The notes under the pieces: generated by a model
Seen by the model: only the letters and a program-made list of their open reading frames with translations
Database searches by the model: none
Told to the model about the DNA's origin: nothing
Source: Dietzia sp. B32
GTDB taxonomy: Bacteria; Actinomycetota; Actinomycetes; Mycobacteriales; Mycobacteriaceae
DNA length: 64,000 nucleotides
Assembly (NCBI RefSeq): GCF_024732245.1
Contig: NZ_CP093845.1
Span: 992,001-1,056,000 of the forward strand
Direction of reading: 5' to 3'
Part shown: piece by piece, positions 1-64,000 of the stretch
How the letters are laid out: each line of letters opens with the position of its first letter
How positions within the stretch are numbered: the first letter of the stretch is position 1
Translations under genes and position numbers: made by a program

Positions 1-3
1 GCA

Positions 4-37
4 TTAGGTGACCCTCGCCTTACTTAGGTATCCCTAA
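4..37. repeat. Pair of TTAGGT-NN-CCCT direct repeats
   Basis: TTAGGTGACCCT at 4-15 recurs as TTAGGTATCCCTAA at 24-37, a phase of 20 nt or about two helical turns. The second copy is also a perfect dyad (TTAGG-N4-CCTAA). TTAGG/CCTAA half-sites are typical of DtxR/IdeR iron boxes, but the usual 9-nt spacing between halves is absent, so the regulator is unknown. The controlled gene could lie left of the window. Confidence 0.3.
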
Positions 38-95
38 AGTGCCCGATGCGCCGTGGACTGTCAAGGCACCCGGCGATTTCCGTGCCACACCGCCC

Positions 96-101
96 TAGAG
101 T
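96..101 (+). promoter_or_regulatory. Leaderless promoter -10 (TAGAGT) of the amidase gene
   Basis: TAGAGT ends 7 nt before the GTG at 109, so transcription should start at or next to the start codon. No ribosome binding site precedes that GTG, and this decides the chosen start over the in-frame ATG at 46. Confidence 0.55.
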
Positions 102-108
102 GGGTGTG

Positions 109-1563
109 GTGACCGACGCCACAGCCGCCGCACCACCCCACTCCGACACCACACGGATCCACGCCTTCCGTGACGACGCGCTCGGGTACGACGACGCCAC
201 CGCCCTCGCCGAGCGGGTCCGCGGAGGCCGGGTGTCGCCGGTCGAGCTCGTCGAGGCCGCCATCGACCGGTGTGCGGCGGTGGATCCCGTCCTCGGGGCC
301 CTGGTGTTCACCGATTTCGACCGGGCCCGCGAGGAGTCGCGACGTGCCGCCGGTTCGCGCCTGTCCACCCCGTTCGCGGGCGTGCCGTCGGCATTCAAGG
401 ACGCGGTGCAGGTGGAGGGCGCCCCGATGCGCCTCGGCTCGCCCGCCGTTCCCGACTACCCCGCCCTCCACGACGGCGACTACGCACGGACGTTCCGCGC
501 CACCGGCCTCATCCCACTGGGTATCACCGCCATGCCCCCGTTCGGTTGGACCGCCGCCACCGAACGGCAAGGAGGGCTGGTCACCCGGAACCCGTGGAAC
601 ACCGGCCGCACCAGTGGCGGATCCTCGGGCGGTTCGTCGGCCCTGGTGGCCGCGGGCGCGCTGCCGATCGCCCATGCCAATGACGGCGGGGGGTCGATCC
701 GCATCCCCGCGGCCGTGACCGGGCTGGTCGGGTTCAAACCGAGCCGCGGCAGGCACCCCGACGAGCGGTTCTCCCAGGGGATGCCCATCCCGATCGTGTC
801 CCAGTCGGTGGTCTCGCGCTCGGTCCGCGACACCGCGACGTTCCTCACTGCGTTCGAGGCGGGCCACCGCCCGGTCAGGGTGCCGCCGGTGGGACCGGTA
901 GCGCCCGCCCCGTCACGGCGCCTGCGCATCGGGCTGGTGGAACACAGCCCGGCCGGCGGCCCGACCGATGCCGCGACCCTGGCGGTGCTCCGCGAGACCG
1001 CCCAACGGTTGGCGGACCTCGGACACGAGGTCGTCCCGACCGCCGCTCCCGTCCCGCCGGGGTTCCGTGAGGACTTCGTCGCCTACTGGGGACTACTCGC
1101 TCTGAGTACGTCGACCTCCGGGCGCCGCCTGTTCGACCCCGACTTCGACGCCGGCCGACTCGACCCCTTCACCGTCGGGCTCGCGCGGATGGCCCGCCGG
1201 AGGATCGCGTCGATGCCGCTGCACCTGCTGCGGCTGGAGCGGACCCGGCGCCGGTTCGACGCGAGGTTCGGCGACATCGATGTGTTCATCAACCCGGTGG
1301 TCGCGCACGAGACCCCGGAGGTCGGGTACCTGGACGCCGACCTCCCGTTCGAGACCCACCTCGACCGGGTCTCGAACTGGGTCACCTTCACCCCGCTGCA
1401 GAACATCGCGGGATCCCCCGCCGTGTCGCTTCCCACCGGACGCGCCCCGGACGGGATGCCCGTAGGCGTGCACTTCTCCGCGCGCAGGGGGCAGGACCGG
1501 CTCCTGCTCGAACTCGCCTCCGAGTACGAGGCCGCCCACCCGTTCGCCCGGATCTGGGAGTGA
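109..1563 (+). CDS. Amidase-signature family hydrolase
   Basis: This 484-residue protein is a cytosolic amidase-signature enzyme that hydrolyses a carboxamide or linear amide; the substrate cannot be read from sequence. The Ser-Ser-Lys triad is complete: Lys97 (PSAFKDAV), cis-Ser172 in the glycine/serine-rich loop GGSSGGSS, and nucleophile Ser196 (GGGSIRIPA). The 75- and 24-residue spacings between them equal those of fatty acid amide hydrolase. Length suits GatA-like or 6-aminohexanoate-cyclic-dimer hydrolase-like members, but no gatB or gatC is adjacent, so a tRNA amidotransferase role is unlikely. The GTG start follows a -10 box by 7 nt (leaderless). The gene converges on the Lrp gene with only 3 nt between the stop codons. 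Confidence 0.85.
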   Translation: MTDATAAAPPHSDTTRIHAFRDDALGYDDATALAERVRGGRVSPVELVEAAIDRCAAVDPVLGALVFTDFDRAREESRRAAGSRLSTPFAGVPSAFKDAVQVEGAPMRLGSPAVPDYPALHDGDYARTFRATGLIPLGITAMPPFGWTAATERQGGLVTRNPWNTGRTSGGSSGGSSALVAAGALPIAHANDGGGSIRIPAAVTGLVGFKPSRGRHPDERFSQGMPIPIVSQSVVSRSVRDTATFLTAFEAGHRPVRVPPVGPVAPAPSRRLRIGLVEHSPAGGPTDAATLAVLRETAQRLADLGHEVVPTAAPVPPGFREDFVAYWGLLALSTSTSGRRLFDPDFDAGRLDPFTVGLARMARRRIASMPLHLLRLERTRRRFDARFGDIDVFINPVVAHETPEVGYLDADLPFETHLDRVSNWVTFTPLQNIAGSPAVSLPTGRAPDGMPVGVHFSARRGQDRLLLELASEYEAAHPFARIWE

Positions 1564-1566
1564 GAC

Positions 1567-2034
1567 TCACTCCCCCAGCAGCTGGGTGACCCGCGGCCCG
1601 ACCCGCTGACGCAGGATCACCTCGGTGCGGGTGCGCAGTACGCCGGGCGTGGAGATGATCGCGCTGAACACCTCCTCGAGATGGGCGTGATCCCGCGCGA
1701 CCACCCGGCAGACCACGTCGAACTCGCCGGCGATGCTCACCACCTCCAGCACCTCGCGCACCTCGGCGAGGCCCGCGCAGGTCTCGTCGAGCCTGGCCTG
1801 CGCCACCTGGATGTGGACGAGGGCGCCCAGCGGGTACCCGAGGGCGGCGGGATCGAGGCTCGGCGCCCAGGACGCGAGCACGCCCCGGGCCTCGAGTTTG
1901 TCGAGCCGCGCCTGGGCGGTGCCCCTGGCCACCCCGAGCCGCCGGGAGAACTCCCGCACTCCGACGCGTGGATCCGCCAAGACGATGTCGAGGAGCCGGC
2001 GGTCGGTGTCGTCCAGGTTGGGGGATGCGTCCAT
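1567..2034 (-). CDS. Lrp/AsnC family transcriptional regulator
   Basis: A 155-residue feast/famine regulator. Residues 1-60 hold the AsnC-type helix-turn-helix (LDDTDRRLLDIVLADPR followed by VREFSRRLGVARGTAQARLDKLEARG). Residues about 70-150 form the RAM ligand-binding domain, which binds amino acids or keto-acids and drives oligomerisation. It is divergent from the large indolepyruvate oxidoreductase gene across a 167-nt intergenic region, the usual arrangement for an Lrp-type regulator and its target. I therefore infer control of 2-oxoacid or aromatic amino acid breakdown. A TATACC hexamer lies 8 nt upstream of the ATG, suggesting a leaderless or very short leader. Confidence 0.9.
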   Translation of the reverse strand: MDASPNLDDTDRRLLDIVLADPRVGVREFSRRLGVARGTAQARLDKLEARGVLASWAPSLDPAALGYPLGALVHIQVAQARLDETCAGLAEVREVLEVVSIAGEFDVVCRVVARDHAHLEEVFSAIISTPGVLRTRTEVILRQRVGPRVTQLLGE

Positions 2035-2042
2035 GTGTCCAC

Positions 2043-2048
2043 GGTATA
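2043..2048 (-). promoter_or_regulatory. Possible -10 (TATACC) of the Lrp gene
   Basis: On the minus strand TATACC ends 8 nt before the ATG at 2034. It departs from TANNNT at the last base, so support is moderate. Confidence 0.35.
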
Positions 2049-2131
2049 CGACGACGAGGTGGACAGCTGGTACAGCTCGCGCCCGTTCTGAGCGCTCCGA
2101 ATGTGCAGAGTGACCGGCCCGCGAATGACCG

Positions 2132-2161
2132 CGTGACGCACCTCACAGTTCGTCCTAGCCT
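2132..2161 (+). promoter_or_regulatory. Promoter of the indolepyruvate oxidoreductase gene
   Basis: GTGACG (2132-2137) and TAGCCT (2156-2161) are separated by 18 nt. The predicted leader is about 33 nt and ends in a GAAGGCCAGG stretch ahead of the ATG at 2202. The promoter faces away from the Lrp gene. Confidence 0.45.
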
Positions 2162-2201
2162 GGTGGCACATCGCTCGACTCGTGAAGGCCAGGTGTTGAT
2201 C

Positions 2202-5200
2202 ATGACCTCTCTGCTCCATCCCGCTGACGGCGCGCATGACGACCTGCCCCGGACCGGGCAGGCGGACGCCGGATCGTTCTCCCTCTCCGATCGCTACACG
2301 CGCGAGAGCGGCACGGTCTTCCTGACCGGAATCCAGGCACTGGTCCGGACGGTCCGCGACCGGGCACGGCTCGACCGCAGGCAGAACCTGCTCACCGCGA
2401 GCCTGGTCAGTGGCTACGAGGGGTCACCGTTGGCGGGGTACGACCTGGAGCTGGCCAGGCGCCGCGAGTTCCTCGACCCGTTCGACATCGTGCACCGCCC
2501 CGCGCTCAACGAGGAGGCGGGCGCGACCGCGGTGATGGGGTCCCAGCTCGCCCGGCGTACGGGCACCCTCCGCGCCACCGGGAACACCGGCGGCGCCGCC
2601 CTGCAGGGCGTCGTGGGGTACTGGTACGGAAAGGCGCCCGGTCTGGACCGCGCCACCGATGCCCTGCGGCACGCGAACCTCATCGGTACCGATCCGAACG
2701 GCGGCGCGGTGGTGCTGGTCGGCGACGATCCGGGCGCCAAGTCCTCCACCGTGCCGTGCGCATCCGAACTGGCCCTCGCCGACCTGTACATGCCCACGCT
2801 CTACCCCGCGGACTCGCAGGACGTGCTCGACTTCGGCGTCCACGCCGCGATGCTGTCGCGGGTCTCGGGGCTGTGGTCGGCCATGAAGATCTCCGCGCAC
2901 GTCGCCGACGCCTCCTCGACCGCGATCGTCGACCCCGACCGGATCCTGCCCGTGTACGGGGACCTCGGGGCCAGCCCGCACGTACCGTCCGGGCGCCTGC
3001 TGGGATCCAGCCTCATGGAACTGGAGCAGAACCAGCTCACCATCCGTATCCCCCGCGCGTTGGAGTACGCCCGCCTCAACCGCCTCAACCGCATCGTGCA
3101 GGCGACCCCCGACGACCGGATCGGCATCGTCGCGGCGGGCAAGACCTACCTCGACGTGCGCGAGTCGCTGCGCCGCCTCGGGATCGGCGACGACGAACTG
3201 GCCCGCCGCGGGATCCGCATCCTCAAGCTGGGCATGATCTACCCCCTGGAACGACAGATCCTGGACGAGTTCATGTCCGGCCTCGACGAGGTGATCGTCG
3301 TCGAGGAGAAGCGCGACTTCATCGAGACGATGATCCGGGACATCCAGTTCCGCAAGCCCGGGGTGGCGAACGTCGTCGGCAAGGCCCACGAGGACGGGTC
3401 CACCCTGTTCAGCCGGTTCGGCGAGCTCGACGTGGACTCCGTCACCCGCGGTCTGGCGCAACGCCTCGGCCCGGTCCACGGCATCGAGCCGGCCCGCGCC
3501 TGGCTCGAGGGTCCGGGGCGGGGGCGTTCCCGGATCATGCTCCCGCTCGCCGCCAGCCGCACCCCGTACTTCTGCTCGGGCTGTCCCCACAACAGCTCGA
3601 CCAAGGTCGCCGACGGCACGCTCGTCGGCGGGGGCATCGGCTGCCACGCGATGGTGCTCATGATGGACGAGGAGCAGGTCGGTCACGTCACCGGAGTCAC
3701 CCAGATGGGCGGCGAGGGGATCCAGTGGACCGGGATGGCCCCGTTCCTGAACGAACGGCACATGGTGCAGAACGTCGGCGACGGCACCTTCATGCACTCG
3801 GCGTCCCTGGCACTGCGGGCCGCCGTGGCCTCGGGCGACAACATCACCTACAAGCTCCTCTACAACGGGACCGTCGCGATGACGGGTGGTCAGGACCCGG
3901 TCGGGGAGATGACCCTGCCGGAGATCCTCCGGCTCCTGCAGGCGGAGAAGGTCGCGAGGATCGTCGTCACCACCGACAACGTCAGGGCCACCCGCGCCCA
4001 GGGGCTGCCCCGGGGCGTGGAGGTCCGCGACCGCGTGGACACGCTCGAGGTGCAGCGGGAGCTCGCGGCCGTCCCGGGGGTCACGGTTCTGGTGCACGAT
4101 CAGTTCTGCGCGGCCGAGAAGCGCCGCCACCGCAAGCGTGGCACGTACCCCACCCCTGATGAGCGGGTCGTGATCAACGAGCGCATCTGCGAGGGCTGCG
4201 GTGACTGCGGGAAGAAGTCCAACTGCCTGTCGGTCCATCCGGTGGAGACCGAGTTCGGCCGGAAGACCCAGATCGACCAGTCCACCTGCAACTTCGACTT
4301 CTCCTGCCTGCAGGGTGACTGTCCCGCGTTCGTCACGGTGGTTCCCGGCACGACGTCCGGACGGGTGGCGTCCGCGCCGGCCCTGGCCGCCGACGCGATC
4401 GCGGAACCGGCCGGCGTCGGGGTGGATCCCGACCGCGGCTTCTCCCTGCGGCTGACCGGGATCGGCGGCACCGGAATCGTCACGGTGTCCGCGGTCCTGG
4501 CCACCGCGGCGGTCCTCGACGGTCACTCGGCCCGCGCCCTGGACATGACCGGGCTCGCCCAGAAGGGCGGCGCCGTGGTCTCCGACGTCCGCGTCACCCG
4601 GACTCCGACCGAACAACCGCCCAAGATCGGGGCCGGCGACTGCGATCTGTACCTGTGCTGCGACGGCCTGGTCGGGGCGGACAGCACCCACCTGAAGGTG
4701 GCCGACCCCGACCGCACCACCGCGGTGGTGTCGACCACCCGGATCCCGACCGGGAAGATGGTCATCGACACCGCCGAGCACTACCCGGCCACCTCGGACA
4801 TCCAGTCCGTCATCGACGGGGCCACGTCGCGCGGTGTCTACCTCGACCCGGGCGCGCTCACCGATCAGCTCTTCGGGTCCACCCAGACCGCCAACATGCT
4901 CATGGTCGGGGCGGCCTACCAGAGCGGTGCCCTGCCCATCTCCTCCCACTCGATCGAGCGGGCGATCGAGCTCAACGGGGTGGCCGTGGACGCGAACCTC
5001 CAGGCCTTCCGCCGCGGAAGGCAGGCGGTCGCCGAGCCCAGGGCCCTGGGCGCGCTGCTGGCCGAGCTGCATCGCCCGGTGGCCACGGCGACGGCGAGAC
5101 CGCACACGCCCTCCCCCGCCGCCGAGCGCCTGTTGACGCACCTGGGCCCCGACGCCTCGCGCGAGCTCCGCGAGGTGGTCGCGCTGCGGATCGACGAGCT

Positions 5201-5840
5201 GATCGCCTACCAGGACGAGGCCTACGCGGCCGACTACGCCCGTCGGGTGGGGCAGGTGCGCGCCGCCGAGACCCCGCGCGACGGTGTCGACACCGCGCCC
5301 GCGGCCGTCGAGACCGGGCCCGCGGCCGAGCAGCTCAGCCTCGCGGTGGCCCGCAACCTGTTCAAGCTCATGGCCTACAAGGACGAGTACGAGGTCGCCC
5401 GCCTGGCCGTGGACCCGGAGTTCGCGGCGCAACTCGACGAGGACTGGGGCGAGGGCGCGGTGCCCAAGCTCAAGCTCCATCCGCCGATCCTCCGCGCGAT
5501 GGGGATGAAGAAGAAGATCTCGATAGGTCCCAGGGCGATGCCCGCGATGAAGGCGCTGGCCAGGATGAAGCGCCTGCGCGGCACCCCGCTCGACATGTTC
5601 GGCTATGCCGGGGTGCGTCGAACCGAGCGTGACCTGCTGGCCGAGTACCGCGAGCTGGTCGACGAGCTCACCGCCGGACTGCGGCGCGTGGGACCGGCGG
5701 GCACCGACATCGCCTGGCGCGCCACCGCCGTGGCGCTCGCGGAACTCCCGGACATGGTCCGCGGCTACGAGGACGTCAAGCTCGAGAACGTCGAGCGCTA
5801 CCGCGAGGAGCTGGCCCGTCTGCGGTCCGCCCTCACCTGA
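2202..5840 (+). CDS. Indolepyruvate:ferredoxin oxidoreductase family protein (fused subunits)
   Basis: This 1212-residue protein fuses the alpha and beta (or gamma) parts of a 2-oxoacid:ferredoxin oxidoreductase, the class that oxidatively decarboxylates aryl-pyruvates to acyl-CoA. Order: an N-terminal pyruvate-oxidoreductase-like domain (about 30-400), a thiamine-diphosphate domain (about 450-640, with GCPHNSSTKVADG), a cysteine cluster for Fe-S binding starting at about 663 (CEGCGDC, then further cysteines to about 710), the gamma-type domain from about 745 (GIGGTGIVTVSAVL), and a long C-terminal extension of the DUF6537 type. The ATG is chosen for its upstream GAAGGCC and fit to the family. 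An Lrp gene is divergent. Actinobacterial relatives are usually annotated only at family level, so the true keto-acid is unknown. Confidence 0.88.
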   Translation: MTSLLHPADGAHDDLPRTGQADAGSFSLSDRYTRESGTVFLTGIQALVRTVRDRARLDRRQNLLTASLVSGYEGSPLAGYDLELARRREFLDPFDIVHRPALNEEAGATAVMGSQLARRTGTLRATGNTGGAALQGVVGYWYGKAPGLDRATDALRHANLIGTDPNGGAVVLVGDDPGAKSSTVPCASELALADLYMPTLYPADSQDVLDFGVHAAMLSRVSGLWSAMKISAHVADASSTAIVDPDRILPVYGDLGASPHVPSGRLLGSSLMELEQNQLTIRIPRALEYARLNRLNRIVQATPDDRIGIVAAGKTYLDVRESLRRLGIGDDELARRGIRILKLGMIYPLERQILDEFMSGLDEVIVVEEKRDFIETMIRDIQFRKPGVANVVGKAHEDGSTLFSRFGELDVDSVTRGLAQRLGPVHGIEPARAWLEGPGRGRSRIMLPLAASRTPYFCSGCPHNSSTKVADGTLVGGGIGCHAMVLMMDEEQVGHVTGVTQMGGEGIQWTGMAPFLNERHMVQNVGDGTFMHSASLALRAAVASGDNITYKLLYNGTVAMTGGQDPVGEMTLPEILRLLQAEKVARIVVTTDNVRATRAQGLPRGVEVRDRVDTLEVQRELAAVPGVTVLVHDQFCAAEKRRHRKRGTYPTPDERVVINERICEGCGDCGKKSNCLSVHPVETEFGRKTQIDQSTCNFDFSCLQGDCPAFVTVVPGTTSGRVASAPALAADAIAEPAGVGVDPDRGFSLRLTGIGGTGIVTVSAVLATAAVLDGHSARALDMTGLAQKGGAVVSDVRVTRTPTEQPPKIGAGDCDLYLCCDGLVGADSTHLKVADPDRTTAVVSTTRIPTGKMVIDTAEHYPATSDIQSVIDGATSRGVYLDPGALTDQLFGSTQTANMLMVGAAYQSGALPISSHSIERAIELNGVAVDANLQAFRRGRQAVAEPRALGALLAELHRPVATATARPHTPSPAAERLLTHLGPDASRELREVVALRIDELIAYQDEAYAADYARRVGQVRAAETPRDGVDTAPAAVETGPAAEQLSLAVARNLFKLMAYKDEYEVARLAVDPEFAAQLDEDWGEGAVPKLKLHPPILRAMGMKKKISIGPRAMPAMKALARMKRLRGTPLDMFGYAGVRRTERDLLAEYRELVDELTAGLRRVGPAGTDIAWRATAVALAELPDMVRGYEDVKLENVERYREELARLRSALT

Positions 5841-5910
5841 CCCGCGACGTCCCGAGACGACGAGAGGAGTCTCCGGATCGAGACGAACCTCCGGACTGCA
5901 TGGCGCGCAT

Positions 5911-6041
5911 CGATCCGCCCCCTGATTCAGCCCACCCGCACGATCCGCCCCCCGAAATCCGATGCGCCCCCGGAGCCCCGCGAGCGAACCGGAATCTGAA
6001 GGGCGGATTACGCGGGCTCTGACAATCCAAGGGGCAGATCA
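5911..6041. repeat. Imperfect palindromic intergenic repeat, copy 1
   Basis: Five degenerate copies of a CCGCCC-based unit: ATCCGCCC at 5913 and 5943, ATGCGCCC at 5962, then inverted GGGCGGAT at 6001 and GGGGCAGAT at 6031. The outer and inner inverted units share one centre near 5976, giving a roughly 130-nt imperfect palindrome. The block GATGCGCCCCCGGAGCCC (5961-5978) is identical in copy 2 near 46.4 kb. It lies between the convergent 3' ends of the oxidoreductase and TetR genes, so it could also act as a two-way terminator. Confidence 0.6.
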
Positions 6042-6090
6042 GACCCGGGGTCCTGGAGATCTCGGGCCGAGCGAGCACCCGGGCCCGGGC

Positions 6091-6720
6091 TCAGGACCGC
6101 AGGGCCGCCGCCGCCATGGCCGTGAGCACGCGCCGCAGCTCGGCCTCGGCCATGGCGGGCAACCGGGGGCTCGAGTTGAGGAGGCCGAACACCGCGTGGA
6201 CGTGCGCCCGCGCCTCGATCGACGAGAGGTCGGGTCGGACCCGCACCAGGGCGTCCACCCACAGCTGTGCGTACTCGCGCTGCAGTCGGCGGACCTCGTG
6301 CCGGGGCGCGGCCGGCAGCGAACCGAGGTCGCGGAACTGCACGCTGATGAGGTCGGGTTCGGTGGCGACGAAGTCGACGTGCACCCCGAGCAGGGCGTCG
6401 AGCACGTCCGTGGGATCCCCGCCCCGCTCGACCGCGGCGCGTCCGCCGTCCCGCAGCCGGCGCGAGATGTCGAGCAGCATCTCCGCCAGCACGTCCTCCT
6501 TGGAGGAGAAGTAGCGGTACATGCCGGGTCCGGAGATGCCGACCTCGGCACCGATGTCATCCAATCGCACGGCGTGGAACCCGCGCCGGGCCATGAGGCG
6601 AGCGGCGGCGACGAGGATCTCGTCGCGTCGGCGGGCCTTGGCCCGGGCGCGCGGGGTCAGCGGGGCCGCCGGGTCACGCTGCTCGCCCACCCCGCCGTCC
6701 TCGACCCCGATCCCCGTCAT
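6091..6720 (-). CDS. TetR/AcrR family transcriptional regulator
   Basis: A 209-residue TetR-type repressor. The N-terminal helix-turn-helix is clear at about 30-80 (EILVAAARLMARRGF, then DDIGAEVGISGPGMYRYFSSKEDVL); the C-terminal ligand-binding half is not assignable. The gene starts one base after the purH stop (TGA-G-ATG), so it is the last gene of a perM-purN-purH-tetR run and is probably translated by re-initiation after purH. The ligand and target are unknown. Purine control is not established for this family, and the link to purH may be only positional. Confidence 0.88.
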   Translation of the reverse strand: MTGIGVEDGGVGEQRDPAAPLTPRARAKARRRDEILVAAARLMARRGFHAVRLDDIGAEVGISGPGMYRYFSSKEDVLAEMLLDISRRLRDGGRAAVERGGDPTDVLDALLGVHVDFVATEPDLISVQFRDLGSLPAAPRHEVRRLQREYAQLWVDALVRVRPDLSSIEARAHVHAVFGLLNSSPRLPAMAEAELRRVLTAMAAAALRS

Positions 6721-6721
6721 C

Positions 6722-8290
6722 TCAGTGGAAGAAGTGCCGGGCGCCGGTGAAGTACATGGTGATCCCGGCCTTCTCGGCGGCCTCGATCACCTCGGCGTCC
6801 CGCACGGACCCTCCGGGCTGGACCACGGCGCGCACACCGGCCTCGGCGAGCACCTCGAGTCCGTCGGCGAACGGGAAGAACGCGTCGGAGGCCGCGACGG
6901 CGCCGGTGACCCGCTCCCCTGCGCGCTGCACGGCCAGACGCGCCGAGTCGACACGGTTGACCTGCCCCATCCCCACGCCGACGGTGGCCCCGCCGGTCGC
7001 GAGGAGGATCGCGTTGGACTTGACCGCGCGGCAGGCTCGCCACGCGAACAGCAGATCGCGCAGGGTCTGCTCGTCGGCGTCGTCCCCGCACGCCTTGGTC
7101 CAGCCCGCCACCACGTCACCGGGGGCGTCGAGAGCGTCCCGCTGCTGCACGAGCACGCCGCCGGAGATCTGCTTGCGCTCGACCTCGCCCTCGGCGGGCG
7201 GCTGCGCCTCGAGGATCCGGATGTTCTTCTTGCGCTGCAGGATCTCCACGGCACCGTCGGCGTAGGACGGCGCGATGATCACCTCGGTGAAGATCTCGGC
7301 GACCTGCTCGGCCATCTCGACGGTGACCTCGCGGTTGGCGGCGATCACCCCGCCGAACGCGCTCACCGGGTCGCACTCGTGGGCGGCGCGGTGGGCCGCG
7401 GCGATGTCGGCGTCGATCGCGATCCCGCACGGGTTGGCGTGCTTGATGATCGCCACGCACGGCTCGGCATGGTCGAACGCCGAGCGCCACGCGGCGTCAC
7501 CGTCGACGTAGTTGTTGTAGCTCATCTCCTTGCCGTGCACCTGCGTGGCCTGCGCGAGGCCGGGCGCGGCGGCCGCATCGGTGTAGAGCGCGGCACTCTG
7601 GTGCGGGTTCTCTCCGTAACGGAGCGTGGCGGCCAGGTCGAGGCTCTGCCCCTGCCAGACCGGGTACACCTCCGCGCCCTCGTCGGTCGGCTCGATGGTC
7701 TGCGCGGTCATCCAGGTCGCCACGGCGACGTCGTAGGCGCCGGTGTGGCGGAACGCGGCGGCGGCCAGGCCGCGGCGCTGCTCGAGGGTGAACCCGCCCG
7801 CCGCGACGGCGGCGAGCGCGTCGCCGTATCCGGCGGGGTCGACGAGCACGGCCACCGACGGGTGGTTCTTGGCGGCCGCGCGGACCATCGAGGGCCCGCC
7901 GATGTCGATCTGTTCCACGCAGGCGTCGAAGTCGGCGCCGGAGGCGACGGTGTCAGTGAAGGGATAGAGGTTGACGACGACGAGCTCGAACGGTTGCACA
8001 CCGAGGTCGGCGATCTGCTCGAGATGCTCCGGCTTGCGGGTGTCGGCCAGGATGCCGGCGTGGACCCGCGGGTGCAGGGTCTTGACCCGCCCTTCGAGGC
8101 ATTCCGGGAACCCGGTCAGCGCGTCGACGGGCGTCACGGCGACCCCGGCGTCGGCGATGCGCTGCGCGGTGGAGCCGGTGGAGACGATCTCGACTCCGGC
8201 GTCGGCGAGCCCCCGGGCGAGCTCGTCCAGCCCGGTCTTGTCGTAGACGCTGATGAGTGCGCGGCGGACGGGCCTGCGGGAATCGGTCAC
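6722..8290 (-). CDS. purH: Bifunctional AICAR formyltransferase / IMP cyclohydrolase
   Basis: PurH does the last two steps of IMP synthesis: formylation of AICAR using 10-formyl-THF, then ring closure. The 522-residue length is typical. The N-terminal MGS-like cyclohydrolase domain (about 1-200) begins [12 protein letters not shown], and the C-terminal formyltransferase domain includes [13 protein letters not shown] and [13 protein letters not shown]. The GTG start overlaps the purN stop in GTGA, so the two are translationally coupled. Order matches M. tuberculosis Rv0956-Rv0957. Confidence 0.97.
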
Positions 8291-8970
8291 GTTAGGTGCA
8301 CCTTTCGACCTTCGATGTGGAGTCGGCCACGGGCGGCGGCCGCGAGGACGTCGACGAGCATCTCGCGCTCGACGACCTTGATGCGTTCGTGGAGGGTGGC
8401 CTCCGTGTCGTCCGGCCGGACGTCGACGGCCCGCTGGGTGATCACGGGTCCGGTGTCCACGCCACCGTCGACCAGGTGGACGGTGCTGCCGGTCACGGTC
8501 ACCCCGTAGGCGAGCGCGTCGCGCACCGCATGGGCGCCGGGAAAGGCCGGCAGCAGGGCCGGGTGTGTGTTGAGTACGCGTCCGGCGAATCGTCCGAGGA
8601 ACGCCGCACCGAGAATGCGCATGAATCCGGCCGAGACCACCCAGTCGGGCTCGAAGCCGTTCACGACGTCGGTGATCGACCGGTCCCAGTCGGCGCGGTC
8701 GGCGTGGTCGCCGGGCCGGACGACGGCAGTGGGCAGAGGAACACGGTCGGCCCGGGCGACGGCCTCGCAGTCGCGGTCGGAGACCAGCGCGACGATGCGA
8801 TACGGACAGTCGGGGGCGCCTGCGGCGTCGAGCACACTCTGCGCGAGGGTTCCGGAACCGGACGCCATGAGCACGACACGGCAGGGCGAACCAGCGCCCG
8901 CATCGGCGGGACCCGCGCCGGGACGGTCGGAACCGGGGGCGTCGGCACTGGGGGTGTCGGTACCGACCAC
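8287..8970 (-). CDS. purN: Phosphoribosylglycinamide formyltransferase
   Basis: PurN transfers a formyl group from 10-formyl-THF to GAR, the third step of purine synthesis. The 227-residue protein has the N-terminal [15 protein letters not shown] loop, the catalytic [12 protein letters not shown] stretch and [15 protein letters not shown] carrying the conserved His and Asp. The GTG at 8970 is preferred because AGGAGAG lies about 9 nt upstream and it removes a poor low-complexity N-terminal extension. It follows perM by 61 nt and overlaps purH by 4 nt. Confidence 0.95.
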
Positions 8971-9031
8971 GTCCGGCTCTCCTACCCGTCGATCCACCGG
9001 CCCGCCGGGTGCGCGGGCCACGGGTGGGAGT

Positions 9032-10783
9032 CTAGTCGGCCGCCCCTCTGCCCTCAGCAGGCAGACCGGTCGGATCGTCGGGGTCGGGGCGTCCGACCCC
9101 GGGTCGGGCCCCAGACCGGGGATCGTCGGGTCCGGAGTCGTCGGCGACGGTGTCTTCGGCGACGGTGTCCTCGGGTCCGGCGTCGTCGGCGACGGGGTCG
9201 ACCGGCAGCGCGACCTCGGAGTCCTCGGACCCCGTCTCCGCAGACCGCGGGTCCTCAGCCGCCGCCGGGGATGGCGGGTCCTCCGCGACCGGGGTGTCCG
9301 TGCCCGGGGCCGGGTCGAGGTCAGCCTGCGCGTCGACCTCGCCGACGGTGTCGGCCCAGAGTTCGCCGGCCTCGTCGTCGTCGCTCTCGTCGTCGCTCTC
9401 GTCGTCGCTCTCGTCACCACCCACGGCGTCGGCCCGGGGTTCGCCGGCCTCGTCGTCGGGCGCCTCGGCGGGCAGCTCGTCCCCGCCGCCGTCTCCGTCT
9501 CCGCCGTCCCTGCCGGAGGCGTCCGCTGAACCCCGGTCCACCGGGTCCCCGTCCACCGGGTCCGTGTCCACCGAGACGCCGGCGCGCCGGCGGCGCCGCT
9601 CGAGCTCGCCCTCGGCCCGCACACGACGCCGGGTGAGGCCCGCCAACGACAGCGCGATGGTCGCCGAACCGATGATGCCGAACAACAACAGGGCCATCGA
9701 CGCCGCGATGAGCGAGCCCGTCCCGACCATGCCGAGCATTCCCAGCCGGCCGCCGGCCACGACCGGGCTCAACGCGATCACCAGCGCCACGATCGCCGCC
9801 GCGAGCCAGGTCGCCTTGACGGCGTCCGCAGTCGTACGGAACCAGTGCGCGACCGACCGGGCGAGCCCGGCCGCCAGCACCACCGTCACCAGCAGCAGAC
9901 CCTGCACCACCCAGTGCGGGTTGGTGGTGGGCAGCGCGGCCGCCAGCGGCACCTCCGGCATCGGGCCTCGGGAGACGGCGAACACGCTGTACGAGGCCTC
10001 CCCCAGGTGCGCCTCACCGCCGACCATCAGCGCTGCACCGGCCATCACCATGTTGGGCAGGTACGCCACCGAGATGCCGGTGAGCGCGGCGGTGCCCACG
10101 AGACCCTTGCCGATCTCCAGGACCGACCCCACCGGGTCCCACGCCAAGACCAGCCCGGCCAGCACCAACACCGTGACAGCCGCCCAGGTCGCGGCCACGT
10201 ACGCCGTTCCCAGGTGGAGACCGCCGCGCACCCACAGCGGCAGGGTCTCGCGCAGTTCCCGACGGAAGTACAGCCACACACCCAGCCCAGAGCCCGTGAT
10301 CCCCACCCCCGCGGTCCACACCAGCGCCGTGGACAGCGACGACTCGCGCACCGCGAAGTCCGATGCGGCGGACCCCACCAGCAGCGTCGCCAGCACGGTC
10401 AGCAACAGCCCGGCCAGCGTCACGCCGACCACGGCCGCGCCGGCCTCCCGCGGACCCGGTTGCTCGACGTCCGCCAGCACCGCGCGGGTCTGCCGCGCCA
10501 GGACCGCCACGTAGAGGAGCGGGGGCAGCAGCGGCAGGAACCCGAGCTCGACCCGGTCCACGGTCAGCGGCACCCGGTTGACCACCAGCCACTCCACCGA
10601 GACCACGGCGAACAGCGAGTCGAACCCGTCGGCGGCGAACAGCAACACGGCCAGGGTGAGCGCCGCCAGCACCAGCACCGAGACGATGACGGGCAGCGCC
10701 GCGGCGGCCGCCGTCCACAACAACGAGCGGGCACCCGCGGGCGACCGTCTCGCAGCGGGCCGGATGACGCGTGGAGGACTCAC
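9032..10783 (-). CDS. perM: PerM-like polytopic membrane protein (DUF6350) with acidic tail
   Basis: This 583-residue protein has a hydrophobic core of about eight or more membrane spans (about 1-385), a basic hinge (LTRRRVRAEGELERRRRR), then a cytoplasmic-looking tail of nearly 190 residues rich in Asp, Glu, Ser and Pro. Its place directly upstream of purN matches Rv0955 (perM) of M. tuberculosis, a membrane protein linked to cell division and persistence under stress. The GTG start is set by TACGGT lying 7 nt upstream (leaderless). The tail includes three perfect 12-bp repeats (9377-9412) encoding Glu-Ser-Asp-Asp units and may vary in length between strains. Confidence 0.82.
   Translation of the reverse strand: MSPPRVIRPAARRSPAGARSLLWTAAAAALPVIVSVLVLAALTLAVLLFAADGFDSLFAVVSVEWLVVNRVPLTVDRVELGFLPLLPPLLYVAVLARQTRAVLADVEQPGPREAGAAVVGVTLAGLLLTVLATLLVGSAASDFAVRESSLSTALVWTAGVGITGSGLGVWLYFRRELRETLPLWVRGGLHLGTAYVAATWAAVTVLVLAGLVLAWDPVGSVLEIGKGLVGTAALTGISVAYLPNMVMAGAALMVGGEAHLGEASYSVFAVSRGPMPEVPLAAALPTTNPHWVVQGLLLVTVVLAAGLARSVAHWFRTTADAVKATWLAAAIVALVIALSPVVAGGRLGMLGMVGTGSLIAASMALLLFGIIGSATIALSLAGLTRRRVRAEGELERRRRRAGVSVDTDPVDGDPVDRGSADASGRDGGDGDGGGDELPAEAPDDEAGEPRADAVGGDESDDESDDESDDDEAGELWADTVGEVDAQADLDPAPGTDTPVAEDPPSPAAAEDPRSAETGSEDSEVALPVDPVADDAGPEDTVAEDTVADDSGPDDPRSGARPGVGRPDPDDPTGLPAEGRGAAD
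9377..9412. repeat. 12-bp tandem repeat, three perfect copies
   Basis: GTCGTCGCTCTC occurs three times in perfect tandem at 9377-9388, 9389-9400 and 9401-9412. On the minus strand it encodes ESDD-type units in the acidic PerM tail. Copy-number change would keep frame. Confidence 0.9.
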
Positions 10784-10790
10784 TCTGACA

Positions 10791-10796
10791 ACCGTA
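10791..10796 (-). promoter_or_regulatory. Leaderless promoter -10 (TACGGT) of perM
   Basis: TACGGT on the minus strand ends 7 nt before the GTG at 10783. It is the probable promoter for perM-purN-purH-tetR. Confidence 0.5.
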
Positions 10797-10831
10797 GATA
10801 CCCACCGGCGCGGGGCACCCCCGGCACGCCG

Positions 10832-10863
10832 CGACCCCCGCCATCCGGGGATGACGGGGGTCG
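10832..10863 (-). terminator. GC-rich hairpin after sucD
   Basis: CGACCCCCG-C-CATCC pairs with GGATG-A-CGGGGGTCG, a stem of about 14 bp with one mismatch and a tiny loop. It lies 46 nt past the sucD stop, before perM. No T-tract follows, which is common for actinobacterial terminators. Confidence 0.6.
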
Positions 10864-10908
10864 GGAAACGTTCACTCGCCGTGGCGCGCCAACGCCACCG
10901 CGGGTGGA

Positions 10909-11811
10909 TCACATCGCGTCGAGGATCTCCTTGGCGAGCGCGGCGGTCGCGGACGGCGTCTTGCCGACCTTGACACCCGCGGCCTCCAGGGCCTCCTGCT
11001 TGGCCTGCGCGGTACCCGCGGAGCCGGAGACGATGGCGCCGGCGTGGCCCATGGTCTTGCCCTCGGGAGCCGTGAAGCCGGCCACGTAGCCAACGACCGG
11101 CTTGGTGACGTTGGCCTTGATGTAGTCGGCGGCGCGCTCCTCGGCGTCGCCGCCGATCTCACCGATCATCACGATGACCTTGGTCTCCGGGTCGTTCTCG
11201 AAGGCCTCGATGCAGTCGATGTGCGTGGTGCCGATGATCGGGTCGCCGCCGATGCCGATGGCGGTCGAGAACCCGTAGTCGGCGAGCTCGTACATCATCT
11301 GGTAGGTCAGGGTGCCCGACTTGGACACCAGACCGATCGGGCCCTTGCCCGCGATGTTGGCCGGGGTGATGCCGACCAGCGACTCACCCGGCGTGATGAT
11401 GCCTGGGCAGTTCGGGCCGATGATTCGGGTCTTGTTGCCCTTGGCGAGGTTGTAGTTCCACGCGGTGGCGGTGTCCAGGACCGGCGCGCCCTCGGTGATG
11501 ACCACGGCGAGCGGGATCTCCGCGTCCACGGCCTCGATGATGGCGTCCTTGGTGAACGGCGGCGGGACGAAGAGGATCGTCGTGTCGGCGCCGGTGGCCT
11601 CCATGGCCTCCTTCACGGAACCGAAGACGGGCAGCTCGATGTCGTTGCCGTCAGCGTCCTTGTGCTGCACCGTGGTGCCGGCCTTGCGGGCGTTGACGCC
11701 ACCGACGACCTGGGTGCCGGCCGCGAGCATGCGGGCGGTGTGCTTGGTGCCCTCACCGCCGGTGATGCCCTGGACGATGACCTTGCTGTCCTTGTTGAGG
11801 AAGATCGACAT
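10909..11811 (-). CDS. sucD: Succinyl-CoA ligase (ADP-forming), alpha subunit
   Basis: SucD forms the alpha half of succinyl-CoA synthetase in the TCA cycle, binding CoA and carrying the phosphohistidine. The 300-residue protein opens with a Rossmann CoA-binding domain ([16 protein letters not shown]), and the catalytic histidine is in [17 protein letters not shown] near residue 255. An AGAGGACC site precedes the ATG. It follows sucC by 21 nt and is followed by a strong hairpin at 10832-10863. Confidence 0.97.
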
Positions 11812-11832
11812 GTGTGTAAGGTCCTCTGTTTC

Positions 11833-12999
11833 TTACTTGGCGGCCAGCTCGGCGGCCTTGTCGGCGCCGGAGTCCATGTTGTCGGCCAGGGTCACGAGCG
11901 GGTGGTTCGCCTCGGCGAGGATCTTGCGACCCTCCTCGACGTTGTTGCCGTCGAGCCGGACCACGAGGGGCTTGTTGGCCTCGTCGCCCAGGATCTCCAG
12001 GGCCTTGACGATGCCGTTCGCGACCGCGTCACACGCGGTGATGCCACCGAACACGTTGACGAACACGCTCTTGACCTGCTCGTCGCCGAGGATGACGTCG
12101 AGACCGTTGGCCATGACCTCGGCCGAGGCGCCGCCGCCGATGTCGAGGAAGTTGGCGGGCTTGACGCCGCCGTGGTTCTCGCCCGCGTAGGCGACGACGT
12201 CGAGGGTCGACATGACCAGACCGGCGCCGTTGCCGATGATGCCGACCTCGCCGTCCAGCTTGACGTAGTTGAGGTCGTTCTCCGCGGCCTTCTGCTCGAG
12301 CGGATCCGTGGTGCCCGCGTCGGCGAAGTCGGCGAAGGTCTCCTTGTGACGGAACTCGGCGTTCTCGTCCAGGGTGACCTTGCCGTCGAGGGCGAGGATC
12401 TCGTCACTCGGTGTACGCACGAGCGGGTTGACCTCGACCAGCGAGGCGTCCTCCTTGACGAACACCTCGTACAGCTTGGCGATGGTCACCGCGGCGGCGT
12501 CCAGCACCTCCTCCGGCAGGTGGCCGGCCTTCGCGATCTCGCGGGCCTTGGCCACGTCGACACCGACCGTGGGGTCGATGTTGATCCGGGCGAGGCGGTC
12601 CGGGGACTCCTCGGCGACCTGCTCGATCTCGACGCCGCCCTCGACCGAGCACATGGCCAGGTAGTTGCGGTTCGCACGATCGACGAGGAAGGAGATGTAG
12701 TACTCCTCAGCGATATCGCTGGCCTCGGCGACGAGCAGGTTCTTGACGATGTGGCCCTTGATGTCCAGGCCCAGGATGTCCTCGGCCCGGGCGCGGGCCT
12801 CCTTGGCATCCTCCGCCAGCTTCACGCCGCCGGCCTTGCCTCGGCCACCGACCTTCACCTGTGCCTTGACGACAACAGGCGTGCCGATCTCGGCCGCGAC
12901 CTTCTCGGCCTCCTCCGCGGTATCCGCGACGCGCCCCGGGGTGGTGGGCACGTCATGCTTCGCGAAAAGAGCCTTTGCCTGGTATTCAAAGAGATCCAT
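11833..12999 (-). CDS. sucC: Succinyl-CoA ligase (ADP-forming), beta subunit
   Basis: SucC supplies the ATP-grasp nucleotide site and the succinate site of succinyl-CoA synthetase. The 388-residue protein begins [18 protein letters not shown], the standard family start, and includes [21 protein letters not shown] and the C-terminal [19 protein letters not shown]. The ATG at 12999 has GGTGAG upstream. The promoter region (13000-13317) contains a TAGGAT -10 and a CRP/GlxR-like dyad. Synteny with Rv0951-Rv0952 supports the call. Confidence 0.97.
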
Positions 13000-13317
13000 C
13001 AGCTCACCATCTTGACGTGGGTAGATTCGCCCGGCCCTGTTGAAAGCCGAGTCCTTCCTCATCCTAGGCGCGTGGTGTGTTCCCCGTCGCACACTGGGGG
13101 TGGCTGTGTGCACTGAATCACAGTGGGCGCCGTTCGCGTTCGCCACACGGCCCCCGCCGGCCCCGTCGAGACCCCTCGGCCCCACGGGTCACACCGGTGT
13201 GATGCACCCCTCCCCCACGCGCCGACCACAACCTTGCGGGGTTGTTGCCGATCCGTTACCTTGGACGACGTTCATCACGAAAAGATCACGGCGCGACCGC
13301 AGAGGGGAAACGACACG
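13000..13317. promoter_or_regulatory. Divergent control region between sucC and the M23 peptidase gene
   Basis: This 318-nt stretch holds no gene. For sucC (minus) it has TAGGAT at 13061-13066 and a CRP/GlxR-like dyad at 13107-13122. For the M23 gene (plus) it has TTGCGG at 13234-13239, 17 nt, then TACCTT at 13257-13262, and an AGAGGGG ribosome binding site before the GTG at 13318. Confidence 0.55.
13107..13122. promoter_or_regulatory. CRP/GlxR-like binding site upstream of sucC
   Basis: On the minus strand the site reads TGTGATTCAGTGCACA. The family consensus is TGTGA-N6-TCACA, so one base of ten differs. It lies about 40 nt upstream of the candidate sucC -10. Confidence 0.45.
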
Positions 13318-14172
13318 GTGCAGAAGTCGCAATTCGAGGTAGCCGCGACTCCCGTCGTCATCCCCCCGGCCGGTGCACACCGCGTCGGCCGCCACCGGAT
13401 GCCCGCGCCCCCGCACGCTCTCCGCGGTCGGGCCGCCGTCCTGGCCGTCGCCGCCGGCGCCGCGGTGACCGCCGCGTCGGCAGGGTCCGCCCTGAGTGAC
13501 ACGGGCACCCACTCGGCCGAGGCCGGGGACATCGCCCTGCTCGCCAACGGCGAGCCCGCCCCCGCCACCTCCGCGCCCGGCGCACCGGCGACCTCGGCTC
13601 CGGCGACGCCCTCGGCTCCCGCGCCGGTCGTCGTGCCGGCCGCTGCCGACGGTTCGTCCACCGACGAGATCAGCTCCACGATGCTGTATGCGGGCACCGA
13701 GATCAATGCTCAGCGCGAGATCGCCGAGGAGCAGGCACGACGGCCGAAGGTCGTCATCCCCGCGATCGGTGCGTTCACCTCCCCCTATGCGATGCGGTGG
13801 GGCGTGATGCACTCCGGCATCGACATCGCCAACGTCAACGGCACGCCCATCCTGGCGGCCACGGACGGCGTAGTGGTCGATGCGGGCCCCGCGCAGGGCT
13901 ACGGCAACTGGGTGCGGATCATGTCCGACGACGGCACCATGACGGTCTACGGCCACATGGAGACCGTCGACGTCCAGAAGGGCCAGCGCGTCTACGCCGG
14001 CCAGAAGATCGCAGGCATGGGCAACCTCGGTTTCTCGACCGGCACCCACCTGCACTTCGAGGTGCTCGTCAACAACGGCCAGCAGCACGTCGATCCCGTG
14101 ATCTGGCTCCTCGAGCACGGTCTCGACATCATGGCCGGCAGTGTCGAGGGCTCCAGCTCCTTCGGCAGCTGA
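13318..14172 (+). CDS. M23 (LytM-type) peptidase, membrane-anchored or secreted
   Basis: A 284-residue cell-wall peptidase homologue in the position of Rv0950c. A hydrophobic segment at about 38-58 (RGRAAVLAVAAGAAVTAASAG) is a signal anchor. A Pro/Ala/Ser/Thr-rich linker follows, and residues about 155-270 are the zinc-peptidase domain with HSGIDIAN and GTHLHFEV, the first carrying the metal His/Asp pair and the second the catalytic HxH. M23 enzymes cut peptidoglycan peptides or serve as amidase activators. The GTG start is preferred for its AGAGGGG site and position ahead of the anchor. Confidence 0.88.
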   Translation: MQKSQFEVAATPVVIPPAGAHRVGRHRMPAPPHALRGRAAVLAVAAGAAVTAASAGSALSDTGTHSAEAGDIALLANGEPAPATSAPGAPATSAPATPSAPAPVVVPAAADGSSTDEISSTMLYAGTEINAQREIAEEQARRPKVVIPAIGAFTSPYAMRWGVMHSGIDIANVNGTPILAATDGVVVDAGPAQGYGNWVRIMSDDGTMTVYGHMETVDVQKGQRVYAGQKIAGMGNLGFSTGTHLHFEVLVNNGQQHVDPVIWLLEHGLDIMAGSVEGSSSFGS

Positions 14173-14177
14173 CCCGC

Positions 14178-14496
14178 TCAGCCCGTCACGGCTCTGACCC
14201 GCTCCTCGAGCGTCGCGTGTGGCCACCCCTTTGAAACGCACCCCGAGCCGCGTGATCGCCGCACGGTGGCGCTCGTTGCGGAGATCCGCCTGAAGCCTGA
14301 CCCGGCCGAAACCCGGGTGCCCCAGAACTTCCGACCGTAGAACGTCCAGCCCGGGTGGGCGGCGCCGAATGCGCAGGTCTGGGCCGGGTCGGTGTGGGCG
14401 GTCTCGAACGGATTGCCCGTCGCGAGCGCATCCAGCCGGACCAGCCGACCGACGAGCGGGTCCCGGCCGGGCATCCGCGCGGTCACGACGGCACCC
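14178..14496 (-). pseudogene. Decayed GNAT (RimJ/RimL-like) acetyltransferase relic
   Basis: Two minus-strand frames carry pieces of one protein family. One reads LVGRLVRLDAL, then GWTFYGRKFWGTRV, resembling the start and middle of RimJ/RimL-type N-acetyltransferases. The other, immediately downstream, reads LQADLRNERHRAAITRLG then VRFKGVATRDA, the family's C-terminal NERSRAAIERLGA motif. A frameshift near 14290 separates them, the central acetyl-CoA loop is missing, and no intact frame of normal length (about 170-200 residues) exists. The whole gap between the M23 gene and pcrA is therefore a dead gene. Confidence 0.65.
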
Positions 14497-14499
14497 GGC

Positions 14500-17010
14500 C
14501 TAGAGCTTCTGCATGGGGACGCCCCCGATGAGCATGAGCCGGACCTTGCCCGAGGCGCCGAAATCGATGGTCGCCGTGGCCCGCGGCCCGCTGCCATCGC
14601 AGGACAGCACCTTGCCGAGTCCGTACTTGTCGTGCGTGACCCGGTCCCCCGGCGCCAGCTCGAGTGCGGGAGCGGACGCCTTCGCACGGGGGATTCCGGA
14701 CGGCCGTCCACCGGAGGACCCGGCCCCGCTCGAGCTGTACCCACCCGAGCTGTACCCGCCGGAACCGTAGCCCCCGCCCGATCCGCCTCCGAAGCGCCGG
14801 CGCGGCGCGTACGAGTCGTCGTCGCCGAAGCCCGCCCCTCCCGCCGGCTCCTCGCGCTGCCACTCGATCGCCTCGGTGGGGATCTCCTCGAGGAACCGGG
14901 AGCCCGGATTGGTCATGGGCTGTCCCCACGACGACCGCATCATCGCGCGGGTCAGGTAGAGGCGCTTGCGGGCGCGGGTGATCCCCACATAGGCCAGTCT
15001 GCGTTCCTCGGACAGCTCCGCCGGGTCGCCCAGCGCCCGCATGTGCGGGAAGAGCCCGTCCTCCATGCCGATGAGGAACACCACCGGGAACTCCAGCCCC
15101 TTGGCGGTGTGCAGGGTCATGAGAGTGACCTGCCCCTGGTCCTCGTCCGGGATCTGGTCCGCGTCGGCCACCAGGGAGACCCGTTCGAGGAACGCCGCCA
15201 GCGACCCGGGCTCGGCGAGACCCTCGTCCAGGTCGGCGTCCGACTGGTCGGCCACGGCTCCGGCGGCATCCCCGGCGTCGTCCTCCCCGAACCCCTGCTC
15301 CCGAGCGGAACGCTGCAACGCGGCCTCCGAGGAGAACTCGCGCCCGACGCCCACGAGCTCGTTGAGGTTGTCCAACCGGGCGGCGTCCTGCGGGTCGTTG
15401 GACGCCTCCAGCTCCGCCCGGTAGCCGGTGCTCTCGAGGACGGCCTCGACCAACGCCCCGACGTCGGGCGTCGAGTCCTCCCCGGCCGCGTGACCATTGC
15501 CGTCCAGACGCCCTCGCAGGTCGTCGAGCAGCGTCACGAACCCGGCTATCGCCTTGACCGACCGCGTCGGCAGGAGCGCGACCTTCCCCTCGGCCGCGTC
15601 CCGTAATGCCTGTCCGAACCCGATGCCCCGCTGCTCGGCGTGGACGACAACACACGCCTCGGCACGGTCCCCGATCCCACGACGGGGGGTGTTGAGGATG
15701 CGGCGCAGCGCCACGGTGTCGTCCGGGTTGCCCAGCACCTTGAGGTAGGCGACGATGTCGCGCACCTCCTTGCGCTCGTAGAACCGCGTGCCGCCCACGA
15801 CCTTGTACGGCAGGCCCAGGCGCACGAACACGTCCTCGACGACCCGGGAGGAGTTGTTGGTCCGGTAGAACACCGCGACGTCGGAGTAGGACGCCTCACC
15901 GGAGTCCACCAGCCGGTCGATCTCCCCGGCGATGAACCTCGCCTCGTCGTGCTCGTTGTCCGCCACGTAACCCACCAGCAGCTCGCCCGCGCCCTCGGAG
16001 GTCCACAGGTTCTTCTCCCGGCGACCCGGGTTACGCGAGATCACCGCGTTGGCGGCCGTGAGGATGGTCTGCGTGGAGCGGTAGTTCTGCTCCAACAGGA
16101 TGGAACGGGCGTCCGGGTAGTCGTGCTCGAAGTCCTCGATGTTCCGGATCGTGGCCCCGCGGAAGGCGTAGATCGACTGATCGGCGTCACCGACCACACA
16201 GAGTTCCGCCGGGGGGACGCCCACCTCGTCGTCGTCGTCATTCCCGGCCGCCCCGCCGACGAGGGTGCGGACCAGCACGTACTGGGCGTGGTTGGTGTCC
16301 TGGTACTCGTCCACCATGACGTGACGGAACCGGCGCCGGTAGTACGCCGAGACCTCGGGGTGCGCACGCAACAGGGCGACGGTCTCCCCGATGAGGTCGT
16401 CGAAGTCGAACGCGTTGGCCGACTGCAGCCGCGCCTGGTACTCCGTGTACACGGCCGCGATGGTCTGGCCGGTGCGGTCGGAGTCCTCGAGCGCCCGGTC
16501 CATCGCCTCGGACGGGTCTCGCAGTTCGTTCTTGTGGTTGGAGATGGCCGTGGCCAGCATCCGGGGGGTGAACTTCTTGACCTCGAGCTGCTGCTCCTTG
16601 GCGATCATCCCCAACAGCCGCCGGGAATCGTCCGAGTCGTAGATCGTGAAGTTCGAGTTCCGCGTCCCGAGCAGGGCCGACTGGGCGCGCAGGATCCGGA
16701 CGCAGATCAAGTGGAACGTGGCCACCCACATCCGCTCGGCGTGCGGGCCGACCAGCATCGCGACCCGCTCCCGCATCTCGGCGGCGGCCTTGTTGGTGAA
16801 GGTGATCGCGAGGATCTGACCCGGATGCGCTCCGCCCTCCGCCAGCAGGTACGCGATCCGCCGGGTGAGCACGCTGGTCTTACCCGAGCCCGCGCCGGCC
16901 ACGATCAACAGCGGGCCACCGCGGTGCGTGACCGCGGCGGCCTGCTGTGGGTTGAGCCCGTCCAAGAGGGGCGAGGTGGGGCGGGCGGGAGCGTGTGCGG
17001 TGTCGGTCAT
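14500..17010 (-). CDS. pcrA: ATP-dependent DNA helicase UvrD1/PcrA
   Basis: An 836-residue superfamily 1A 3'-5' helicase acting in nucleotide excision repair and replication-fork rescue. Near the N-terminus LNPQQAAAVTHRGGPLLIVAGAGSGKT-type motifs Q and I are present (Walker A GAGSGKTSVLTRR), with motif II DEYQDTN and C-terminal motifs VTLMTLHTAKGLEFPVV and AYVGITRARKRLY. The Ser/Gly-rich linker and a Tudor-like end (DRVTHDKYGLGKVLSCDG) match mycobacterial UvrD1, whose Ku interaction lies in this end. TAGATT lies 9 nt before the ATG. Synteny with Rv0949. Confidence 0.96.
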   Translation of the reverse strand: MTDTAHAPARPTSPLLDGLNPQQAAAVTHRGGPLLIVAGAGSGKTSVLTRRIAYLLAEGGAHPGQILAITFTNKAAAEMRERVAMLVGPHAERMWVATFHLICVRILRAQSALLGTRNSNFTIYDSDDSRRLLGMIAKEQQLEVKKFTPRMLATAISNHKNELRDPSEAMDRALEDSDRTGQTIAAVYTEYQARLQSANAFDFDDLIGETVALLRAHPEVSAYYRRRFRHVMVDEYQDTNHAQYVLVRTLVGGAAGNDDDDEVGVPPAELCVVGDADQSIYAFRGATIRNIEDFEHDYPDARSILLEQNYRSTQTILTAANAVISRNPGRREKNLWTSEGAGELLVGYVADNEHDEARFIAGEIDRLVDSGEASYSDVAVFYRTNNSSRVVEDVFVRLGLPYKVVGGTRFYERKEVRDIVAYLKVLGNPDDTVALRRILNTPRRGIGDRAEACVVVHAEQRGIGFGQALRDAAEGKVALLPTRSVKAIAGFVTLLDDLRGRLDGNGHAAGEDSTPDVGALVEAVLESTGYRAELEASNDPQDAARLDNLNELVGVGREFSSEAALQRSAREQGFGEDDAGDAAGAVADQSDADLDEGLAEPGSLAAFLERVSLVADADQIPDEDQGQVTLMTLHTAKGLEFPVVFLIGMEDGLFPHMRALGDPAELSEERRLAYVGITRARKRLYLTRAMMRSSWGQPMTNPGSRFLEEIPTEAIEWQREEPAGGAGFGDDDSYAPRRRFGGGSGGGYGSGGYSSGGYSSSGAGSSGGRPSGIPRAKASAPALELAPGDRVTHDKYGLGKVLSCDGSGPRATATIDFGASGKVRLMLIGGVPMQKL

Positions 17011-17019
17011 CGTGGGTCC

Positions 17020-17025
17020 AATCTA
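17020..17025 (-). promoter_or_regulatory. Near-leaderless promoter -10 (TAGATT) of pcrA
   Basis: TAGATT on the minus strand ends 9 nt before the pcrA ATG at 17010, predicting a leader of zero to three nucleotides. Confidence 0.45.
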
Positions 17026-17049
17026 CCCACTCCGTCCGACACCCCGGTC

Positions 17050-18474
17050 TCAGCGCCGGACGGCCCCCGTGAACTCCTTCACCTGGGACGCGGTGGCGGT
17101 CAGGCCCGGATCGTTGTCCAGGTAGTGGCGCGTCTCCCGGACGATGAGGCCGGAGAGGACCAGGAGGCCGATGAGGTTGGGGATGGCCATGAGGCCGTTC
17201 ATGACGTCGGCGAAGTTCCACACCACCTCGAGCTCGGTGATCGCCCCCACGAACACCACGCAGGTGAACACCATGCGGTACGGGATGACGCCACGCGCGC
17301 CCACGAGCCGCTCCATACAGCGCTCGCCGTAGTACGACCAGCCGAGGATGGTGGAGAAGGCGAAGAACGCGATGGAGACCGCGACGAGCTTGTCTCCTTC
17401 CGGCATGGCGGCGGCGAAGGCGTCGGCCGTCATCGTCCCGGCGCTGTCGCTGCCCTCCTGCCACACGCCGGAGGTGACCAGGACGAGTCCGGTGAAGGTG
17501 ACGACGATGATGGTGTCGATGAACGTCTGGGTCATGGACACCAGGCCCTGACGGGTGGGGTGGGTGGTCTTGGCGGCCGCGGCCGCGATCGCCGCGGATC
17601 CCATACCGGACTCGTTGGAGAAGATGCCGCGTGCGACACCCATCTGGATGGCGTACAGGATCGCCGAGCCGGCGAAGCCACCGACCGCCGACGTCCCGGT
17701 GAAGGCGTCCGAGAAGACCTGGCCGAAGGCCGACGGGATCTGGTCGGCGTTGACGACGAGCACGACGAACCCGCCGACGATGTACAGCACGATCATCAGG
17801 GGGACGAACCCGGCGGTGACCCTGCCGATGGCCTTGATGCCGCCGAGCAGCACGGCCCCGGTGAGGACGAACAGCACGATGCCGGTGGCGGCGTGCGAGA
17901 CGCCGAACGAGTTCTCGAGCTGGGTCGCGACCGCGTTGGCCTGGGTCATGTTGCCGATGCCGAAGCTCGCCAACACGGCGAACACCGCGAACACGATCGA
18001 CAGGACCAGACCGATCCTGCCGCCGGTGCGGCCGAAGATCTCCGCGAAGCCGCGGTGCAGGTAGTACTGCGGACCACCGGACTGCTCGCCCCGGGCATCG
18101 GTGACGCGATAGCGCACGCCGAGGAAGGCCTCGGAGTACTTGGACGCCATGCCGACGAGCGCGGTGATCCACATCCAGAAGAGCGCACCCGGGCCACCCA
18201 ACGCGATGGCCGTGGCGACGCCGACGATGTTGCCCACGCCGACGGTGGCGGCCAGGGCGGTGGTGAGCGCCTGGTACTGCGAGATGTCACCCTCGCCGCC
18301 GTCGTCCTTCCGCTTGACCAGCCCCAGCCGCAGGGCGGGGACCAGCTTGCGGAATTGCAGCATCCGTAGCCGGATCGTCAGGAACAGGCCCGTGCCCAGC
18401 AGCAGCGGGATGAGGACGAACGGTCCCCAGATCACCGATCCGATGTCGGCGAGAAACGTGTTGAATTCTTCCAC
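17050..18474 (-). CDS. Alanine/glycine:cation symporter (AGCS family)
   Basis: A 474-residue inner-membrane sodium or proton symporter for alanine or glycine. About ten membrane spans are visible, and the family signatures include ALTTALAATVGVGNIVGVATAI and GVARGIFSNESGMGSAAIAAA. Length is normal for AlsT/DagA types. The GTG at 18474 lies 8 nt after TAGTGT, so the mRNA should be leaderless. The gene is divergent from chorismate mutase across a 58-nt gap. Confidence 0.93.
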   Translation of the reverse strand: MEEFNTFLADIGSVIWGPFVLIPLLLGTGLFLTIRLRMLQFRKLVPALRLGLVKRKDDGGEGDISQYQALTTALAATVGVGNIVGVATAIALGGPGALFWMWITALVGMASKYSEAFLGVRYRVTDARGEQSGGPQYYLHRGFAEIFGRTGGRIGLVLSIVFAVFAVLASFGIGNMTQANAVATQLENSFGVSHAATGIVLFVLTGAVLLGGIKAIGRVTAGFVPLMIVLYIVGGFVVLVVNADQIPSAFGQVFSDAFTGTSAVGGFAGSAILYAIQMGVARGIFSNESGMGSAAIAAAAAKTTHPTRQGLVSMTQTFIDTIIVVTFTGLVLVTSGVWQEGSDSAGTMTADAFAAAMPEGDKLVAVSIAFFAFSTILGWSYYGERCMERLVGARGVIPYRMVFTCVVFVGAITELEVVWNFADVMNGLMAIPNLIGLLVLSGLIVRETRHYLDNDPGLTATASQVKEFTGAVRR

Positions 18475-18482
18475 GGGCGGAA

Positions 18483-18488
18483 ACACTA
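18483..18488 (-). promoter_or_regulatory. Leaderless promoter -10 (TAGTGT) of the symporter gene
   Basis: TAGTGT on the minus strand ends 8 nt before the GTG at 18474. Confidence 0.5.
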
Positions 18489-18520
18489 GACGGTCATTAG
18501 TCGCTGTCGGGGCGCAGTGG

Positions 18521-18526
18521 GATAAT
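18521..18526 (+). promoter_or_regulatory. Leaderless promoter -10 (GATAAT) of chorismate mutase
   Basis: GATAAT matches TATAAT at five of six bases and ends 6 nt before the ATG at 18533. Confidence 0.5.
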
Positions 18527-18532
18527 TCGGTC

Positions 18533-18814
18533 ATGAGCATCGATCCCGCCGGCACCGACGATCCGCTGTCCGAGTCCGAGATCCAGGAACTGCGACTGGA
18601 GATCGACCGCCTGGACGCCGAGATCCTCGACGCGATCGTCCGGCGTAGCGAGATCTCCAAGCGCATCGGCCGCACGCGGATGAAGTCGGGCGGTACGAAG
18701 CTAGTCCACACCCGGGAACTCAAGGTCTACGAGCGGTTCTCCTCCCTCGGCGAGGAGGGGCAGACCCTCGCCGGCATGCTCCTACGTCTCGGCCGGGGCC
18801 GACTGGGGCACTAG
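18533..18814 (+). CDS. Chorismate mutase, AroQ-delta type
   Basis: This 93-residue cytosolic enzyme turns chorismate into prephenate for phenylalanine and tyrosine synthesis. The three-helix AroQ fold begins EIQELRLEIDRLDAEILDAIVRR, includes SEISKRIGRTRM, and ends LLRLGRGRLGH, the tail conserved in Rv0948c. That actinobacterial subgroup is weak alone and is activated by complex formation with DAHP synthase, which is not in this window. There is no secretion signal. It neighbours pcrA and pgi as in M. tuberculosis. Confidence 0.93.
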   Translation: MSIDPAGTDDPLSESEIQELRLEIDRLDAEILDAIVRRSEISKRIGRTRMKSGGTKLVHTRELKVYERFSSLGEEGQTLAGMLLRLGRGRLGH

Positions 18815-18838
18815 GTGTACTGACAACCAGGGCCGCGG

Positions 18839-19510
18839 CTACTCCCCCGGCCCGACCCTGCCCGCCGTGGACGCGAAACCCAGCCAGGTGTGGTGGTTGT
18901 TCGCCCAGCACCAGCCCACCTTGGGCGCGCCCTTGTTCGCCTTGCCATCGCGTCCCGTCCCGCCACTGATCCACAGCGCGGGCGTCCGCGAATCCAGCCC
19001 GCCGCCCCGCTTGGGCTTGCGCGAGCCGATGCACATGAAGCACTTCCCCGGCTCCAGCACCTCGGGCTGCTGCAGCAGCCAGCTGATCCCCTCGGCGACG
19101 GTGAGCGGGGTACGACCCCGGGCGGCCAACTCGGTGTGGGCATCGGCGGGCGTCCAGTCCAGCATGTCGTCGTCGCGACTCACGTCCCCCACCAGGTACA
19201 ACGGCGCGTCAGGGACGCTGATGTCGTCGGTGGGCACGAACTCGGCCAGGTCGGTCATGTCGACGACGACGAAGCCCGCCTTACCGTCGCGGCGCATGAG
19301 GGTGGCCAGCCGCTCGGTGGGCACCAGGGACGGGTGGACGGCCAGCACGGTCCCGCCGGCGCCCTCACCGTCGCCGGGTCCGGCGGAGAGTGCGCGGGCG
19401 TGGGCCCGCAGTTGCTCGGCGGTGATTCCGGCGAGCTCGGGCACGCCCAGCTCGACGAGTCGCTCGACCTGGCGGGCGATGGGGGCTTCGGGATGAACTC
19501 TGGGGGTCAC
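18839..19510 (-). CDS. DUF5701 family protein
   Basis: A 223-residue soluble protein of unknown function, matching from memory the DUF5701 family found across actinobacteria. The first 60 residues form a helical region ([27 protein letters not shown]). The body ends in a distinctive segment with [28 protein letters not shown] and [17 protein letters not shown] Cys-x2-Cys pair and the Trp/His cluster suggest a metal or nucleotide site, but this is speculation. The start is a GTG. It is divergent from pgi. Confidence 0.75.
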
Positions 19511-19548
19511 GTGTCTGGAACGGGCGGCGGAGCACGGTTATTCCCGAC

Positions 19549-19554
19549 TAGCCT
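19549..19554 (+). promoter_or_regulatory. Leaderless promoter -10 (TAGCCT) of pgi
   Basis: TAGCCT ends 7 nt before the ATG at 19562; no ribosome binding site is present. Confidence 0.55.
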
Positions 19555-19561
19555 CGGGATC

Positions 19562-21220
19562 ATGACCGACATCAGCGCGACGCAGCAGTGGGCAGCGGTG
19601 GAGAACCTGGTCCCCTCGATCGGCGAGGTCTCCCTGAGGGAGTTGTTCGACGCCGACCCGGAGCGCGGCCACCGGATGTCGGTCACCGCGGGCGATCTGC
19701 ACGTGGACCTGTCCAAACACCTGGTCACCGACGAGATCCTCACCGCACTCACAGAGCTCGCCCACGCCGCCCAGGTGCCCGCGCGGCGGGCCGCCATGTT
19801 CCGGGGCGACCGGATCAACACCACCGAGGACCGCGCGGTTCTCCACACGGCGCTCCGTCTCCCGCCCGATGCCGAACTCGTCGTCGACGGCCGGGACGTG
19901 GTGGCCGACGTCCAGGCGGTACTGGGGCGCATGGCCGACTTCTCCGACCGCGTCCGCTCCGGCGGGTGGACGGGACACACGGGCCAGCGGATCGACACGG
20001 TGGTCAACATCGGGATCGGGGGCTCCGACCTGGGTCCGGTGATGGTCGACAGCGCCCTGCGACAGTTCCGGACGGCCGGCATCAGCGCCAGGTACGTCTC
20101 CAACGTCGACCCCGCCGACCTCTCGGCCACCCTCGCGGAGATCAACCCGGCAACGACCCTGGTGGTGGTGGCGTCCAAGACGTTCACCACCCAGGAGACC
20201 ATGGCCAACGCGCACGCCGCTCGTCGGCACTTCGTCGAGGCCCTGGGCTCCGACGACGCGATCGCCTCGCACTTCGTCGCCGTGTCCACCGCCGCCGAGA
20301 AGGTCGCCGAGTTCGGGATCTCCGCGGACAACATGTTCGAGTTCTGGGACTGGGTCGGCGGGCGATACTCCGTGTCCTCCGCCATCGGGCTGTCGGTGAT
20401 GATCACCGTGGGGCCGTCGGCGTTCATCGAACTGCTCGAGGGCTTCCACACGATGGATGAGCACTTCGCCACCGAGGCACCCGAACACAATGCGGCGGTC
20501 CTCATGGCGCTGCTCGGGATCTGGTACACCTGCTTCCTCGGCTCGCAGTCCAAGGCCGTGATCCCCTACGCCCAGGACCTCCGGCGATTCCCCGCCTACC
20601 TGCAGCAGCTGACCATGGAATCGCTCGGCAAGTCGGTCCGTCTCGACGGTTCCGACGTCAGTTACCCGACCGGCGAGATCTACTGGGGCGAGCCCGGCAC
20701 CAACGGCCAGCACGCGTTCTTCCAGCTGCTCCACCAGGGCACGCAACTCGTGCCCGTCGACTTCATCGGCATCGCCCGTCCGGGTGCGGACCTCGACGCC
20801 TACCCGTCGGAGGGGACGGAGGCGGTGTCCATGCACGACCTGCTCATGGCCAACCTCTTCGCGCAGTCGCGGGTCCTGGCCTTCGGCAAGACCGAGGAGG
20901 AGGTCCTCGCCGACGGCGTCGACCCCGCCCTCGCCCCGCACAAGGTCATGCCCGGCAACCGACCCTCCACCACGATCCTCGCCCCGTCCCTCTCCCCGGG
21001 CGTCCTCGGCCAGCTGATCGCGCTGTACGAGCACATCGTGTTCACCCAGGCCGCGATCCTGGGCATCAACGCGTTCGACCAGTGGGGCGTCGAGCTCGGC
21101 AAGGCGCAGGCGGGCGAGCTGCTCGGCGCACTCACCGCCGACTCCCACCCCGAACCGGCCTTCGACTCCTCCACGGATTCGCTCGTCGAGATCTACCGCG
21201 AGGCCCGCGGACGGCGCTGA
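19562..21220 (+). CDS. pgi: Glucose-6-phosphate isomerase
   Basis: Pgi interconverts glucose-6-phosphate and fructose-6-phosphate in the cytosol. The 552-residue length is normal. Signatures are [15 protein letters not shown] near 150, the second family signature [18 protein letters not shown] near 265, and the C-terminal [12 protein letters not shown]. The sequence is unbroken. Synteny with Rv0946c fits. Confidence 0.97.
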
Positions 21221-21306
21221 CGACCGCGCCGGCGCGTGCGCTCGGACTTCTCGAAAGGGTGCGCCGTCCCCCTCGCGCGACGCTGGCCACCGTGCGATCG
21301 TTGAGC

Positions 21307-21897
21307 ATGGCCACGATCTACTGCACCGCCACCAGTCTCGACGGGTTCATCGCCGACGACGAGGAGAGCCTGTCCTGGTTGTTCGCCACACCCGGGAACG
21401 CCGAACCAGGTTCGACCGCCGGCTCCGACGACGCGGCGGTCTCTGAGCTCCACTTCGACCGCTTCTTCGCCGGCGTCGGCGCGATCGTCTGTGGAGTGAA
21501 CACCTTCGAGTGGGTCCGCCGCGATCTGACCAAGGACGGTCAACCGTTCGTCTGGCCGTACTCCCAGCCCACCTGGGTGGTCACCCACCGGGACCTCGAC
21601 CCCGTCGACGGCGTGGAGTTCTTCTCCGGTGATGTCGCCGACCTGCATCCCCGCCTCGTCGAGGCCGCGGCGGGAAGGGACGTCTGGGTGGTCGGCGGCG
21701 GCGACCTGGCCGGCCAGTTCGCCGATCTCGGGCTGCTCGATCGTCTGTGGATCCATCAGTGCGCGGTCGTCCTCGGTTCCGGGCGACCCCTGCTCCCCCG
21801 CAGGCTCCGTCTCCACCGACGTCAGCTCGACACCGACGGGCAGTTCACCGCCATGCTCTTCGACGTCGTCGGCCCGGAACCACGCGTCTCTTCCTGA
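21307..21897 (+). CDS. RibD C-terminal/dihydrofolate reductase-fold protein
   Basis: A 196-residue protein of the RibD_C family, a DHFR-like fold that binds NADPH. It starts MATIYCTATSLDGFIADDEESL, the usual family opening, and has GAIVCGVNTFEWV, PTWVVTHR and WVVGGGDLAGQFADLGLLD, the last being the nucleotide-binding loop. Members in this class are stand-alone and their substrates are mostly unknown; a role in riboflavin synthesis is unlikely without a deaminase domain or rib genes. It follows pgi by 86 nt. Confidence 0.85.
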   Translation: MATIYCTATSLDGFIADDEESLSWLFATPGNAEPGSTAGSDDAAVSELHFDRFFAGVGAIVCGVNTFEWVRRDLTKDGQPFVWPYSQPTWVVTHRDLDPVDGVEFFSGDVADLHPRLVEAAAGRDVWVVGGGDLAGQFADLGLLDRLWIHQCAVVLGSGRPLLPRRLRLHRRQLDTDGQFTAMLFDVVGPEPRVSS

Positions 21898-21966
21898 TTC
21901 TCTGCTGCCGGGGCTTCACCTCAGATCACATCAGTCAGTTGAGGACTGCCGACTCACGGAACACCC

Positions 21967-21995
21967 TTGCCACTTCGAAAGTGTGTACGTATAGT
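21967..21995 (+). promoter_or_regulatory. Strong promoter of the DUF222/HNH gene
   Basis: TTGCCA at 21967-21972, a 17-nt spacer, and TATAGT at 21990-21995. The LexA-type box at 21995-22010 overlaps the last base of the -10. Confidence 0.65.
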
Positions 21996-22010
21996 AGAAC
22001 ACAGGTTCGA
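21995..22010 (+). promoter_or_regulatory. LexA (SOS) box
   Basis: TAGAACACAGGTTCGA differs at one base from the actinobacterial SOS consensus TCGAAC-N4-GTTCGA. It covers the transcription start region of the DUF222/HNH gene, the right place for repression. In M. tuberculosis several 13E12-family genes are LexA targets. Confidence 0.75.
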
Positions 22011-22043
22011 TACCGGGCTGGCCGCGACGGAGGGGGTGGGTGG

Positions 22044-23816
22044 ATGCACGAGGACGCGGATCGCGCGGCCGCCTCCCCCGCCTCCCCCGCCTCGCCCGGC
22101 TCGTCCGCCTCGCCCGCCTCGTCTGGTTCCTCGAGTTCGTTGTCGGGTCTGCGGGCGGCGGTGCGTGAGGGCTGGATGGGCGAGAATCGTGCAGCGGCGC
22201 GCCGGTTCGTGGCGTGTTACGAGTTGTTCCTCGAATGCCAGCGCCGGGAGGAGTCCGGGGCGGGCGCCGGTGAATGCCGATCCGGGCATGCGGTGGTCGA
22301 TCCGATCGACGTCGCGACCGGGTACGTGGTCGCGGCGATGGCGATCTCGTCCCGGCGGGCCACCACCATGATCTCCTTCGCCTTCGACCTGCACACCCGG
22401 TACCCGGCGATCCTGACCGCGATGGCGCAGGGGCGTCTGGACCAGCGCGCCGCCGAGGTGCTCGCCTCACAGATGGCCACCGTCCACGTCGACGTGCTCG
22501 ATTTGGTGCAGCAACAGGTCGTCGACGAGTACCTCGCCGCGATCGAGGGCGGGATCCGCCTGGGCGAGAAAGCCATCCGCAGCAACGTCGATGCCATCAT
22601 CGCCGGCTACGACGCCAATGGCATCCGCCTGCGCCGCCAGGAAGCCGCCCGCACCCGCGGGGTACGCGTGCACAAAGGCATCGACGGGATGTCCACCATC
22701 TCGGCGATCCTGGCAACCGAAGAGGCCGCCGTCCTGGCCGAGGCCCTCGACCAGCGCGTGGCCGACCACCGGGCCGCCGACGCCCAAGCCGCCGCCGACA
22801 CCAACGCGAGCGATGGCGATGGCGAGGCCGCCGGTGAGGTCGACGACTACTCCCTGGCCGAACGCCGCGCCGACGCGTTGATGTCCCTGGTGTGCGGCGA
22901 CGTCGGCCCAGGCGGCGCCCGCAACGGCTCCGACACTGCAGCCCACCCCGGCCAGCCGGGTGCCGCGGGCCGGTCCGCCACCGCGGGTGCCGGGGTGGCG
23001 CCGTTGCGGCCACGGGTCACCGTCATCGCCACCGGCAACCACGCCCGCGACGACGGCGGAGCCCGGGTGGAGTTCACCCGCACCGGCCAGGCCGCCCTGC
23101 AGGCCCTGCTCGACATGCTCGCCACCAGCGACGGGGCCACGTTTGAGGCCGTCGATCCCCGGATCGGGGCCGCCGACGACGCCCGAGCCGCCCTGACCTA
23201 CCGGCCCAGCGCCGACCTGGCCCGCCGCATCCGACTACGCGACGGCACCTGCCGCCACCCCGGCTGCACGGTCCCGGCCGAGGCCTGTGATCTGGACCAT
23301 GTGGTGCCGTTCGATCACACCGACCCCGAGCGTGGCGGGCACACCACCGAGGCCAACCTCGCCGCGATGTGCCGGCGCCACCACCGGTTCAAGACCTTCT
23401 CCGACTGGCGCTACCACCTCCACCCCGACGGCACCCTGACCGTGACCACCCCCGAGGGCTCGACCATGCTCACCCACCCCTCCGGCCCACTGGCCGACTA
23501 CCGACGCGAACACGCCCACACCGAGACCCGCGCCTGGGCCCGTCAGCAACGCCGCACCCCCCACCCCACCGGCGACGAACGAGCCGACGCCGAACCGACC
23601 TACTGGTCCCGCCGCGCCGCCCGCCACAACACCGAACGCCACAACACCGAACACCGCGCCGCCACCGACACCATCCCCACCCCACCGGCCGAGTCCAGCC
23701 GCTGGTGGAACCGCAACGCCCCACACGCCAGCACCATCGAACTCGGCATCCGCACCCTCCTACTCGACCACCACCGCCAACGCCTCGACGACATCATCGA
23801 CCCACCACCCTTCTGA
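22044..23816 (+). CDS. DUF222 / HNH endonuclease protein (13E12 repeat family)
   Basis: A 590-residue protein of the 13E12 family common in mycobacteria and relatives. After a low-complexity Ala-Ser-Pro start (about 8-35, from a 9-bp repeat) comes the helical DUF222 domain (about 45-300). The HNH nuclease motif follows near 405-460: [22 protein letters not shown], then H and N-rich [18 protein letters not shown]. The four Cys and His residues fit a zinc-stabilised HNH fold. The tail is Arg/His/Pro-rich. The ATG at 22044 follows GGAGGGGG. The family is multicopy and spread by gene conversion or mobility, and the promoter has a LexA box, so expression should rise on DNA damage. Its function is unproven. 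Confidence 0.88.
22070..22126 (+). repeat. Degenerate 9-bp repeat coding Ala-Ser-Pro
   Basis: Units near GCCTCCCCC or GCCTCGCCC recur about six times in the 5' end of the DUF222/HNH gene. The tract encodes a flexible N-terminal tail. Confidence 0.75.
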
Positions 23817-23885
23817 CACCACGAGGGCCGCACCGGGCATGACCGGCGCGTCCCTCATCAGGACCCGGGTGGGGCCACCAGGGGT

Positions 23886-24641
23886 TCAGACGAAGCGGCG
23901 GCTGACCTTCTCCGGCAGGAGCGTCAGCAGCGGACCGATCGCCTTCCAGGGTTTGGCCGGCACCAGCGCGCGGGTGGGCTCGGCGTCGATCGTCTTGACC
24001 AGCGCGTCGACACCCTCGTCGAACTCGGTCATCAGCGCGGTCTTCACCGAACGGTTGATGTCCGTGCGGATGTACCCCGGCAGGATGTCGGTCACCTTGA
24101 TCCGGCTGCCCGCGCTGTCCAACTCGGCGTACAGGCCCTGCGCGAGCGCCGAGACGAACGCCTTGGTCGCGCCGTAGGTGTTCTGCGCCTTCGGCATGCC
24201 GCGCAGCGAACTCACCGACGAGATGAACACCAGGTGCCCCTCACCCCGAGTGAAGAGCCGCTCCATCGCCGCCTCGGCCTGGTTCAGCGTCCCGACCACG
24301 TTCACCATCGCGGTCTCCCGGTTGGCGTGCGCCTTGCCTGTTCCGATCGAGGCTCCCTTGCCCAGCCCGGCGTTGAGTACGAACCGGTCGATGCCACCGA
24401 GCTCGGCGTCCAGCTCGCCGAATACCTTCTCCACCGCGTCGCCGTCGGCCACATCGAGCTCACGAACCGCCACCGTGATCGAGGGATTCGCGGCCAACAG
24501 TTCGGCGCGGAGCTCCTCCAGGCGGTCCAGACGCCGCGCACACAGCGCGAGGTTCTTTCCCTGCGCGGCCCAGCGGCGGGCCATTCCCTCGCCGAGGCCC
24601 GAGCTGGCACCGGTGATCAGAATCGTCTTGCGGTCGGTCAC
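23886..24641 (-). CDS. Short-chain dehydrogenase/reductase
   Basis: A 251-residue classical SDR. It has the NAD(P) loop TGASSGLGEGMARRWA near 10, an N-A-G motif (VLNAGLGKGAS), and catalytic Ser (FISSVSSLRG), Tyr and Lys (YGATKAF). The family covers many substrates, so none is assigned. The GTG start at 24641 is supported by GGAGGAG. It overlaps the nei2 stop in GTGA, an odd partner for a DNA glycosylase. It converges on the DUF222/HNH gene. Confidence 0.88.
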   Translation of the reverse strand: MTDRKTILITGASSGLGEGMARRWAAQGKNLALCARRLDRLEELRAELLAANPSITVAVRELDVADGDAVEKVFGELDAELGGIDRFVLNAGLGKGASIGTGKAHANRETAMVNVVGTLNQAEAAMERLFTRGEGHLVFISSVSSLRGMPKAQNTYGATKAFVSALAQGLYAELDSAGSRIKVTDILPGYIRTDINRSVKTALMTEFDEGVDALVKTIDAEPTRALVPAKPWKAIGPLLTLLPEKVSRRFV

Positions 24642-25513
24642 GAGTTCTCCTCCGTTGGCGATGCGCCCAGTGTGGCACGACGCGGCTGGCAGGACGGGCA
24701 ACGGTAGGCGATGCGGTCGAGGGAGTCACTCGGCTCGTCCGGGTCCGCGAGCCCGCCGAGGCGGAATGTCTGCACCTCGGTCCCGCACCGGCGGCACGGC
24801 TTGCCGTCACGGCCGTACACCCATAGTTCGCGCCCGCGCCGGGTGTCGCCGGTCGTCACCCGGACTGGGCGGTCGGCGTTGGCGAATAGCATCCGCCGCG
24901 CCAGTGTGACCATGCCCCGTGGGTCCGGCACGGCCTCGACCGGATCCCGCGGGTCCACCCCTCGCAGGAAACACAGTTCCGCCCGGTAGACGGTCCCGAT
25001 CCCGGCCAGATTGCGCTGGTCGAGCAATGCCTCGCCGATCGTACGGGTGGGTCTCTCGCCGATGCGCCGCACGACCTCATCGGTACTCGTGACCGGGTCC
25101 CAATCCGCACCCAGGAGGTCGGGCCCCAGATGGTCGACGGCGCGCTCCGCCTCGGCGGGGGTCAGCGCGCGCAGCATACCGAGCTCGGTGCCCACCACCT
25201 CGACGTCGCCGGAGCGCAGGAGCAGCCGCACGGTGTGCGCGGGGAACCGCCAGCGGTCTCCCGCCCGGAGAATGTGGATCCGGCCCTCCATCTTCAGGTG
25301 GATGTGGAGGGTGACGGGATCGCGGCCCTGCCCGTCCGGGCCGACGACGACGAAGAGGTGCTTTCCCCGGGACCGGGCACCGTCCACGGTCCTGCCGCGC
25401 AGGTCGACGGCGGCGAATCTCGGCACCCGGAGCTCGGTGCGGTCCAGGGTGCGCCCGGCCAGGGCCTCATGGACCCGGGCCGCGGCCCTGTGCACTGAAT
25501 CGCCTTCGGGCAC
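24638..25513 (-). CDS. nei2: Endonuclease VIII-like DNA glycosylase (Nei2)
   Basis: A 291-residue Fpg/Nei family base-excision glycosylase/AP lyase for oxidised pyrimidines. It begins (M)PEGDSVHRAAARVHEAL: Pro2 is the catalytic amine and Glu3 the partner, which requires Met removal. The helix-two-turns-helix region and a C-terminal zinc finger (CRRCGTEVQTF with CPSCQ) are intact. The GTG start is 3 nt after the transporter stop. Mtb nei2 (Rv3297) is next to lhr (Rv3296), as here apart from the transporter. Confidence 0.9.
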   Translation of the reverse strand: MPEGDSVHRAAARVHEALAGRTLDRTELRVPRFAAVDLRGRTVDGARSRGKHLFVVVGPDGQGRDPVTLHIHLKMEGRIHILRAGDRWRFPAHTVRLLLRSGDVEVVGTELGMLRALTPAEAERAVDHLGPDLLGADWDPVTSTDEVVRRIGERPTRTIGEALLDQRNLAGIGTVYRAELCFLRGVDPRDPVEAVPDPRGMVTLARRMLFANADRPVRVTTGDTRRGRELWVYGRDGKPCRRCGTEVQTFRLGGLADPDEPSDSLDRIAYRCPSCQPRRATLGASPTEENS

Positions 25514-25516
25514 GGC

Positions 25517-26428
25517 TCACCACCCCAGTTCGCGGCAGCCGACGACCCCTGCGGTCTCGATCTGCACGGTCACATGCTCGACCCCGTGCCCCTCCAACAG
25601 GACGCGACGCGCGTCGTCGAGCACCACGGCGTGATCGGCATCAGGGTCGACCACCAGGTGCACGGTACCCACGTCCATTCCCGAGGTCAGGGTCCACAGG
25701 TGCAGGTCGTGCACCTCCTCGACGTCGCGCAACGCCCCGAGCTGGGCCTCCACCTCCGCGGGTTCGACGCCAGCGGGAGCGTGCTGGGCGAGGACGGTGA
25801 GCACCTGCCGGCCGAGCACCACTGCGCGGACCACGATGAACACGGCGATGGCCACCGCGACCACAAGGTCCCACACGCCCGACCCGGTCGCCCGGACGAG
25901 CAGGGCGGCCACGATCACCCCGACGGACCCGGCTGCGTCGGCGAGCACCTCGAGGTACGCACCCCGGACAGCCAGACTCTCGGTGGAGCCGCTGCGCAGC
26001 AACATCAGCGAGATGATGTTGATGACGAGCCCCAGCGCGCCGACGAGCAGCATCGTCCCCACGGCGACGGGGGCCTCGGAGCCGATCCTGCGGGCGGCTT
26101 CGATCAGGACGTACACGCCCATGCCGACCATGATGATCACCGCCAGGCCCGAGGCGAAGATCTCCACGCGATAGTGGCCGAATGTCCGGCGGCCGGTCCC
26201 GTCGGGGCGGGTGGCGATGATCGTGGCCAGCAGGGCGGCGCCGAGTGCCACCACGTCCGCGCCCATGTGGCCGGCGTCGGAGAGCAGTGCGAGGGACCCC
26301 GAGACCAGACCGGCGACCAACTCGACGACGAAGAACGACGCCGTCAACACGAATGCGGCGGCGAGCCGAACCCGGTACCGGGCACCGGCGTGGCCTGGGG
26401 ACGGAGCATGGGAGTGACCCGCACCCAT
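25517..26428 (-). CDS. Cation diffusion facilitator (Zn/Co/Cd-type efflux)
   Basis: A six-span CDF antiporter exporting divalent metal. The short N-terminal loop GAGHSHAPSPGH may bind metal. TM2 has LLSDAGHMGADVV (His and Asp ligands); TM5 has YLEVLADAAGSVG, in which Glu stands where ZitB-type proteins have His, as in many actinobacterial members. The C-terminal cytoplasmic domain begins near 205. I prefer the ATG at 26428, which follows GGGGAGGAG by 6 nt and gives 303 residues. The ATG at 26449 would add seven residues and lies inside the putative operator. It leads a three-gene run with nei2 and SDR. Confidence 0.87.
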   Translation of the reverse strand: MGAGHSHAPSPGHAGARYRVRLAAAFVLTASFFVVELVAGLVSGSLALLSDAGHMGADVVALGAALLATIIATRPDGTGRRTFGHYRVEIFASGLAVIIMVGMGVYVLIEAARRIGSEAPVAVGTMLLVGALGLVINIISLMLLRSGSTESLAVRGAYLEVLADAAGSVGVIVAALLVRATGSGVWDLVVAVAIAVFIVVRAVVLGRQVLTVLAQHAPAGVEPAEVEAQLGALRDVEEVHDLHLWTLTSGMDVGTVHLVVDPDADHAVVLDDARRVLLEGHGVEHVTVQIETAGVVGCRELGW

Positions 26429-26443
26429 GAGCATCTCCTCCCC

Positions 26444-26465
26444 ATACATGCATCAATGCGCATAT
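26444..26465 (-). promoter_or_regulatory. AT-rich dyad upstream of the CDF transporter gene
   Basis: ATGCAT and ATGCGCAT are two short palindromes separated by two bases in an AT-rich island that stands out from the GC-rich surroundings. The position, just before the transporter start, suits a metal-sensing ArsR/SmtB or similar repressor. No regulator gene is adjacent, and the family assignment is inference. Confidence 0.4.
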
Positions 26466-26503
26466 TCTAACTAATCGCCGCGGCCGGCTCAAGATGTGGA
26501 TGT

Positions 26504-29500
26504 TCAGCGCCGGATCCGGAGCCCCTTGGGAGTGATGCCGAAACCAGCGGCTTCGAACGCTGAGGCATGGGGCGAGGTGTGGACGGGCTCCCCGCCGAGC
26601 GTGGTGACAGTGAGGGGCCCCACCGCGCCCGCCTTCACTGTCTCCGCGAGCGCGGTGGCAGCGAGCGGGACGGCCCCGTCCCGGTCGTCGAGGACCAGGA
26701 CGGTCCTCCCGCCCCGCTCCACGAACAACACGCACACACCGTCCACCAGCACCACCAGAGCTCCCGCCTTGCGGCCGGGACGGTGTCCGGACCCGTTCCC
26801 TGTCCCCTCGCCGCCCGTAGCCCCGTCACCGCTCGGGGATGCCGCGGGCCAGGGCAGGGCCGCCCCGTACGGATTGGCGGGATCGGTCGCGGCGAGAACC
26901 CGGACGGTGGGGTCGTCCGCCCCGGACGGCCAGTGGGCCTCGTCGGCGGTGTCGTCGAAGGTCCGTAGTCGGTCGATGGTGTTACCGGCGGCGAACTGGG
27001 CGGCCCCGAGTCCGTCGACGAAGTACCCGCGCCTGCAGCGACCCGAATCCTCCATCTGCGCCAGCACCTTGTACACGGCCGCGAACCCGCCGGGGATCTC
27101 CTCTGCCTCCACCGCGCCCCGGGTGACCACACCGTGACGCAGCAGCAGCGTCTCGGCCCAGGCATGAGCACGCAGGGTCGCGTCGGTGACCGGCTCCGGC
27201 ACGAGCGACCAGCGGCCCGCGAGAACGGGAGGCGTCCTGGTTCCCGCGGCGACGGCGCCGTTCAGCTGCGCCATGGTCGTTCTGCCCAGGCGGGCTCGGC
27301 GGGGCCGGGCCGACGCCCGGGGCGACCGGTGTGCGGTCCCCGACCCCGACGAACCACCGCCGGCCAGCACCGCGCGCAGTGGCGCGAGGGTGTCATTGGT
27401 GACCACTCCGTCCCACACGAGGTCCCACAACGCGTCGCGGACGACCGCCTCGGTGATGGTGTCGGTCGGTGCGGTGGCCTCTTTCACCCTGGCGACGATG
27501 TCGCGGAAGAACAGGGCTCCGCCGCGCAGGGAGTCGACGACGGCGAGGTGGACCGGCCCCTCCGGCTGCGGTCGATCGAGGGGCAGGGTCGCACCGGCTG
27601 AATCGGCCGGGTGCAGCGAGACCCATCCGTCGCGGGAGCCGGCCCGACCGCGCCCGCTCCAGATGACCTCTCCCCCGGCCAGGAGCTCGTCGAGCATCGT
27701 CGGGGAGTAGTCCCGCACACGGAGAGCCAGGACCAGCGGTTCGAGCGCGGAGGCGGGCAGGGCGAGCCCGTCGAGTTGCTCGATCACCGCGAGCACCCCG
27801 TCCACACCGGACTCCGCGCCCGCCCCGGTGCCCAGGCTCTGCCAACCGGGCAGGAAGCGGCCGAGCGCGGAGTGCGAGACCGGTTCGATCTGCGAGCGCA
27901 GCGCGGCCAGCGACCGGCGACGGATGTGCCGCAGGACCTCGGCGTCGCACCATTCCGGGCCTGTCGAACCCGGGCGGAACTCACCGGCCAACAGCACGCC
28001 GGAGGAGGTGAGCCGATCGAGGACGCCGCGGGCGACGGCCACCCCGAGCCCGAAACGCTCGGCGACGGCGTCGACGGTGAACGGGCCGTGTGTACGCGCA
28101 AAGCGTCGGATGAGCTCGCCGAGGGGGTCATCGACATCGCCGAGGAACGCCGACGGCACCCCCGGCGGCGGCGGGACACCCAACCCGTCGCGGAGCCTGG
28201 CCACGTCCTCGACGCCGGCCCACCACGTCCGGCCGGAGTGCTCGACGGTGACCACACGCCACGCCTCGGCCAGGGAGTCGAGCCAGGCGGGGACGGCCGC
28301 GGGATCCGCGGAACGGGCGGCGATCTCCGCCGCCGTGAGTGGGCCCAACAGTCGCAGGAGGTCGACCACGGCCTCGGCGTCACGGGCCGCGCGCTCGGGC
28401 TCGAGGTGCTGTAGGCGCCGTTCGATCGAGTCCAGGACCTCGATGTCCAGCAGCTCCCGCAGCTCGACGCGTCCCAGGAGCTGTCCGAGCAGCGAGGGGT
28501 CTATGGCGAGCGCCGCAGCCCGCTTCTCCGCCAGCGGCGAGTCACCCTCGTAGAGGAACGCCCCGACGTAGTCGAACAGCAGCGACTGCGCGAACGGCGA
28601 GGCACCGGGCGTGTCCACCTCGACGATCCGTACGGTCCGCGAGGCGATCTCGTTGAGGATCCGCTCGAGGGCGGGCACGTCGTAAACGTCCTGCAGGCAC
28701 TCGCGCACCGCCTCGAGGATCATCGGGAAATCCGGGTAGCGGCGCGCGACGTCGAGCAACTGAGCCGACTTCTGCCGCTGCTGCCACAACGGCGCCCGCC
28801 GGCCCGGGTCGAGCCGGGGGAAGAGCAGGGCGCGCGCCGAACACTCACGGAAGCGGGAGGCGAACAACGCGGACCCGCCCACGTGCCGGGTGACCAGATC
28901 CACCGCCTCCTCGGCCCCGATGGCGAACGTCTCGGCTCCCGGGCGTGCGCTCGCCTCGCCGTCGTCGCCCATGTCCGGGACCCGGAGGATGATGCCGTCG
29001 TCGGACACCACCGGCACCGCGTCGAACCCGTGGGCGGCGGCGAGCCGGGCGCGCACCGCCTCCGCCCACGGCCAGTGCACCCGCGCACCGAACGGCGAGT
29101 GGAGCACCACCCGCCAGTCCCCGACCTCGTCGCGGAAACGCTCCACGACGAGCGTGGTGTCACTGGGGACGTGGCCCGTGGCCTCGCGCTGCTCCGTCAG
29201 GAATCGGCGGAGATTGGTCGCGGCATTGGTGTCGAGTCCGGCGCTGTCCAACCGGGCGGCGACCTCCGCGTCCGTTCCGCCCGCCACCTCGCGCAGGAAT
29301 CCGCCCAACGCGCGACCGAGCTCGGCGGGCCGACCCTGGTCGTCGCCGAGCCAGAACGGCAACCGGCCGGTACCGCCCGGCGCGGGGGTGACCAGCACTC
29401 GATCGTGCGTGATCTCCTCGACCCGCCAACTCGAGGCGCCGAGCGCGAAGACGTCCCCGACGCGCGACTCGTAGACCATCTCCTCGTCCAACTCGCCCAC

Positions 29501-31192
29501 GCGGGCGGCCTTCTCGCCCACCATGAACACGCCGAACAACCCGCGGTCCGGGATGGTGCCGCCCGAGGTGACGGCGAGACGCTGGGCGCCGGGACGGCCG
29601 GTGAGTGTGCCCGCGTCGCGGTCCCAGACGAGCCGCGGCCGCAACTCCGCGAAGTCGGCGGACGGATACTTGCCGGCGAGCATGTCGAGCGTGGCCTCGA
29701 ACGCGGGCCGCGGAAGCCCCTGATACGGGGCCGTGCGCCGGACGGCCGAGAACCACTCCTCGACGTCGATCGGCTCCAGCGCGCACGCCGCCACCGTCTG
29801 CTGGGCCAGGACGTCGAGGGGGTTGGCGATGACCGACAACTCCTCGATCGCGCCCTCGAGCATCCGCTCGACGGTCACCGCGCTGTGCACCAGATCTGCG
29901 CGGTGCTTGGGGAACACCACCGCCCGGGAGACCTCGCCGACCTGGTGGCCCGCGCGACCGACGCGCTGCAGCCCCGACGCCACCGACGGCGGCGACTCGA
30001 CCTGGATGACCAGGTCCACCGCGCCCATGTCGATGCCCAACTCGAGAGACGAGGTGGCCACCACCGCCCGGAGTCGGCCCGATTTCAGGGCGTCCTCGAT
30101 GAGTGCCCGGCGCTCCTTGGACACCGACCCGTGGTGGGCCATCGCCAACTCGGGCGGCGCCCCCCGCGAGACCTCCGAGGGCACCATCACCTGGGCGGGC
30201 GGCCGGGCCGGGGGCGCGGGCAGGGACCCGGGATCGGTGTCCTCGGCGTGGATCTCGTTGAGCCTCGCGGTGAGTCGCTCGGCCAGGCGGCGGGAGTTGA
30301 CGAACACGATCGTCGAACGGTGTGCGGTGACCAGGTCCACCACCTGCCGCTCGACGTGCGGCCAGATCGATCCCTGTCCCGGCGTGCCCGGTGGGGCGGA
30401 CACCTCCGGCGCCGACGCCGACAGGTCCGCCATGTCCTCGACCGGAACCCGGACGGACAACTCGAAGCGCTTGTCCGATCGCGGTGCCACCACGGTGACC
30501 GGGCGCTCGCCCGCCAGGAATCTGGCCACCTCGGAGTGCGGCCGGACCGTCGCCGACAAACCCACCCGCTGCGCGGGCGCATCGAGCATCTCGTCCAGCC
30601 GCTCCAGGCTCAGCGCGAGGTGCGCCCCGCGCTTGCTTCCGGCGACCGCGTGGATCTCGTCGATGATGACCGTGTCCACGCCCGTCAGGGTCTCGCGGGC
30701 CGCCGAGGTCAGGAGCAGGAACAGCGACTCGGGCGTGGTGACGAGGACGTGCGGGGGCCTGGCGCGCTGGCGCCGCCGTTCGTCCGGCGGGGTGTCGCCG
30801 GTCCGGATCCCGACAGTCACGTCCGGCGTCTGTACGCCCAGCGCCGCGGCCTCCCGGGCGATCCCCGCGAGCGGCGCCCGGAGATTCCGCTCGACGTCGA
30901 CCGCCAGGGCCTTGAGCGGGGAGATGTAGAGGACGCGGGTGCCGGGCCCGGACGCCCGGGTGCTCGCGATGGAGCCTCCCGGATCGGGTTCGCTCGGGCC
31001 CAGGAGCAGCCCGTCGAGCGCGGCGAGGAACGCCGACAACGTCTTGCCGGAACCCGTGGGCGCCACGACCAGGGTGTGCGCACCGCCGGCGAGCGCCGCC
31101 CACGCGCCGGACTGCGCGGCGGTGGGCTCGCCGAACGCGCCACGGAACCAGGAGACGGTGGCCGGGTGGAACCGGTCCAGGGCGACGGACAT
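26504..31192 (-). CDS. lhr: Lhr-family ATP-dependent DNA helicase
   Basis: A 1562-residue superfamily 2 helicase, the full-length Lhr type of actinobacteria. The N-terminal core (about 1-860) has VAPTGSGKTLSAFLAALD (motif I), IIDEIHAVAGSKRGAH (motif II), VGLSATVRP (motif III) and QRVGRAGHQVG (motif VI), followed by the winged-helix and Lhr-specific domains. The long C-terminal part is a tetramerising region in mycobacterial Lhr. It unwinds 3'-5' on DNA or DNA:RNA and is induced by DNA damage in mycobacteria. The ATG at 31192 fits the family start MSVALDRFHPATVSWF; upstream in-frame sequence is antisense to cysQ. It is near nei2 as in Rv3296-Rv3297. Confidence 0.95.
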   Translation of the reverse strand: MSVALDRFHPATVSWFRGAFGEPTAAQSGAWAALAGGAHTLVVAPTGSGKTLSAFLAALDGLLLGPSEPDPGGSIASTRASGPGTRVLYISPLKALAVDVERNLRAPLAGIAREAAALGVQTPDVTVGIRTGDTPPDERRRQRARPPHVLVTTPESLFLLLTSAARETLTGVDTVIIDEIHAVAGSKRGAHLALSLERLDEMLDAPAQRVGLSATVRPHSEVARFLAGERPVTVVAPRSDKRFELSVRVPVEDMADLSASAPEVSAPPGTPGQGSIWPHVERQVVDLVTAHRSTIVFVNSRRLAERLTARLNEIHAEDTDPGSLPAPPARPPAQVMVPSEVSRGAPPELAMAHHGSVSKERRALIEDALKSGRLRAVVATSSLELGIDMGAVDLVIQVESPPSVASGLQRVGRAGHQVGEVSRAVVFPKHRADLVHSAVTVERMLEGAIEELSVIANPLDVLAQQTVAACALEPIDVEEWFSAVRRTAPYQGLPRPAFEATLDMLAGKYPSADFAELRPRLVWDRDAGTLTGRPGAQRLAVTSGGTIPDRGLFGVFMVGEKAARVGELDEEMVYESRVGDVFALGASSWRVEEITHDRVLVTPAPGGTGRLPFWLGDDQGRPAELGRALGGFLREVAGGTDAEVAARLDSAGLDTNAATNLRRFLTEQREATGHVPSDTTLVVERFRDEVGDWRVVLHSPFGARVHWPWAEAVRARLAAAHGFDAVPVVSDDGIILRVPDMGDDGEASARPGAETFAIGAEEAVDLVTRHVGGSALFASRFRECSARALLFPRLDPGRRAPLWQQRQKSAQLLDVARRYPDFPMILEAVRECLQDVYDVPALERILNEIASRTVRIVEVDTPGASPFAQSLLFDYVGAFLYEGDSPLAEKRAAALAIDPSLLGQLLGRVELRELLDIEVLDSIERRLQHLEPERAARDAEAVVDLLRLLGPLTAAEIAARSADPAAVPAWLDSLAEAWRVVTVEHSGRTWWAGVEDVARLRDGLGVPPPPGVPSAFLGDVDDPLGELIRRFARTHGPFTVDAVAERFGLGVAVARGVLDRLTSSGVLLAGEFRPGSTGPEWCDAEVLRHIRRRSLAALRSQIEPVSHSALGRFLPGWQSLGTGAGAESGVDGVLAVIEQLDGLALPASALEPLVLALRVRDYSPTMLDELLAGGEVIWSGRGRAGSRDGWVSLHPADSAGATLPLDRPQPEGPVHLAVVDSLRGGALFFRDIVARVKEATAPTDTITEAVVRDALWDLVWDGVVTNDTLAPLRAVLAGGGSSGSGTAHRSPRASARPRRARLGRTTMAQLNGAVAAGTRTPPVLAGRWSLVPEPVTDATLRAHAWAETLLLRHGVVTRGAVEAEEIPGGFAAVYKVLAQMEDSGRCRRGYFVDGLGAAQFAAGNTIDRLRTFDDTADEAHWPSGADDPTVRVLAATDPANPYGAALPWPAASPSGDGATGGEGTGNGSGHRPGRKAGALVVLVDGVCVLFVERGGRTVLVLDDRDGAVPLAATALAETVKAGAVGPLTVTTLGGEPVHTSPHASAFEAAGFGITPKGLRIRR

Positions 31193-31246
31193 GAACTCAT
31201 GATGTCGTACGCCTACGACACGCGCCGTGACACGCCGACCGCTCCG

Positions 31247-31252
31247 TAGAGT
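31247..31252 (+). promoter_or_regulatory. Leaderless promoter -10 (TAGAGT) of cysQ
   Basis: TAGAGT ends 6 nt before the ATG at 31259. The 66-nt gap also serves divergent lhr. Confidence 0.55.
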
Positions 31253-31258
31253 GGCGGC

Positions 31259-32008
31259 ATGCGCGATCTCGATGACCACGACCTGGCCTCCCACCTCGCC
31301 CACGGCATCGGGGACATCGTCCGGGGCACCCGCGCGGGCGGCCTGCTGCACGGCCGTTCGCTCGCCCGGGTGGCCAACGAGGTCGCCCAGAACTGGACCG
31401 ACGAGGTGCTCGCGGTGCACCGTCCGGACGACGGGACACTCTCCGAGGGCGTCGCCGACGACCGCAGTCGGCTCAGCAGGTCTCGGGTGTGGATCATCGA
31501 CGTGATCGACGGCACCAAGGAGTTCTCCACCGGCCGGTCCGACTGGTCGGTACACGTGGCGCTCGTCGTGGACGGCCACCCCACCGTCGCCGCGGTCGGA
31601 CTCCCCGACGCCGGCCGGGTCTTCCGCTCGGACCAGGTCGACCACGTCGACGGCCCGCACTCCGGGACCATGGTCATCAGTCGGAACAACCCGCCCGCCG
31701 GGATCCACGAGGTCGCCGATGAACTCGGGCTGCACGTACGGCCGATGGGTTCGGCCGGCGCCAAGATGCTCTCCGTGCTCCTCGGCGACGCCGACGTCTA
31801 CCTCCACGCCGGTGGGCAGAACGAGTGGGACCAGGCGGCGCCCGTCGGCGTGGCGTTGGCCGCCGGGCTGCACGCCTCCCGGATCGACGGGTCACCCCTC
31901 GAGTTCAACAAGTCCGACACCTACTCCCCCGACATCCTGGTGTGCCGCCCCGATCTCACGGAGAAGGTGCTGACCGTGACGGCGGGTCACCCGGTCTGGA
32001 CGGCGTGA
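31259..32008 (+). CDS. cysQ: 3'(2'),5'-bisphosphate nucleotidase CysQ
   Basis: A 249-residue Mg-dependent phosphatase of the inositol monophosphatase fold that removes PAP, the by-product of sulfate assimilation. The metal motif WIIDVIDGTKEFSTG is present (Asp-x2-Asp-Gly-Thr), and EWDQAAPVGVALAAG supplies the last ligand. In the usual Glu-Glu motif the second Glu is Gly64 (SEG). The first Glu, the expected direct ligand, is kept as Glu63. Fructose-1,6-bisphosphatase or inositol phosphatase side activities are known for this family. Confidence 0.88.
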   Translation: MRDLDDHDLASHLAHGIGDIVRGTRAGGLLHGRSLARVANEVAQNWTDEVLAVHRPDDGTLSEGVADDRSRLSRSRVWIIDVIDGTKEFSTGRSDWSVHVALVVDGHPTVAAVGLPDAGRVFRSDQVDHVDGPHSGTMVISRNNPPAGIHEVADELGLHVRPMGSAGAKMLSVLLGDADVYLHAGGQNEWDQAAPVGVALAAGLHASRIDGSPLEFNKSDTYSPDILVCRPDLTEKVLTVTAGHPVWTA

Positions 32009-32022
32009 ACGGACAGCTTGAG

Positions 32023-32028
32023 TAGACT
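32023..32028 (+). promoter_or_regulatory. Leaderless promoter -10 (TAGACT) of thyA
   Basis: TAGACT ends 8 nt before the ATG at 32037, which decides that start over the TTG at 32028. Confidence 0.55.
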
Positions 32029-32036
32029 TGAGCGCC

Positions 32037-32837
<801 letters not shown>

Positions 32838-32851
32838 CCCGGCGGGCGGCG

Positions 32852-33364
32852 GTGACGGTGCGGATGGTGTGGGCGCAGGCCCGCGACGCGGTGATCGGTG
32901 ACGGCCGCGACATGCCGTGGCACATCCCCGAGGACCTCGCGTTCTTCAAGCAGGCCACCACCGGGCGGCCCGTCGTGATGGGCCGGGCCACGTGGGAGTC
33001 GATCCCGGAGCGGTTCCGTCCCCTACCCGGTCGTCGCAACATCGTGTGCACCCGTGACCCCGACTGGTCGGCGGAGGGGGCCGAGCGGGCCGGGTCGGTG
33101 GAGGCCGCCCTGGAACTGGCGGGTCCGGACGCCGCGGTGATGGGCGGCGGTCAAATCTACGCGGCGGCGCTGTCCGCGGCGGACGAGTGCCTGGTCACCG
33201 AGATCGACGCCGACGCGCCGGGCACCGTGCTGGCGCCCGAACTGGGCGACGCCTGGGAGCTGGTCGAGGTCGGCGAGTGGATCACCGATCCACGGAGTCG
33301 GGTCGAGGGGTACGACGACGAGGTGCGGCACCGACACACCGTGTGGCGTCGCCGGCAGCGCTGA
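32852..33364 (+). CDS. folA: Dihydrofolate reductase
   Basis: A 170-residue NADPH-dependent DHFR that regenerates tetrahydrofolate. It opens VRMVWAQARDAVIGDGRDMPWHIPEDL, with the catalytic acid in the PEDL segment, and has GRPVVMGRATWESIP and AVMGGGQIYAAAL. The GTG start is 14 nt after thyA; the in-frame ATG at 32864 is possible but would clip the first beta strand. It converges on the DUF1707 gene. Confidence 0.96.
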   Translation: MTVRMVWAQARDAVIGDGRDMPWHIPEDLAFFKQATTGRPVVMGRATWESIPERFRPLPGRRNIVCTRDPDWSAEGAERAGSVEAALELAGPDAAVMGGGQIYAAALSAADECLVTEIDADAPGTVLAPELGDAWELVEVGEWITDPRSRVEGYDDEVRHRHTVWRRRQR

Positions 33365-33401
33365 ACCGGCCGGGACCGCGCCAACTGGAACCACTTGCCG
33401 G

Positions 33402-34010
33402 CTAGAACCACTTCCACGTCTTGGGGATCTTCTCCCCCGCTGCGAGGATCTTGATCTTGGCCGTGGCCATGAACCCGTTGATCTCGATATCCAGGTGTGG
33501 GCCGCCGTGGACGTCGTAGCGTCCCTCGTCGATCTTCAGTTCGCTCATGGTCCGGTTGCCGGTGATCGACACTGACACCCCGGGCGGGAGCAGGATCTTC
33601 GCGTTGGCGCCCCACAGGTCCACCTGGAGGTGGGTCCGTGGGCGGTCGACGACGGCCTCCCGGGCGTCGAGGTAGATCTCACCGAGCCAGGACGTCAGTC
33701 GGTAGTCGTCCGGCAGCATCCAGCGCCCCTCGCGCTTGAGCGTGTCGAAGACAGAGGTCCTCTTCTGGCTCTCGTCGACCGTGATCGCGCTGCCGGGCCG
33801 GGTGGCCGGCGGGCGGGACTGCTGTGCGGGGCCGGGCCGATCGGCGGGGAGACCGCTCAGTGCCACGTCGAGTTCGGCGGGGCAGGTCGCGGCCCAGATC
33901 TTGGCGGCGCGGTCCGAGAACTCGGCGAGCGACAGCTCACCACGCCCCACCATCGCCTCGAGTCGCCGCTGCGCCAGGGTCCGCGGGTCGTTGTCCTGCT
34001 CCGGGTTCAT
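33402..34010 (-). CDS. DUF1707 domain protein with LiaF-like C-terminal region
   Basis: A 202-residue protein. The N-terminal DUF1707 domain (about 8-60, RTLAQRRLEAMVGRGELSLAEFSDRAAKIWAA) is a small actinobacterial domain of unknown role often joined to membrane or cell-wall stress modules. After a Pro-rich linker, the C-terminal half is beta-rich (QVDLWGANAKILLPPGVSVSITG), like the cell-wall-active-antibiotics-response (LiaF) domain. No transmembrane segment is seen. It starts 13 nt after the DUF302 gene and may be in its operon. Confidence 0.8.
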   Translation of the reverse strand: MNPEQDNDPRTLAQRRLEAMVGRGELSLAEFSDRAAKIWAATCPAELDVALSGLPADRPGPAQQSRPPATRPGSAITVDESQKRTSVFDTLKREGRWMLPDDYRLTSWLGEIYLDAREAVVDRPRTHLQVDLWGANAKILLPPGVSVSITGNRTMSELKIDEGRYDVHGGPHLDIEINGFMATAKIKILAAGEKIPKTWKWF

Positions 34011-34023
34011 GCCCCCAGGTTAC

Positions 34024-34410
34024 TCAGCGCGTGAGGTCCTTCATCATCGAGCGCATGTCGGCTGCCAGTTCGTCGGCCAGGTCCTGGAGGCCACCGGAGA
34101 TGACCTGCGAGAGGAGATCCGGATTCTGCGCCTCGATCACGCAGCCGCCGCCGGACTCGCGGATGACCACGTTGCACGGGATCATCAGGGCCACGTCCTT
34201 GCTCACGTCGAAGGCCTTCCCCGCGAACCCGGGGTTGCAGGCGCCGAGGATGAGGACGCGCTCGATGTCCTTGTCGATCTTGTTCTTCAGGGTGGCCGTG
34301 AAGTCGATCTCGTGGAGGATCCCGAATCCACGATCGGCGAGCGCTGCCCGGGTCGCCTCGACCGCCTCGTCGAACTCCATCTCGGTGTACGTGCCGATTC
34401 CGATGTCCAT
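34024..34410 (-). CDS. DUF302 family protein
   Basis: A 128-residue protein matching DUF302, a small alpha/beta domain family of unknown function. Segments FDEAVEATRAALADRGFGILHEIDFTATLKNK and LGACNPGFAGKAFDVSKDVALMIPCNVVIRE match its core, and conserved Cys lie in GACNP and IPCN. It follows the CsoR-like regulator by 91 nt on the same strand. In other bacteria DUF302 genes often sit beside CsoR-family regulators and sulfur-handling genes, which suggests a link to thiol or sulfur redox stress. Confidence 0.82.
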   Translation of the reverse strand: MDIGIGTYTEMEFDEAVEATRAALADRGFGILHEIDFTATLKNKIDKDIERVLILGACNPGFAGKAFDVSKDVALMIPCNVVIRESGGGCVIEAQNPDLLSQVISGGLQDLADELAADMRSMMKDLTR

Positions 34411-34501
34411 GTCGACTACCTCCGATGTCTCGTTGGTGCTTGGTGCCGTCGGTTTTGGTCTCCGGTGTCGTCACCCAGCCTGCCATGCGGCCGGGCGGTG
34501 G

Positions 34502-34828
34502 TCAGGCGAGCGAGAGGAACAGTTTCTCGAGTTCGGGCAGGTCGACCCCGTCCGCCCCGGGTTCGCCGTCGCGGGCGATGCACTCCTGGATGTTCTCGCT
34601 GATGATCTTGAACCCCGCACGGTCCAGCGCCTTGGACACCGCCGCGAGCTGGGTGACGATCTCCTTGCACGAGCGCTCCTGCTCGACCATGTCGATCACC
34701 GCGTTGAGCTGGCCACGCGCCCGGCGGAGCCGGTTGAGGACCTGCTGGCGGGGCTCGGACGCGGCCCTTTCGGGCACCGCCCGGTCGGGCACAGCTTTCA
34801 CGGACTCTGCTCGTTCGGTTTCCGACAT
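34502..34828 (-). CDS. CsoR-family repressor with CstR-like Cys/Asn/Cys pattern
   Basis: A 108-residue all-helical DUF156 repressor with a 25-residue unstructured start. By spacing, Cys54 and Cys83 correspond to Cu-binding Cys36 and Cys65 of M. tuberculosis CsoR (both 29 apart), but the His61 position is Asn79. Loss of that His with both Cys kept is the pattern of persulfide sensors such as CstR, not copper sensors. Two copies of the operator core lie 59-91 nt upstream. The ATG follows GAGAGGA. A copper role cannot be fully excluded. Confidence 0.85.
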   Translation of the reverse strand: MSETERAESVKAVPDRAVPERAASEPRQQVLNRLRRARGQLNAVIDMVEQERSCKEIVTQLAAVSKALDRAGFKIISENIQECIARDGEPGADGVDLPELEKLFLSLA

Positions 34829-34886
34829 CGTCGTTCCTCTCGTGGATCGCTGATGGTCTCGGATGGTGAAGGCGGACTGACGCGAG

Positions 34887-34933
34887 ACCCCCGTGGGTCC
34901 ACCGGATGCCTCCAGTGTACCCACGGGGGTATA
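34887..34933 (-). promoter_or_regulatory. Twin CsoR-family operators in inverted orientation
   Basis: ACCCCCGTGGGT (34887-34898) and its exact reverse complement ACCCACGGGGGT (34919-34930) are centred 32 nt apart, about three helical turns. The outer copy extends to TACCCACGGGGGTATA, a TACCC-N4-GGGTA dyad of the CsoR-family type. A TACACT -10 (34914-34919) on the minus strand overlaps it. The two copies could also pair as a 16-bp hairpin in the mRNA leader. Confidence 0.6.
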
Positions 34934-34971
34934 TTTGCGCGAGTGCCGGTTCGGGCCGGCCCGGCTGACGC

Positions 34972-36093
34972 TCAGTCGTCGTGGACGATGATCCCGCGGA
35001 CCATCCCCTCGCCGCCCTTCTCCATGATCTCGTAGCCCTCGTTGACCTGGTCCAGCGTGAAGCGATGCGTGATCAGCTCGTCCAGCTTGAGCTGCTTCTC
35101 GTCCCACAGCCGCAGGATGTTGGGGATGTCGTGGAAAGCGTTCGCGGAGCCGAAGAGTGAGCCCTTGATGACCTTCTCGTACTGCGAGACGAACAGCCCG
35201 GGCAGGGTGATGGACTGGTTGTCGAGGCCACCCATGGAGGTCAGGACCACGACGCCGCGCTTGCCGACCATGTCGGTCGCGTCGGCGGTGACCTTCGCGT
35301 CGGCCACCCCGATGGTGATGATGGCCTTCTCCGCCATCGTGCCCCAGGTCAGCCCCGGGAGCTCGGCCTTGGCCTCGTCCACGTCCGTGTAGACGTGGGT
35401 GGCGCCGAACTCCTTGGCCTTGGCCAGCTTCGACTCGTCGGTGTCGATGGCGAGGATGAAGCGCGCACCGGCGTGCTTGGCACCCTGGATGGCGTTGATC
35501 CCGATCCCGCCGATACCGAAGACGACGACGGTGTCGCCGGCCCGGACGTCGGCCGAGTAGACGGCGGAACCCCAGCCGGTGGTGACGCCACAGCCGACCA
35601 GCGCCGCCACCTCGAAGGGAATCCAGTCCTGGACCTTGACCACCGAGTTCATGTTGGCCACGGTGTACTGCGAGAACGTCCCCAGGGTGCACATGGCACC
35701 GGCGGTCTCGCCGTTGTCCAGCTTGAACGGGTAGCGGCCGTCGGCCATCTCACCGATGGTGCCGTTGAGGCCGCCGTCGCAGAGGTTGGTCATGCCGCGC
35801 GCACAGGCCGAACACTTGCCACAGGCGGGGATGAAGGACCCCACGACGTGGTCACCGGGCTGGACGTGGGTGACGCCCTCGCCGACAGCCTCGACGACGC
35901 CCGCCCCCTCGTGACCCCCGACGATCGGCAGGCGACCGGGCAGGTCGCCGCTGGTGATGTGCAGGTCGGAGTGGCAGAGTCCGGCGACCTTCCACTTGAC
36001 GAGCACCTCGCCGAAGTTCGGTCCGTCGAGCTCGGCCTCGACGATCTCGAACGGCTTGCCGAGCTCGCGGGCGATGGCGGCCTTGGTCTTCAA
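34972..36093 (-). CDS. NDMA-dependent (nicotinoprotein-type) zinc alcohol dehydrogenase
   Basis: A 373-residue medium-chain zinc dehydrogenase oxidising primary alcohols to aldehydes. Catalytic zinc ligands are in CHSDLH and GGHEGAG; the structural zinc site is CGKCSACARGMTNLC; the nucleotide loop is GIGGIGINAIQGAK. The sequence is closest, from memory, to the Rxyl_3153-type NDMA-dependent dehydrogenases, which keep NAD(H) bound and pass electrons to mycofactocin. The mft operon begins under 2 kb away, supporting this. The TTG start is chosen because GGAGGG lies 7 nt upstream. A GAACACGTTC-like dyad lies 40 nt upstream. Confidence 0.85.
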   Translation of the reverse strand: MKTKAAIARELGKPFEIVEAELDGPNFGEVLVKWKVAGLCHSDLHITSGDLPGRLPIVGGHEGAGVVEAVGEGVTHVQPGDHVVGSFIPACGKCSACARGMTNLCDGGLNGTIGEMADGRYPFKLDNGETAGAMCTLGTFSQYTVANMNSVVKVQDWIPFEVAALVGCGVTTGWGSAVYSADVRAGDTVVVFGIGGIGINAIQGAKHAGARFILAIDTDESKLAKAKEFGATHVYTDVDEAKAELPGLTWGTMAEKAIITIGVADAKVTADATDMVGKRGVVVLTSMGGLDNQSITLPGLFVSQYEKVIKGSLFGSANAFHDIPNILRLWDEKQLKLDELITHRFTLDQVNEGYEIMEKGGEGMVRGIIVHDD

Positions 36094-36132
36094 TTGATCT
36101 CCCTCCGGGCGCGACGGGGCGAGACCCGTCAC

Positions 36133-36147
36133 TGAAACGTGTTCTAG
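36133..36147 (-). promoter_or_regulatory. KstR-like operator (GAACACGTTT core) before the alcohol dehydrogenase
   Basis: On the minus strand it reads CTAGAACACGTTTCA, close to the KstR consensus TAGAACACGTTCTA. It lies 40 nt upstream of the TTG start. Two related dyads are at 36189 and 37771. Confidence 0.4.
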
Positions 36148-36188
36148 CAACGTTAGCCCCATAGGTGAATTCCGTGGGGTGGTTACAA

Positions 36189-36198
36189 GAACGCGTTC
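36189..36198. promoter_or_regulatory. Perfect dyad GAACGCGTTC
   Basis: A 10-bp palindrome about 100 nt upstream of the alcohol dehydrogenase start. It shares the GAAC-N2-GTTC core with the sites at 36133 and 37771. Confidence 0.35.
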
Positions 36199-36252
36199 CA
36201 GTGCGGATACCCGTCGCGGTGACCGGTCAGGAGGCGCGAGCCGGGTCGCGGA

Positions 36253-36636
36253 TCAGGGCTGGGCGTCGCCCTGCTGCGCCTGGGCGTCCTCGACGGCCTT
36301 GCGGACCTCGTCCATGTCGAGCCCCTTGATCTGTTCGACCAGGTCGTCCAGTGCCTGCTCCGGGATCGCTCCCGAGTGGCGGAACACCGCGATGCCCTCG
36401 CGGAACGCCATGAGCGTCGGGATGGACTGGATCTGCAACATCGCCCCGAGCTGCTGCTCGGCGTCGGTGTCCACCTTGGCAAAGGTCACCTCGGGGTTCT
36501 TGCCCGAGACCTTCTCGAAGACCGGACCGAAGGCCTTGCACGGGCCACACCACTCGGCCCAGAAGTCCACCAGGACGATGTCGTTGTCGGTGACGGTCTT
36601 CTCGAACTCGGCGGTCGTGATGTCGACGGTGCTCAT
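36253..36636 (-). CDS. Thioredoxin
   Basis: A 127-residue cytosolic thiol reductase with the WCGPC active site near 30 (VDFWAEWCGPCKAFGPVF) and the cis-Pro segment QSIPTLMAFREG. The last 20 residues are an extra Gln/Asp-rich tail. The ATG is preceded by AGGAGGG. Upstream, at 36738-36753, lies an ATACCC-N4-GGGTAT dyad like that of the nearby CsoR-family gene, so it may belong to the same regulon. Candidate -10: TAGGCT at 36693-36698. No thioredoxin reductase is adjacent. Confidence 0.93.
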   Translation of the reverse strand: MSTVDITTAEFEKTVTDNDIVLVDFWAEWCGPCKAFGPVFEKVSGKNPEVTFAKVDTDAEQQLGAMLQIQSIPTLMAFREGIAVFRHSGAIPEQALDDLVEQIKGLDMDEVRKAVEDAQAQQGDAQP

Positions 36637-36737
36637 ACGAATGCCCTCCTAGCGCGGACGGGGCGACTCTCGTCCCGCCTCGTGTGGTCGCCAGCCTACG
36701 GACAGCCCGCGCCGGCGACGACCTTGCGCGTCAATCG

Positions 36738-36753
36738 ATACCCATGAGGGTAT
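36738..36753. promoter_or_regulatory. CsoR-family type operator dyad (ATACCC-N4-GGGTAT)
   Basis: A perfect 6+4+6 inverted repeat upstream of the thioredoxin gene. It has the same TACCC-N4-GGGTA architecture as the dyad at 34918-34933 upstream of the CsoR-like gene. It lies 40 nt upstream of the candidate thioredoxin -10. Confidence 0.5.
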
Positions 36754-36816
36754 GAATGCCCGCGTAGTCAGGGACAACGCCGTCGGGAGCGGGATATTCC
36801 CCGGGCACCCCCGCCG

Positions 36817-37734
36817 TCATGCTCCTGGGCGAGGCGGCGAGTCGAGGACCTCGGTGAGGAACTTCTCGAGCTGGTCGAGGAAGACGGCGTTGTCGTCCCC
36901 CGCCACCATGTGCCCGGCGTCGGGCACCTCCATCGTGTACGCGTGCGGGAGCAGCTCGCGCAGATGCCGCACGGACTCGTCGCTGACGATGTCGGATGCC
37001 GAGCCCCGGATGAGCAGGGTCGGCTGGGTGATGTGCGGGACGAGGTTCTCGAAGAAGGCGTTGCCCATCTCGGCGTTCTGGGCGGAGGCGCCTCCCGCGA
37101 ATCGGGGATCCCAGTGCCAGTGCCAGCGTCCGTCGTCCCGCATCCGCAGGTTCTTGCGCAGGCCCTCGGGGTTCGGCGGTCGCTTGCGCTGCGGCTGGTA
37201 GGCGGCGATCGCCTCGGCCGCCTCCTCGAGGCTCGCGAACCCGTCGAATCCGGAACGCATGAACTCCCCGACCCGCTCGACGCCCTTGGCCTCGAGCTTC
37301 GGGGTGACGTCCACCAACACGAGCGCGCGGGCGACGTCCTTGCCGGTGCCCAGCGAGAGCATCGCGGTCATCCCGCCGAGGGAGGCGCCGACGATCACCG
37401 GGCGCCGTGAGGGGAACCGCTCGGCGACGATCGCCTCGAGGTCGGCGGCCAGACGGTGGATGTCGTAGTCCCCCTCCGGATCCCAGTCGCTGTCCCCGTG
37501 ACCGCGGGCGTCCATCGCGGTGACCCTGTAGCCCTCCCCCGACAGCCGCCGCGCGGCGCGGCTCCACGCGTGCCGGGTCTGGGCACCTCCGTGCAGCATG
37601 AGGATCTCCTCGACCGGATCGAGTGCCTCTCCGGCCGGACCCGCCGGCTCCCACACCTCTCCGACCAGCGTCACTCCGCCGTCGCGTTCCACCGTGAACT
37701 GCCGTGGTTCGCAGATCGTCTCGGTCCTCGACAT
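36817..37734 (-). CDS. Alpha/beta hydrolase
   Basis: A 305-residue alpha/beta-fold hydrolase. The oxyanion segment is LMLHGGAQTRHAW, the nucleophile elbow is GASLGG, and the acid and histidine come from GSASDIVSDESV and DAGHMVAGDD. The cap region includes a Trp/His-rich stretch (RWHWHWDPRF). Related proteins include peroxidase-like and ester hydrolases; the substrate is unknown. The ATG at 37734 is chosen by family fit. A GAACGTGTTC dyad lies 37-46 nt upstream. The gene follows mftG by 56 nt on the same strand and may be co-transcribed with it. Confidence 0.85.
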   Translation of the reverse strand: MSRTETICEPRQFTVERDGGVTLVGEVWEPAGPAGEALDPVEEILMLHGGAQTRHAWSRAARRLSGEGYRVTAMDARGHGDSDWDPEGDYDIHRLAADLEAIVAERFPSRRPVIVGASLGGMTAMLSLGTGKDVARALVLVDVTPKLEAKGVERVGEFMRSGFDGFASLEEAAEAIAAYQPQRKRPPNPEGLRKNLRMRDDGRWHWHWDPRFAGGASAQNAEMGNAFFENLVPHITQPTLLIRGSASDIVSDESVRHLRELLPHAYTMEVPDAGHMVAGDDNAVFLDQLEKFLTEVLDSPPRPGA

Positions 37735-37770
37735 GTACGGGCCTCCCGGCAGTCGCCCACCCCGTCGGTG

Positions 37771-37780
37771 GAACGTGTTC
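37771..37780. promoter_or_regulatory. Dyad GAACGTGTTC upstream of the alpha/beta hydrolase
   Basis: Its reverse complement GAACACGTTC is the core of KstR-type operators. It lies between mftG and the hydrolase. Confidence 0.35.
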
Positions 37781-37790
37781 TTGTGTCGTT

Positions 37791-39035
37791 CTACCACGCC
37801 CGCTCGGCGATCACCCGTGCAGCGAGGTCCTCGGCCACCGCGAGGACCGTGTAATACGGCCCGCACCTCGGCAGTGCGGGCAGCGCCGCCGCGTCGGCGA
37901 CCCGCAGTCCCCCCACCCCGAGAACGCGCCCGGACTCGTCGAGCACCTCCCCGATCCGCGCCGTGCCGGACAGGTGCTGGGAGGTCGAGGGAGTGACGGC
38001 CCCGTCCAGGTCCAACCGGTCCGCCACCAGGGCCGCGGCCCCGGCCAGGGCGGCCGCGTCGTCCGGGTCATCGGCCAGCTCCACGATCCCGTCGTCACGG
38101 ATCCGGCCACGGCCGACCGGGTTCATCAGGGCGATTCCGATCCGGTGCGGCACCGGCTCCAGGCCCGGGATGACGTGGTGCAGCGGCACCGCGTAGGGGC
38201 GGATCTCGATCTCGGCCTCGGCGGACACCCGCAGCCGGACGACGTGGGAGAGCAGCGGCGGCAGGCCCCGGGCCGGGTCCGGGCCCGTCGTGACCTCCGC
38301 GGGCAGGTCGAGCAGGACTTCCGGATGCTCCTGTACGCCGTGGCCGACCGGGTGCCCGGAGGACGGTCCGATCCCGGACGCCCCCAGCAGTGCGGCGGTC
38401 CCGATCGCCCCCGCACACAGCACCACCTCCCGGGCACCGATCTCCTCGTCGTCGTCGAGTACCACGCCGTCACACCGCCCGGCGACGCGCCCGCCCTCCC
38501 ACCTGAGCGACCGGACCCGCGCCCCGGTCCGCACCCGCACGCCCGCGCCGGCCGGGTCCCAGGCATCGAACGCCGTCACCCGCCGCCCACCACGGCGCGC
38601 CTGTCCGATCGCGGACACACGGCCCGGGAAGGCTGCGGCCACGCGCGCGGCGACCGGCCCCATCGGCGCCAACCCGGGTCGGAGACGCTCCGCGGCGCGG
38701 GCCAGGCCCACCGCGTAGCGCCGCGGCCAATCCGGACCCCATTCCGCGAGGTCCGCCGGACGGGCGGGCGTGCAGTAGCCGCCGTTGACCGCTCCCGACC
38801 CACCGAGGGTGCGGCCGCGGGGCAGGTCGAGGCTCGCGCCGCCGAGCGTGGCGCGGTGCCGGGAGACGACCCGCGACCCCGGCCCCACGTCGAGCAGTCC
38901 CGCCCGGGGTGAGGCGGCGACCGAGCCCGCCTCCAGCAACAGGACGTCGGCTCCGGCCTCCGCCAGGCGACGGGCCATCACGCAGCCGGCGGGGCCCGCG
39001 CCGACCACCACGATGTCGGACCGCCCCCCGCTCAT
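37791..39035 (-). CDS. mftG: Mycofactocin-system GMC family oxidoreductase MftG
   Basis: A 414-residue flavoprotein of the glucose-methanol-choline family. The FAD loop is VVGAGPAGCVMARRLAEAG at the start, with RTLGGSGAVNGGYC and C-terminal TSQHLSGTARIG, the region of the catalytic His. In mycobacteria MftG passes electrons from reduced mycofactocin towards respiration. The ATG overlaps the mftF stop in ATGA, and it is the last mft gene of the operon. A longer upstream start would run into mftF. Confidence 0.9.
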   Translation of the reverse strand: MSGGRSDIVVVGAGPAGCVMARRLAEAGADVLLLEAGSVAASPRAGLLDVGPGSRVVSRHRATLGGASLDLPRGRTLGGSGAVNGGYCTPARPADLAEWGPDWPRRYAVGLARAAERLRPGLAPMGPVAARVAAAFPGRVSAIGQARRGGRRVTAFDAWDPAGAGVRVRTGARVRSLRWEGGRVAGRCDGVVLDDDEEIGAREVVLCAGAIGTAALLGASGIGPSSGHPVGHGVQEHPEVLLDLPAEVTTGPDPARGLPPLLSHVVRLRVSAEAEIEIRPYAVPLHHVIPGLEPVPHRIGIALMNPVGRGRIRDDGIVELADDPDDAAALAGAAALVADRLDLDGAVTPSTSQHLSGTARIGEVLDESGRVLGVGGLRVADAAALPALPRCGPYYTVLAVAEDLAARVIAERAW

Positions 39036-40552
39036 CGCGTGACGTCCGGCCGCAGGGCGTCGGGTGAGCGCGCCGCCCACGCCGATCGCCACACGCCGAC
39101 GCCGTAGGCCAGGTCGTCGAGACGGTGGATCAGAAGGTGCCCGAGGGGTTCGTCGACCGGTGCCCGCCCCGGCTCACGCACGCTCCACCAGTGCCACAGC
39201 CCCTCGCCCACCGCCGCGGCCAGGACTCGCCGCCGCAGCCCGCGGGCCATGCGCGACCGCGACCGGGCGGTGACGGCGAGCGCGACCGCGGTGAGGGGCC
39301 AGTACGGGCGGAGCAGTGCCTGGGGTAGCTGCCGGATCGAGGCCTCCGCCCCCCTCGCCACCAGTTCGGCGGCGGCGCGGCCGTCCCCGGTGAGAGCGCG
39401 CGTACGCCACCACGACCGGGCGATCGCACCGGCCGCGACCAGCGATCCCATCGGCGTCGCGCTCCACACCCCGATCGCCACGGCGAGCGACCACGGTGCG
39501 GCGACCGCGGGAGCCACCGCCGCACCGTGCCGGTCGGCCAGCGGCGCGGCTCCACGCCCGTAGTAGGCGCGGCGGGCGAGCAGTGTGGTGAGCGACGTCC
39601 GGTGGCGGTGAGCCACCCGCGCGGCCGGCTCGTAGCGGACGTGTCCGCCCGCGGCGTCGGTGCGCCAGCACAGGTCCACGTCCTCGGCGACGTGCATCCG
39701 CTCGTCGAACGGGCCCCCACCCCCGCCCCGGGGAGGAGGCGGTAGCCGGTCGGGCCGCACGGCGAGCGCGGCGCTGGGGACGTACGCGACGCGCGTGCGG
39801 GGCCGGACCCGGGCGGGCTCGGGCCCCATGTCCAGCGCCGAGCGGGCCGTCTCGTAGCCGCGCACCCAGAACCGGCCGGGGTCGGAGGCCACGATGCGCG
39901 GTGCGACCGCCGCGACCCGGGGGTCGTCGAGTCGTGCGAGCAGGACGTCGAGCCAGCCGGGCAGCGGGAGGACGTCGGCGTCGAGGTAGACCACGACCTC
40001 CGCCCCGGCCGCGACCGCCACGGCGGTTCCGGTGTTGCGGGCGGCCGCAGGACCGCGGGACCGGTCGTGGCGCAGGACCGTGGCGGCGCGCGGGGTGTCG
40101 GGGGCGGCCGCGGCCGCGGCGGGAGGCGGGGTCGTGACGGGCAGGGTGAGGGGCAGGGTGGTAAGGGGCAGGGTGGTAAGGGGCAGGGTGGAGCCGTCGT
40201 CGACGACGACGAGGTGCGCGCCCCTGGCCAGTTCCGGCTCGAGGGCCTTCGTGAGTGCGGCCACCCCGGCGGCGTCGTCGCGGACGGGGACCACCACCGC
40301 GACGGCACCCAGCGGGCGTGCGCCCGTCGCGGCGCCGGCGGGATGGGCCATCCCCCGGTCCGTGAGGGCACGCGCGAGCGCCGCACCCGCGGGCGTGTCG
40401 GTGGCGACCGAGTTCCCGCCGGCCAGGAGCGCCGAGACCGCGGGCGAGGGCGTGATGAGGGTGACCGGGTCCCCGCCCAGCACCTTCACGACGTCGCCGC
40501 GCCGCAGCACGCGGGTGCGACGGTCCAGCAGGACATGGGGGACCTCGCTCAT
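39032..40552 (-). CDS. mftF: Mycofactocin glycosyltransferase MftF
   Basis: A 506-residue GT2 enzyme that adds glucose units to premycofactocin. The N-terminal 90 residues form the MftF-specific region (VLLDRRTRVLRRGDVVKVLGG). The GT-A core follows: VAVVVPVRDDAAGV, VVVDDGST, and VVYLDADVLPLPGWLD, holding the DxD. Hydrophobic stretches toward the C-terminus suggest membrane association. An inserted Pro/Leu/Thr tract (LPLTT repeats) lies between the first strands and comes from a 15-bp tandem repeat (40149-40191). It overlaps mftE and mftG by 4 nt each. Confidence 0.92.
   Translation of the reverse strand: MSEVPHVLLDRRTRVLRRGDVVKVLGGDPVTLITPSPAVSALLAGGNSVATDTPAGAALARALTDRGMAHPAGAATGARPLGAVAVVVPVRDDAAGVAALTKALEPELARGAHLVVVDDGSTLPLTTLPLTTLPLTLPVTTPPPAAAAAAPDTPRAATVLRHDRSRGPAAARNTGTAVAVAAGAEVVVYLDADVLPLPGWLDVLLARLDDPRVAAVAPRIVASDPGRFWVRGYETARSALDMGPEPARVRPRTRVAYVPSAALAVRPDRLPPPPRGGGGGPFDERMHVAEDVDLCWRTDAAGGHVRYEPAARVAHRHRTSLTTLLARRAYYGRGAAPLADRHGAAVAPAVAAPWSLAVAIGVWSATPMGSLVAAGAIARSWWRTRALTGDGRAAAELVARGAEASIRQLPQALLRPYWPLTAVALAVTARSRSRMARGLRRRVLAAAVGEGLWHWWSVREPGRAPVDEPLGHLLIHRLDDLAYGVGVWRSAWAARSPDALRPDVTR
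40149..40191. repeat. 15-bp tandem repeat in mftF
   Basis: AGGGGCAGGGTGGTA occurs at 40149-40163 and 40164-40178, with a third partial copy to 40191. On the minus strand it codes for LPLTT units. Copy change keeps frame. Confidence 0.9.
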
Positions 40553-41262
40553 CGGAGCATCCCGTCCTCACCCGGACGCCACCGGCCCAGACGGACGCTC
40601 GCGTCGGCGACCAGCGCCGTCCACAGTCGCCTGCCCTCGTCGGCGGATGCGGCGGTGGGGTCGCCCAGCACCCCGTTCGGGCTCACCGCGGCGACCCCGC
40701 CCTCGCGCAGTGCGGGAAGGATGTCGGGCAGCGGCTCGACGCACCCGGCCACCGCCAGGTCCGCACGGACGAGGCCGGGGTGCAGGTGCATCAGGAGCGA
40801 GGTCTCGGCGTGGCCTGCATGGGTGTCGGTGGGGTCCTCGCTCGTTCGGCAGGACAGCCAGGCGGCGTCGCGCCCCTCGTAGCGGAGCCGGGAGACCGCG
40901 CGGCGCAGCGCGTCGACGTTGCCACCGTGACCGTTGACCACCACCAGCCGATCCGCCCAGGTGCCCACCGACCGGCCGAGTTCGACGAGGGTCCCGGCGA
41001 GCGCGTCCGTGCCGATCGACACCGTCCCCGCGAACGCCTGGTGCTCCCCGCTCGCCCCGTAGGCGAGGGCGGGGAGCACACGGACGTCACCGGGAACGTG
41101 CGTACCCGGCCCACCCGCGCCGAGCGCGCGGGCGGTCGCGGTGGCCAGGATCGTGTCGGTCTCCGGCGGCAGGTGCGGTCCGTGCTGTTCGGTCGCCCCG
41201 AGGGGTAGCACCGCGAGCACCCCCGCACCGGTCGGGCCGGTCGCGCCGATCGCGCCCGTCAC
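40549..41262 (-). CDS. mftE: Mycofactocin peptidase MftE (creatininase family)
   Basis: A 237-residue metal-dependent amidohydrolase that cuts the MftC-modified MftA to release the Val-Tyr-derived core (AHDP). Metal ligands are visible in LPLGATEQHGPHLPPETDT, VVNGHGGNVDALRRA and AGHAETSLLM. It starts 6 nt after the SDR stop and overlaps mftF by 4 nt. Confidence 0.94.
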   Translation of the reverse strand: MTGAIGATGPTGAGVLAVLPLGATEQHGPHLPPETDTILATATARALGAGGPGTHVPGDVRVLPALAYGASGEHQAFAGTVSIGTDALAGTLVELGRSVGTWADRLVVVNGHGGNVDALRRAVSRLRYEGRDAAWLSCRTSEDPTDTHAGHAETSLLMHLHPGLVRADLAVAGCVEPLPDILPALREGGVAAVSPNGVLGDPTAASADEGRRLWTALVADASVRLGRWRPGEDGMLR

Positions 41263-41268
41263 GTCGGG

Positions 41269-42084
41269 TCAGACCTTGATCGCGCCCATGTCGACGGTGA
41301 AGGTCGAGGCGGTGATCGTCCGCGAGGCGTCCGAGGCGAGGAACATCACCGAGTCCGCGATGTCGTCGGTGGTGGCCATGCCCATCCCCAGGATCGGCGT
41401 GAAGTGTGGCAGGAACTGCGGCATGGTGTTGAACACCTCGAGCGCGTCGGGGTCCTCCGCGCCCATCGGCGTCTGGACACCGTAGGGGTGGATCGTGTTG
41501 ACCCGGATGCCGTGCTCGCCGAGCTCCTTGGCCGCCGTCTGCGCCAGGCCCACCACGCCGTACTTGGACGCCGAGTAGGGCGACTGCACGGGCATGGCCT
41601 TGAGACCGGCCACCGAGCTCACCAGGATGATCGACCCGCCGTTGCCGGCGGAGAGCATGTGTGGGATCGCCGCGCGCAGCGTCTTCCAGTAACCGGTGAG
41701 GTTGATGTCGATGGTGTCCTGCCACTGCTGCTCGTCGAGCTCCCAGACCTTGCCCCAGTTGCAGATGCCCGCGTTGGCGATCACCACGTCCAGGCGGCCG
41801 CCGAAGCGTTCCACGCCGCGCGCGACGAGTGCCTGCTGGAACGCCAGGTCGCGGACGTCGCCGACCTCGGCGAGGATCTCCCCTCCCTCGGCCTCGACAC
41901 GCTCGATCGTGGTGGCCAGGTCGTCCTCGGTCGCGGTCCGGTACTTCACGTACTCGGACGGCGAATCACACAGGTCCAGTCCGATGATCTTCGCACCCTC
42001 ACGCGCGAATCGGATGGCGTGCTTGCGACCCTGGCCGCGGGCCACGCCGGTGATGTAGACGACCTTGCCGTCGAAATCTCCCAT
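41269..42084 (-). CDS. Mycofactocin-coupled SDR family oxidoreductase
   Basis: A 271-residue SDR of the carveol-dehydrogenase-like group often paired with mycofactocin. It has GVARGQGRKHAIRFAREGA as the NAD loop, IANAGICNWGKVWEL, the catalytic SSVAG and YSASKYGVVG, and the end HPYGVQTPMG. These SDRs keep NAD(H) bound and use mycofactocin as electron acceptor. It lies inside the operon between mftD and mftE. The alcohol substrate is unknown. Confidence 0.9.
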   Translation of the reverse strand: MGDFDGKVVYITGVARGQGRKHAIRFAREGAKIIGLDLCDSPSEYVKYRTATEDDLATTIERVEAEGGEILAEVGDVRDLAFQQALVARGVERFGGRLDVVIANAGICNWGKVWELDEQQWQDTIDINLTGYWKTLRAAIPHMLSAGNGGSIILVSSVAGLKAMPVQSPYSASKYGVVGLAQTAAKELGEHGIRVNTIHPYGVQTPMGAEDPDALEVFNTMPQFLPHFTPILGMGMATTDDIADSVMFLASDASRTITASTFTVDMGAIKV

Positions 42085-42117
42085 TACAGGGGTGTCCTTC
42101 TCTCAGGTGGTGGTGGG

Positions 42118-43341
42118 TCAGGCGCCGAGACGGCGCGTGAAGCCTTCGGGGATGACGTAGTCGTCACGGCTCAGCTCGGAGATGGAGGACTTGCTGAGCC
42201 CGATGAGGCTCGAGTCGAGCCCCGAACGCATGATGTCGAGCACGTTCTCCACGCCCGCCTGCCCGTTGGCCCCCAGTCCCCAAAGGTAGGCGCGTCCGAT
42301 CATCACGGCGCGGGCCCCGAGCGCGAGCGCCTTGGCCACGTCCGAGCCGCGGCGGATGCCGCCGTCGAGCAGGACCTCCACCTGGTCGCCCACCTCGTCG
42401 GCGATCGGGGCGAGGCAGCGGATGGACGCCGGGGTCGCGTCGAGGTTGTTGCCGCCGTGGTTGGACACGGAGATCGCGGTGACGCCGGCGTCGACGGCGC
42501 GCTTGGCGTCATCGACCCGGGTGATGCCCTTGAGCATCACCGGCCCGTCGTAGTTCTCCACGACCCAGGCGATGTCCTCCCACGTGGCGGGCGGGGTGCC
42601 CATCCACTCGCCGTACGCACCGAAGAAGGTCGGGCCCATCTCGCCCTGGTTGACGAGGTTGGGGGTCGTCAGGTCCGGGAACCGCTTGTTGACCACCACG
42701 TCGCGCGCCCACTCGGCGGCCCACCGCGGCCGGACCGCGATCTGCGGGGCCAGGGTGATCATCGCCTTCGCGTCGAGCTTCTCGGGGATCGCCGGGCTGC
42801 CCCAGTCACGGCCCATCGAGAACGACCAGTCGGTGGTGAGGATGACCCCGGCAGCGCCGGCGGCCTTGGCACGCTCCAGCCGCTCCAGGACCTTCTCCTT
42901 GCCGCCCAGCCAGTACACCTGGAAGAAGGTCTGCGGGTTGGCCGCGATGACCTCCTCGATCGGCTTGGACGCGAACGAGCTCAGGCCCATCGCGGTACCG
43001 CGGGCGGCCGCGGCGCGGGCCACGTCGACCTCACCGTCCGGCGTCACGGCCTGGACACCGGTCGGCGAGATCATCACCGGCAGGCTGATGGGCTGGCCCA
43101 TCACCGTGGTGGCCATGTCGCGGTCCTGTTTGGCGCCGATCACGTGGGGCTTGGGCTCGAGTTCGGTGAAGGCGTCCATGTTGTCGCGGATGGTCACCCC
43201 CGCCTCACTGCCGCCGACGAGCGCCATGTACACGCTCTTGGGCAGCTTCTTCTGTGCGCGACGCTGGGCCTCGGCGACCGACTCGAACCACGGGTTCTGG
43301 CGCCAGGGGTTGGCCTCGGCGATCTTGGACAGGCGGGACAC
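42118..43341 (-). CDS. mftD: Mycofactocin biosynthesis FMN-dependent deaminase MftD
   Basis: A 407-residue FMN enzyme of the alpha-hydroxy-acid oxidase fold. It oxidatively deaminates AHDP to premycofactocin. The active site region reads ISVSNHGGNNLDATPA, and the FMN phosphate segment is VLLDGGIRRGSDVAKALALGARAVMIGR. Length and context match mftD of mycobacteria (Rv0694). It is 46 nt downstream of mftC and 33 nt upstream of the SDR. Confidence 0.95.
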   Translation of the reverse strand: MSRLSKIAEANPWRQNPWFESVAEAQRRAQKKLPKSVYMALVGGSEAGVTIRDNMDAFTELEPKPHVIGAKQDRDMATTVMGQPISLPVMISPTGVQAVTPDGEVDVARAAAARGTAMGLSSFASKPIEEVIAANPQTFFQVYWLGGKEKVLERLERAKAAGAAGVILTTDWSFSMGRDWGSPAIPEKLDAKAMITLAPQIAVRPRWAAEWARDVVVNKRFPDLTTPNLVNQGEMGPTFFGAYGEWMGTPPATWEDIAWVVENYDGPVMLKGITRVDDAKRAVDAGVTAISVSNHGGNNLDATPASIRCLAPIADEVGDQVEVLLDGGIRRGSDVAKALALGARAVMIGRAYLWGLGANGQAGVENVLDIMRSGLDSSLIGLSKSSISELSRDDYVIPEGFTRRLGA

Positions 43342-43387
43342 GGTGGTGGGTGCTCCTTCTTGGTGGGTTTCGTCCGGGTGGGACGGC

Positions 43388-44644
43388 TCAGATCGGGGAC
43401 TCGTCGCACAGGCTGGTGGGCCTGCGGGGCGGTGTCGTGACGAGGGTCAGCGGCACCGGGCCGGTGGGCTGCTTGCGCGCCGCCAGCCCCATGGGCCGGG
43501 TGTGGTCCTGCGACGGGTCGGGGATGCTGCGCTCAGCCGCGAGCAGTCCCTCTCCGTACCCCTGGACGCACTCGGGGTCCGGGCCGTCCATCGGCAGCCC
43601 GGTGAAGAACTTGGCCGCCATGCAGCCACCCCGGCAGCTGTCGTAGAAGTCGCAGGACGCGCACGCCCCGGCCGACTGCGGCTCGCGCAGCTCACGGAAC
43701 AACTCCGAGGTCTGCCACACCGTCTCGAACCCGCCGTCGGCGACGACGTTGCCGGCGAGGAACTCCTCGTGGATGGCGAAGGGGCAGGCGTAGACGTCGC
43801 CGATCGGGTCGATCAGGCACACCACACGCCCGGCACCGCACAGGTTGAGCCCGGGAAGGGAGCCCTGCGCCTGCCCCTCACCGAAGGGGGTCAGGTGGAA
43901 GAAGCTGTCGCCGGTGAGCACGTCGGAGCCGTTCGCGACCAGCCAGTCGTACAGGTCCTTCTGCTGTTCGGGCAGCGGATGCAGGTCGTCCCACACGTCG
44001 GCGCCGCGGCCCGAGGGACGCAGGCGGGTGATGCGCAGGGTCGCGTCGTATTTGTCGGCCAGCGCCTTGAACTCGTCCAGCTGGGTGACGTTCTCGCGGG
44101 TGACGACGACCGAGATCTTGGCGTCCGTGAACCCGGCGTTCTTGAGGTTCTCCAGCGCCCGCACGGCCATGTCGAACGAGCCCGGGCCACGGACCGCGTC
44201 GTTGACCTCGGCGGTCGCACCGTCGATGGAGATCTGGACGTCCACGTAGTCGCTCGCGGCCAGGCGCCGGGCGACCTTCTCGTCGATACGGACGCCGTTG
44301 GTGGAGAACTTCACGCCCACCTGGTGGCTGGTGGCGTAGTCGACCAGCTCCCAGAAATCGGAGCGGACCGTCGGCTCACCACCGCCTATGTTGACGTAGA
44401 AGACCTGCATCTTCTGCAGCTCGTCGATGATCGCCTTGCACTGCTCGGTGCTGAGCTCGCGCGGGTCACGGCGACCGGAGGAGCTCAGGCAGTGCACGCA
44501 GGCGAGGTTGCAGGCGTAGGTGAGTTCCCAGGTCAGGCAGATCGGCGCGTCGAGACCACGCTCGAACTGGTCGACGAGGCGGCCGACCGGGGCCGGGGTC
44601 GCGGGGGCGGACGTCGTCGCCGGGCGGTTGAGCATGCTGGTCAT
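43388..44644 (-). CDS. mftC: Mycofactocin radical SAM maturase MftC
   Basis: A 418-residue radical SAM/SPASM enzyme that decarboxylates and cyclises the C-terminal Val-Tyr of MftA. Cys45, Cys49 and Cys52 (CNLACVHC) bind the catalytic 4Fe-4S cluster. The SPASM auxiliary cysteines are seen in LNLCGAGRVVCLIDPIGDVYAC and CASCDFYDSCRGGC. It overlaps mftB by 4 nt, consistent with the MftB-MftC complex. Confidence 0.97.
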   Translation of the reverse strand: MTSMLNRPATTSAPATPAPVGRLVDQFERGLDAPICLTWELTYACNLACVHCLSSSGRRDPRELSTEQCKAIIDELQKMQVFYVNIGGGEPTVRSDFWELVDYATSHQVGVKFSTNGVRIDEKVARRLAASDYVDVQISIDGATAEVNDAVRGPGSFDMAVRALENLKNAGFTDAKISVVVTRENVTQLDEFKALADKYDATLRITRLRPSGRGADVWDDLHPLPEQQKDLYDWLVANGSDVLTGDSFFHLTPFGEGQAQGSLPGLNLCGAGRVVCLIDPIGDVYACPFAIHEEFLAGNVVADGGFETVWQTSELFRELREPQSAGACASCDFYDSCRGGCMAAKFFTGLPMDGPDPECVQGYGEGLLAAERSIPDPSQDHTRPMGLAARKQPTGPVPLTLVTTPPRRPTSLCDESPI

Positions 44645-44967
44645 GAGGTCTCCTCGATCATGCGCGAGGCGGCGAGCTGGCCGAGCGCGTGCAGGTACAG
44701 CCGCGACGTTCCCGGGTCATCGATCGACACCCCGGCGGCCGCGCAGGCGGCGCGGGCCGACGGGTGGTCGGCGAGGGTGCGGACCACCTCGACGATGGTC
44801 GGCGACTTCAGGAAGCTGAGCTTGCGGGTGTGGAAGTGGTAGAGCAGTGCCCCGAACGGCTCGGGCCGGAGCGCCACGCCGGGGTGCAGGCGCCAGCCGG
44901 CATCGAGGTCGAATTCCGCCGCGGCGGTTGACTGCTCGGCACCGGCCGGCGCTGCTGCGGAGGTCAT
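44641..44967 (-). CDS. mftB: Mycofactocin precursor-binding protein MftB
   Basis: A 108-residue RiPP recognition element (PqqD-like) that binds the MftA leader and presents it to MftC. The core reads GWRLHPGVALRPEPFGALLYHFHTRKLSFLKSP. It starts one base after the mftA stop (TGA-G-ATG) and overlaps mftC in ATGA, so the three are translationally linked. Confidence 0.94.
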   Translation of the reverse strand: MTSAAAPAGAEQSTAAAEFDLDAGWRLHPGVALRPEPFGALLYHFHTRKLSFLKSPTIVEVVRTLADHPSARAACAAAGVSIDDPGTSRLYLHALGQLAASRMIEETS

Positions 44968-44968
44968 C

Positions 44969-45055
44969 TCAGTAGACCCCACACATGCCGTCGATGGAGA
45001 CCTCCTCGATGAGGGCCTCCTCCAGCACGACCTCGGTGTTCTGCGTGTTCTCCAT
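44969..45055 (-). CDS. mftA: Mycofactocin precursor peptide MftA
   Basis: A 28-residue precursor peptide. Its C-terminus is IDGMCGVY, the conserved MftA end in which the last Val-Tyr becomes the cofactor core. The acidic leader (EVVLEEALIEEVSI) binds MftB. A GAGAGGA site lies 7 nt before the ATG. It is the first gene of the operon, about 50 nt from the predicted transcription start. Confidence 0.97.
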   Translation of the reverse strand: MENTQNTEVVLEEALIEEVSIDGMCGVY

Positions 45056-45113
45056 GACGTGTCCTCTCGTCTGGCACTCCGGCGGTGTCCCACCGTGTTC
45101 CGGTGAGATCCGC

Positions 45114-45142
45114 ATCATATTGGCACTTAGTGCCAGTGGCAA
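45114..45142 (-). promoter_or_regulatory. mftA promoter with operator in the spacer
   Basis: On the minus strand TTGCCA (45137-45142), exactly 17 nt, then TATGAT (45114-45119). The perfect dyad at 45121-45135 lies wholly in the spacer. Confidence 0.7.
45121..45135. promoter_or_regulatory. Probable MftR operator
   Basis: TGGCAC-N3-GTGCCA is a perfect 6+3+6 dyad between mftA and mftR. It sits between the -35 and -10 of mftA and 19 nt upstream of the mftR -10, so one TetR-type dimer could block both promoters. Confidence 0.65.
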
Positions 45143-45154
45143 GGGTCACTCATC

Positions 45155-45160
45155 TAGGCT
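45155..45160 (+). promoter_or_regulatory. Leaderless promoter -10 (TAGGCT) of mftR
   Basis: TAGGCT ends 8 nt before the ATG at 45169. Confidence 0.5.
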
Positions 45161-45168
45161 CTCGTGTC

Positions 45169-45771
45169 ATGGGAACGCCGGAAATGCCCGGAACCGAGAC
45201 ACGGCCCCCCGGGCGTCGCCCGTCGACCACGCGCGCCTCGATAGTCGACGTGGCCCTCGACCTGTTCGCACGTCAGGGATACGAGGCGACCAGCGTCGAC
45301 CAGATCGCCGAGGCCGCCCACATCTCCCGCCGGACCCTGTTCCGCTACTTCCCCGGCAAAGCCGCTATCGCGTGGGGCGAGTTCGACGTGCAGATCGACC
45401 TCATGCTGGACTACCTCTCCGCCGTGCCCGAGCAGACGCCGCTGCGGGACGCCCTCGCGGACGCGCTCATCGCGTTCAACACCTTCCCCGCCTCCCAGAC
45501 CGAGGTCCACCGACTGCGGATGCGGCTCCTGCTCGGGGTGGACGAACTGCAGGCGCACTCGACCCTGGTGTACGCCGACTGGCGCCGGGCCGTCGCCGGG
45601 TTCGTCGCGGACAGACTCGGCGAGACCGTCGACGATCTGGCGCCCTCCGCGATCGCTCACGCCGCGCTCGGGATCGCGCTCTCGGCCTACCGCCTGTGGG
45701 TGTCCGAGCCCGGAGCCGATCAGGATCGCCTCCACGATCTCCTGCGTCGCGGGACGCAGATCCTCGCCTGA
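45169..45771 (+). CDS. mftR: Mycofactocin system TetR-family regulator MftR
   Basis: A 200-residue TetR repressor. The helix-turn-helix is at about 20-70 (SIVDVALDLFARQGYEATSVDQIAEAAHISRRTLFRYFPGK), and the C-terminal acyl-CoA-type ligand half includes ETVDDLAPSAIAHAALGIALSAYRLW. It is divergent from mftA. M. tuberculosis MftR represses the mft operon and is relieved by long-chain acyl-CoA, so the same is expected here. Confidence 0.92.
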   Translation: MGTPEMPGTETRPPGRRPSTTRASIVDVALDLFARQGYEATSVDQIAEAAHISRRTLFRYFPGKAAIAWGEFDVQIDLMLDYLSAVPEQTPLRDALADALIAFNTFPASQTEVHRLRMRLLLGVDELQAHSTLVYADWRRAVAGFVADRLGETVDDLAPSAIAHAALGIALSAYRLWVSEPGADQDRLHDLLRRGTQILA

Positions 45772-45820
45772 GTCGACGCCCTCGCGCCCGGCGGGCGGGC
45801 GCGACGAACTTACCGACGGG

Positions 45821-45826
45821 TAACCT
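45821..45826 (+). promoter_or_regulatory. Leaderless promoter -10 (TAACCT) of the DUF4442 gene
   Basis: TAACCT ends 7 nt before the GTG at 45834, deciding that start. Confidence 0.5.
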
Positions 45827-45833
45827 CGTCGTC

Positions 45834-46355
45834 GTGACCGATACGACACCGACCCCCGCCTCCCCGTCCACCGGCGCGGAGACCCCCACCTACCGCCTGT
45901 GGAAGACCGCCTCCCGGCTACCGTTCGGCTCACGCCTGTTCAGTGCCGGGGTCAGCCTCAAGGCCCCGTACTTCCGCACCGTGCGCCCGCACGTCGTCGA
46001 CGTCCGACCCGGCCGCTGCGTGGTGCGGGGGCCCGGATGGTGGGGCAACCGCAACCACATCGGCACCTTCCACGTGATCGCGGCGTGCAACCTCGCCGAG
46101 ATGGCGATGGGCGTGCTCGCCGAGGCCACCGTCCCGGCCACCCACCGCTGGATCCCCGTGGGGATGAACGTGCGGTACCCGGCCAAGTCGACCGGAGGGA
46201 TGACGGTGACCGCGGAGTGGACGGAGCTGCCGGACTTCTCGTCCTTCACCAGCGGGCAGGACGTCGAGGTGCCGCTGAGGTTCGTGGACGACGCCGGGGT
46301 CGAGCCCGTGGTCGGTTCGATCACCATCCGGGTCTCGCCCAAGAAGAAGGGCTGA
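45834..46355 (+). CDS. DUF4442 hotdog-fold protein (acyl-CoA thioesterase-like)
   Basis: A 173-residue protein of the DUF4442 group, a hotdog fold related to PaaI-type thioesterases. Segments include VVRGPGWWGNRNHIGTFHVIAACNLAEMAMG, in which a His and Glu occupy catalytic-looking positions, and VGMNVRYPAKSTGGMTVTAEW. An acyl-CoA substrate is likely but unproven. It follows mftR by 62 nt with its own promoter. It is soluble with no signal peptide. Confidence 0.75.
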   Translation: MTDTTPTPASPSTGAETPTYRLWKTASRLPFGSRLFSAGVSLKAPYFRTVRPHVVDVRPGRCVVRGPGWWGNRNHIGTFHVIAACNLAEMAMGVLAEATVPATHRWIPVGMNVRYPAKSTGGMTVTAEWTELPDFSSFTSGQDVEVPLRFVDDAGVEPVVGSITIRVSPKKKG

Positions 46356-46398
46356 GGCACCCGGTACCGGGACCACACAGTCGCCCGGACACCGTCAC

Positions 46399-46486
46399 TC
46401 CGCCCTTCGACCCCTGCAACCCGCCCTTCGGATGTCGATGCGCCCCCGGAGCCCGCAGCGTGGTTGCGAATCCGGAGGGCGGATCC
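46399..46486. repeat. Palindromic intergenic repeat, copy 2
   Basis: CCGCCC units at 46400 and 46421, the block GATGCGCCCCCGGAGCCC at 46437-46454 (identical to 5961-5978) and an inverted unit GGGCGGAT at 46477-46484. Positions 46421-46434 pair with 46469-46482 at 12 of 14 bases. Unit order matches copy 1 near 5.9 kb. Confidence 0.6.
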
Positions 46487-46497
46487 GGCCCGCTGGT

Positions 46498-46548
46498 TTT
46501 CCGTTGCGGAAACGGAAAGAGAGGCCTATGTTTTCCATCATGGAAAAC
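46498..46548 (+). promoter_or_regulatory. Twin operators over a leaderless promoter
   Basis: Dyad 1 is TTTCCGTT-N5-AACGGAAA (46498-46518); dyad 2 is GTTTTCCATCATGGAAAAC (46530-46548). Their centres are 31 nt apart, about three helical turns. The promoter TTGCGG (46504-46509)-17-TATGTT (46527-46532) lies under them, and the ATG at 46540 is 7 nt after the -10. Confidence 0.65.
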
Positions 46549-47121
46549 AACGGGCCCGCTCCGGGCACCGGGCCCCTCGACCCGGACAACGCCGTGCCGC
46601 AGGACAGCACCTCCCAGCAGGACACCGCTGCTCCGTGCGGGACCACCGCGTACGACCCGGCCGCCGCACTCGCCGATGTCGACTCCGCACGCCGCGCCGT
46701 GGCGGACCGGCTCATCACCCCGTGGTGGTATCACCCCGCGCTCGGGGCGATCCTCGCCGCGATCCTCCTGGTCGGCGCTCTCGACCTGCACGACCTCATC
46801 CGCCTCCCGGTGGCACTTGTCGGCGCCGTGGGCATCGGCCTGCTCGTCGCCGCGTACCAGCGAATCACCGGCCTGTGGGTGGACATGCGCAACCTCGGCC
46901 CCGTCTCGCGACGGTGGTGGCTCGCCTACGCGGTGGTGGTCGTCGTCGTCACCGTCTCCTCGCTCGCACCCACACTCACCGACCGGGCACTGCCCGTGTG
47001 GGCGGCCCTGGCCCTCGCCGCCATCGCGCTGGTCGCGACGATCGTGTTGGGACGCCGGGTCGACGAGGCCCTGCGGACGGAGATCCGCTCGGGCGCCGCC
47101 GCGCTCCCCCGCCGGCGATGA
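46540..47121 (+). CDS. Small membrane protein paired with a winged-helix regulator
   Basis: A 193-residue protein. After about 50 Pro/Asp/Gln-rich residues it has four hydrophobic segments arranged as two pairs (ILAAILLVGALDLHDLI, VALVGAVGIGLLVAAY, WLAYAVVVVVVTVSSL, ALALAAIALVATIVL). I know no function; similar proteins occur next to winged-helix regulators. The ATG at 46540 is preferred because TATGTT lies 7 nt before it; an in-frame ATG at 46528 would be inside the -10. It overlaps the regulator gene in ATGA. Confidence 0.8.
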   Translation: MENNGPAPGTGPLDPDNAVPQDSTSQQDTAAPCGTTAYDPAAALADVDSARRAVADRLITPWWYHPALGAILAAILLVGALDLHDLIRLPVALVGAVGIGLLVAAYQRITGLWVDMRNLGPVSRRWWLAYAVVVVVVTVSSLAPTLTDRALPVWAALALAAIALVATIVLGRRVDEALRTEIRSGAAALPRRR

Positions 47122-47462
47122 GGGCCGGACGCCCCGCGGCGCAGTTCGACGAGATCATCCACGCCCCGCACCGCCTGCGGATCTGCGCCCTGCTCGCGCC
47201 CGTGGAATCGATGGAGTTCGGGACCGTCCGCGACGAGCTCGGGGTGGCCGACTCCGTCTTGTCGAAGCAGTTCAAGGTCCTCACCGACGCCGGGTACGCG
47301 ACCACCTCCAAGGCCGCCGGGAAGACCGGTCGCGCACGGACCTGGTTGGCCCTGACACGGGCCGGGCGGACGGCGTTCTCCGGTCACCTCGAGGCGCTGC
47401 GGGAACTGGCAGCCGCCGCGGAGGGCGCACCTACCCCGGGGCGAGGGCCCGGCGCGCAGTGA
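47118..47462 (+). CDS. Winged-helix transcriptional regulator (HTH_34-like)
   Basis: A 114-residue regulator of the MarR/ArsR-like winged-helix type. The DNA-binding core is FDEIIHAPHRLRICALLAPV, then FGTVRDELGVADSVLSKQFKVLTDAGY, with the wing KTGRARTWLALTRAG. No metal-binding cysteines are present. Overlapping the membrane protein gene, it probably binds the TTTTCC/GGAAAA dyads upstream and regulates its own operon. The effector is unknown. Confidence 0.88.
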   Translation: MRAGRPAAQFDEIIHAPHRLRICALLAPVESMEFGTVRDELGVADSVLSKQFKVLTDAGYATTSKAAGKTGRARTWLALTRAGRTAFSGHLEALRELAAAAEGAPTPGRGPGAQ

Positions 47463-47465
47463 CCG

Positions 47466-48344
47466 TCAGTCCCGGGTGCGGGCGTCGAAGGCCTTGATCG
47501 CGATCGGGGCGATGATCACCGTCAGACCCACGATCCACAGCAGCGACGCCAGCACCGGGTGCTGCAGTGGCAGTGCGGCGTCCGGCCCGACGGCAGGCGC
47601 GTTCCCCCACAGCTGACGCATCGCCTGCACGACCGACGAGAGCGGGTTCCACTCGGCGATCACCCGCAGCCAGGCCGGCATCGACTCCGGCGGGGCGAAG
47701 GTGTTGGCGACGAACGTGATGGGGAACGTCGTGGTGAACATGACGCCGTTGACCGCCTCGATGGTCTTGAGCCTCGAGCCCACGACGATGCCGATCCAGA
47801 TCATGACGAAGCCGAAGCCCACCAGGATGAGATAGCCCAGCAGCGCGTCGAGGATCCCGCTGCGGATCCGCCACCCCACGATGAGGCCCGTCAACGACAT
47901 CACCACCACGCCGATCGACGAGTGGATGAGGCTCGAGGCGCTGCGGGCGATGAGGATCGACGCGCGCTGGATGGGCAGCGAACGGAAGCGGTCGATGATC
48001 CCCTTGTTGAGGTCGTTGCACAGACCGGAGGCCACGACGAACGAGGAGAACGCCATGGTCTGGGCCATGATGCCCGGAAGCAGCCACTCGCGGTAGTCAC
48101 CGCCCGCCACCGCGATGGCGCCACCGAAGACGAACGCGAACAGCAGCACGAACATCACCGGCTGGATGGTGACGTCCGCGAGGTTCTCCGGCTGACGACG
48201 GATGTGGAAGAGGTTGCGGCGGGTCAGCGCGGAGATCTGGCGACCGAACGAGGGCCCGTCCGGGCGGGCCGGCACGGAGAAGTGCTCCGCGGTGGGCGGT
48301 CCCGCTGCGGACGTACCCGCCGAGGGGTCGGCGACTGTGCTCAT
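47466..48344 (-). CDS. ABC-2 type exporter permease (DrrB-like)
   Basis: A 292-residue permease with six membrane spans from about 60 to 285 and the ABC-2 loop (LLPGIMAQTMAFSSFVVASGLCNDLNKGIIDRFRSLPI), in which GIIDRFRSLPI is the EAA-like coupling region. It overlaps the ATPase gene by 4 nt (ATGA). Such DrrAB-type pairs export lipids or drugs; the substrate is unknown. It converges on the winged-helix gene, with 3 nt between stops. Confidence 0.9.
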   Translation of the reverse strand: MSTVADPSAGTSAAGPPTAEHFSVPARPDGPSFGRQISALTRRNLFHIRRQPENLADVTIQPVMFVLLFAFVFGGAIAVAGGDYREWLLPGIMAQTMAFSSFVVASGLCNDLNKGIIDRFRSLPIQRASILIARSASSLIHSSIGVVVMSLTGLIVGWRIRSGILDALLGYLILVGFGFVMIWIGIVVGSRLKTIEAVNGVMFTTTFPITFVANTFAPPESMPAWLRVIAEWNPLSSVVQAMRQLWGNAPAVGPDAALPLQHPVLASLLWIVGLTVIIAPIAIKAFDARTRD

Positions 48345-49378
48345 ACCCGTGACTCCTGTTCCATCGTGTCGGTGTGCTGCGGGTCCTCGGCCTTGCGTCC
48401 GGTCAGGGACAGGAAGACGTCGTCCAGGCTGGGACGCTGCAGGCCGATGTCATCGAGTTCGATCCCCGCCTCGGTGAACGCGGCGGCGATCCCGGCCAGC
48501 GCCGACACCCCCTCGGACGGTGCGGTGAGCCGCCGGGCGTCCCTGTCCACGTGGAAGTCCGCGATGCGGGTACCCAGTACCCGCACAGCCTCGTCTACGT
48601 CCTCTGACCGGGACACCGTGATCACCAGACTGGCCGCGCCGGAGCGGTCCTTGAGCTGCAGCGGCGTGCCCTCGGCGATCACGCGGCCGTGGTCGATGAC
48701 GATCACCCTGTCCGCCAGCTGGTCCGCCTCGTCGAGGTACTGGGTGGTCAGCAACAACGTCGTGCCGTCCCGGACGAGGTCGCGCAGGACGTCCCACAGC
48801 TCGTTGCGCGAGCGGGGATCCAATCCCGTGGTGGGCTCATCGAGGAACAGCACCGGCGGGGCCGCGACGAGGCTCGCCGCCAGGTCCAACCGGCGCCGCA
48901 TACCGCCGGAGTAACTCTTGGCGACCCTGGTGGCCGCGTCGCTGAGCGAGAACTTCTCGAGCAACTCGTCCGCCCTGGCCTTGACCGCCTTCTTGGGCAG
49001 CCCGTACAGGTCGCCGATGAGGCGGAGGTTCTCCCGCCCGGTGAGCAACTCGTCCACCGTCGCCGACTGGGCGGTCAACCCCATCGCCTTGCGGACCTTC
49101 GCCGGCTCCCGCATCACGTCATGACCGGCGACCCGCGCCGTCCCGGAGGTCGGCGGGCTCAGAGTGGTCATCATCCGGATGGTGGTGGTCTTGCCGGAAC
49201 CGTTGGGCCCCAGCAGACCGAGGACCGTCCCGGTCGGGACGGCGAACGAGATGTCGTCGACGGCGGTGAAGTCGCCGAAGCGCTTCACGAGGTGCTCGGC
49301 CTCTATCGCCGGGGCGGAGGCGGGTCGGGTATCCACCTCAAAAGGGTGTCCCCCGTCCGCGCCCGAGTCAACACTCAC
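48341..49378 (-). CDS. ABC exporter ATPase (DrrA-like)
   Basis: A 345-residue ATP-binding subunit. The Walker A is GPNGSGKTTTIRMM, the signature is YSGGMRRRLDLAASL, and Walker B is VLFLDEPTTGLDP. The C-terminal 100 residues form the DrrA-type extension that contacts the permease. The GTG start at 49378 is tentative; an in-frame start nearer EVDTRPAS is possible. It is coupled to the permease. Confidence 0.92.
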   Translation of the reverse strand: MSVDSGADGGHPFEVDTRPASAPAIEAEHLVKRFGDFTAVDDISFAVPTGTVLGLLGPNGSGKTTTIRMMTTLSPPTSGTARVAGHDVMREPAKVRKAMGLTAQSATVDELLTGRENLRLIGDLYGLPKKAVKARADELLEKFSLSDAATRVAKSYSGGMRRRLDLAASLVAAPPVLFLDEPTTGLDPRSRNELWDVLRDLVRDGTTLLLTTQYLDEADQLADRVIVIDHGRVIAEGTPLQLKDRSGAASLVITVSRSEDVDEAVRVLGTRIADFHVDRDARRLTAPSEGVSALAGIAAAFTEAGIELDDIGLQRPSLDDVFLSLTGRKAEDPQHTDTMEQESRV

Positions 49379-49456
49379 CGCCCGCTTTGCGGACAGGATC
49401 TGTCAGCAATGGGCCGGAACCGGCCGGGATCGGATGCCGACTGCCGATGAGCGGCC

Positions 49457-49462
49457 TACCGT
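49457..49462 (+). promoter_or_regulatory. Leaderless promoter -10 (TACCGT) of the VOC gene
   Basis: TACCGT ends 7 nt before the ATG at 49470. Confidence 0.5.
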
Positions 49463-49469
49463 TGCCGGT

Positions 49470-49865
49470 ATGCCGCGCATCACAGTGACTTCCGTCCACG
49501 TTGACGACCAGGCTCGTGCGCTCGCCTTCTACACCGACGTGCTGGGGTTCGTCCTCAAGTACGACCTCCCCGCCGGTGACTTCCGGTGGCTGACGGTGGT
49601 GGATCCCGGCGACCCGGGTGGCACCCAGCTACTGCTCGAGCCGGACCAGCATCCCGCGGCGCGCGCCTACACCGCCGCCCTCCGCGCGGACGGCATTCCG
49701 GCCGCGCAATTCGAGGTGGACGACATCCACCGGGCCCACTCCGAACTGCAGGAGAAGGGCGCCCGCATCGTGCAGCCTCCCGCCGAGATGGGCCCGGTGT
49801 GGACGCTGGTCCTCGACGACACCTGCGGCAATCTCATCCAGCTCGTCACCGCGCCCGATATGTGA
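49470..49865 (+). CDS. VOC superfamily (glyoxalase-like) protein
   Basis: A 131-residue single-domain VOC protein with two beta-alpha-beta-beta-beta units: VTSVHVDDQARALAFYTDVLGFVLKYDLP, then AAQFEVDDIHRAHSELQEKGARIVQPP and DDTCGNLIQLVTAP. His and Glu/Gln residues at metal positions are plausible. Members include glyoxalase I, dioxygenases and resistance proteins; the substrate is unknown. It stands alone. Confidence 0.88.
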   Translation: MPRITVTSVHVDDQARALAFYTDVLGFVLKYDLPAGDFRWLTVVDPGDPGGTQLLLEPDQHPAARAYTAALRADGIPAAQFEVDDIHRAHSELQEKGARIVQPPAEMGPVWTLVLDDTCGNLIQLVTAPDM

Positions 49866-49965
49866 GAGTTGTTCCCGCGTGGGCTCGCCGGGGGTGCCCG
49901 GCGTATCGTGGGGAGGTTGCCAGCGCGATCGTCGCCGCCTCACGACCAAAGGATGACCGGTACCC

Positions 49966-50796
49966 ATGAGCCCCATGTCGACCATCCCACCGACCATCGC
50001 CCGATCGTGGCTGCTCCTGCCCGCGGACAAATCCGAGCGCTTCGACGACGCCGTCAACTCGGAGATGGACGTGGTGGTCCTCGACGTGGAGGACGGGTGC
50101 CGGCAGTCCGAGAAGGAGCGCGCCCGTCGCGAGGTCCGGCAGTGGCTCGAGGCCGGCAACCACGCGTGGATCCGCATCAACGATGTCCGCTCCCCCGAGT
50201 GGGAGAAAGACCTCATGGCGCTCGGGCACTGTCCGGGCCTGGACGGCGTGATGCTGGCCAAGACCGAGAACGCCGAGCACGTCTCCCTCACGGCCGCGCG
50301 CCTGGCCGAGAACACCCCGATCGTCGCGTTGGTGGAGTCGGCCGACGGCCTCGCCCAGGCCGCCGAGATCGCCAAGTCCGACCAGGTGGTGCGGCTGGCC
50401 TTCGGCGTCGGTGACTTCCGTCGCGACACGGGCATCGGGTCGTCGCAGATCGCCCTGGCGTACACGCGCTCGCAGTTCGTGGTGGCCAGCCGGATCGCGC
50501 GCGTGGCCCCGCCCATCGACGGGCCGACCATCTCCAACGACACGCAGGTCCTCAGGGACGCCGCCGAGCACGCCGTCGAGATGGGCATGACCGGCAAGCT
50601 GTGCCTCCGCGTGGACCAGGCGCCCTACATCAACGAGGTCCTCTCCCCCTCCGCGGCCGACGTCTCCTGGGCCGAGTCCGTGATCGACGAGCTGGGCCCC
50701 GGCGGCGAGCGCGCCCGGGACGGTGCCGATCTGCCGCGACTGGCCCGGGCCCAGAAGATCGCGCGCCTCGCGCAGGCGTACGCCGGGGCTCGCTGA
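49966..50796 (+). CDS. HpcH/HpaI family CoA-ester lyase
   Basis: A 276-residue TIM-barrel lyase of the citrate lyase beta-subunit/malyl-CoA lyase group. It reads SWLLLPADKSERF (Arg is absent from the usual RSLLFVPG), VVVLDVEDGC (metal Asp/Glu), GVMLAKTENAEHV, VALVESADGLAQA and FGVGDFRRDTG. These enzymes cleave malyl- or methylmalyl-CoA type esters. The start may be ATG 49966 or 49975. TATCGT at 49904 gives a leader of about 50 nt. Confidence 0.85.
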   Translation: MSPMSTIPPTIARSWLLLPADKSERFDDAVNSEMDVVVLDVEDGCRQSEKERARREVRQWLEAGNHAWIRINDVRSPEWEKDLMALGHCPGLDGVMLAKTENAEHVSLTAARLAENTPIVALVESADGLAQAAEIAKSDQVVRLAFGVGDFRRDTGIGSSQIALAYTRSQFVVASRIARVAPPIDGPTISNDTQVLRDAAEHAVEMGMTGKLCLRVDQAPYINEVLSPSAADVSWAESVIDELGPGGERARDGADLPRLARAQKIARLAQAYAGAR

Positions 50797-50831
50797 CGCG
50801 ACCTCGCGCGCGGACAGGGCCCCGGAGGAGG

Positions 50832-51704
50832 TCAGCGGGGTGAGTCCCCGGTGACGAGCGGCAGGTCGGGGTCCGCCGCCCAGGCCACCATCGATCCGTC
50901 GTAGACCGCCACGTCCTCGCGCCCGGCCAGCGCCAGCGCGTGGGCGACCCCGGTGGCGGCGATCCCGCCGCCGCAGTAGGTGACGACCTTCCGGTCCTCG
51001 TCCAGCAGCCCGGCCGCCTCGAATTCGGCGCGCAGTTCCCCGATCGGCCGGAGCGCGCCGGACTCGGGGTCCCGCAGGCTGGTCACCGGCAGGTTGATGC
51101 TGCCGGGAATGTGGCCCGGCCGACCGTACGAGTCGATGTCGCCGCGGTAGGTGGCCTCGTCGAGGACGTTGACGAGGATCGTGTTCTCGTCGTCCAGGGT
51201 TGCGGCGACGTCCTCGGTGGACCGGATCATCTCCGGGCGGCGGACACCGCTGAAGGTGCGGGGCGTCGGCACGGCGATCTCATCGGTGACCTCGTAGCCG
51301 GCGGCCTTCCACGCCGGCAGGCCGCCGTCGAGGACGGTGACGTCGTCGAAGCCCTCGAAGCGCAGGTGCCACCACAGGCGGGTGGCCCAGAACCCCTCGT
51401 GCTGGTCGTAGACCACGACGGTCGCCCCGTCCCCGATGCCCAGGGCGCCCGCGGCAGCCGCGAAGCGCTCGTGGTCCGGCGCGGTGGCGGACAGGGGGCT
51501 GCCCGGGTCGGCGAAGTCGCCGAGCAGGTCGGCGAACAGGGCGCCGGGGATGTGCTCGGGCCGGTACGTGGCGACGCCCGAGACCGGGCGCGGGGTGCCG
51601 TCCGCGTCGGCGGCCAGGTGGGTGGTGGCGTCGACGACGACGAGGTCGGCGTCACCCAGGTGCGCGTGCAGCCACTCGGGGCTCACGGTGAGGGGGGTCG
51701 TCAT
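50832..51704 (-). CDS. Thiosulfate/3-mercaptopyruvate-type sulfurtransferase
   Basis: A 290-residue protein with two rhodanese domains. The N-terminal one (about 10-130) is inactive in sequence, and the C-terminal one (about 155-285) has the catalytic Cys in VVTYCGGGIAATGVAHAL. The loop YCGGGI fits the SseA/CysA-like group. It transfers sulfane sulfur from thiosulfate or mercaptopyruvate to thiols or cyanide. The ATG follows AAAGGAG. Confidence 0.92.
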   Translation of the reverse strand: MTTPLTVSPEWLHAHLGDADLVVVDATTHLAADADGTPRPVSGVATYRPEHIPGALFADLLGDFADPGSPLSATAPDHERFAAAAGALGIGDGATVVVYDQHEGFWATRLWWHLRFEGFDDVTVLDGGLPAWKAAGYEVTDEIAVPTPRTFSGVRRPEMIRSTEDVAATLDDENTILVNVLDEATYRGDIDSYGRPGHIPGSINLPVTSLRDPESGALRPIGELRAEFEAAGLLDEDRKVVTYCGGGIAATGVAHALALAGREDVAVYDGSMVAWAADPDLPLVTGDSPR

Positions 51705-51750
51705 GTCTGCTCCTTTCGATGACTACCCCTCCCAGGATAGACAGATCTGT

Positions 51751-53109
51751 TCAGTGGACGCGCTGGAGCCGGACGTTGGCGAACTCGGTCAGTCCCCAGC
51801 GGCCGAGCTCGCGGCCGTAGCCCGAACGCTTGACGCCGCCGAACGGCAGGCCGGGCATCGTCGTGCCGTGCTCGTTGACGTAGGCCATACCCACCTCGAG
51901 CCGCTCGGCCACCTCGGAGGCGCGGTCGACGTCGGTCCCCCACACCGAGCCGGACAGGCCGAAGTGGGTGTCGTTGGCGATCCGCACGGCCTCGTCGACG
52001 GAGTCGTAGGCGTACACCATGGCAACGGGGCCGAAGATCTCCTCGCGGTAGGCGTCCATCTCCTCGGTGATGTCGGTGAGGACGGTGGGCTGCATGAACG
52101 CGCCGGGCCGGTCGATCGCGGCGCCGCCCGTGACGAGCGTCGCGCCCTGCTCGACGGCGCGCTCGACCTGCTCCACGACGCCGTCGCGCGCGTCCTCGGA
52201 GGACAGCGGGCCCAGCTCGGTGCCCTCGTCGGCGGCGGGACCGACGGACAGTTCCTCGTAGAGGTTCTTCAGTCGCCCGACGAAGTCGTCCTTCATCTGC
52301 GCCGGGACGAAGATCCGCTTGGGCGAGTTGCAGGCCTGCCCACAGTTGGAGAGTCGCGCCCGACCCACGGTCTCGACCAGCTCGTCGAGGTCGTCGGCGT
52401 CCAGGACGACCAGCGGGTCGGAGCCGCCGAGCTCCAGGACGCTGGGCTTGAGGTTCTCCGCGGCCACCGTGGCCACCGCGGCCCCGGCGCCCTCGCTGCC
52501 GGTGAGGGAGACGCCCTTGATCCTGGGGTCGGCGATCATCTCGGCCACCGTGTCGCTCGAGGCGTACACGTTGACGTAGGCGTCCTCGGGGAGGCCGGCT
52601 CCGCGCTGGACCTTCTCGATCGCCGCGGAGGAGCGGGCGCAGATGCTCGCGTGCTTGAGCACGACGGTGTTGCCCAGTAGCAGGTTGGGTGCCGCGAACC
52701 GGGCCACCTGGTAGTAGGGGTAGTTCCACGGCATGATCCCGACCAGCGGTCCGACCGGCTCGTAGGTCACCCGGTTGAGCCGGGCGTCCGGCACATCCAG
52801 GGTGTCGGACTCGAGCAGCGCCGGGCCGTGCTCGCCGTACCAGCGGTAGATCGACGCCGCGAGGGCCACCTCACCCCGCGCCTGTTCGGGGAGCTTGCCC
52901 ATCTCGGTGGTGATCGCCTTGCCCAGCTCCTCGCGGTGCTCGTCGAAGGCGTCGGCGATCGCCAGGAGGATCCGTGCCCGCTCGGACACCTCCGTCGCGC
53001 GCCAGGCGGCGAACCCCTCGGTGACCGTGCTCAGGATGGTGTCGACGTCCTCGGTCTGCTCGTACTCGCGGTCGGTCCGGCCGGTCGATGGATCGTGCGT
53101 GACGTACAT
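51751..53109 (-). CDS. Succinate-semialdehyde dehydrogenase (GabD1-like)
   Basis: A 452-residue aldehyde dehydrogenase that best fits the short NADP-type succinate-semialdehyde dehydrogenases (GabD1 of mycobacteria). It has MPWNYPYYQVARF, the NAD-fold GVSLTGSEGAGAAV, ELGGSDPLVVL holding the general-base Glu, and the catalytic Cys in NCGQACNSPKR. The ATG follows AAGGAGAA. It fills a gap from GABA or 2-oxoglutarate to succinate in the TCA cycle. Confidence 0.88.
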   Translation of the reverse strand: MYVTHDPSTGRTDREYEQTEDVDTILSTVTEGFAAWRATEVSERARILLAIADAFDEHREELGKAITTEMGKLPEQARGEVALAASIYRWYGEHGPALLESDTLDVPDARLNRVTYEPVGPLVGIMPWNYPYYQVARFAAPNLLLGNTVVLKHASICARSSAAIEKVQRGAGLPEDAYVNVYASSDTVAEMIADPRIKGVSLTGSEGAGAAVATVAAENLKPSVLELGGSDPLVVLDADDLDELVETVGRARLSNCGQACNSPKRIFVPAQMKDDFVGRLKNLYEELSVGPAADEGTELGPLSSEDARDGVVEQVERAVEQGATLVTGGAAIDRPGAFMQPTVLTDITEEMDAYREEIFGPVAMVYAYDSVDEAVRIANDTHFGLSGSVWGTDVDRASEVAERLEVGMAYVNEHGTTMPGLPFGGVKRSGYGRELGRWGLTEFANVRLQRVH

Positions 53110-53217
53110 GCGGTTCTCCTTCGCGTGGCGTTCTGGTCGAGGCTCGCCGGGATCGTTCCCGGCTCGTGCCGCGACGGTAGGACGCCCGCGGGCCGGACGC
53201 ATCCGGTCGACACGCCA

Positions 53218-53253
53218 CGACCCCGCCGGCGTCCAGGCGTGCCGGCGGGGTCG
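53218..53253 (-). terminator. Strong intrinsic-type terminator after esxT
   Basis: A perfect 13-bp stem (CGACCCCGCCGGC with GCCGGCGGGGTCG) and 10-nt loop. It starts 17 nt after the esxT stop, closing the minus-strand ESX-4 operon. No T-tract follows. Confidence 0.8.
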
Positions 53254-53270
53254 ATCGGAGGTCGGGAGGG

Positions 53271-53564
53271 TCAGCCCCAGCCCTGGGCGGCGCGCCGATC
53301 GGCGTCGGCCATGCCCTGGTTGCCCTGGCTCGCGGCGCGCGAGATCTCGGCCAGCATCGCCTGGAGCGCGGCCGCGGCCTGGTCCCAGTCGTTCTGGTGC
53401 GCCTGGTAGGCGACGGCGGCGTCACCCTCCCACTCGGCGACGAGCGGCGCGAGGTAGGCCTTGAGGTCGTCGAGCGTGCTGCGCAGGGCGGTGGAGGCCT
53501 GCGTGACCTGCCCGACGAGCGCCTCGATCGGGCCATGGTTGTAGGTGATCTGTCCTGAGGTCAT
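53271..53564 (-). CDS. esxT: ESX-4 WXG100 protein EsxT
   Basis: A 97-residue WXG100 protein forming a helical hairpin around the W-E-G turn (VAEWEGDAAVAYQAHQNDW). The YxxxD/E export motif may be present in YQAHQND. It pairs with the preceding WXG100 protein as a heterodimer secreted by ESX-4. It is the last gene before the terminator. Naming by order in M. tuberculosis Rv3444c-Rv3445c. Confidence 0.9.
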   Translation of the reverse strand: MTSGQITYNHGPIEALVGQVTQASTALRSTLDDLKAYLAPLVAEWEGDAAVAYQAHQNDWDQAAAALQAMLAEISRAASQGNQGMADADRRAAQGWG

Positions 53565-53598
53565 GGGAGTTCCCTTCCGGTGCTGGCGGTGTCGGCGG

Positions 53599-53919
53599 TC
53601 AGAGGTTGAGGGGGCCGGCGGCGCCGGCGCGGTTGATGAGTGCGGCGGAGTCCTGGTCCGCGGCGTCGAACGACGAACTGTTGGTCCGCATCGTCTCGGA
53701 GATCCCCGCCAGCGCGTGGTTGAGCTTGGTGCTCTGCTGCTGCCATTCGGTCATGATCTGGGTGAACCGGGCCTGGGCGGCGCCCCGCCACACCGAGCCC
53801 CCGAGCTGGGACACGGAGTCCCGCACAGTGCCGAGCAGTCGGTCGATCTCCAGGTTCACGTCGTCGACCCTCCTGGCCGCGGTGTCCATGGTCCCGATGT
53901 GGGTGTTGAACCCGGTCAT
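53599..53919 (-). CDS. esxU: ESX-4 WXG100 protein EsxU
   Basis: A 106-residue WXG100 protein with the turn VWRGAAQARFTQIMTEW. The ATG at 53919 has GGGGAGGA upstream; a longer start would add an acidic stretch lacking family homology. It lies 34 nt upstream of esxT. The pair is the predicted main ESX-4 substrate. Confidence 0.9.
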   Translation of the reverse strand: MTGFNTHIGTMDTAARRVDDVNLEIDRLLGTVRDSVSQLGGSVWRGAAQARFTQIMTEWQQQSTKLNHALAGISETMRTNSSSFDAADQDSAALINRAGAAGPLNL

Positions 53920-54047
53920 CTCGTCCTCCCCTGTGGTCGGTGCGGAATCCCCTTCTGGGTCCGTCACAGTGTTCGACGCGCCCTCGGGGCGGTTCGGTTC
54001 CGCCTGATCGGCGAAAACTTCCCCGCGATTCACTCAGCGGGGTGCGA

Positions 54048-54887
54048 TCACGCGGTCGCGTGCAGCCGCGATGCCGCCTCCACGGGGCCGATCGCGGGGA
54101 CCACGAAGGACAGGAGACGGGCCCGGTCGCACGCGTCCACGACCCGCTCGGCGAGGCGTCCGCGCGCCAGCACCTCGGTCGACCCGGTGCCCGCCTCCCG
54201 CCTCCGTCGCCGCAGTCGGGCGAGGGCGTCGAGGATCCGGGGCACCTCGTCGTCGGTCATGGTGTCGCGGTAGGGGTCCCGGCGGTGCACCACCTCACGG
54301 TCGACCAGCGTGAGGCCACTCCGCGTCCGCTCGACCAGGCCCACGGTGGTCCGTGTGCGGCAGGTCTCCACGCAGATCGCCCACCGGGCCGAGGAGGACG
54401 GGAGCGCCTCGGCGGTGACCAGCGCGGCCCTGACCACGCGGGCGGTGACACCCACCGCGTCGGCGGCGCCGACCAGCCGCGCGGTGCGGCTGGCCCCCCA
54501 GTCGGTGGGTACGACCAGCACCACGGCGTCGCCCTCGCGTGCCGCGCCCCACCGCAGTGCCCGGGCTACGGGGGGCCCGAGGAGCTCCGAGACGGGGACC
54601 GACAGGCCCGCGACGTCGACGCGGTCACGATGGGCATAGGCGACGGGGTCGGATAGGCACCGGTCCGGGAATCGGCGGGCGGCCGACTCGACGCGGTCGG
54701 AGCACTCCAGGCGATCGCCGCCCGGGGGCAGGGCCGTTCCGTCCATCCCGGCGAGCACGGACACCGGTGCGACGACCGGGGACAACTCGGCGGAGGCGGA
54801 GGCGGCCGCCACCGTCAGCCCGGAGCAGGACAGATCGATAGCAAGGGTCGCCGCCCGCGGCCCCGGCGCGGACCGCTGCCCCGTCAC
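54048..54887 (-). CDS. Type VII secretion-associated protein, Rv3446c family
   Basis: A 279-residue soluble protein. The N-terminal phosphate-loop-like strand (LAIDLSCSGLTVAAA) and VVLVVPTDWGASRTARLVGAADAVG recall the actin/Hsp70 fold, and a C-terminal helical segment ends with SFVVPAIGPVEAASRLHA. In M. tuberculosis Rv3446c sits in the same place between esxU and eccC4. The GTG overlaps the eccC stop in GTGA. A chaperone-like role in the complex is a guess. Confidence 0.8.
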   Translation of the reverse strand: MTGQRSAPGPRAATLAIDLSCSGLTVAAASASAELSPVVAPVSVLAGMDGTALPPGGDRLECSDRVESAARRFPDRCLSDPVAYAHRDRVDVAGLSVPVSELLGPPVARALRWGAAREGDAVVLVVPTDWGASRTARLVGAADAVGVTARVVRAALVTAEALPSSSARWAICVETCRTRTTVGLVERTRSGLTLVDREVVHRRDPYRDTMTDDEVPRILDALARLRRRRREAGTGSTEVLARGRLAERVVDACDRARLLSFVVPAIGPVEAASRLHATA

Positions 54888-57800
54888 GACTCGGACAGGG
54901 CGGTCTGCACCAGCCGGACGCCCCCGTCGCGGGTGATGAGCCTGCCCCGGCCCGCCGGCAGCGGCCCCGGCCGGACGCCGCCGAGAAGAGGGCCCTCCTC
55001 CCGACTTCCGGACATGAGGACACCGGCGCCACCGAGGTCGCGGATGCGGGCGACGAACGGGTCGAACATGGCGCGCGACGCCCCGGCGCTGCGTCGCGCG
55101 AGGACCACGGTCAGACCGATGTCGCGGGCATGCGGAAGGAACCGGGTGAGCGGCTGCAGCGGGTTGCCCCCGCCGGTGATAACGAGGTCGAGGTCGTCGA
55201 CCAGCAAGTTGATCCGCGGGCCGGTCCACCACGACCGGGCCCGCAGTTCCTCCGGGGTGACATCCGCGCCCGGCATGCGCTCGTCGAGGACGCGGACGAG
55301 GTGCTCGACCATCGGGGCGAGGGCGGTCTCGGTGGGCGCGTAGCCTGCGAGGTGCGCGCCCTCGATCTCGCCGAGCATGGTGCGCCGGTAATCCACCACG
55401 ATGAGCTTGGCGTGTTCCGGGCTGTTCCCGGCCACCAGTCCGCGCGCCAGCGAGCGCAGCAGCGACGTCTTGCCGCACTCGGAGTCGCCGAGCACCATCA
55501 TCAGCGGGTCGCCCTCGAGATCGGCGTAGACCACCTTGAGGTCGGCCTCGTCCACCCCGAGCGGGACCCGGGTGCGGCGCCCGTCCGGGCCGGGGCGGGA
55601 CAGGCTCGCCAGCTGGGCGTACGGCAGCATCTCGGGCAACATCCGGACCGGCGCCGCGGCGACGTCCCCCACCCGCGCCCGCCACCTGCGGGCCAGATGA
55701 CGCGACGCCTCCGCTGTCGCATCGGCCACGCCGTCGGGGTCGACCCGCCCGTCCAGGCGGGGTTGATAGACGAGCATGTGGTGACGCTCCGGCGTGAGTC
55801 CGCGGCCCGGGGCGGCGGGCACGGTCATCGCGGCCCGCCGGTCGATCATCGAGTCGGTGGGATCCCCCAGCCGCAGTTCCACCCGGGTCCCGAGGGCGTC
55901 GCGCAGCGCCGGGCGCAGGTCCGCCCACCGGGAGGCGGACAGCACCACGTGGATCCCGTAGGACAACCCGTCCGCGGCCAGTCCCAGCACGACCTGCTCG
56001 AGGTCCTCGAACTCGGTGCGCAACGCCTGCCATCCGTCGATCACGAGCAGGACGTCGGGGTACTCGGCCACCGGGCGCCCGTCCCGGTCGACCATCCGTC
56101 GCCGAGCCTGGTCGAGGGAGACCACGCCGGCGTCGCGGAACTCGGTCTCGCGGCGGCGGCGCTCGGCGGCCACCTCGGCGACGGTGCGACGGATCTTCTC
56201 CTCCTCACCGCGGCGGGCCACCTCGCCGACGTGGGGCAGGTCCGCGATCGACTGCAGCACCCCGCCGCCCAGATCCACGACGTACACCGACAGTCGGCCG
56301 GGCTCGGTCGTCGCAGCCGCGGACAGCACGAGGGTGCACAGCGTGGTCGACTTGCCGGAGCGGGTCCCACCCACCACGGCCGCGTTGCCGTCCGCCCCGG
56401 ACAGGTCCACGTGCCAGATGTCCCGACGCTGCTCGAACGGCAGGTCGACCTCGGCCAGCGGGAAGCGCAGCAGTGCGGTCCCGCCGGTGCCCGGGTGCAG
56501 GCCGCTGCCGGTGGGCCCGGCGACAGCGGGTTCTGTGCCCACGGCGGAGTCGAGCGGCGCACCCTGTCCCAGCGGCGCCAGCCACACCTCGTGCGCCGGC
56601 CTGCCGTGTCCTGCGAGTCGTCCCACCAGCACCTCGAGCAGGCTCGCGGACCCGTCGGCGGTGCCCGCATCCGCGGCGCCGTCCGACACCGCCCCCTCGT
56701 CGTCGGCCCCGGACGCCACCGGTGCCGGGGCGGGCACCGGCATGTACCAGGACGTGAACGGGCGGACGGTCGGGCGGGCGGCCGGCGTGGCCACCGATGA
56801 CCCGTCGACGCGGCGGTCCCGGTGGTAAGGCCCGGAGACGTAGGCCGCGTCGAAGCGCACCGGGTCCCCGGCGTCCACCTTGAGGTAGCCGGCGCCCGGG
56901 GTGGCGGGCAGGTGGTAGGCGTCGGTGACCCCGAGGACCGTGCGCGACTCGGTGGCGGAGAACGTCTTCAGCGCGATCCGGTAGGACAGGTGACTGTCGA
57001 GCCCGCGCAGCCGCCCCTCCTCGAGCCGCTGCGAGGCGAGCAGCAGGTGGATGTGCAGACTGCGGCCCAGGCGACCGATGGTGAGGAACAGCTCCGCGAA
57101 CTCGGGCTTGGACGACAGGAGCTCGGAGAACTCGTCGACCACGATCACCAGCGCCGGGAGCGGATCGAGCGGGGCGCCTTTGGCGCGGGCGGCCTCGTAC
57201 TCGGCCACGCCTCCGTAGTTGCCCGCCGCACGCAGCACCTCCTGGCGACGATTGAGCTCGCCCTCGAGCGCGTCACGCATGCGGTCGACCATGGTGATCT
57301 CGGCCTGGAGGTTGGTGATCACGGCGGACACGTGCGCCAGCGACTCCAACCCGAGGAACGTGGCGCCGCCCTTGAAGTCCACCAGGACGAGGTTGAGCGA
57401 GTCCGGGTCGTGGGTGGCGACCAGGCCCAGCACCAGGGTGCGCAGGAACTCGGACTTGCCGGAACCCGTCGCACCGATGCACAGCCCATGCGGGCCCATT
57501 CCCCCGTGGGCGGCCTCCTTGAGGTCCAATTCCACGGGCGCGCCGTCCGGGCTGACACCCACCGGTACCCGCAGGCGATCACGCTCGCCGCGGCGACGCC
57601 ACGCCACCGCCGGGTCCACCTGCCCGGCGACGCCGATGCCCAGCAGGTCGGGCAGACCGGGCGCGCGACGGGTCGTGGTGGACCCGTCGGCATGGGTCAC
57701 CGTGTCGGCGGGTCGGTACCGCGCCAACGCCATCGCCAGCCGCTCGGCCTCGGGCGGGCTCATCGCGTCGACCCGGGCGATGTCCTCGTCACCGCCCTCG

Positions 57801-58939
57801 GTGCGCACGCGGGCCACGCCGTCGTCGTCGACCCGGACACACAGGCCGCGACGCAGCGCGAGGTCGCGCAACTGCCCCGCGCGGCTGCCGGAGACCTCGA
57901 GCACCGTCACCCCGTCGAGTCCGTCCTCCGCGAGCAGACGTTCGGCGCCGGTGACCCCGACACCGTCGACGACGACGACGAGGTGCGCCCGTCCCGGGAC
58001 GACCGCCGCACTCGGTGAGAACGCCGAACGGTAAGACATGTCCTTCCCCAGCATCGACTCCACCCCGGCCAGTGAGAACTCGGTGAGTCGGACCCGTCCA
58101 CCGCCGTCGGTGTAGTCGGGGTGTTCGTGGTGCGGGAGCCACTTGAGCCACTCCCAGGCCTGACGTGCGTCGCCCTCGCTCGCGGCCACCGCGACACGGA
58201 CGCGGTCGGGGCCGTGGGCCACGACGAGACCGGCGATCATCGCGCGCACCGCGGAACGGACCACGGCCACCTCCCCGTCGAGCGACAACGCCGCGAACGC
58301 GCGCAGTTCGAGCGCCACGGGCAGCTCGTCGACCACGGAGTGCACGCGGACGAAGCGACGCATGCTCACCACCGACACCGGTTCGAGGTCGTCGACCGGA
58401 CCGGTGTCGGGTGCCTCCAGTCTCGTCGCGAGCGCCTGACGGCCCGGCCCCACGCGGATGGTGAGGTCGTCGGGGTCCGACTCGTCGCGCTCCCACATCC
58501 GGGGCGTGCCCACCAGGGCGGGCAGTTCCACGGGGTCGGGGTGACGCCACAGCGCGGCGGCCCGCTGCGCGGACGCGGTCGCGCGCACGGTGTCGCGCGT
58601 CTGGCCGAGGTAGCGCAGGTAGTCCTTGCGCAGTTCGTCGGTCTCGGCGGTCTTGTTGCCGCCGCTCAGCGTCCCGGCGAGCATGCCGACGGCCGAGACC
58701 GCCATCATCACCGGGAAGAGCAGGAACATGGGGTTGCGCATCATCCCGGTGCGCATCATCACCACGACCATCCCGCCCACGGCCACCACGAGCACGATCG
58801 GCAGGATGATCTGGATGAGCGGCCGTGGGGTGGGCCGGGGCAGCGCGGGCGGCGCCTGGAGTGCCAGCTCCCCGCCGGGCATCGGCGGGGCGTCGAGCCT
58901 GACCGCGCGGGTGAACACGACATCACCCATGAACGTCAC
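54884..58939 (-). CDS. eccC: ESX-4 FtsK/SpoIIIE-type ATPase EccC
   Basis: A 1351-residue motor of the type VII system with EccCa and EccCb fused. Two membrane spans (about 42-85) follow a short N-terminus. Three ATPase domains have Walker A loops near residues 488 (GATGSGKS), 856 (GGTRSGKS) and 1150 (GDSECGKT). The third, with Glu-Cys, is divergent. It recognises EsxT/EsxU via domain 3. The ATG at 58939 or 58930 is possible. It is divergent from eccD. Confidence 0.95.
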   Translation of the reverse strand: MTFMGDVVFTRAVRLDAPPMPGGELALQAPPALPRPTPRPLIQIILPIVLVVAVGGMVVVMMRTGMMRNPMFLLFPVMMAVSAVGMLAGTLSGGNKTAETDELRKDYLRYLGQTRDTVRATASAQRAAALWRHPDPVELPALVGTPRMWERDESDPDDLTIRVGPGRQALATRLEAPDTGPVDDLEPVSVVSMRRFVRVHSVVDELPVALELRAFAALSLDGEVAVVRSAVRAMIAGLVVAHGPDRVRVAVAASEGDARQAWEWLKWLPHHEHPDYTDGGGRVRLTEFSLAGVESMLGKDMSYRSAFSPSAAVVPGRAHLVVVVDGVGVTGAERLLAEDGLDGVTVLEVSGSRAGQLRDLALRRGLCVRVDDDGVARVRTEGGDEDIARVDAMSPPEAERLAMALARYRPADTVTHADGSTTTRRAPGLPDLLGIGVAGQVDPAVAWRRRGERDRLRVPVGVSPDGAPVELDLKEAAHGGMGPHGLCIGATGSGKSEFLRTLVLGLVATHDPDSLNLVLVDFKGGATFLGLESLAHVSAVITNLQAEITMVDRMRDALEGELNRRQEVLRAAGNYGGVAEYEAARAKGAPLDPLPALVIVVDEFSELLSSKPEFAELFLTIGRLGRSLHIHLLLASQRLEEGRLRGLDSHLSYRIALKTFSATESRTVLGVTDAYHLPATPGAGYLKVDAGDPVRFDAAYVSGPYHRDRRVDGSSVATPAARPTVRPFTSWYMPVPAPAPVASGADDEGAVSDGAADAGTADGSASLLEVLVGRLAGHGRPAHEVWLAPLGQGAPLDSAVGTEPAVAGPTGSGLHPGTGGTALLRFPLAEVDLPFEQRRDIWHVDLSGADGNAAVVGGTRSGKSTTLCTLVLSAAATTEPGRLSVYVVDLGGGVLQSIADLPHVGEVARRGEEEKIRRTVAEVAAERRRRETEFRDAGVVSLDQARRRMVDRDGRPVAEYPDVLLVIDGWQALRTEFEDLEQVVLGLAADGLSYGIHVVLSASRWADLRPALRDALGTRVELRLGDPTDSMIDRRAAMTVPAAPGRGLTPERHHMLVYQPRLDGRVDPDGVADATAEASRHLARRWRARVGDVAAAPVRMLPEMLPYAQLASLSRPGPDGRRTRVPLGVDEADLKVVYADLEGDPLMMVLGDSECGKTSLLRSLARGLVAGNSPEHAKLIVVDYRRTMLGEIEGAHLAGYAPTETALAPMVEHLVRVLDERMPGADVTPEELRARSWWTGPRINLLVDDLDLVITGGGNPLQPLTRFLPHARDIGLTVVLARRSAGASRAMFDPFVARIRDLGGAGVLMSGSREEGPLLGGVRPGPLPAGRGRLITRDGGVRLVQTALSES

Positions 58940-59119
58940 CCGTCCACGTCACCAGTGATCAGTCCCCTCGCTCCCACCGGGTGTGTCCCGGCCGCCGGGA
59001 GATGACGCCCCCACAGGCGTCCGTCCGACCCGACAATGATCGGCGTATCGGATGGCGATGTTAGGGCAGTGCACGTTCTGACGGGGGCACCATCCGGTGG
59101 CCGGTTGGGAGGACCAGCA

Positions 59120-60637
59120 GTGCCGGAACGCAGTGGGATCCGTGAGGTCGCGGCGGGCGTCGAGCCCCTGGACCAACGTCGGGTGTCGATCGTGTGCCGC
59201 TCCACCCGGGTGGACCTGAGTCTGCCCGCCCACCTCGAGCTGGTGGCGGTGATACCCGAGGTCGTGGATCTGGTCCGCGAGCACATCCGTGCGATCACGG
59301 GTCCGGCGTCCGGGGTGGACGTGGACGCACGGATGGGCGGGGACACCGGCGGGTCCTGGCAACTCTCGCGTCTCGCGGGCGGGCCCCTGGCGGTGTCGGA
59401 GACGCTCGCTCAGCAGCGGGTCCACGACGGGGAGATCCTCGTGCTCGACCACCGTCCGGTCCCGACCCCGGCGCCCCTGTTCGACGATGTCCTACAGGGT
59501 CTCACCGAACCGGATGTGGCCCGTTCCCCCGCCTGGGACCGGCACGACGCGGTCACGGCCGCGACCGCGACGGCGGCGGTCGTGGCGCTCGCCGCCATGG
59601 TGGCGCTGGTGCGCCAGTGGTCGACCGCGGGCGGGCTCATGGTCCCCCTGGTCGCGTCCCTCGTCGCCCTCCTCGGCCTGGCGGCCGTGCTGGGGCTTCG
59701 CCGCACCCCGGCGCCGGGGTCGGCCCACGCCGTCGCGGGTGCGTGTGCGGTCGGGTTCACGGTGCTGGCGGGCACCGCCGTGGGTGGCCCACCCGTCGGG
59801 GCCGGCCACCTCGTCGGTGGATTCACCGCCGGGGCGGTGCTCGCGGGCGTACTCCGGTGGACGGTGTTCCGCCCGGGGCCGGGCGACTACACCCTGGCCT
59901 CCGGCTACCTGGCCGCGGGCGTGGCCCTGGCGACCGGGGCGGCCGGGGCGATGGTGGTCGCCACGACCCGAGTTCCGACCGCCGCGACGGGAGCCGGAGC
60001 CGTCGTCCTCGGGCTGGTGCTGCTCACCGCGGCGCCCCGGATCGCCGTCTGGGCCGGGCGCATCCCCATCCCACCGGTGCCGGCCCCGGGCGAGGACGTG
60101 GAGGCCGGTGACCTCGAGGAGATCGACCACGACGTTCGTGGTCGGGCTCGCGGGCCGCTGCCGACCCCGGACGTGCTCCGGCACCGGTTCCACACCTCGC
60201 GCTCGTGGCTCACCGGGATGCTCGTCGCGGCGGGGGCGGTCTGCACCACCGGGTCGCTGATCTCCCTGACCGGGGACGCCGACTCGACCCGCTGGGCGGC
60301 GCCACTGGCCCTGGTCCTCATCGTCGTCCTGGTGCTGCGCGGCCTCGGTTACGCGGACCGGGTGCACACCGCCGCGCTGCTCGTCTCCGCACTCGTGCTC
60401 ACCGCCGGGGTCCTGGTGGGGGCAGGACTCACGGTCGCCTCCCCCGTGGGCGTGGTGGTGCCGGCGGCCGTCGCGGTGGCGGCCGCCGTCGTGGTCGCCT
60501 CGTCGGTACTGCCCCACGTCGAACTCTCCCCGGCGGCTCTCCGTGCCGTCGGGGTGATCGAGGCGATCGGGATCTGCGTGGTCGTCCCACTCGCGGTGGG
60601 CGCGATGGAGGTCTTCTCCCTCGTCCGTCAGCGATGA
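59120..60637 (+). CDS. eccD: ESX-4 membrane channel protein EccD
   Basis: A 505-residue protein with an N-terminal ubiquitin-like domain (about 15-100, RVSIVCRSTRVDLSLPAHLEL) and about eleven membrane spans from about 145. The GTG is preferred because GGGAGGA lies upstream; an in-frame ATG at 59036 would add 28 residues. Two EccD copies form the membrane vestibule of the ESX core. Its stop overlaps mycP in ATGA. Confidence 0.92.
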   Translation: MPERSGIREVAAGVEPLDQRRVSIVCRSTRVDLSLPAHLELVAVIPEVVDLVREHIRAITGPASGVDVDARMGGDTGGSWQLSRLAGGPLAVSETLAQQRVHDGEILVLDHRPVPTPAPLFDDVLQGLTEPDVARSPAWDRHDAVTAATATAAVVALAAMVALVRQWSTAGGLMVPLVASLVALLGLAAVLGLRRTPAPGSAHAVAGACAVGFTVLAGTAVGGPPVGAGHLVGGFTAGAVLAGVLRWTVFRPGPGDYTLASGYLAAGVALATGAAGAMVVATTRVPTAATGAGAVVLGLVLLTAAPRIAVWAGRIPIPPVPAPGEDVEAGDLEEIDHDVRGRARGPLPTPDVLRHRFHTSRSWLTGMLVAAGAVCTTGSLISLTGDADSTRWAAPLALVLIVVLVLRGLGYADRVHTAALLVSALVLTAGVLVGAGLTVASPVGVVVPAAVAVAAAVVVASSVLPHVELSPAALRAVGVIEAIGICVVVPLAVGAMEVFSLVRQR

Positions 60638-62016
60638 GGCACCGACCTCCGACCGCCAGGGTCGCGGCCACCGCCGGGGCCGTGGTCGCGATCCTCGCCG
60701 GGCAGCTCGCCGACACCGCCGTGGCCGCCGCACTCGAGCGACCGTCGATCGACGGGCCGGTGCCGGAGGCCTCCGGACCCGACGCCGGTCCGCTCCGACT
60801 CGACGGGCCGTGCCGCACCACCGCGGCCGTCCTCGACCCCGGTGCGTCGCCCCCGTCGGCCACTGCGGCCGAGCTGGGCGGGGCGTGGATCCACGGGCGT
60901 GGCGAGGGCCAGGTCGTGGCCGTGATCGACACCGGCGTCAACCGCGGCCCCCGCCTGCCGCGGGTGCGGGGCGCCGGTGACGTGGTACCCGGACGCGACG
61001 GCACCGAGGACTGCGACGCGCACGGAACCCTCGTGGCGGGGGTGCTCGCGGCGACCGAGGACGAGACCGGCCACTCGGGCGTCGCGCCCGGCGTCGAGAT
61101 CGTCTCGATTCGTCAGTCCAGCAGCGTCCTGCGTCCCGAGAACCGGGACCGGGGGGCGGACGAACCGACGGTCGGTTCCGGGGTCGGTACGGTGTCGTCC
61201 CTGGCGCGCGCGATCCGGGCCGCCGTCGACGCCGGTGCGGGCGTCATCAACATCTCCGAGGTCGCGTGCGTCCCCGCGGGCACGGTACTCGCCGACGCCA
61301 CCCTCGGCGGAGCGATCCGTTACGCCGCCGTCGACCACGACGTGGTGTTGGTCGCCGCGGCCGGCAACGTCGGGGACGCGTGCGGGGACCAGAACCCCGG
61401 CGGTGCCGACCCGTCGGTCCCGGGAGACGACGGCTGGGACGACGTGGTCACCATCGCCTCTCCCGCCTGGTACGACGACCACGTCCTCACCGTCGCCGGG
61501 GTCGACGCCGACGGCGTACCCGCCGACTTCTCCCTGCGCGGCCCGTGGGTGGACGTCGCGGCGCCGGCGGTGGACCTGCGCTCCGTCGGTGCGGACGGGG
61601 CCGGGGTGTCCGACTTCGTGGTCGCCGGGGACGGTTCGCGCACGCCCATCAGCGGGACGAGCTTCGCCGCCCCGTTCGTCGCCGGCACCGCCGCGCTGAT
61701 CCGGCAGGCCCACCCCGGACTCACCGCGCGTCAGGTGATCGCCCGGATCGAGAACACCGCGATCCCCGCCGCCGGAGGTCACGACTTCGCGGTGGGACAC
61801 GGGGTGGTCGACCCGGTGGCGGCGGTGACGGGAGTCCGCAGGTCCGGGCGCCCCGGTCCCGCGTCCACCACCATCGCCGCTGCCCCGGCCGATCCGGGCC
61901 CACCCGGTGTGGGCACCGGTGCGGCGGTGGCGGGGGGTTCCCTCGCCCTCGGGACGATCGCCCTCGTCGTCGTCCTCCTCGTCCGGCCCCGCGATGAGGC
62001 GGACTCCCCCGCCTGA
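60634..62016 (+). CDS. mycP: ESX-4 mycosin serine protease MycP
   Basis: A 460-residue subtilase anchored in the inner membrane. After the signal peptide (about 10-35) the triad is Asp99 (VIDTGVN), His130 (DAHGTLVAG) and Ser343 (ISGTSFAAP), with Asn in VAAAGNVGD. The C-terminal span is about 430-452 and faces the periplasm with the catalytic domain. It overlaps eccD by 4 nt. Confidence 0.94.
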   Translation: MRHRPPTARVAATAGAVVAILAGQLADTAVAAALERPSIDGPVPEASGPDAGPLRLDGPCRTTAAVLDPGASPPSATAAELGGAWIHGRGEGQVVAVIDTGVNRGPRLPRVRGAGDVVPGRDGTEDCDAHGTLVAGVLAATEDETGHSGVAPGVEIVSIRQSSSVLRPENRDRGADEPTVGSGVGTVSSLARAIRAAVDAGAGVINISEVACVPAGTVLADATLGGAIRYAAVDHDVVLVAAAGNVGDACGDQNPGGADPSVPGDDGWDDVVTIASPAWYDDHVLTVAGVDADGVPADFSLRGPWVDVAAPAVDLRSVGADGAGVSDFVVAGDGSRTPISGTSFAAPFVAGTAALIRQAHPGLTARQVIARIENTAIPAAGGHDFAVGHGVVDPVAAVTGVRRSGRPGPASTTIAAAPADPGPPGVGTGAAVAGGSLALGTIALVVVLLVRPRDEADSPA

Positions 62017-62027
62017 CCGGTCACCCC

Positions 62028-63470
62028 TCACCCCGTGGCGGCGGTCCCTCCCACGGACTCGGCGTCGGCCCCGTCGCGGGCGACCAGCGCGGACTCGCGG
62101 TCCAGACGCGGCCCTGCCGGGAGCCGGTCGAGGACGCCCCCGTCCACCGGCACCGGGATTCCTCCCAGGCCCAACACCGCGGCGGTCGGGGCGTCGGGCA
62201 CGTCGAACCGCACGCCGGTGTCGGAGACGATCGTCGTCACGGCGCTGCGCGTGGTCGTCCCGCGCCCGGTCGCCGCCACCAGCAGCCCGCCGCCCGGGAT
62301 CCCCACCGCGTCCACGGAGGGCCCCCCGTCGTCGGCGCCGGCAACCGCCCGCACCTCACCCGGGCCGGGCGCGGGCGCCCCCGCCACGAGCGTGACCCGC
62401 CGCAGGGCGGAGTCCCGCCGGCCCGCGTCGCGGACACACAGCACGGGCGAGTCGGCCGCGTCCAGTACCGTCGGGTGCTGCCCGGGGAACGCCTCCACGT
62501 CGAGCGCCACCGACCGCGGCACGCCCATCCGGTCCGGCGGGACCTCGACGACCGACCCGACCGTCGACGTGGACCGGATGACATCCGCGAGCACCGGCCC
62601 CACCTCCTGCACCCCGTCGGCGAGCGCGACGTGGGTGCGCGTACCTGAGGCGGTGTCGACGGTGAACACCTGCCCGATCCGCAGTCCGTCCAGGCCGTAG
62701 TCCACCGGGTCGCCGGCCATGTCGATCACCGGACGACGCACCGGGTCGACCTCGGGCAGCGGATCCACCAGGGCCGCCGTGACCGGCCGCGGGTCGACCC
62801 CGCCGAGGCCGAGGATCGACAGCAGGTCACCGTCGTCGAGGTCGATGCGCGCGCGGGTGCCGTCGCGCAGCAGCCATCCGGTCCCGTCCTGGTCGGCCAA
62901 CACGACCTCGTCGGCGCCCGTGTCCCGACCCGGCCCACTCCCCTCGCGGGCGACGATGCTGGTGCCCTTCAGCCGCGGACGCCCGCGCTCGGCGTCGGCC
63001 ACCTCGTCGCACACCGTCCACGACACCGCGGCCGCGGCCTCGGCGTCGCGGTGGGCGGGCAGCGCGGACGGTGCCCCGGGGATTCCGAGCAGTCCGCCCC
63101 GTGGGGTTCGCGCGATGTCGGCGTCGCGCACGGTGCGCGGTTCGGCGGGCTCGCCCAGCACCAGCCGCGCGGATGCGAGATTGCGGACGGGGTGGACGGT
63201 CTCGCCGGCGCGCACGTACATCTGCCCGGAGTCCCGCCCCACCATGACCGTGGTCGCGTCGACGTCCGGTGCGGGGTCGAGCAGCGCCAGTACCGCGGCC
63301 CCGGCGACTCCGATCACGGCGAGGACCACGCCCACCGTCAGTCCGGTGCTCTGCCGTTTGAGGGGGTCGTGCAACATCCGGACGTCGCGGGCGACCACCG
63401 CGTGCCGGGCCCGGCGGGTGAGGAATCGGTGCCCGTCCACCTGCGCCCCGGTCGTCGGCTTGAGCGGCAC
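62028..63470 (-). CDS. eccB: ESX-4 core protein EccB
   Basis: A 480-residue protein with a short cytosolic N-terminus (TTGAQVDGHRFLTRRARHAVVARDVRMLHDPLKR), one membrane span (about 42-62) and a large periplasmic domain with repeated beta domains. The GTG at 63470 follows GAAGGGAG; a GTG at 63500 is also possible. It converges on mycP with 11 nt between stops. Same layout as Rv3448-Rv3450c. Confidence 0.92.
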   Translation of the reverse strand: MPLKPTTGAQVDGHRFLTRRARHAVVARDVRMLHDPLKRQSTGLTVGVVLAVIGVAGAAVLALLDPAPDVDATTVMVGRDSGQMYVRAGETVHPVRNLASARLVLGEPAEPRTVRDADIARTPRGGLLGIPGAPSALPAHRDAEAAAAVSWTVCDEVADAERGRPRLKGTSIVAREGSGPGRDTGADEVVLADQDGTGWLLRDGTRARIDLDDGDLLSILGLGGVDPRPVTAALVDPLPEVDPVRRPVIDMAGDPVDYGLDGLRIGQVFTVDTASGTRTHVALADGVQEVGPVLADVIRSTSTVGSVVEVPPDRMGVPRSVALDVEAFPGQHPTVLDAADSPVLCVRDAGRRDSALRRVTLVAGAPAPGPGEVRAVAGADDGGPSVDAVGIPGGGLLVAATGRGTTTRSAVTTIVSDTGVRFDVPDAPTAAVLGLGGIPVPVDGGVLDRLPAGPRLDRESALVARDGADAESVGGTAATG

Positions 63471-63618
63471 GTCCCCGGCTCCCTTCGCCTTATGTGACAC
63501 CACCGCGACCGGGGGCACCGGGGGTAGGGTACGCCACGATCCGGCCCGCGTGGCCGGTCTTCCGAGGCCGCCGGCCGGGCGCGCCCGGGTCTCGTGGCGC
63601 GACGGAGGTGCGGGCGGT

Positions 63619-64000
63619 ATGACGGCGGTTCCGACCCTGTCCGGGCTGGTCGTCGTCCTCGTGTCCACGCTCGTCCTCACGGTGGTCTGCCCGCCGTCCT
63701 GGCAGCCGTGGGTGCAGTTCGTCGTCGCCGGTGTGGTCGCCGCAGCGATCACCGCGCGGCGCAGCGGTCGGCCCGTGCTCGCTCGGGACCAGGCCCCCCG
63801 GCGGCTGTCGGTGGACGTGGTGGACCTCGTCGCGCCCGACCGCTCGGCCGTCGGATGCGTCGAGGGCGACCGGATCGTCACCACCGCCGTCGAGATCTCG
63901 GCCGGCGCCCTCGTGGTCACCGAGGTGGGGCGCGACGACCCGGCCGACCACCGCGGCGTCCGCCTGCCCCTGGCCGTGGTGGCGCGGCAACTCGACCAGG
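63619..64000 (+). CDS. eccE: Type VII secretion protein EccE (5' part)
   Basis: A 127-residue N-terminal part that runs off the window. It has two membrane segments (LSGLVVVLVSTLVLTVVC and FVVAGVVAAAITARR) then the start of a soluble domain (LSVDVVDLVAPDRSAVGCVEGDRIVTTAVEI), the pattern of EccE. GGAGG lies 10 nt before the ATG. M. tuberculosis ESX-4 lacks EccE but M. abscessus and other actinobacteria keep it, so this is the ancestral-like form. A TAGGGT at 63524 may be its -10. Confidence 0.8.
   Translation, partial: MTAVPTLSGLVVVLVSTLVLTVVCPPSWQPWVQFVVAGVVAAAITARRSGRPVLARDQAPRRLSVDVVDLVAPDRSAVGCVEGDRIVTTAVEISAGALVVTEVGRDDPADHRGVRLPLAVVARQLDQ

Follow-up and report, generated by a model that had tools for sequence, protein, structure and literature searches.

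Among the closest known systems to the regulator analysed here is that of ScCsoR, a persulfide-responsive CsoR-family protein of Streptomyces coelicolor. According to the available text of PMC7533328, this repressor binds ATACC-N6-GGTAT, is released by polysulfide, depends on both Cys37 and Cys66, and controls genes for a dioxygenase, a rhodanese and a sulfite transporter (TauE). Its own gene is also regulated, the circuit comprises four genes, and neither a thioredoxin, a DUF302 protein nor a tiny cysteine-containing protein is among the targets named in that text. The thioredoxins of S. coelicolor reduce sulfane sulfur and, in the portion of the report available, are activated by AdpA (PMC9952706). 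In Staphylococcus aureus, CstR is reported to join Cys31 to Cys60 by di- to tetrasulfide links, and its reported targets form the cst operon, as given in the accessible parts of PMC9774590 and PMC9405070. A functional cousin is the cysteine-dependent, CsoR-like TTHA1953 of Thermus thermophilus, which the available text of PMC10318464 describes as repressing a thioredoxin and sulfur (sox) genes distant from its own gene. Finally, a SUL module on Arthrobacter plasmids is presented, in the part of PMC6305408 at hand, as a gene list that carries no operator, protein-family or regulon reading.

Here we analyse a CsoR-family gene of Dietzia sp. B32 that lies in a 64-kb stretch of DNA, referred to below as the window. 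Family, residues, dyads and their positions, conservation and regulon content were computed directly. The regulator resembles ScCsoR in its family, in two cysteines 29 residues apart and in dyads at dioxygenase, rhodanese and TauE genes (PMC7533328, in the text available), and it resembles S. aureus CstR and its relatives in fold family, dithiol pair and cst-type target genes (PMC9774590 and PMC9405070, likewise). With TTHA1953 it shares the CsoR-like family, a predicted dependence on cysteine, and predicted targets that include a thioredoxin and sulfur genes remote from the regulator gene, but the Thermus protein reads a different DNA motif, TACNNTACNNNNGTANNGTA, and has targets in the Sox pathway (PMC10318464, in the text available). 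We consider it probable, at roughly 85%, that the window regulator represses in response to persulfide in the manner of CstR and ScCsoR, shutting five units through ATACCC-N4-GGGTAT dyads until sulfane sulfur releases it.

The regulator and its neighbours

Four genes follow one another on the minus strand of the window in the order thioredoxin, NDMA-dependent alcohol dehydrogenase, regulator and DUF302 gene (Table 1). The DUF302 gene follows the regulator, as a reading of the sequence alone had reported, and is probably co-transcribed with it. The alcohol dehydrogenase sits between thioredoxin and regulator, has no exact dyad of its own and is probably a bystander. That sequence-only reading had also placed the regulon beside the mycofactocin genes. 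However, thioredoxin, alcohol dehydrogenase and mftG adjoin one another in two genomes that lack the window regulator (L189 and L193), and the mycofactocin link of the regulator therefore looks incidental.

Table 1. Predicted features of the window, in window coordinates.
Feature	Position	Strand	Basis
CstR-like CsoR-family repressor (predicted)	34502..34828	-	PF02583, residues, alignment with 7MQ1
DUF302 protein	34024..34410	-	PF03625, 67.5 bits
Thioredoxin, CGPC active site	36253..36636	-	TIGR01068, 108.9 bits, above cut-off 96.8
NDMA-dependent (mycofactocin-type) alcohol dehydrogenase	34972..36093	-	TIGR03989, 472.3 bits, above cut-off 440
Predicted operator dyad, regulator-DUF302 unit	34917..34932	.	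GTACCC-N4-GGGTAT, one outer base off
Predicted operator dyad, thioredoxin	36738..36753	.	ATACCC-N4-GGGTAT, exact

The regulator is a protein of 108 aa with a Pfam profile match to PF02583 (82.6 bits against a cut-off of 22.8). Its only cysteines, Cys54 and Cys83, lie 29 residues apart as first reported, and it contains Asn79 and no histidine at all. In an alignment with 7MQ1 both cysteines and the asparagine coincide, and 7MQ2 has the same asparagine at the His position; both structures were deposited as csoR, although a figure legend in the available text of PMC9774590 uses the name CstR for 7MQ2. The asparagine had been taken as the CstR pattern. Asn alone is no mark of the type, since the residue varies among relatives. 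All 18 genus orthologues carry Asn there, whereas a second paralogue of the genus has Gly or Ser (parsed at 11 of its 12 loci), and the 37 relatives at other loci show Ala, Gly, Ser or Glu, with Gly or Ala in 35 of them. The lack of histidine is the sole trait at this position common to all three groups. A regulator tree, built from few columns, leaves many forks open and has a very long branch to its copper outgroup; in it the 18 orthologues of the genus group together with support of 99/95, apart from the second paralogue. This separate clade with its own asparagine raises the possibility that the chemistry of the window regulator differs from that of other actinobacterial relatives.

Copper sensors such as CsoR and RicR belong to the same Pfam family, and the RicR model of NCBIfam does match the regulator weakly. 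However, the score of 40.9 bits is far below the cut-off of 175, and the Cys-His-Cys copper site is absent, with Asn79 in place of the histidine ligand. The 3.73-Mb genome encodes one further CsoR-family protein, which has the histidine ligand and scores 147 bits against the RicR model, also below the cut-off. At L012 its gene adjoins one for a P-type ATPase that carries a heavy-metal-associated domain; the window regulator shows no linkage to copper export genes. Right upstream of the copper-type gene lies a dyad with a five-base spacer, the sole exact N5 dyad in the genome. Across the genus, 15 of 23 genomes have such a dyad no more than 120 bp from the copper-type match (coordinates compared by eye), and three have no N5 dyad. 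The spacer, four as against five bases, appears from these sequence comparisons to separate persulfide from copper regulons within the genus.

Operator-like dyads in the window and genome

The window contains just two copies of TACCC-N4-GGGTA, one at 34918-34931 and one at 36739-36752, compared with a mean of 0.04 copies in shuffled versions, none of 100 of which held two. The first copy is 90-103 bp 5' of the regulator ATG and the second 103-116 bp 5' of the thioredoxin ATG. Regulator and thioredoxin thus share a dyad, as proposed, with the correction that the first span had been placed at 34918-34933 and was shifted by one base. A consensus scan recognised no sigma-70 promoter.

A genome-wide search with the 14-mer, which had been suggested as a check, shows no excess in that form, with six copies against seven of a reversed control. 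The 16-mer ATACCC-N4-GGGTAT with at most one mismatch, by comparison, occurs six times against once for its reversed control. All six 16-mer sites are promoter sites, and they belong to five units: the regulator-DUF302 unit, thioredoxin, a dioxygenase-rhodanese-TauE operon with two dyads, and a pair of separate genes that encode tiny Cys/His-rich proteins. The sixth 14-mer site is outside this set and falls within an ORF of a ribosomal protein cluster (the gene was named by reading). The small sulfur/thiol regulon that had been envisaged therefore does contain sulfur and thiol genes, but it is larger than claimed.

The dioxygenase operon lies on L011, about 1 Mb from the regulator, and is the only one of the five units with a doubled dyad; the two putative operators are directly upstream, at L011:4934-4972. 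Its first ORF (L011:5026-6420) encodes 464 aa with a Lactamase_B match and two Rhodanese stretches, a domain set from which we read it as a putative persulfide dioxygenase; none of the library models named for this enzyme scored above its cut-off. Next come a rhodanese that includes a YgaP-like membrane portion and then a TauE exporter. The persulfide-sensor reading, with persulfide as the predicted signal, is supported by this doubled dyad at an operon elsewhere in the genome and by the conservation of the thioredoxin dyad within the genus, described below. The dyad by itself cannot tell copper from persulfide regulation, because the ScCsoR site is highly similar to the sites of Geobacillus thermodenitrificans CsoR and Mycobacterium tuberculosis RicR, according to the available text of PMC7533328; the resemblance to RicR sites is a point in favour of a copper sensor. 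Taken with the family, the cysteine pair and the absence of histidine, the dyads at the dioxygenase operon complete the tested features of the CstR/ScCsoR kind, all of which the regulator appears to have. The most fitting reading is an actinobacterial persulfide repressor of the CstR/ScCsoR type, which is a kind of regulator already known.

Conservation within the genus

In a comparison of 23 genomes of the genus, orthologues of the window regulator, defined as matches of at least 136 bits (a split by score), were found in 18, and the second regulator paralogue, 52-61% identical, in 12. The exact 14-mer dyad is present at 16 of the 18 orthologue loci (L013-L030) and at 8 of the 12 loci of the second paralogue. 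A dioxygenase match accompanies the second paralogue at 9 of 12 loci and the orthologue at 0 of 18, and DUF302 is found at 7 of 12 and 16 of 18, respectively, counts that come from loci of about 3 kb, some of them cut.

All 23 genomes have a thioredoxin orthologue, the copy in G014 being split into two matches. The thioredoxin dyad claimed for the window is kept in 20 of 22 parsed promoters, 16 with the exact sequence and four with one mismatch; it is absent in two (G003 and G007), both of which have the regulator orthologue. G022 was left out of the parsed set, and its thioredoxin locus has no exact dyad. Where present, the dyad begins 112-116 bp before the ATG, and its inner four bases vary. 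Four genomes (G004, G005, G009 and G010) have the second paralogue elsewhere in place of the window orthologue and keep the exact thioredoxin dyad, which makes this dyad independent of the neighbouring regulator gene.

A family of tiny Cys/His-rich proteins

The two remaining units are genes of 56 aa (804922-805089) and 44 aa (minus strand, start at 1231249), each with a dyad upstream. The family pattern is CxxCGKTTWxGCGxHVDxV, and the recognisable motifs are CxxC, GCGxH and a C-terminal element resembling Cys-x-Gly-His; the 56-aa protein is identical in the record of Dietzia sp. E1. Among 75 family members, Pfam matched none at E 0.01 and NCBIfam one (RsxB, E 0.0069), a stray at chance level. 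The family is a new lead that carries no database name.

Within the genus there are 40 tiny-protein matches, 30 of them with loci. In a first group of 20, the dyad within 250 bp upstream is exact in 12 and has one mismatch in two; five others have no dyad of their own and lie downstream of tauE and/or a dioxygenase match, and one (L091) has neither. In a second group of 10, five have an exact dyad and five have none.

We then consider the family beyond the genus. With one genome scanned for each species, at least 595 pattern matches were listed, of which 588 were confirmed, and the best 80 were kept; these are top scorers among at least 588 and no random sample, with many close kin among them. 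By record title they are Actinobacteria of many genera, except for one MAG named Acidobacteria (L180). Dyads were counted at the 79 loci that extend 150 bp or more upstream of the gene, which leaves out L124. In 51 of these 79 the 300 bp upstream of the tiny gene contain an exact N4 dyad, and for 45 of the 51 the dyad closest to the gene stops 30-59 bp short of its start. Spacers of 0-2 and 5-10 gave none and a spacer of 3 gave two; the reversed pattern was found upstream at none of the 79, and randomly placed 300-bp segments of these loci contained the dyad in 2.1% of cases (308/14,734).

Within up to 5 kb on each side of the tiny gene, 49 of the 79 loci have at least one regulator, dioxygenase-like, thioredoxin, rhodanese, TauE or DUF302 gene. 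Dyad and linkage occur together in 25 loci, the dyad only in 26, linkage only in 24 and neither in four (L104, L121, L125 and L173), such that 75 have one or both. The neighbours comprise a CstR-like regulator in 40 loci (threshold 65 bits), a dioxygenase-like protein in 24 (100 bits), thioredoxin in 19 (100 bits), DUF302 in 12, rhodanese in 10 and TauE in nine (70 bits each). The 24 dioxygenase-like matches include 10 at 62% identity or more to the Dietzia sp. B32 protein and 14 at 27-34%. Three of the distant proteins were scanned and have Rhodanese and Lactamase_B matches, the latter below cut-off in L113, a domain content which suggests that the distant matches may represent a second enzyme type. 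On pA8H1, a plasmid with the SUL module, a tiny-protein match lies between the regulator and an MBL-fold gene.

Since the 80 loci were picked by the tiny protein alone, the neighbours could themselves be examined for an exact dyad within 300 bp upstream. The dyad precedes 14 of 19 thioredoxin genes, 9 of 10 dioxygenase genes with at least 60% identity, 8 of the 14 more distant dioxygenase matches, 3 of 12 DUF302 genes, 2 of 10 rhodanese genes and 0 of 9 TauE genes. Thioredoxin and dioxygenase thus emerge independently as dyad genes. The regulator in these loci often has no dyad nearby (10 of 40 with one, 30 with none).

These counts bear on two other explanations. The first is that the small Cys-rich proteins are copper metallothioneins and the regulator their copper sensor. 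They do recall MymT, a copper metallothionein under RicR, and weak copper-ATPase matches of 48-65 bits are present in 5 of the 80 loci (L107, L112, L154, L157 and L162). However, neither a copper ATPase at 100 bits nor a copper-type regulator at 65 bits was found in any of the 79 loci, the same loci in which the CstR-like regulator and dioxygenase-like matches recur, and in Dietzia sp. B32 the ATPase-adjoining paralogue has an N5 dyad of its own. Together with the missing histidine ligand and the low RicR score, this leaves copper sensing highly improbable. The second is a general sensor of thiol oxidation or electrophiles (disulfide, hypochlorite or formaldehyde) with thioredoxin as its main target. 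A thioredoxin is indeed among the targets, the FrmR model matches the regulator weakly (36.3 bits, below its cut-off of 133), and the DNA affinity of TTHA1953 falls with H2O2 or reductant-free Cu(II) and does not respond to NaHS, according to the available text of PMC10318464. Yet the sole doubled dyad belongs to the putative persulfide dioxygenase operon and nearly all close dioxygenase relatives in other loci are preceded by the dyad, and we regard this explanation as unlikely, if somewhat less so than copper sensing.

Discussion

Returning to the CstR/ScCsoR-type repressor as the favoured reading, we infer DNA binding, persulfide as the signal, derepression and roles for DUF302 and the tiny proteins. 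We envision a scenario, modelled on ScCsoR and CstR, in which the reduced repressor would occupy the ATACCC-N4-GGGTAT dyads and silence the five units. As sulfane sulfur rises, Cys54 would become persulfidated, perhaps linked to Cys83, and the repressor would be released. Dioxygenase, rhodanese and TauE could then oxidise and export the sulfur, and thioredoxin would turn persulfides into sulfide, by analogy with the S. coelicolor thioredoxins described in the available text of PMC9952706. The tiny proteins, for which we have seen no precedent, might bind sulfane sulfur or pass it on, or might be protective by means of a zinc-thiolate site.

The kind of regulator is already known; what is new is that the predicted regulon is scattered and includes thioredoxin and the tiny proteins. 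The reported targets of S. aureus CstR are gathered in one operon and the predicted ones of Dietzia sp. B32 are dispersed, and, unlike in the ScCsoR circuit, the regulator is remote from the dioxygenase and dyads also precede the thioredoxin and tiny genes. Both dyads and linkage give good support to a predicted membership of the tiny proteins in the regulon, which suggests that they are an accessory part of sulfane-sulfur defence. Their chemistry, carrier or buffer, is a guess; the tiny protein is perhaps a zinc-thiolate persulfide acceptor. More tentatively, and with a likelihood that we put well below even, they could be an unrecognised core actinobacterial component, a dedicated persulfide carrier or acceptor or a zinc-thiolate buffer, that would be produced once CstR is derepressed and would cooperate with dioxygenase and thioredoxin.

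If the spacer rule holds, four or five bases would help in annotating CsoR paralogues. More broadly, these findings place the reduction of persulfides by thioredoxin and their oxidation by the dioxygenase under a single predicted actinobacterial sensor, and a widespread, unannotated small family, with 588 confirmed members among the 595 matches listed, gains a context in defence against reactive sulfur.

Within the genus, neither an exact nor a one-mismatch copy of the dyad, the predicted operator of the CstR-like window regulator, lies upstream of the short group-2 tiny protein at five of ten loci (L093 in genome G004, L098 in G005, L094 in G009, L092 in G010 and L095 in G020). Four of these five dyad-less loci lie in genomes that lack a regulator of the window type. 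The tiny protein is also kept in the 1.2–1.4 Mb genomes G043, G060, G075, G100, G110 and G130 of family f22, in which the window regulator finds no match at E 1e-6. Because these six small genomes show no match to the window regulator, the tiny protein can occur without a close relative of it.

On plasmid pREL1 of Rhodococcus erythropolis PR4 (L197), a gene cluster surrounds a tiny-protein match at whose place no gene is listed. The cluster encodes DsrE, CcdA, a thioredoxin-domain protein, DUF302, TauE, a rhodanese, a cytochrome oxidase subunit and a sigma factor, and looks like a sulfur module carried by the plasmid.

In the window itself, the MftG ORF belongs to the mycofactocin gene neighbourhood.

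Mycofactocin-associated feature of the window
Feature	Position	Strand	Score (bits)	Cut-off (bits)
MftG, GMC oxidoreductase of NF038210 type	37791-39035	-	757	300

At five of the loci L103-L182, which represent the best 80 of at least 588 tiny-protein relatives, an ORF that we read as alpha/beta-hydrolase-like starts 11-137 bp past an exact TACCC-N4-GGGTA dyad (L115 included). This ORF could possibly be an additional member of the dyad regulon.
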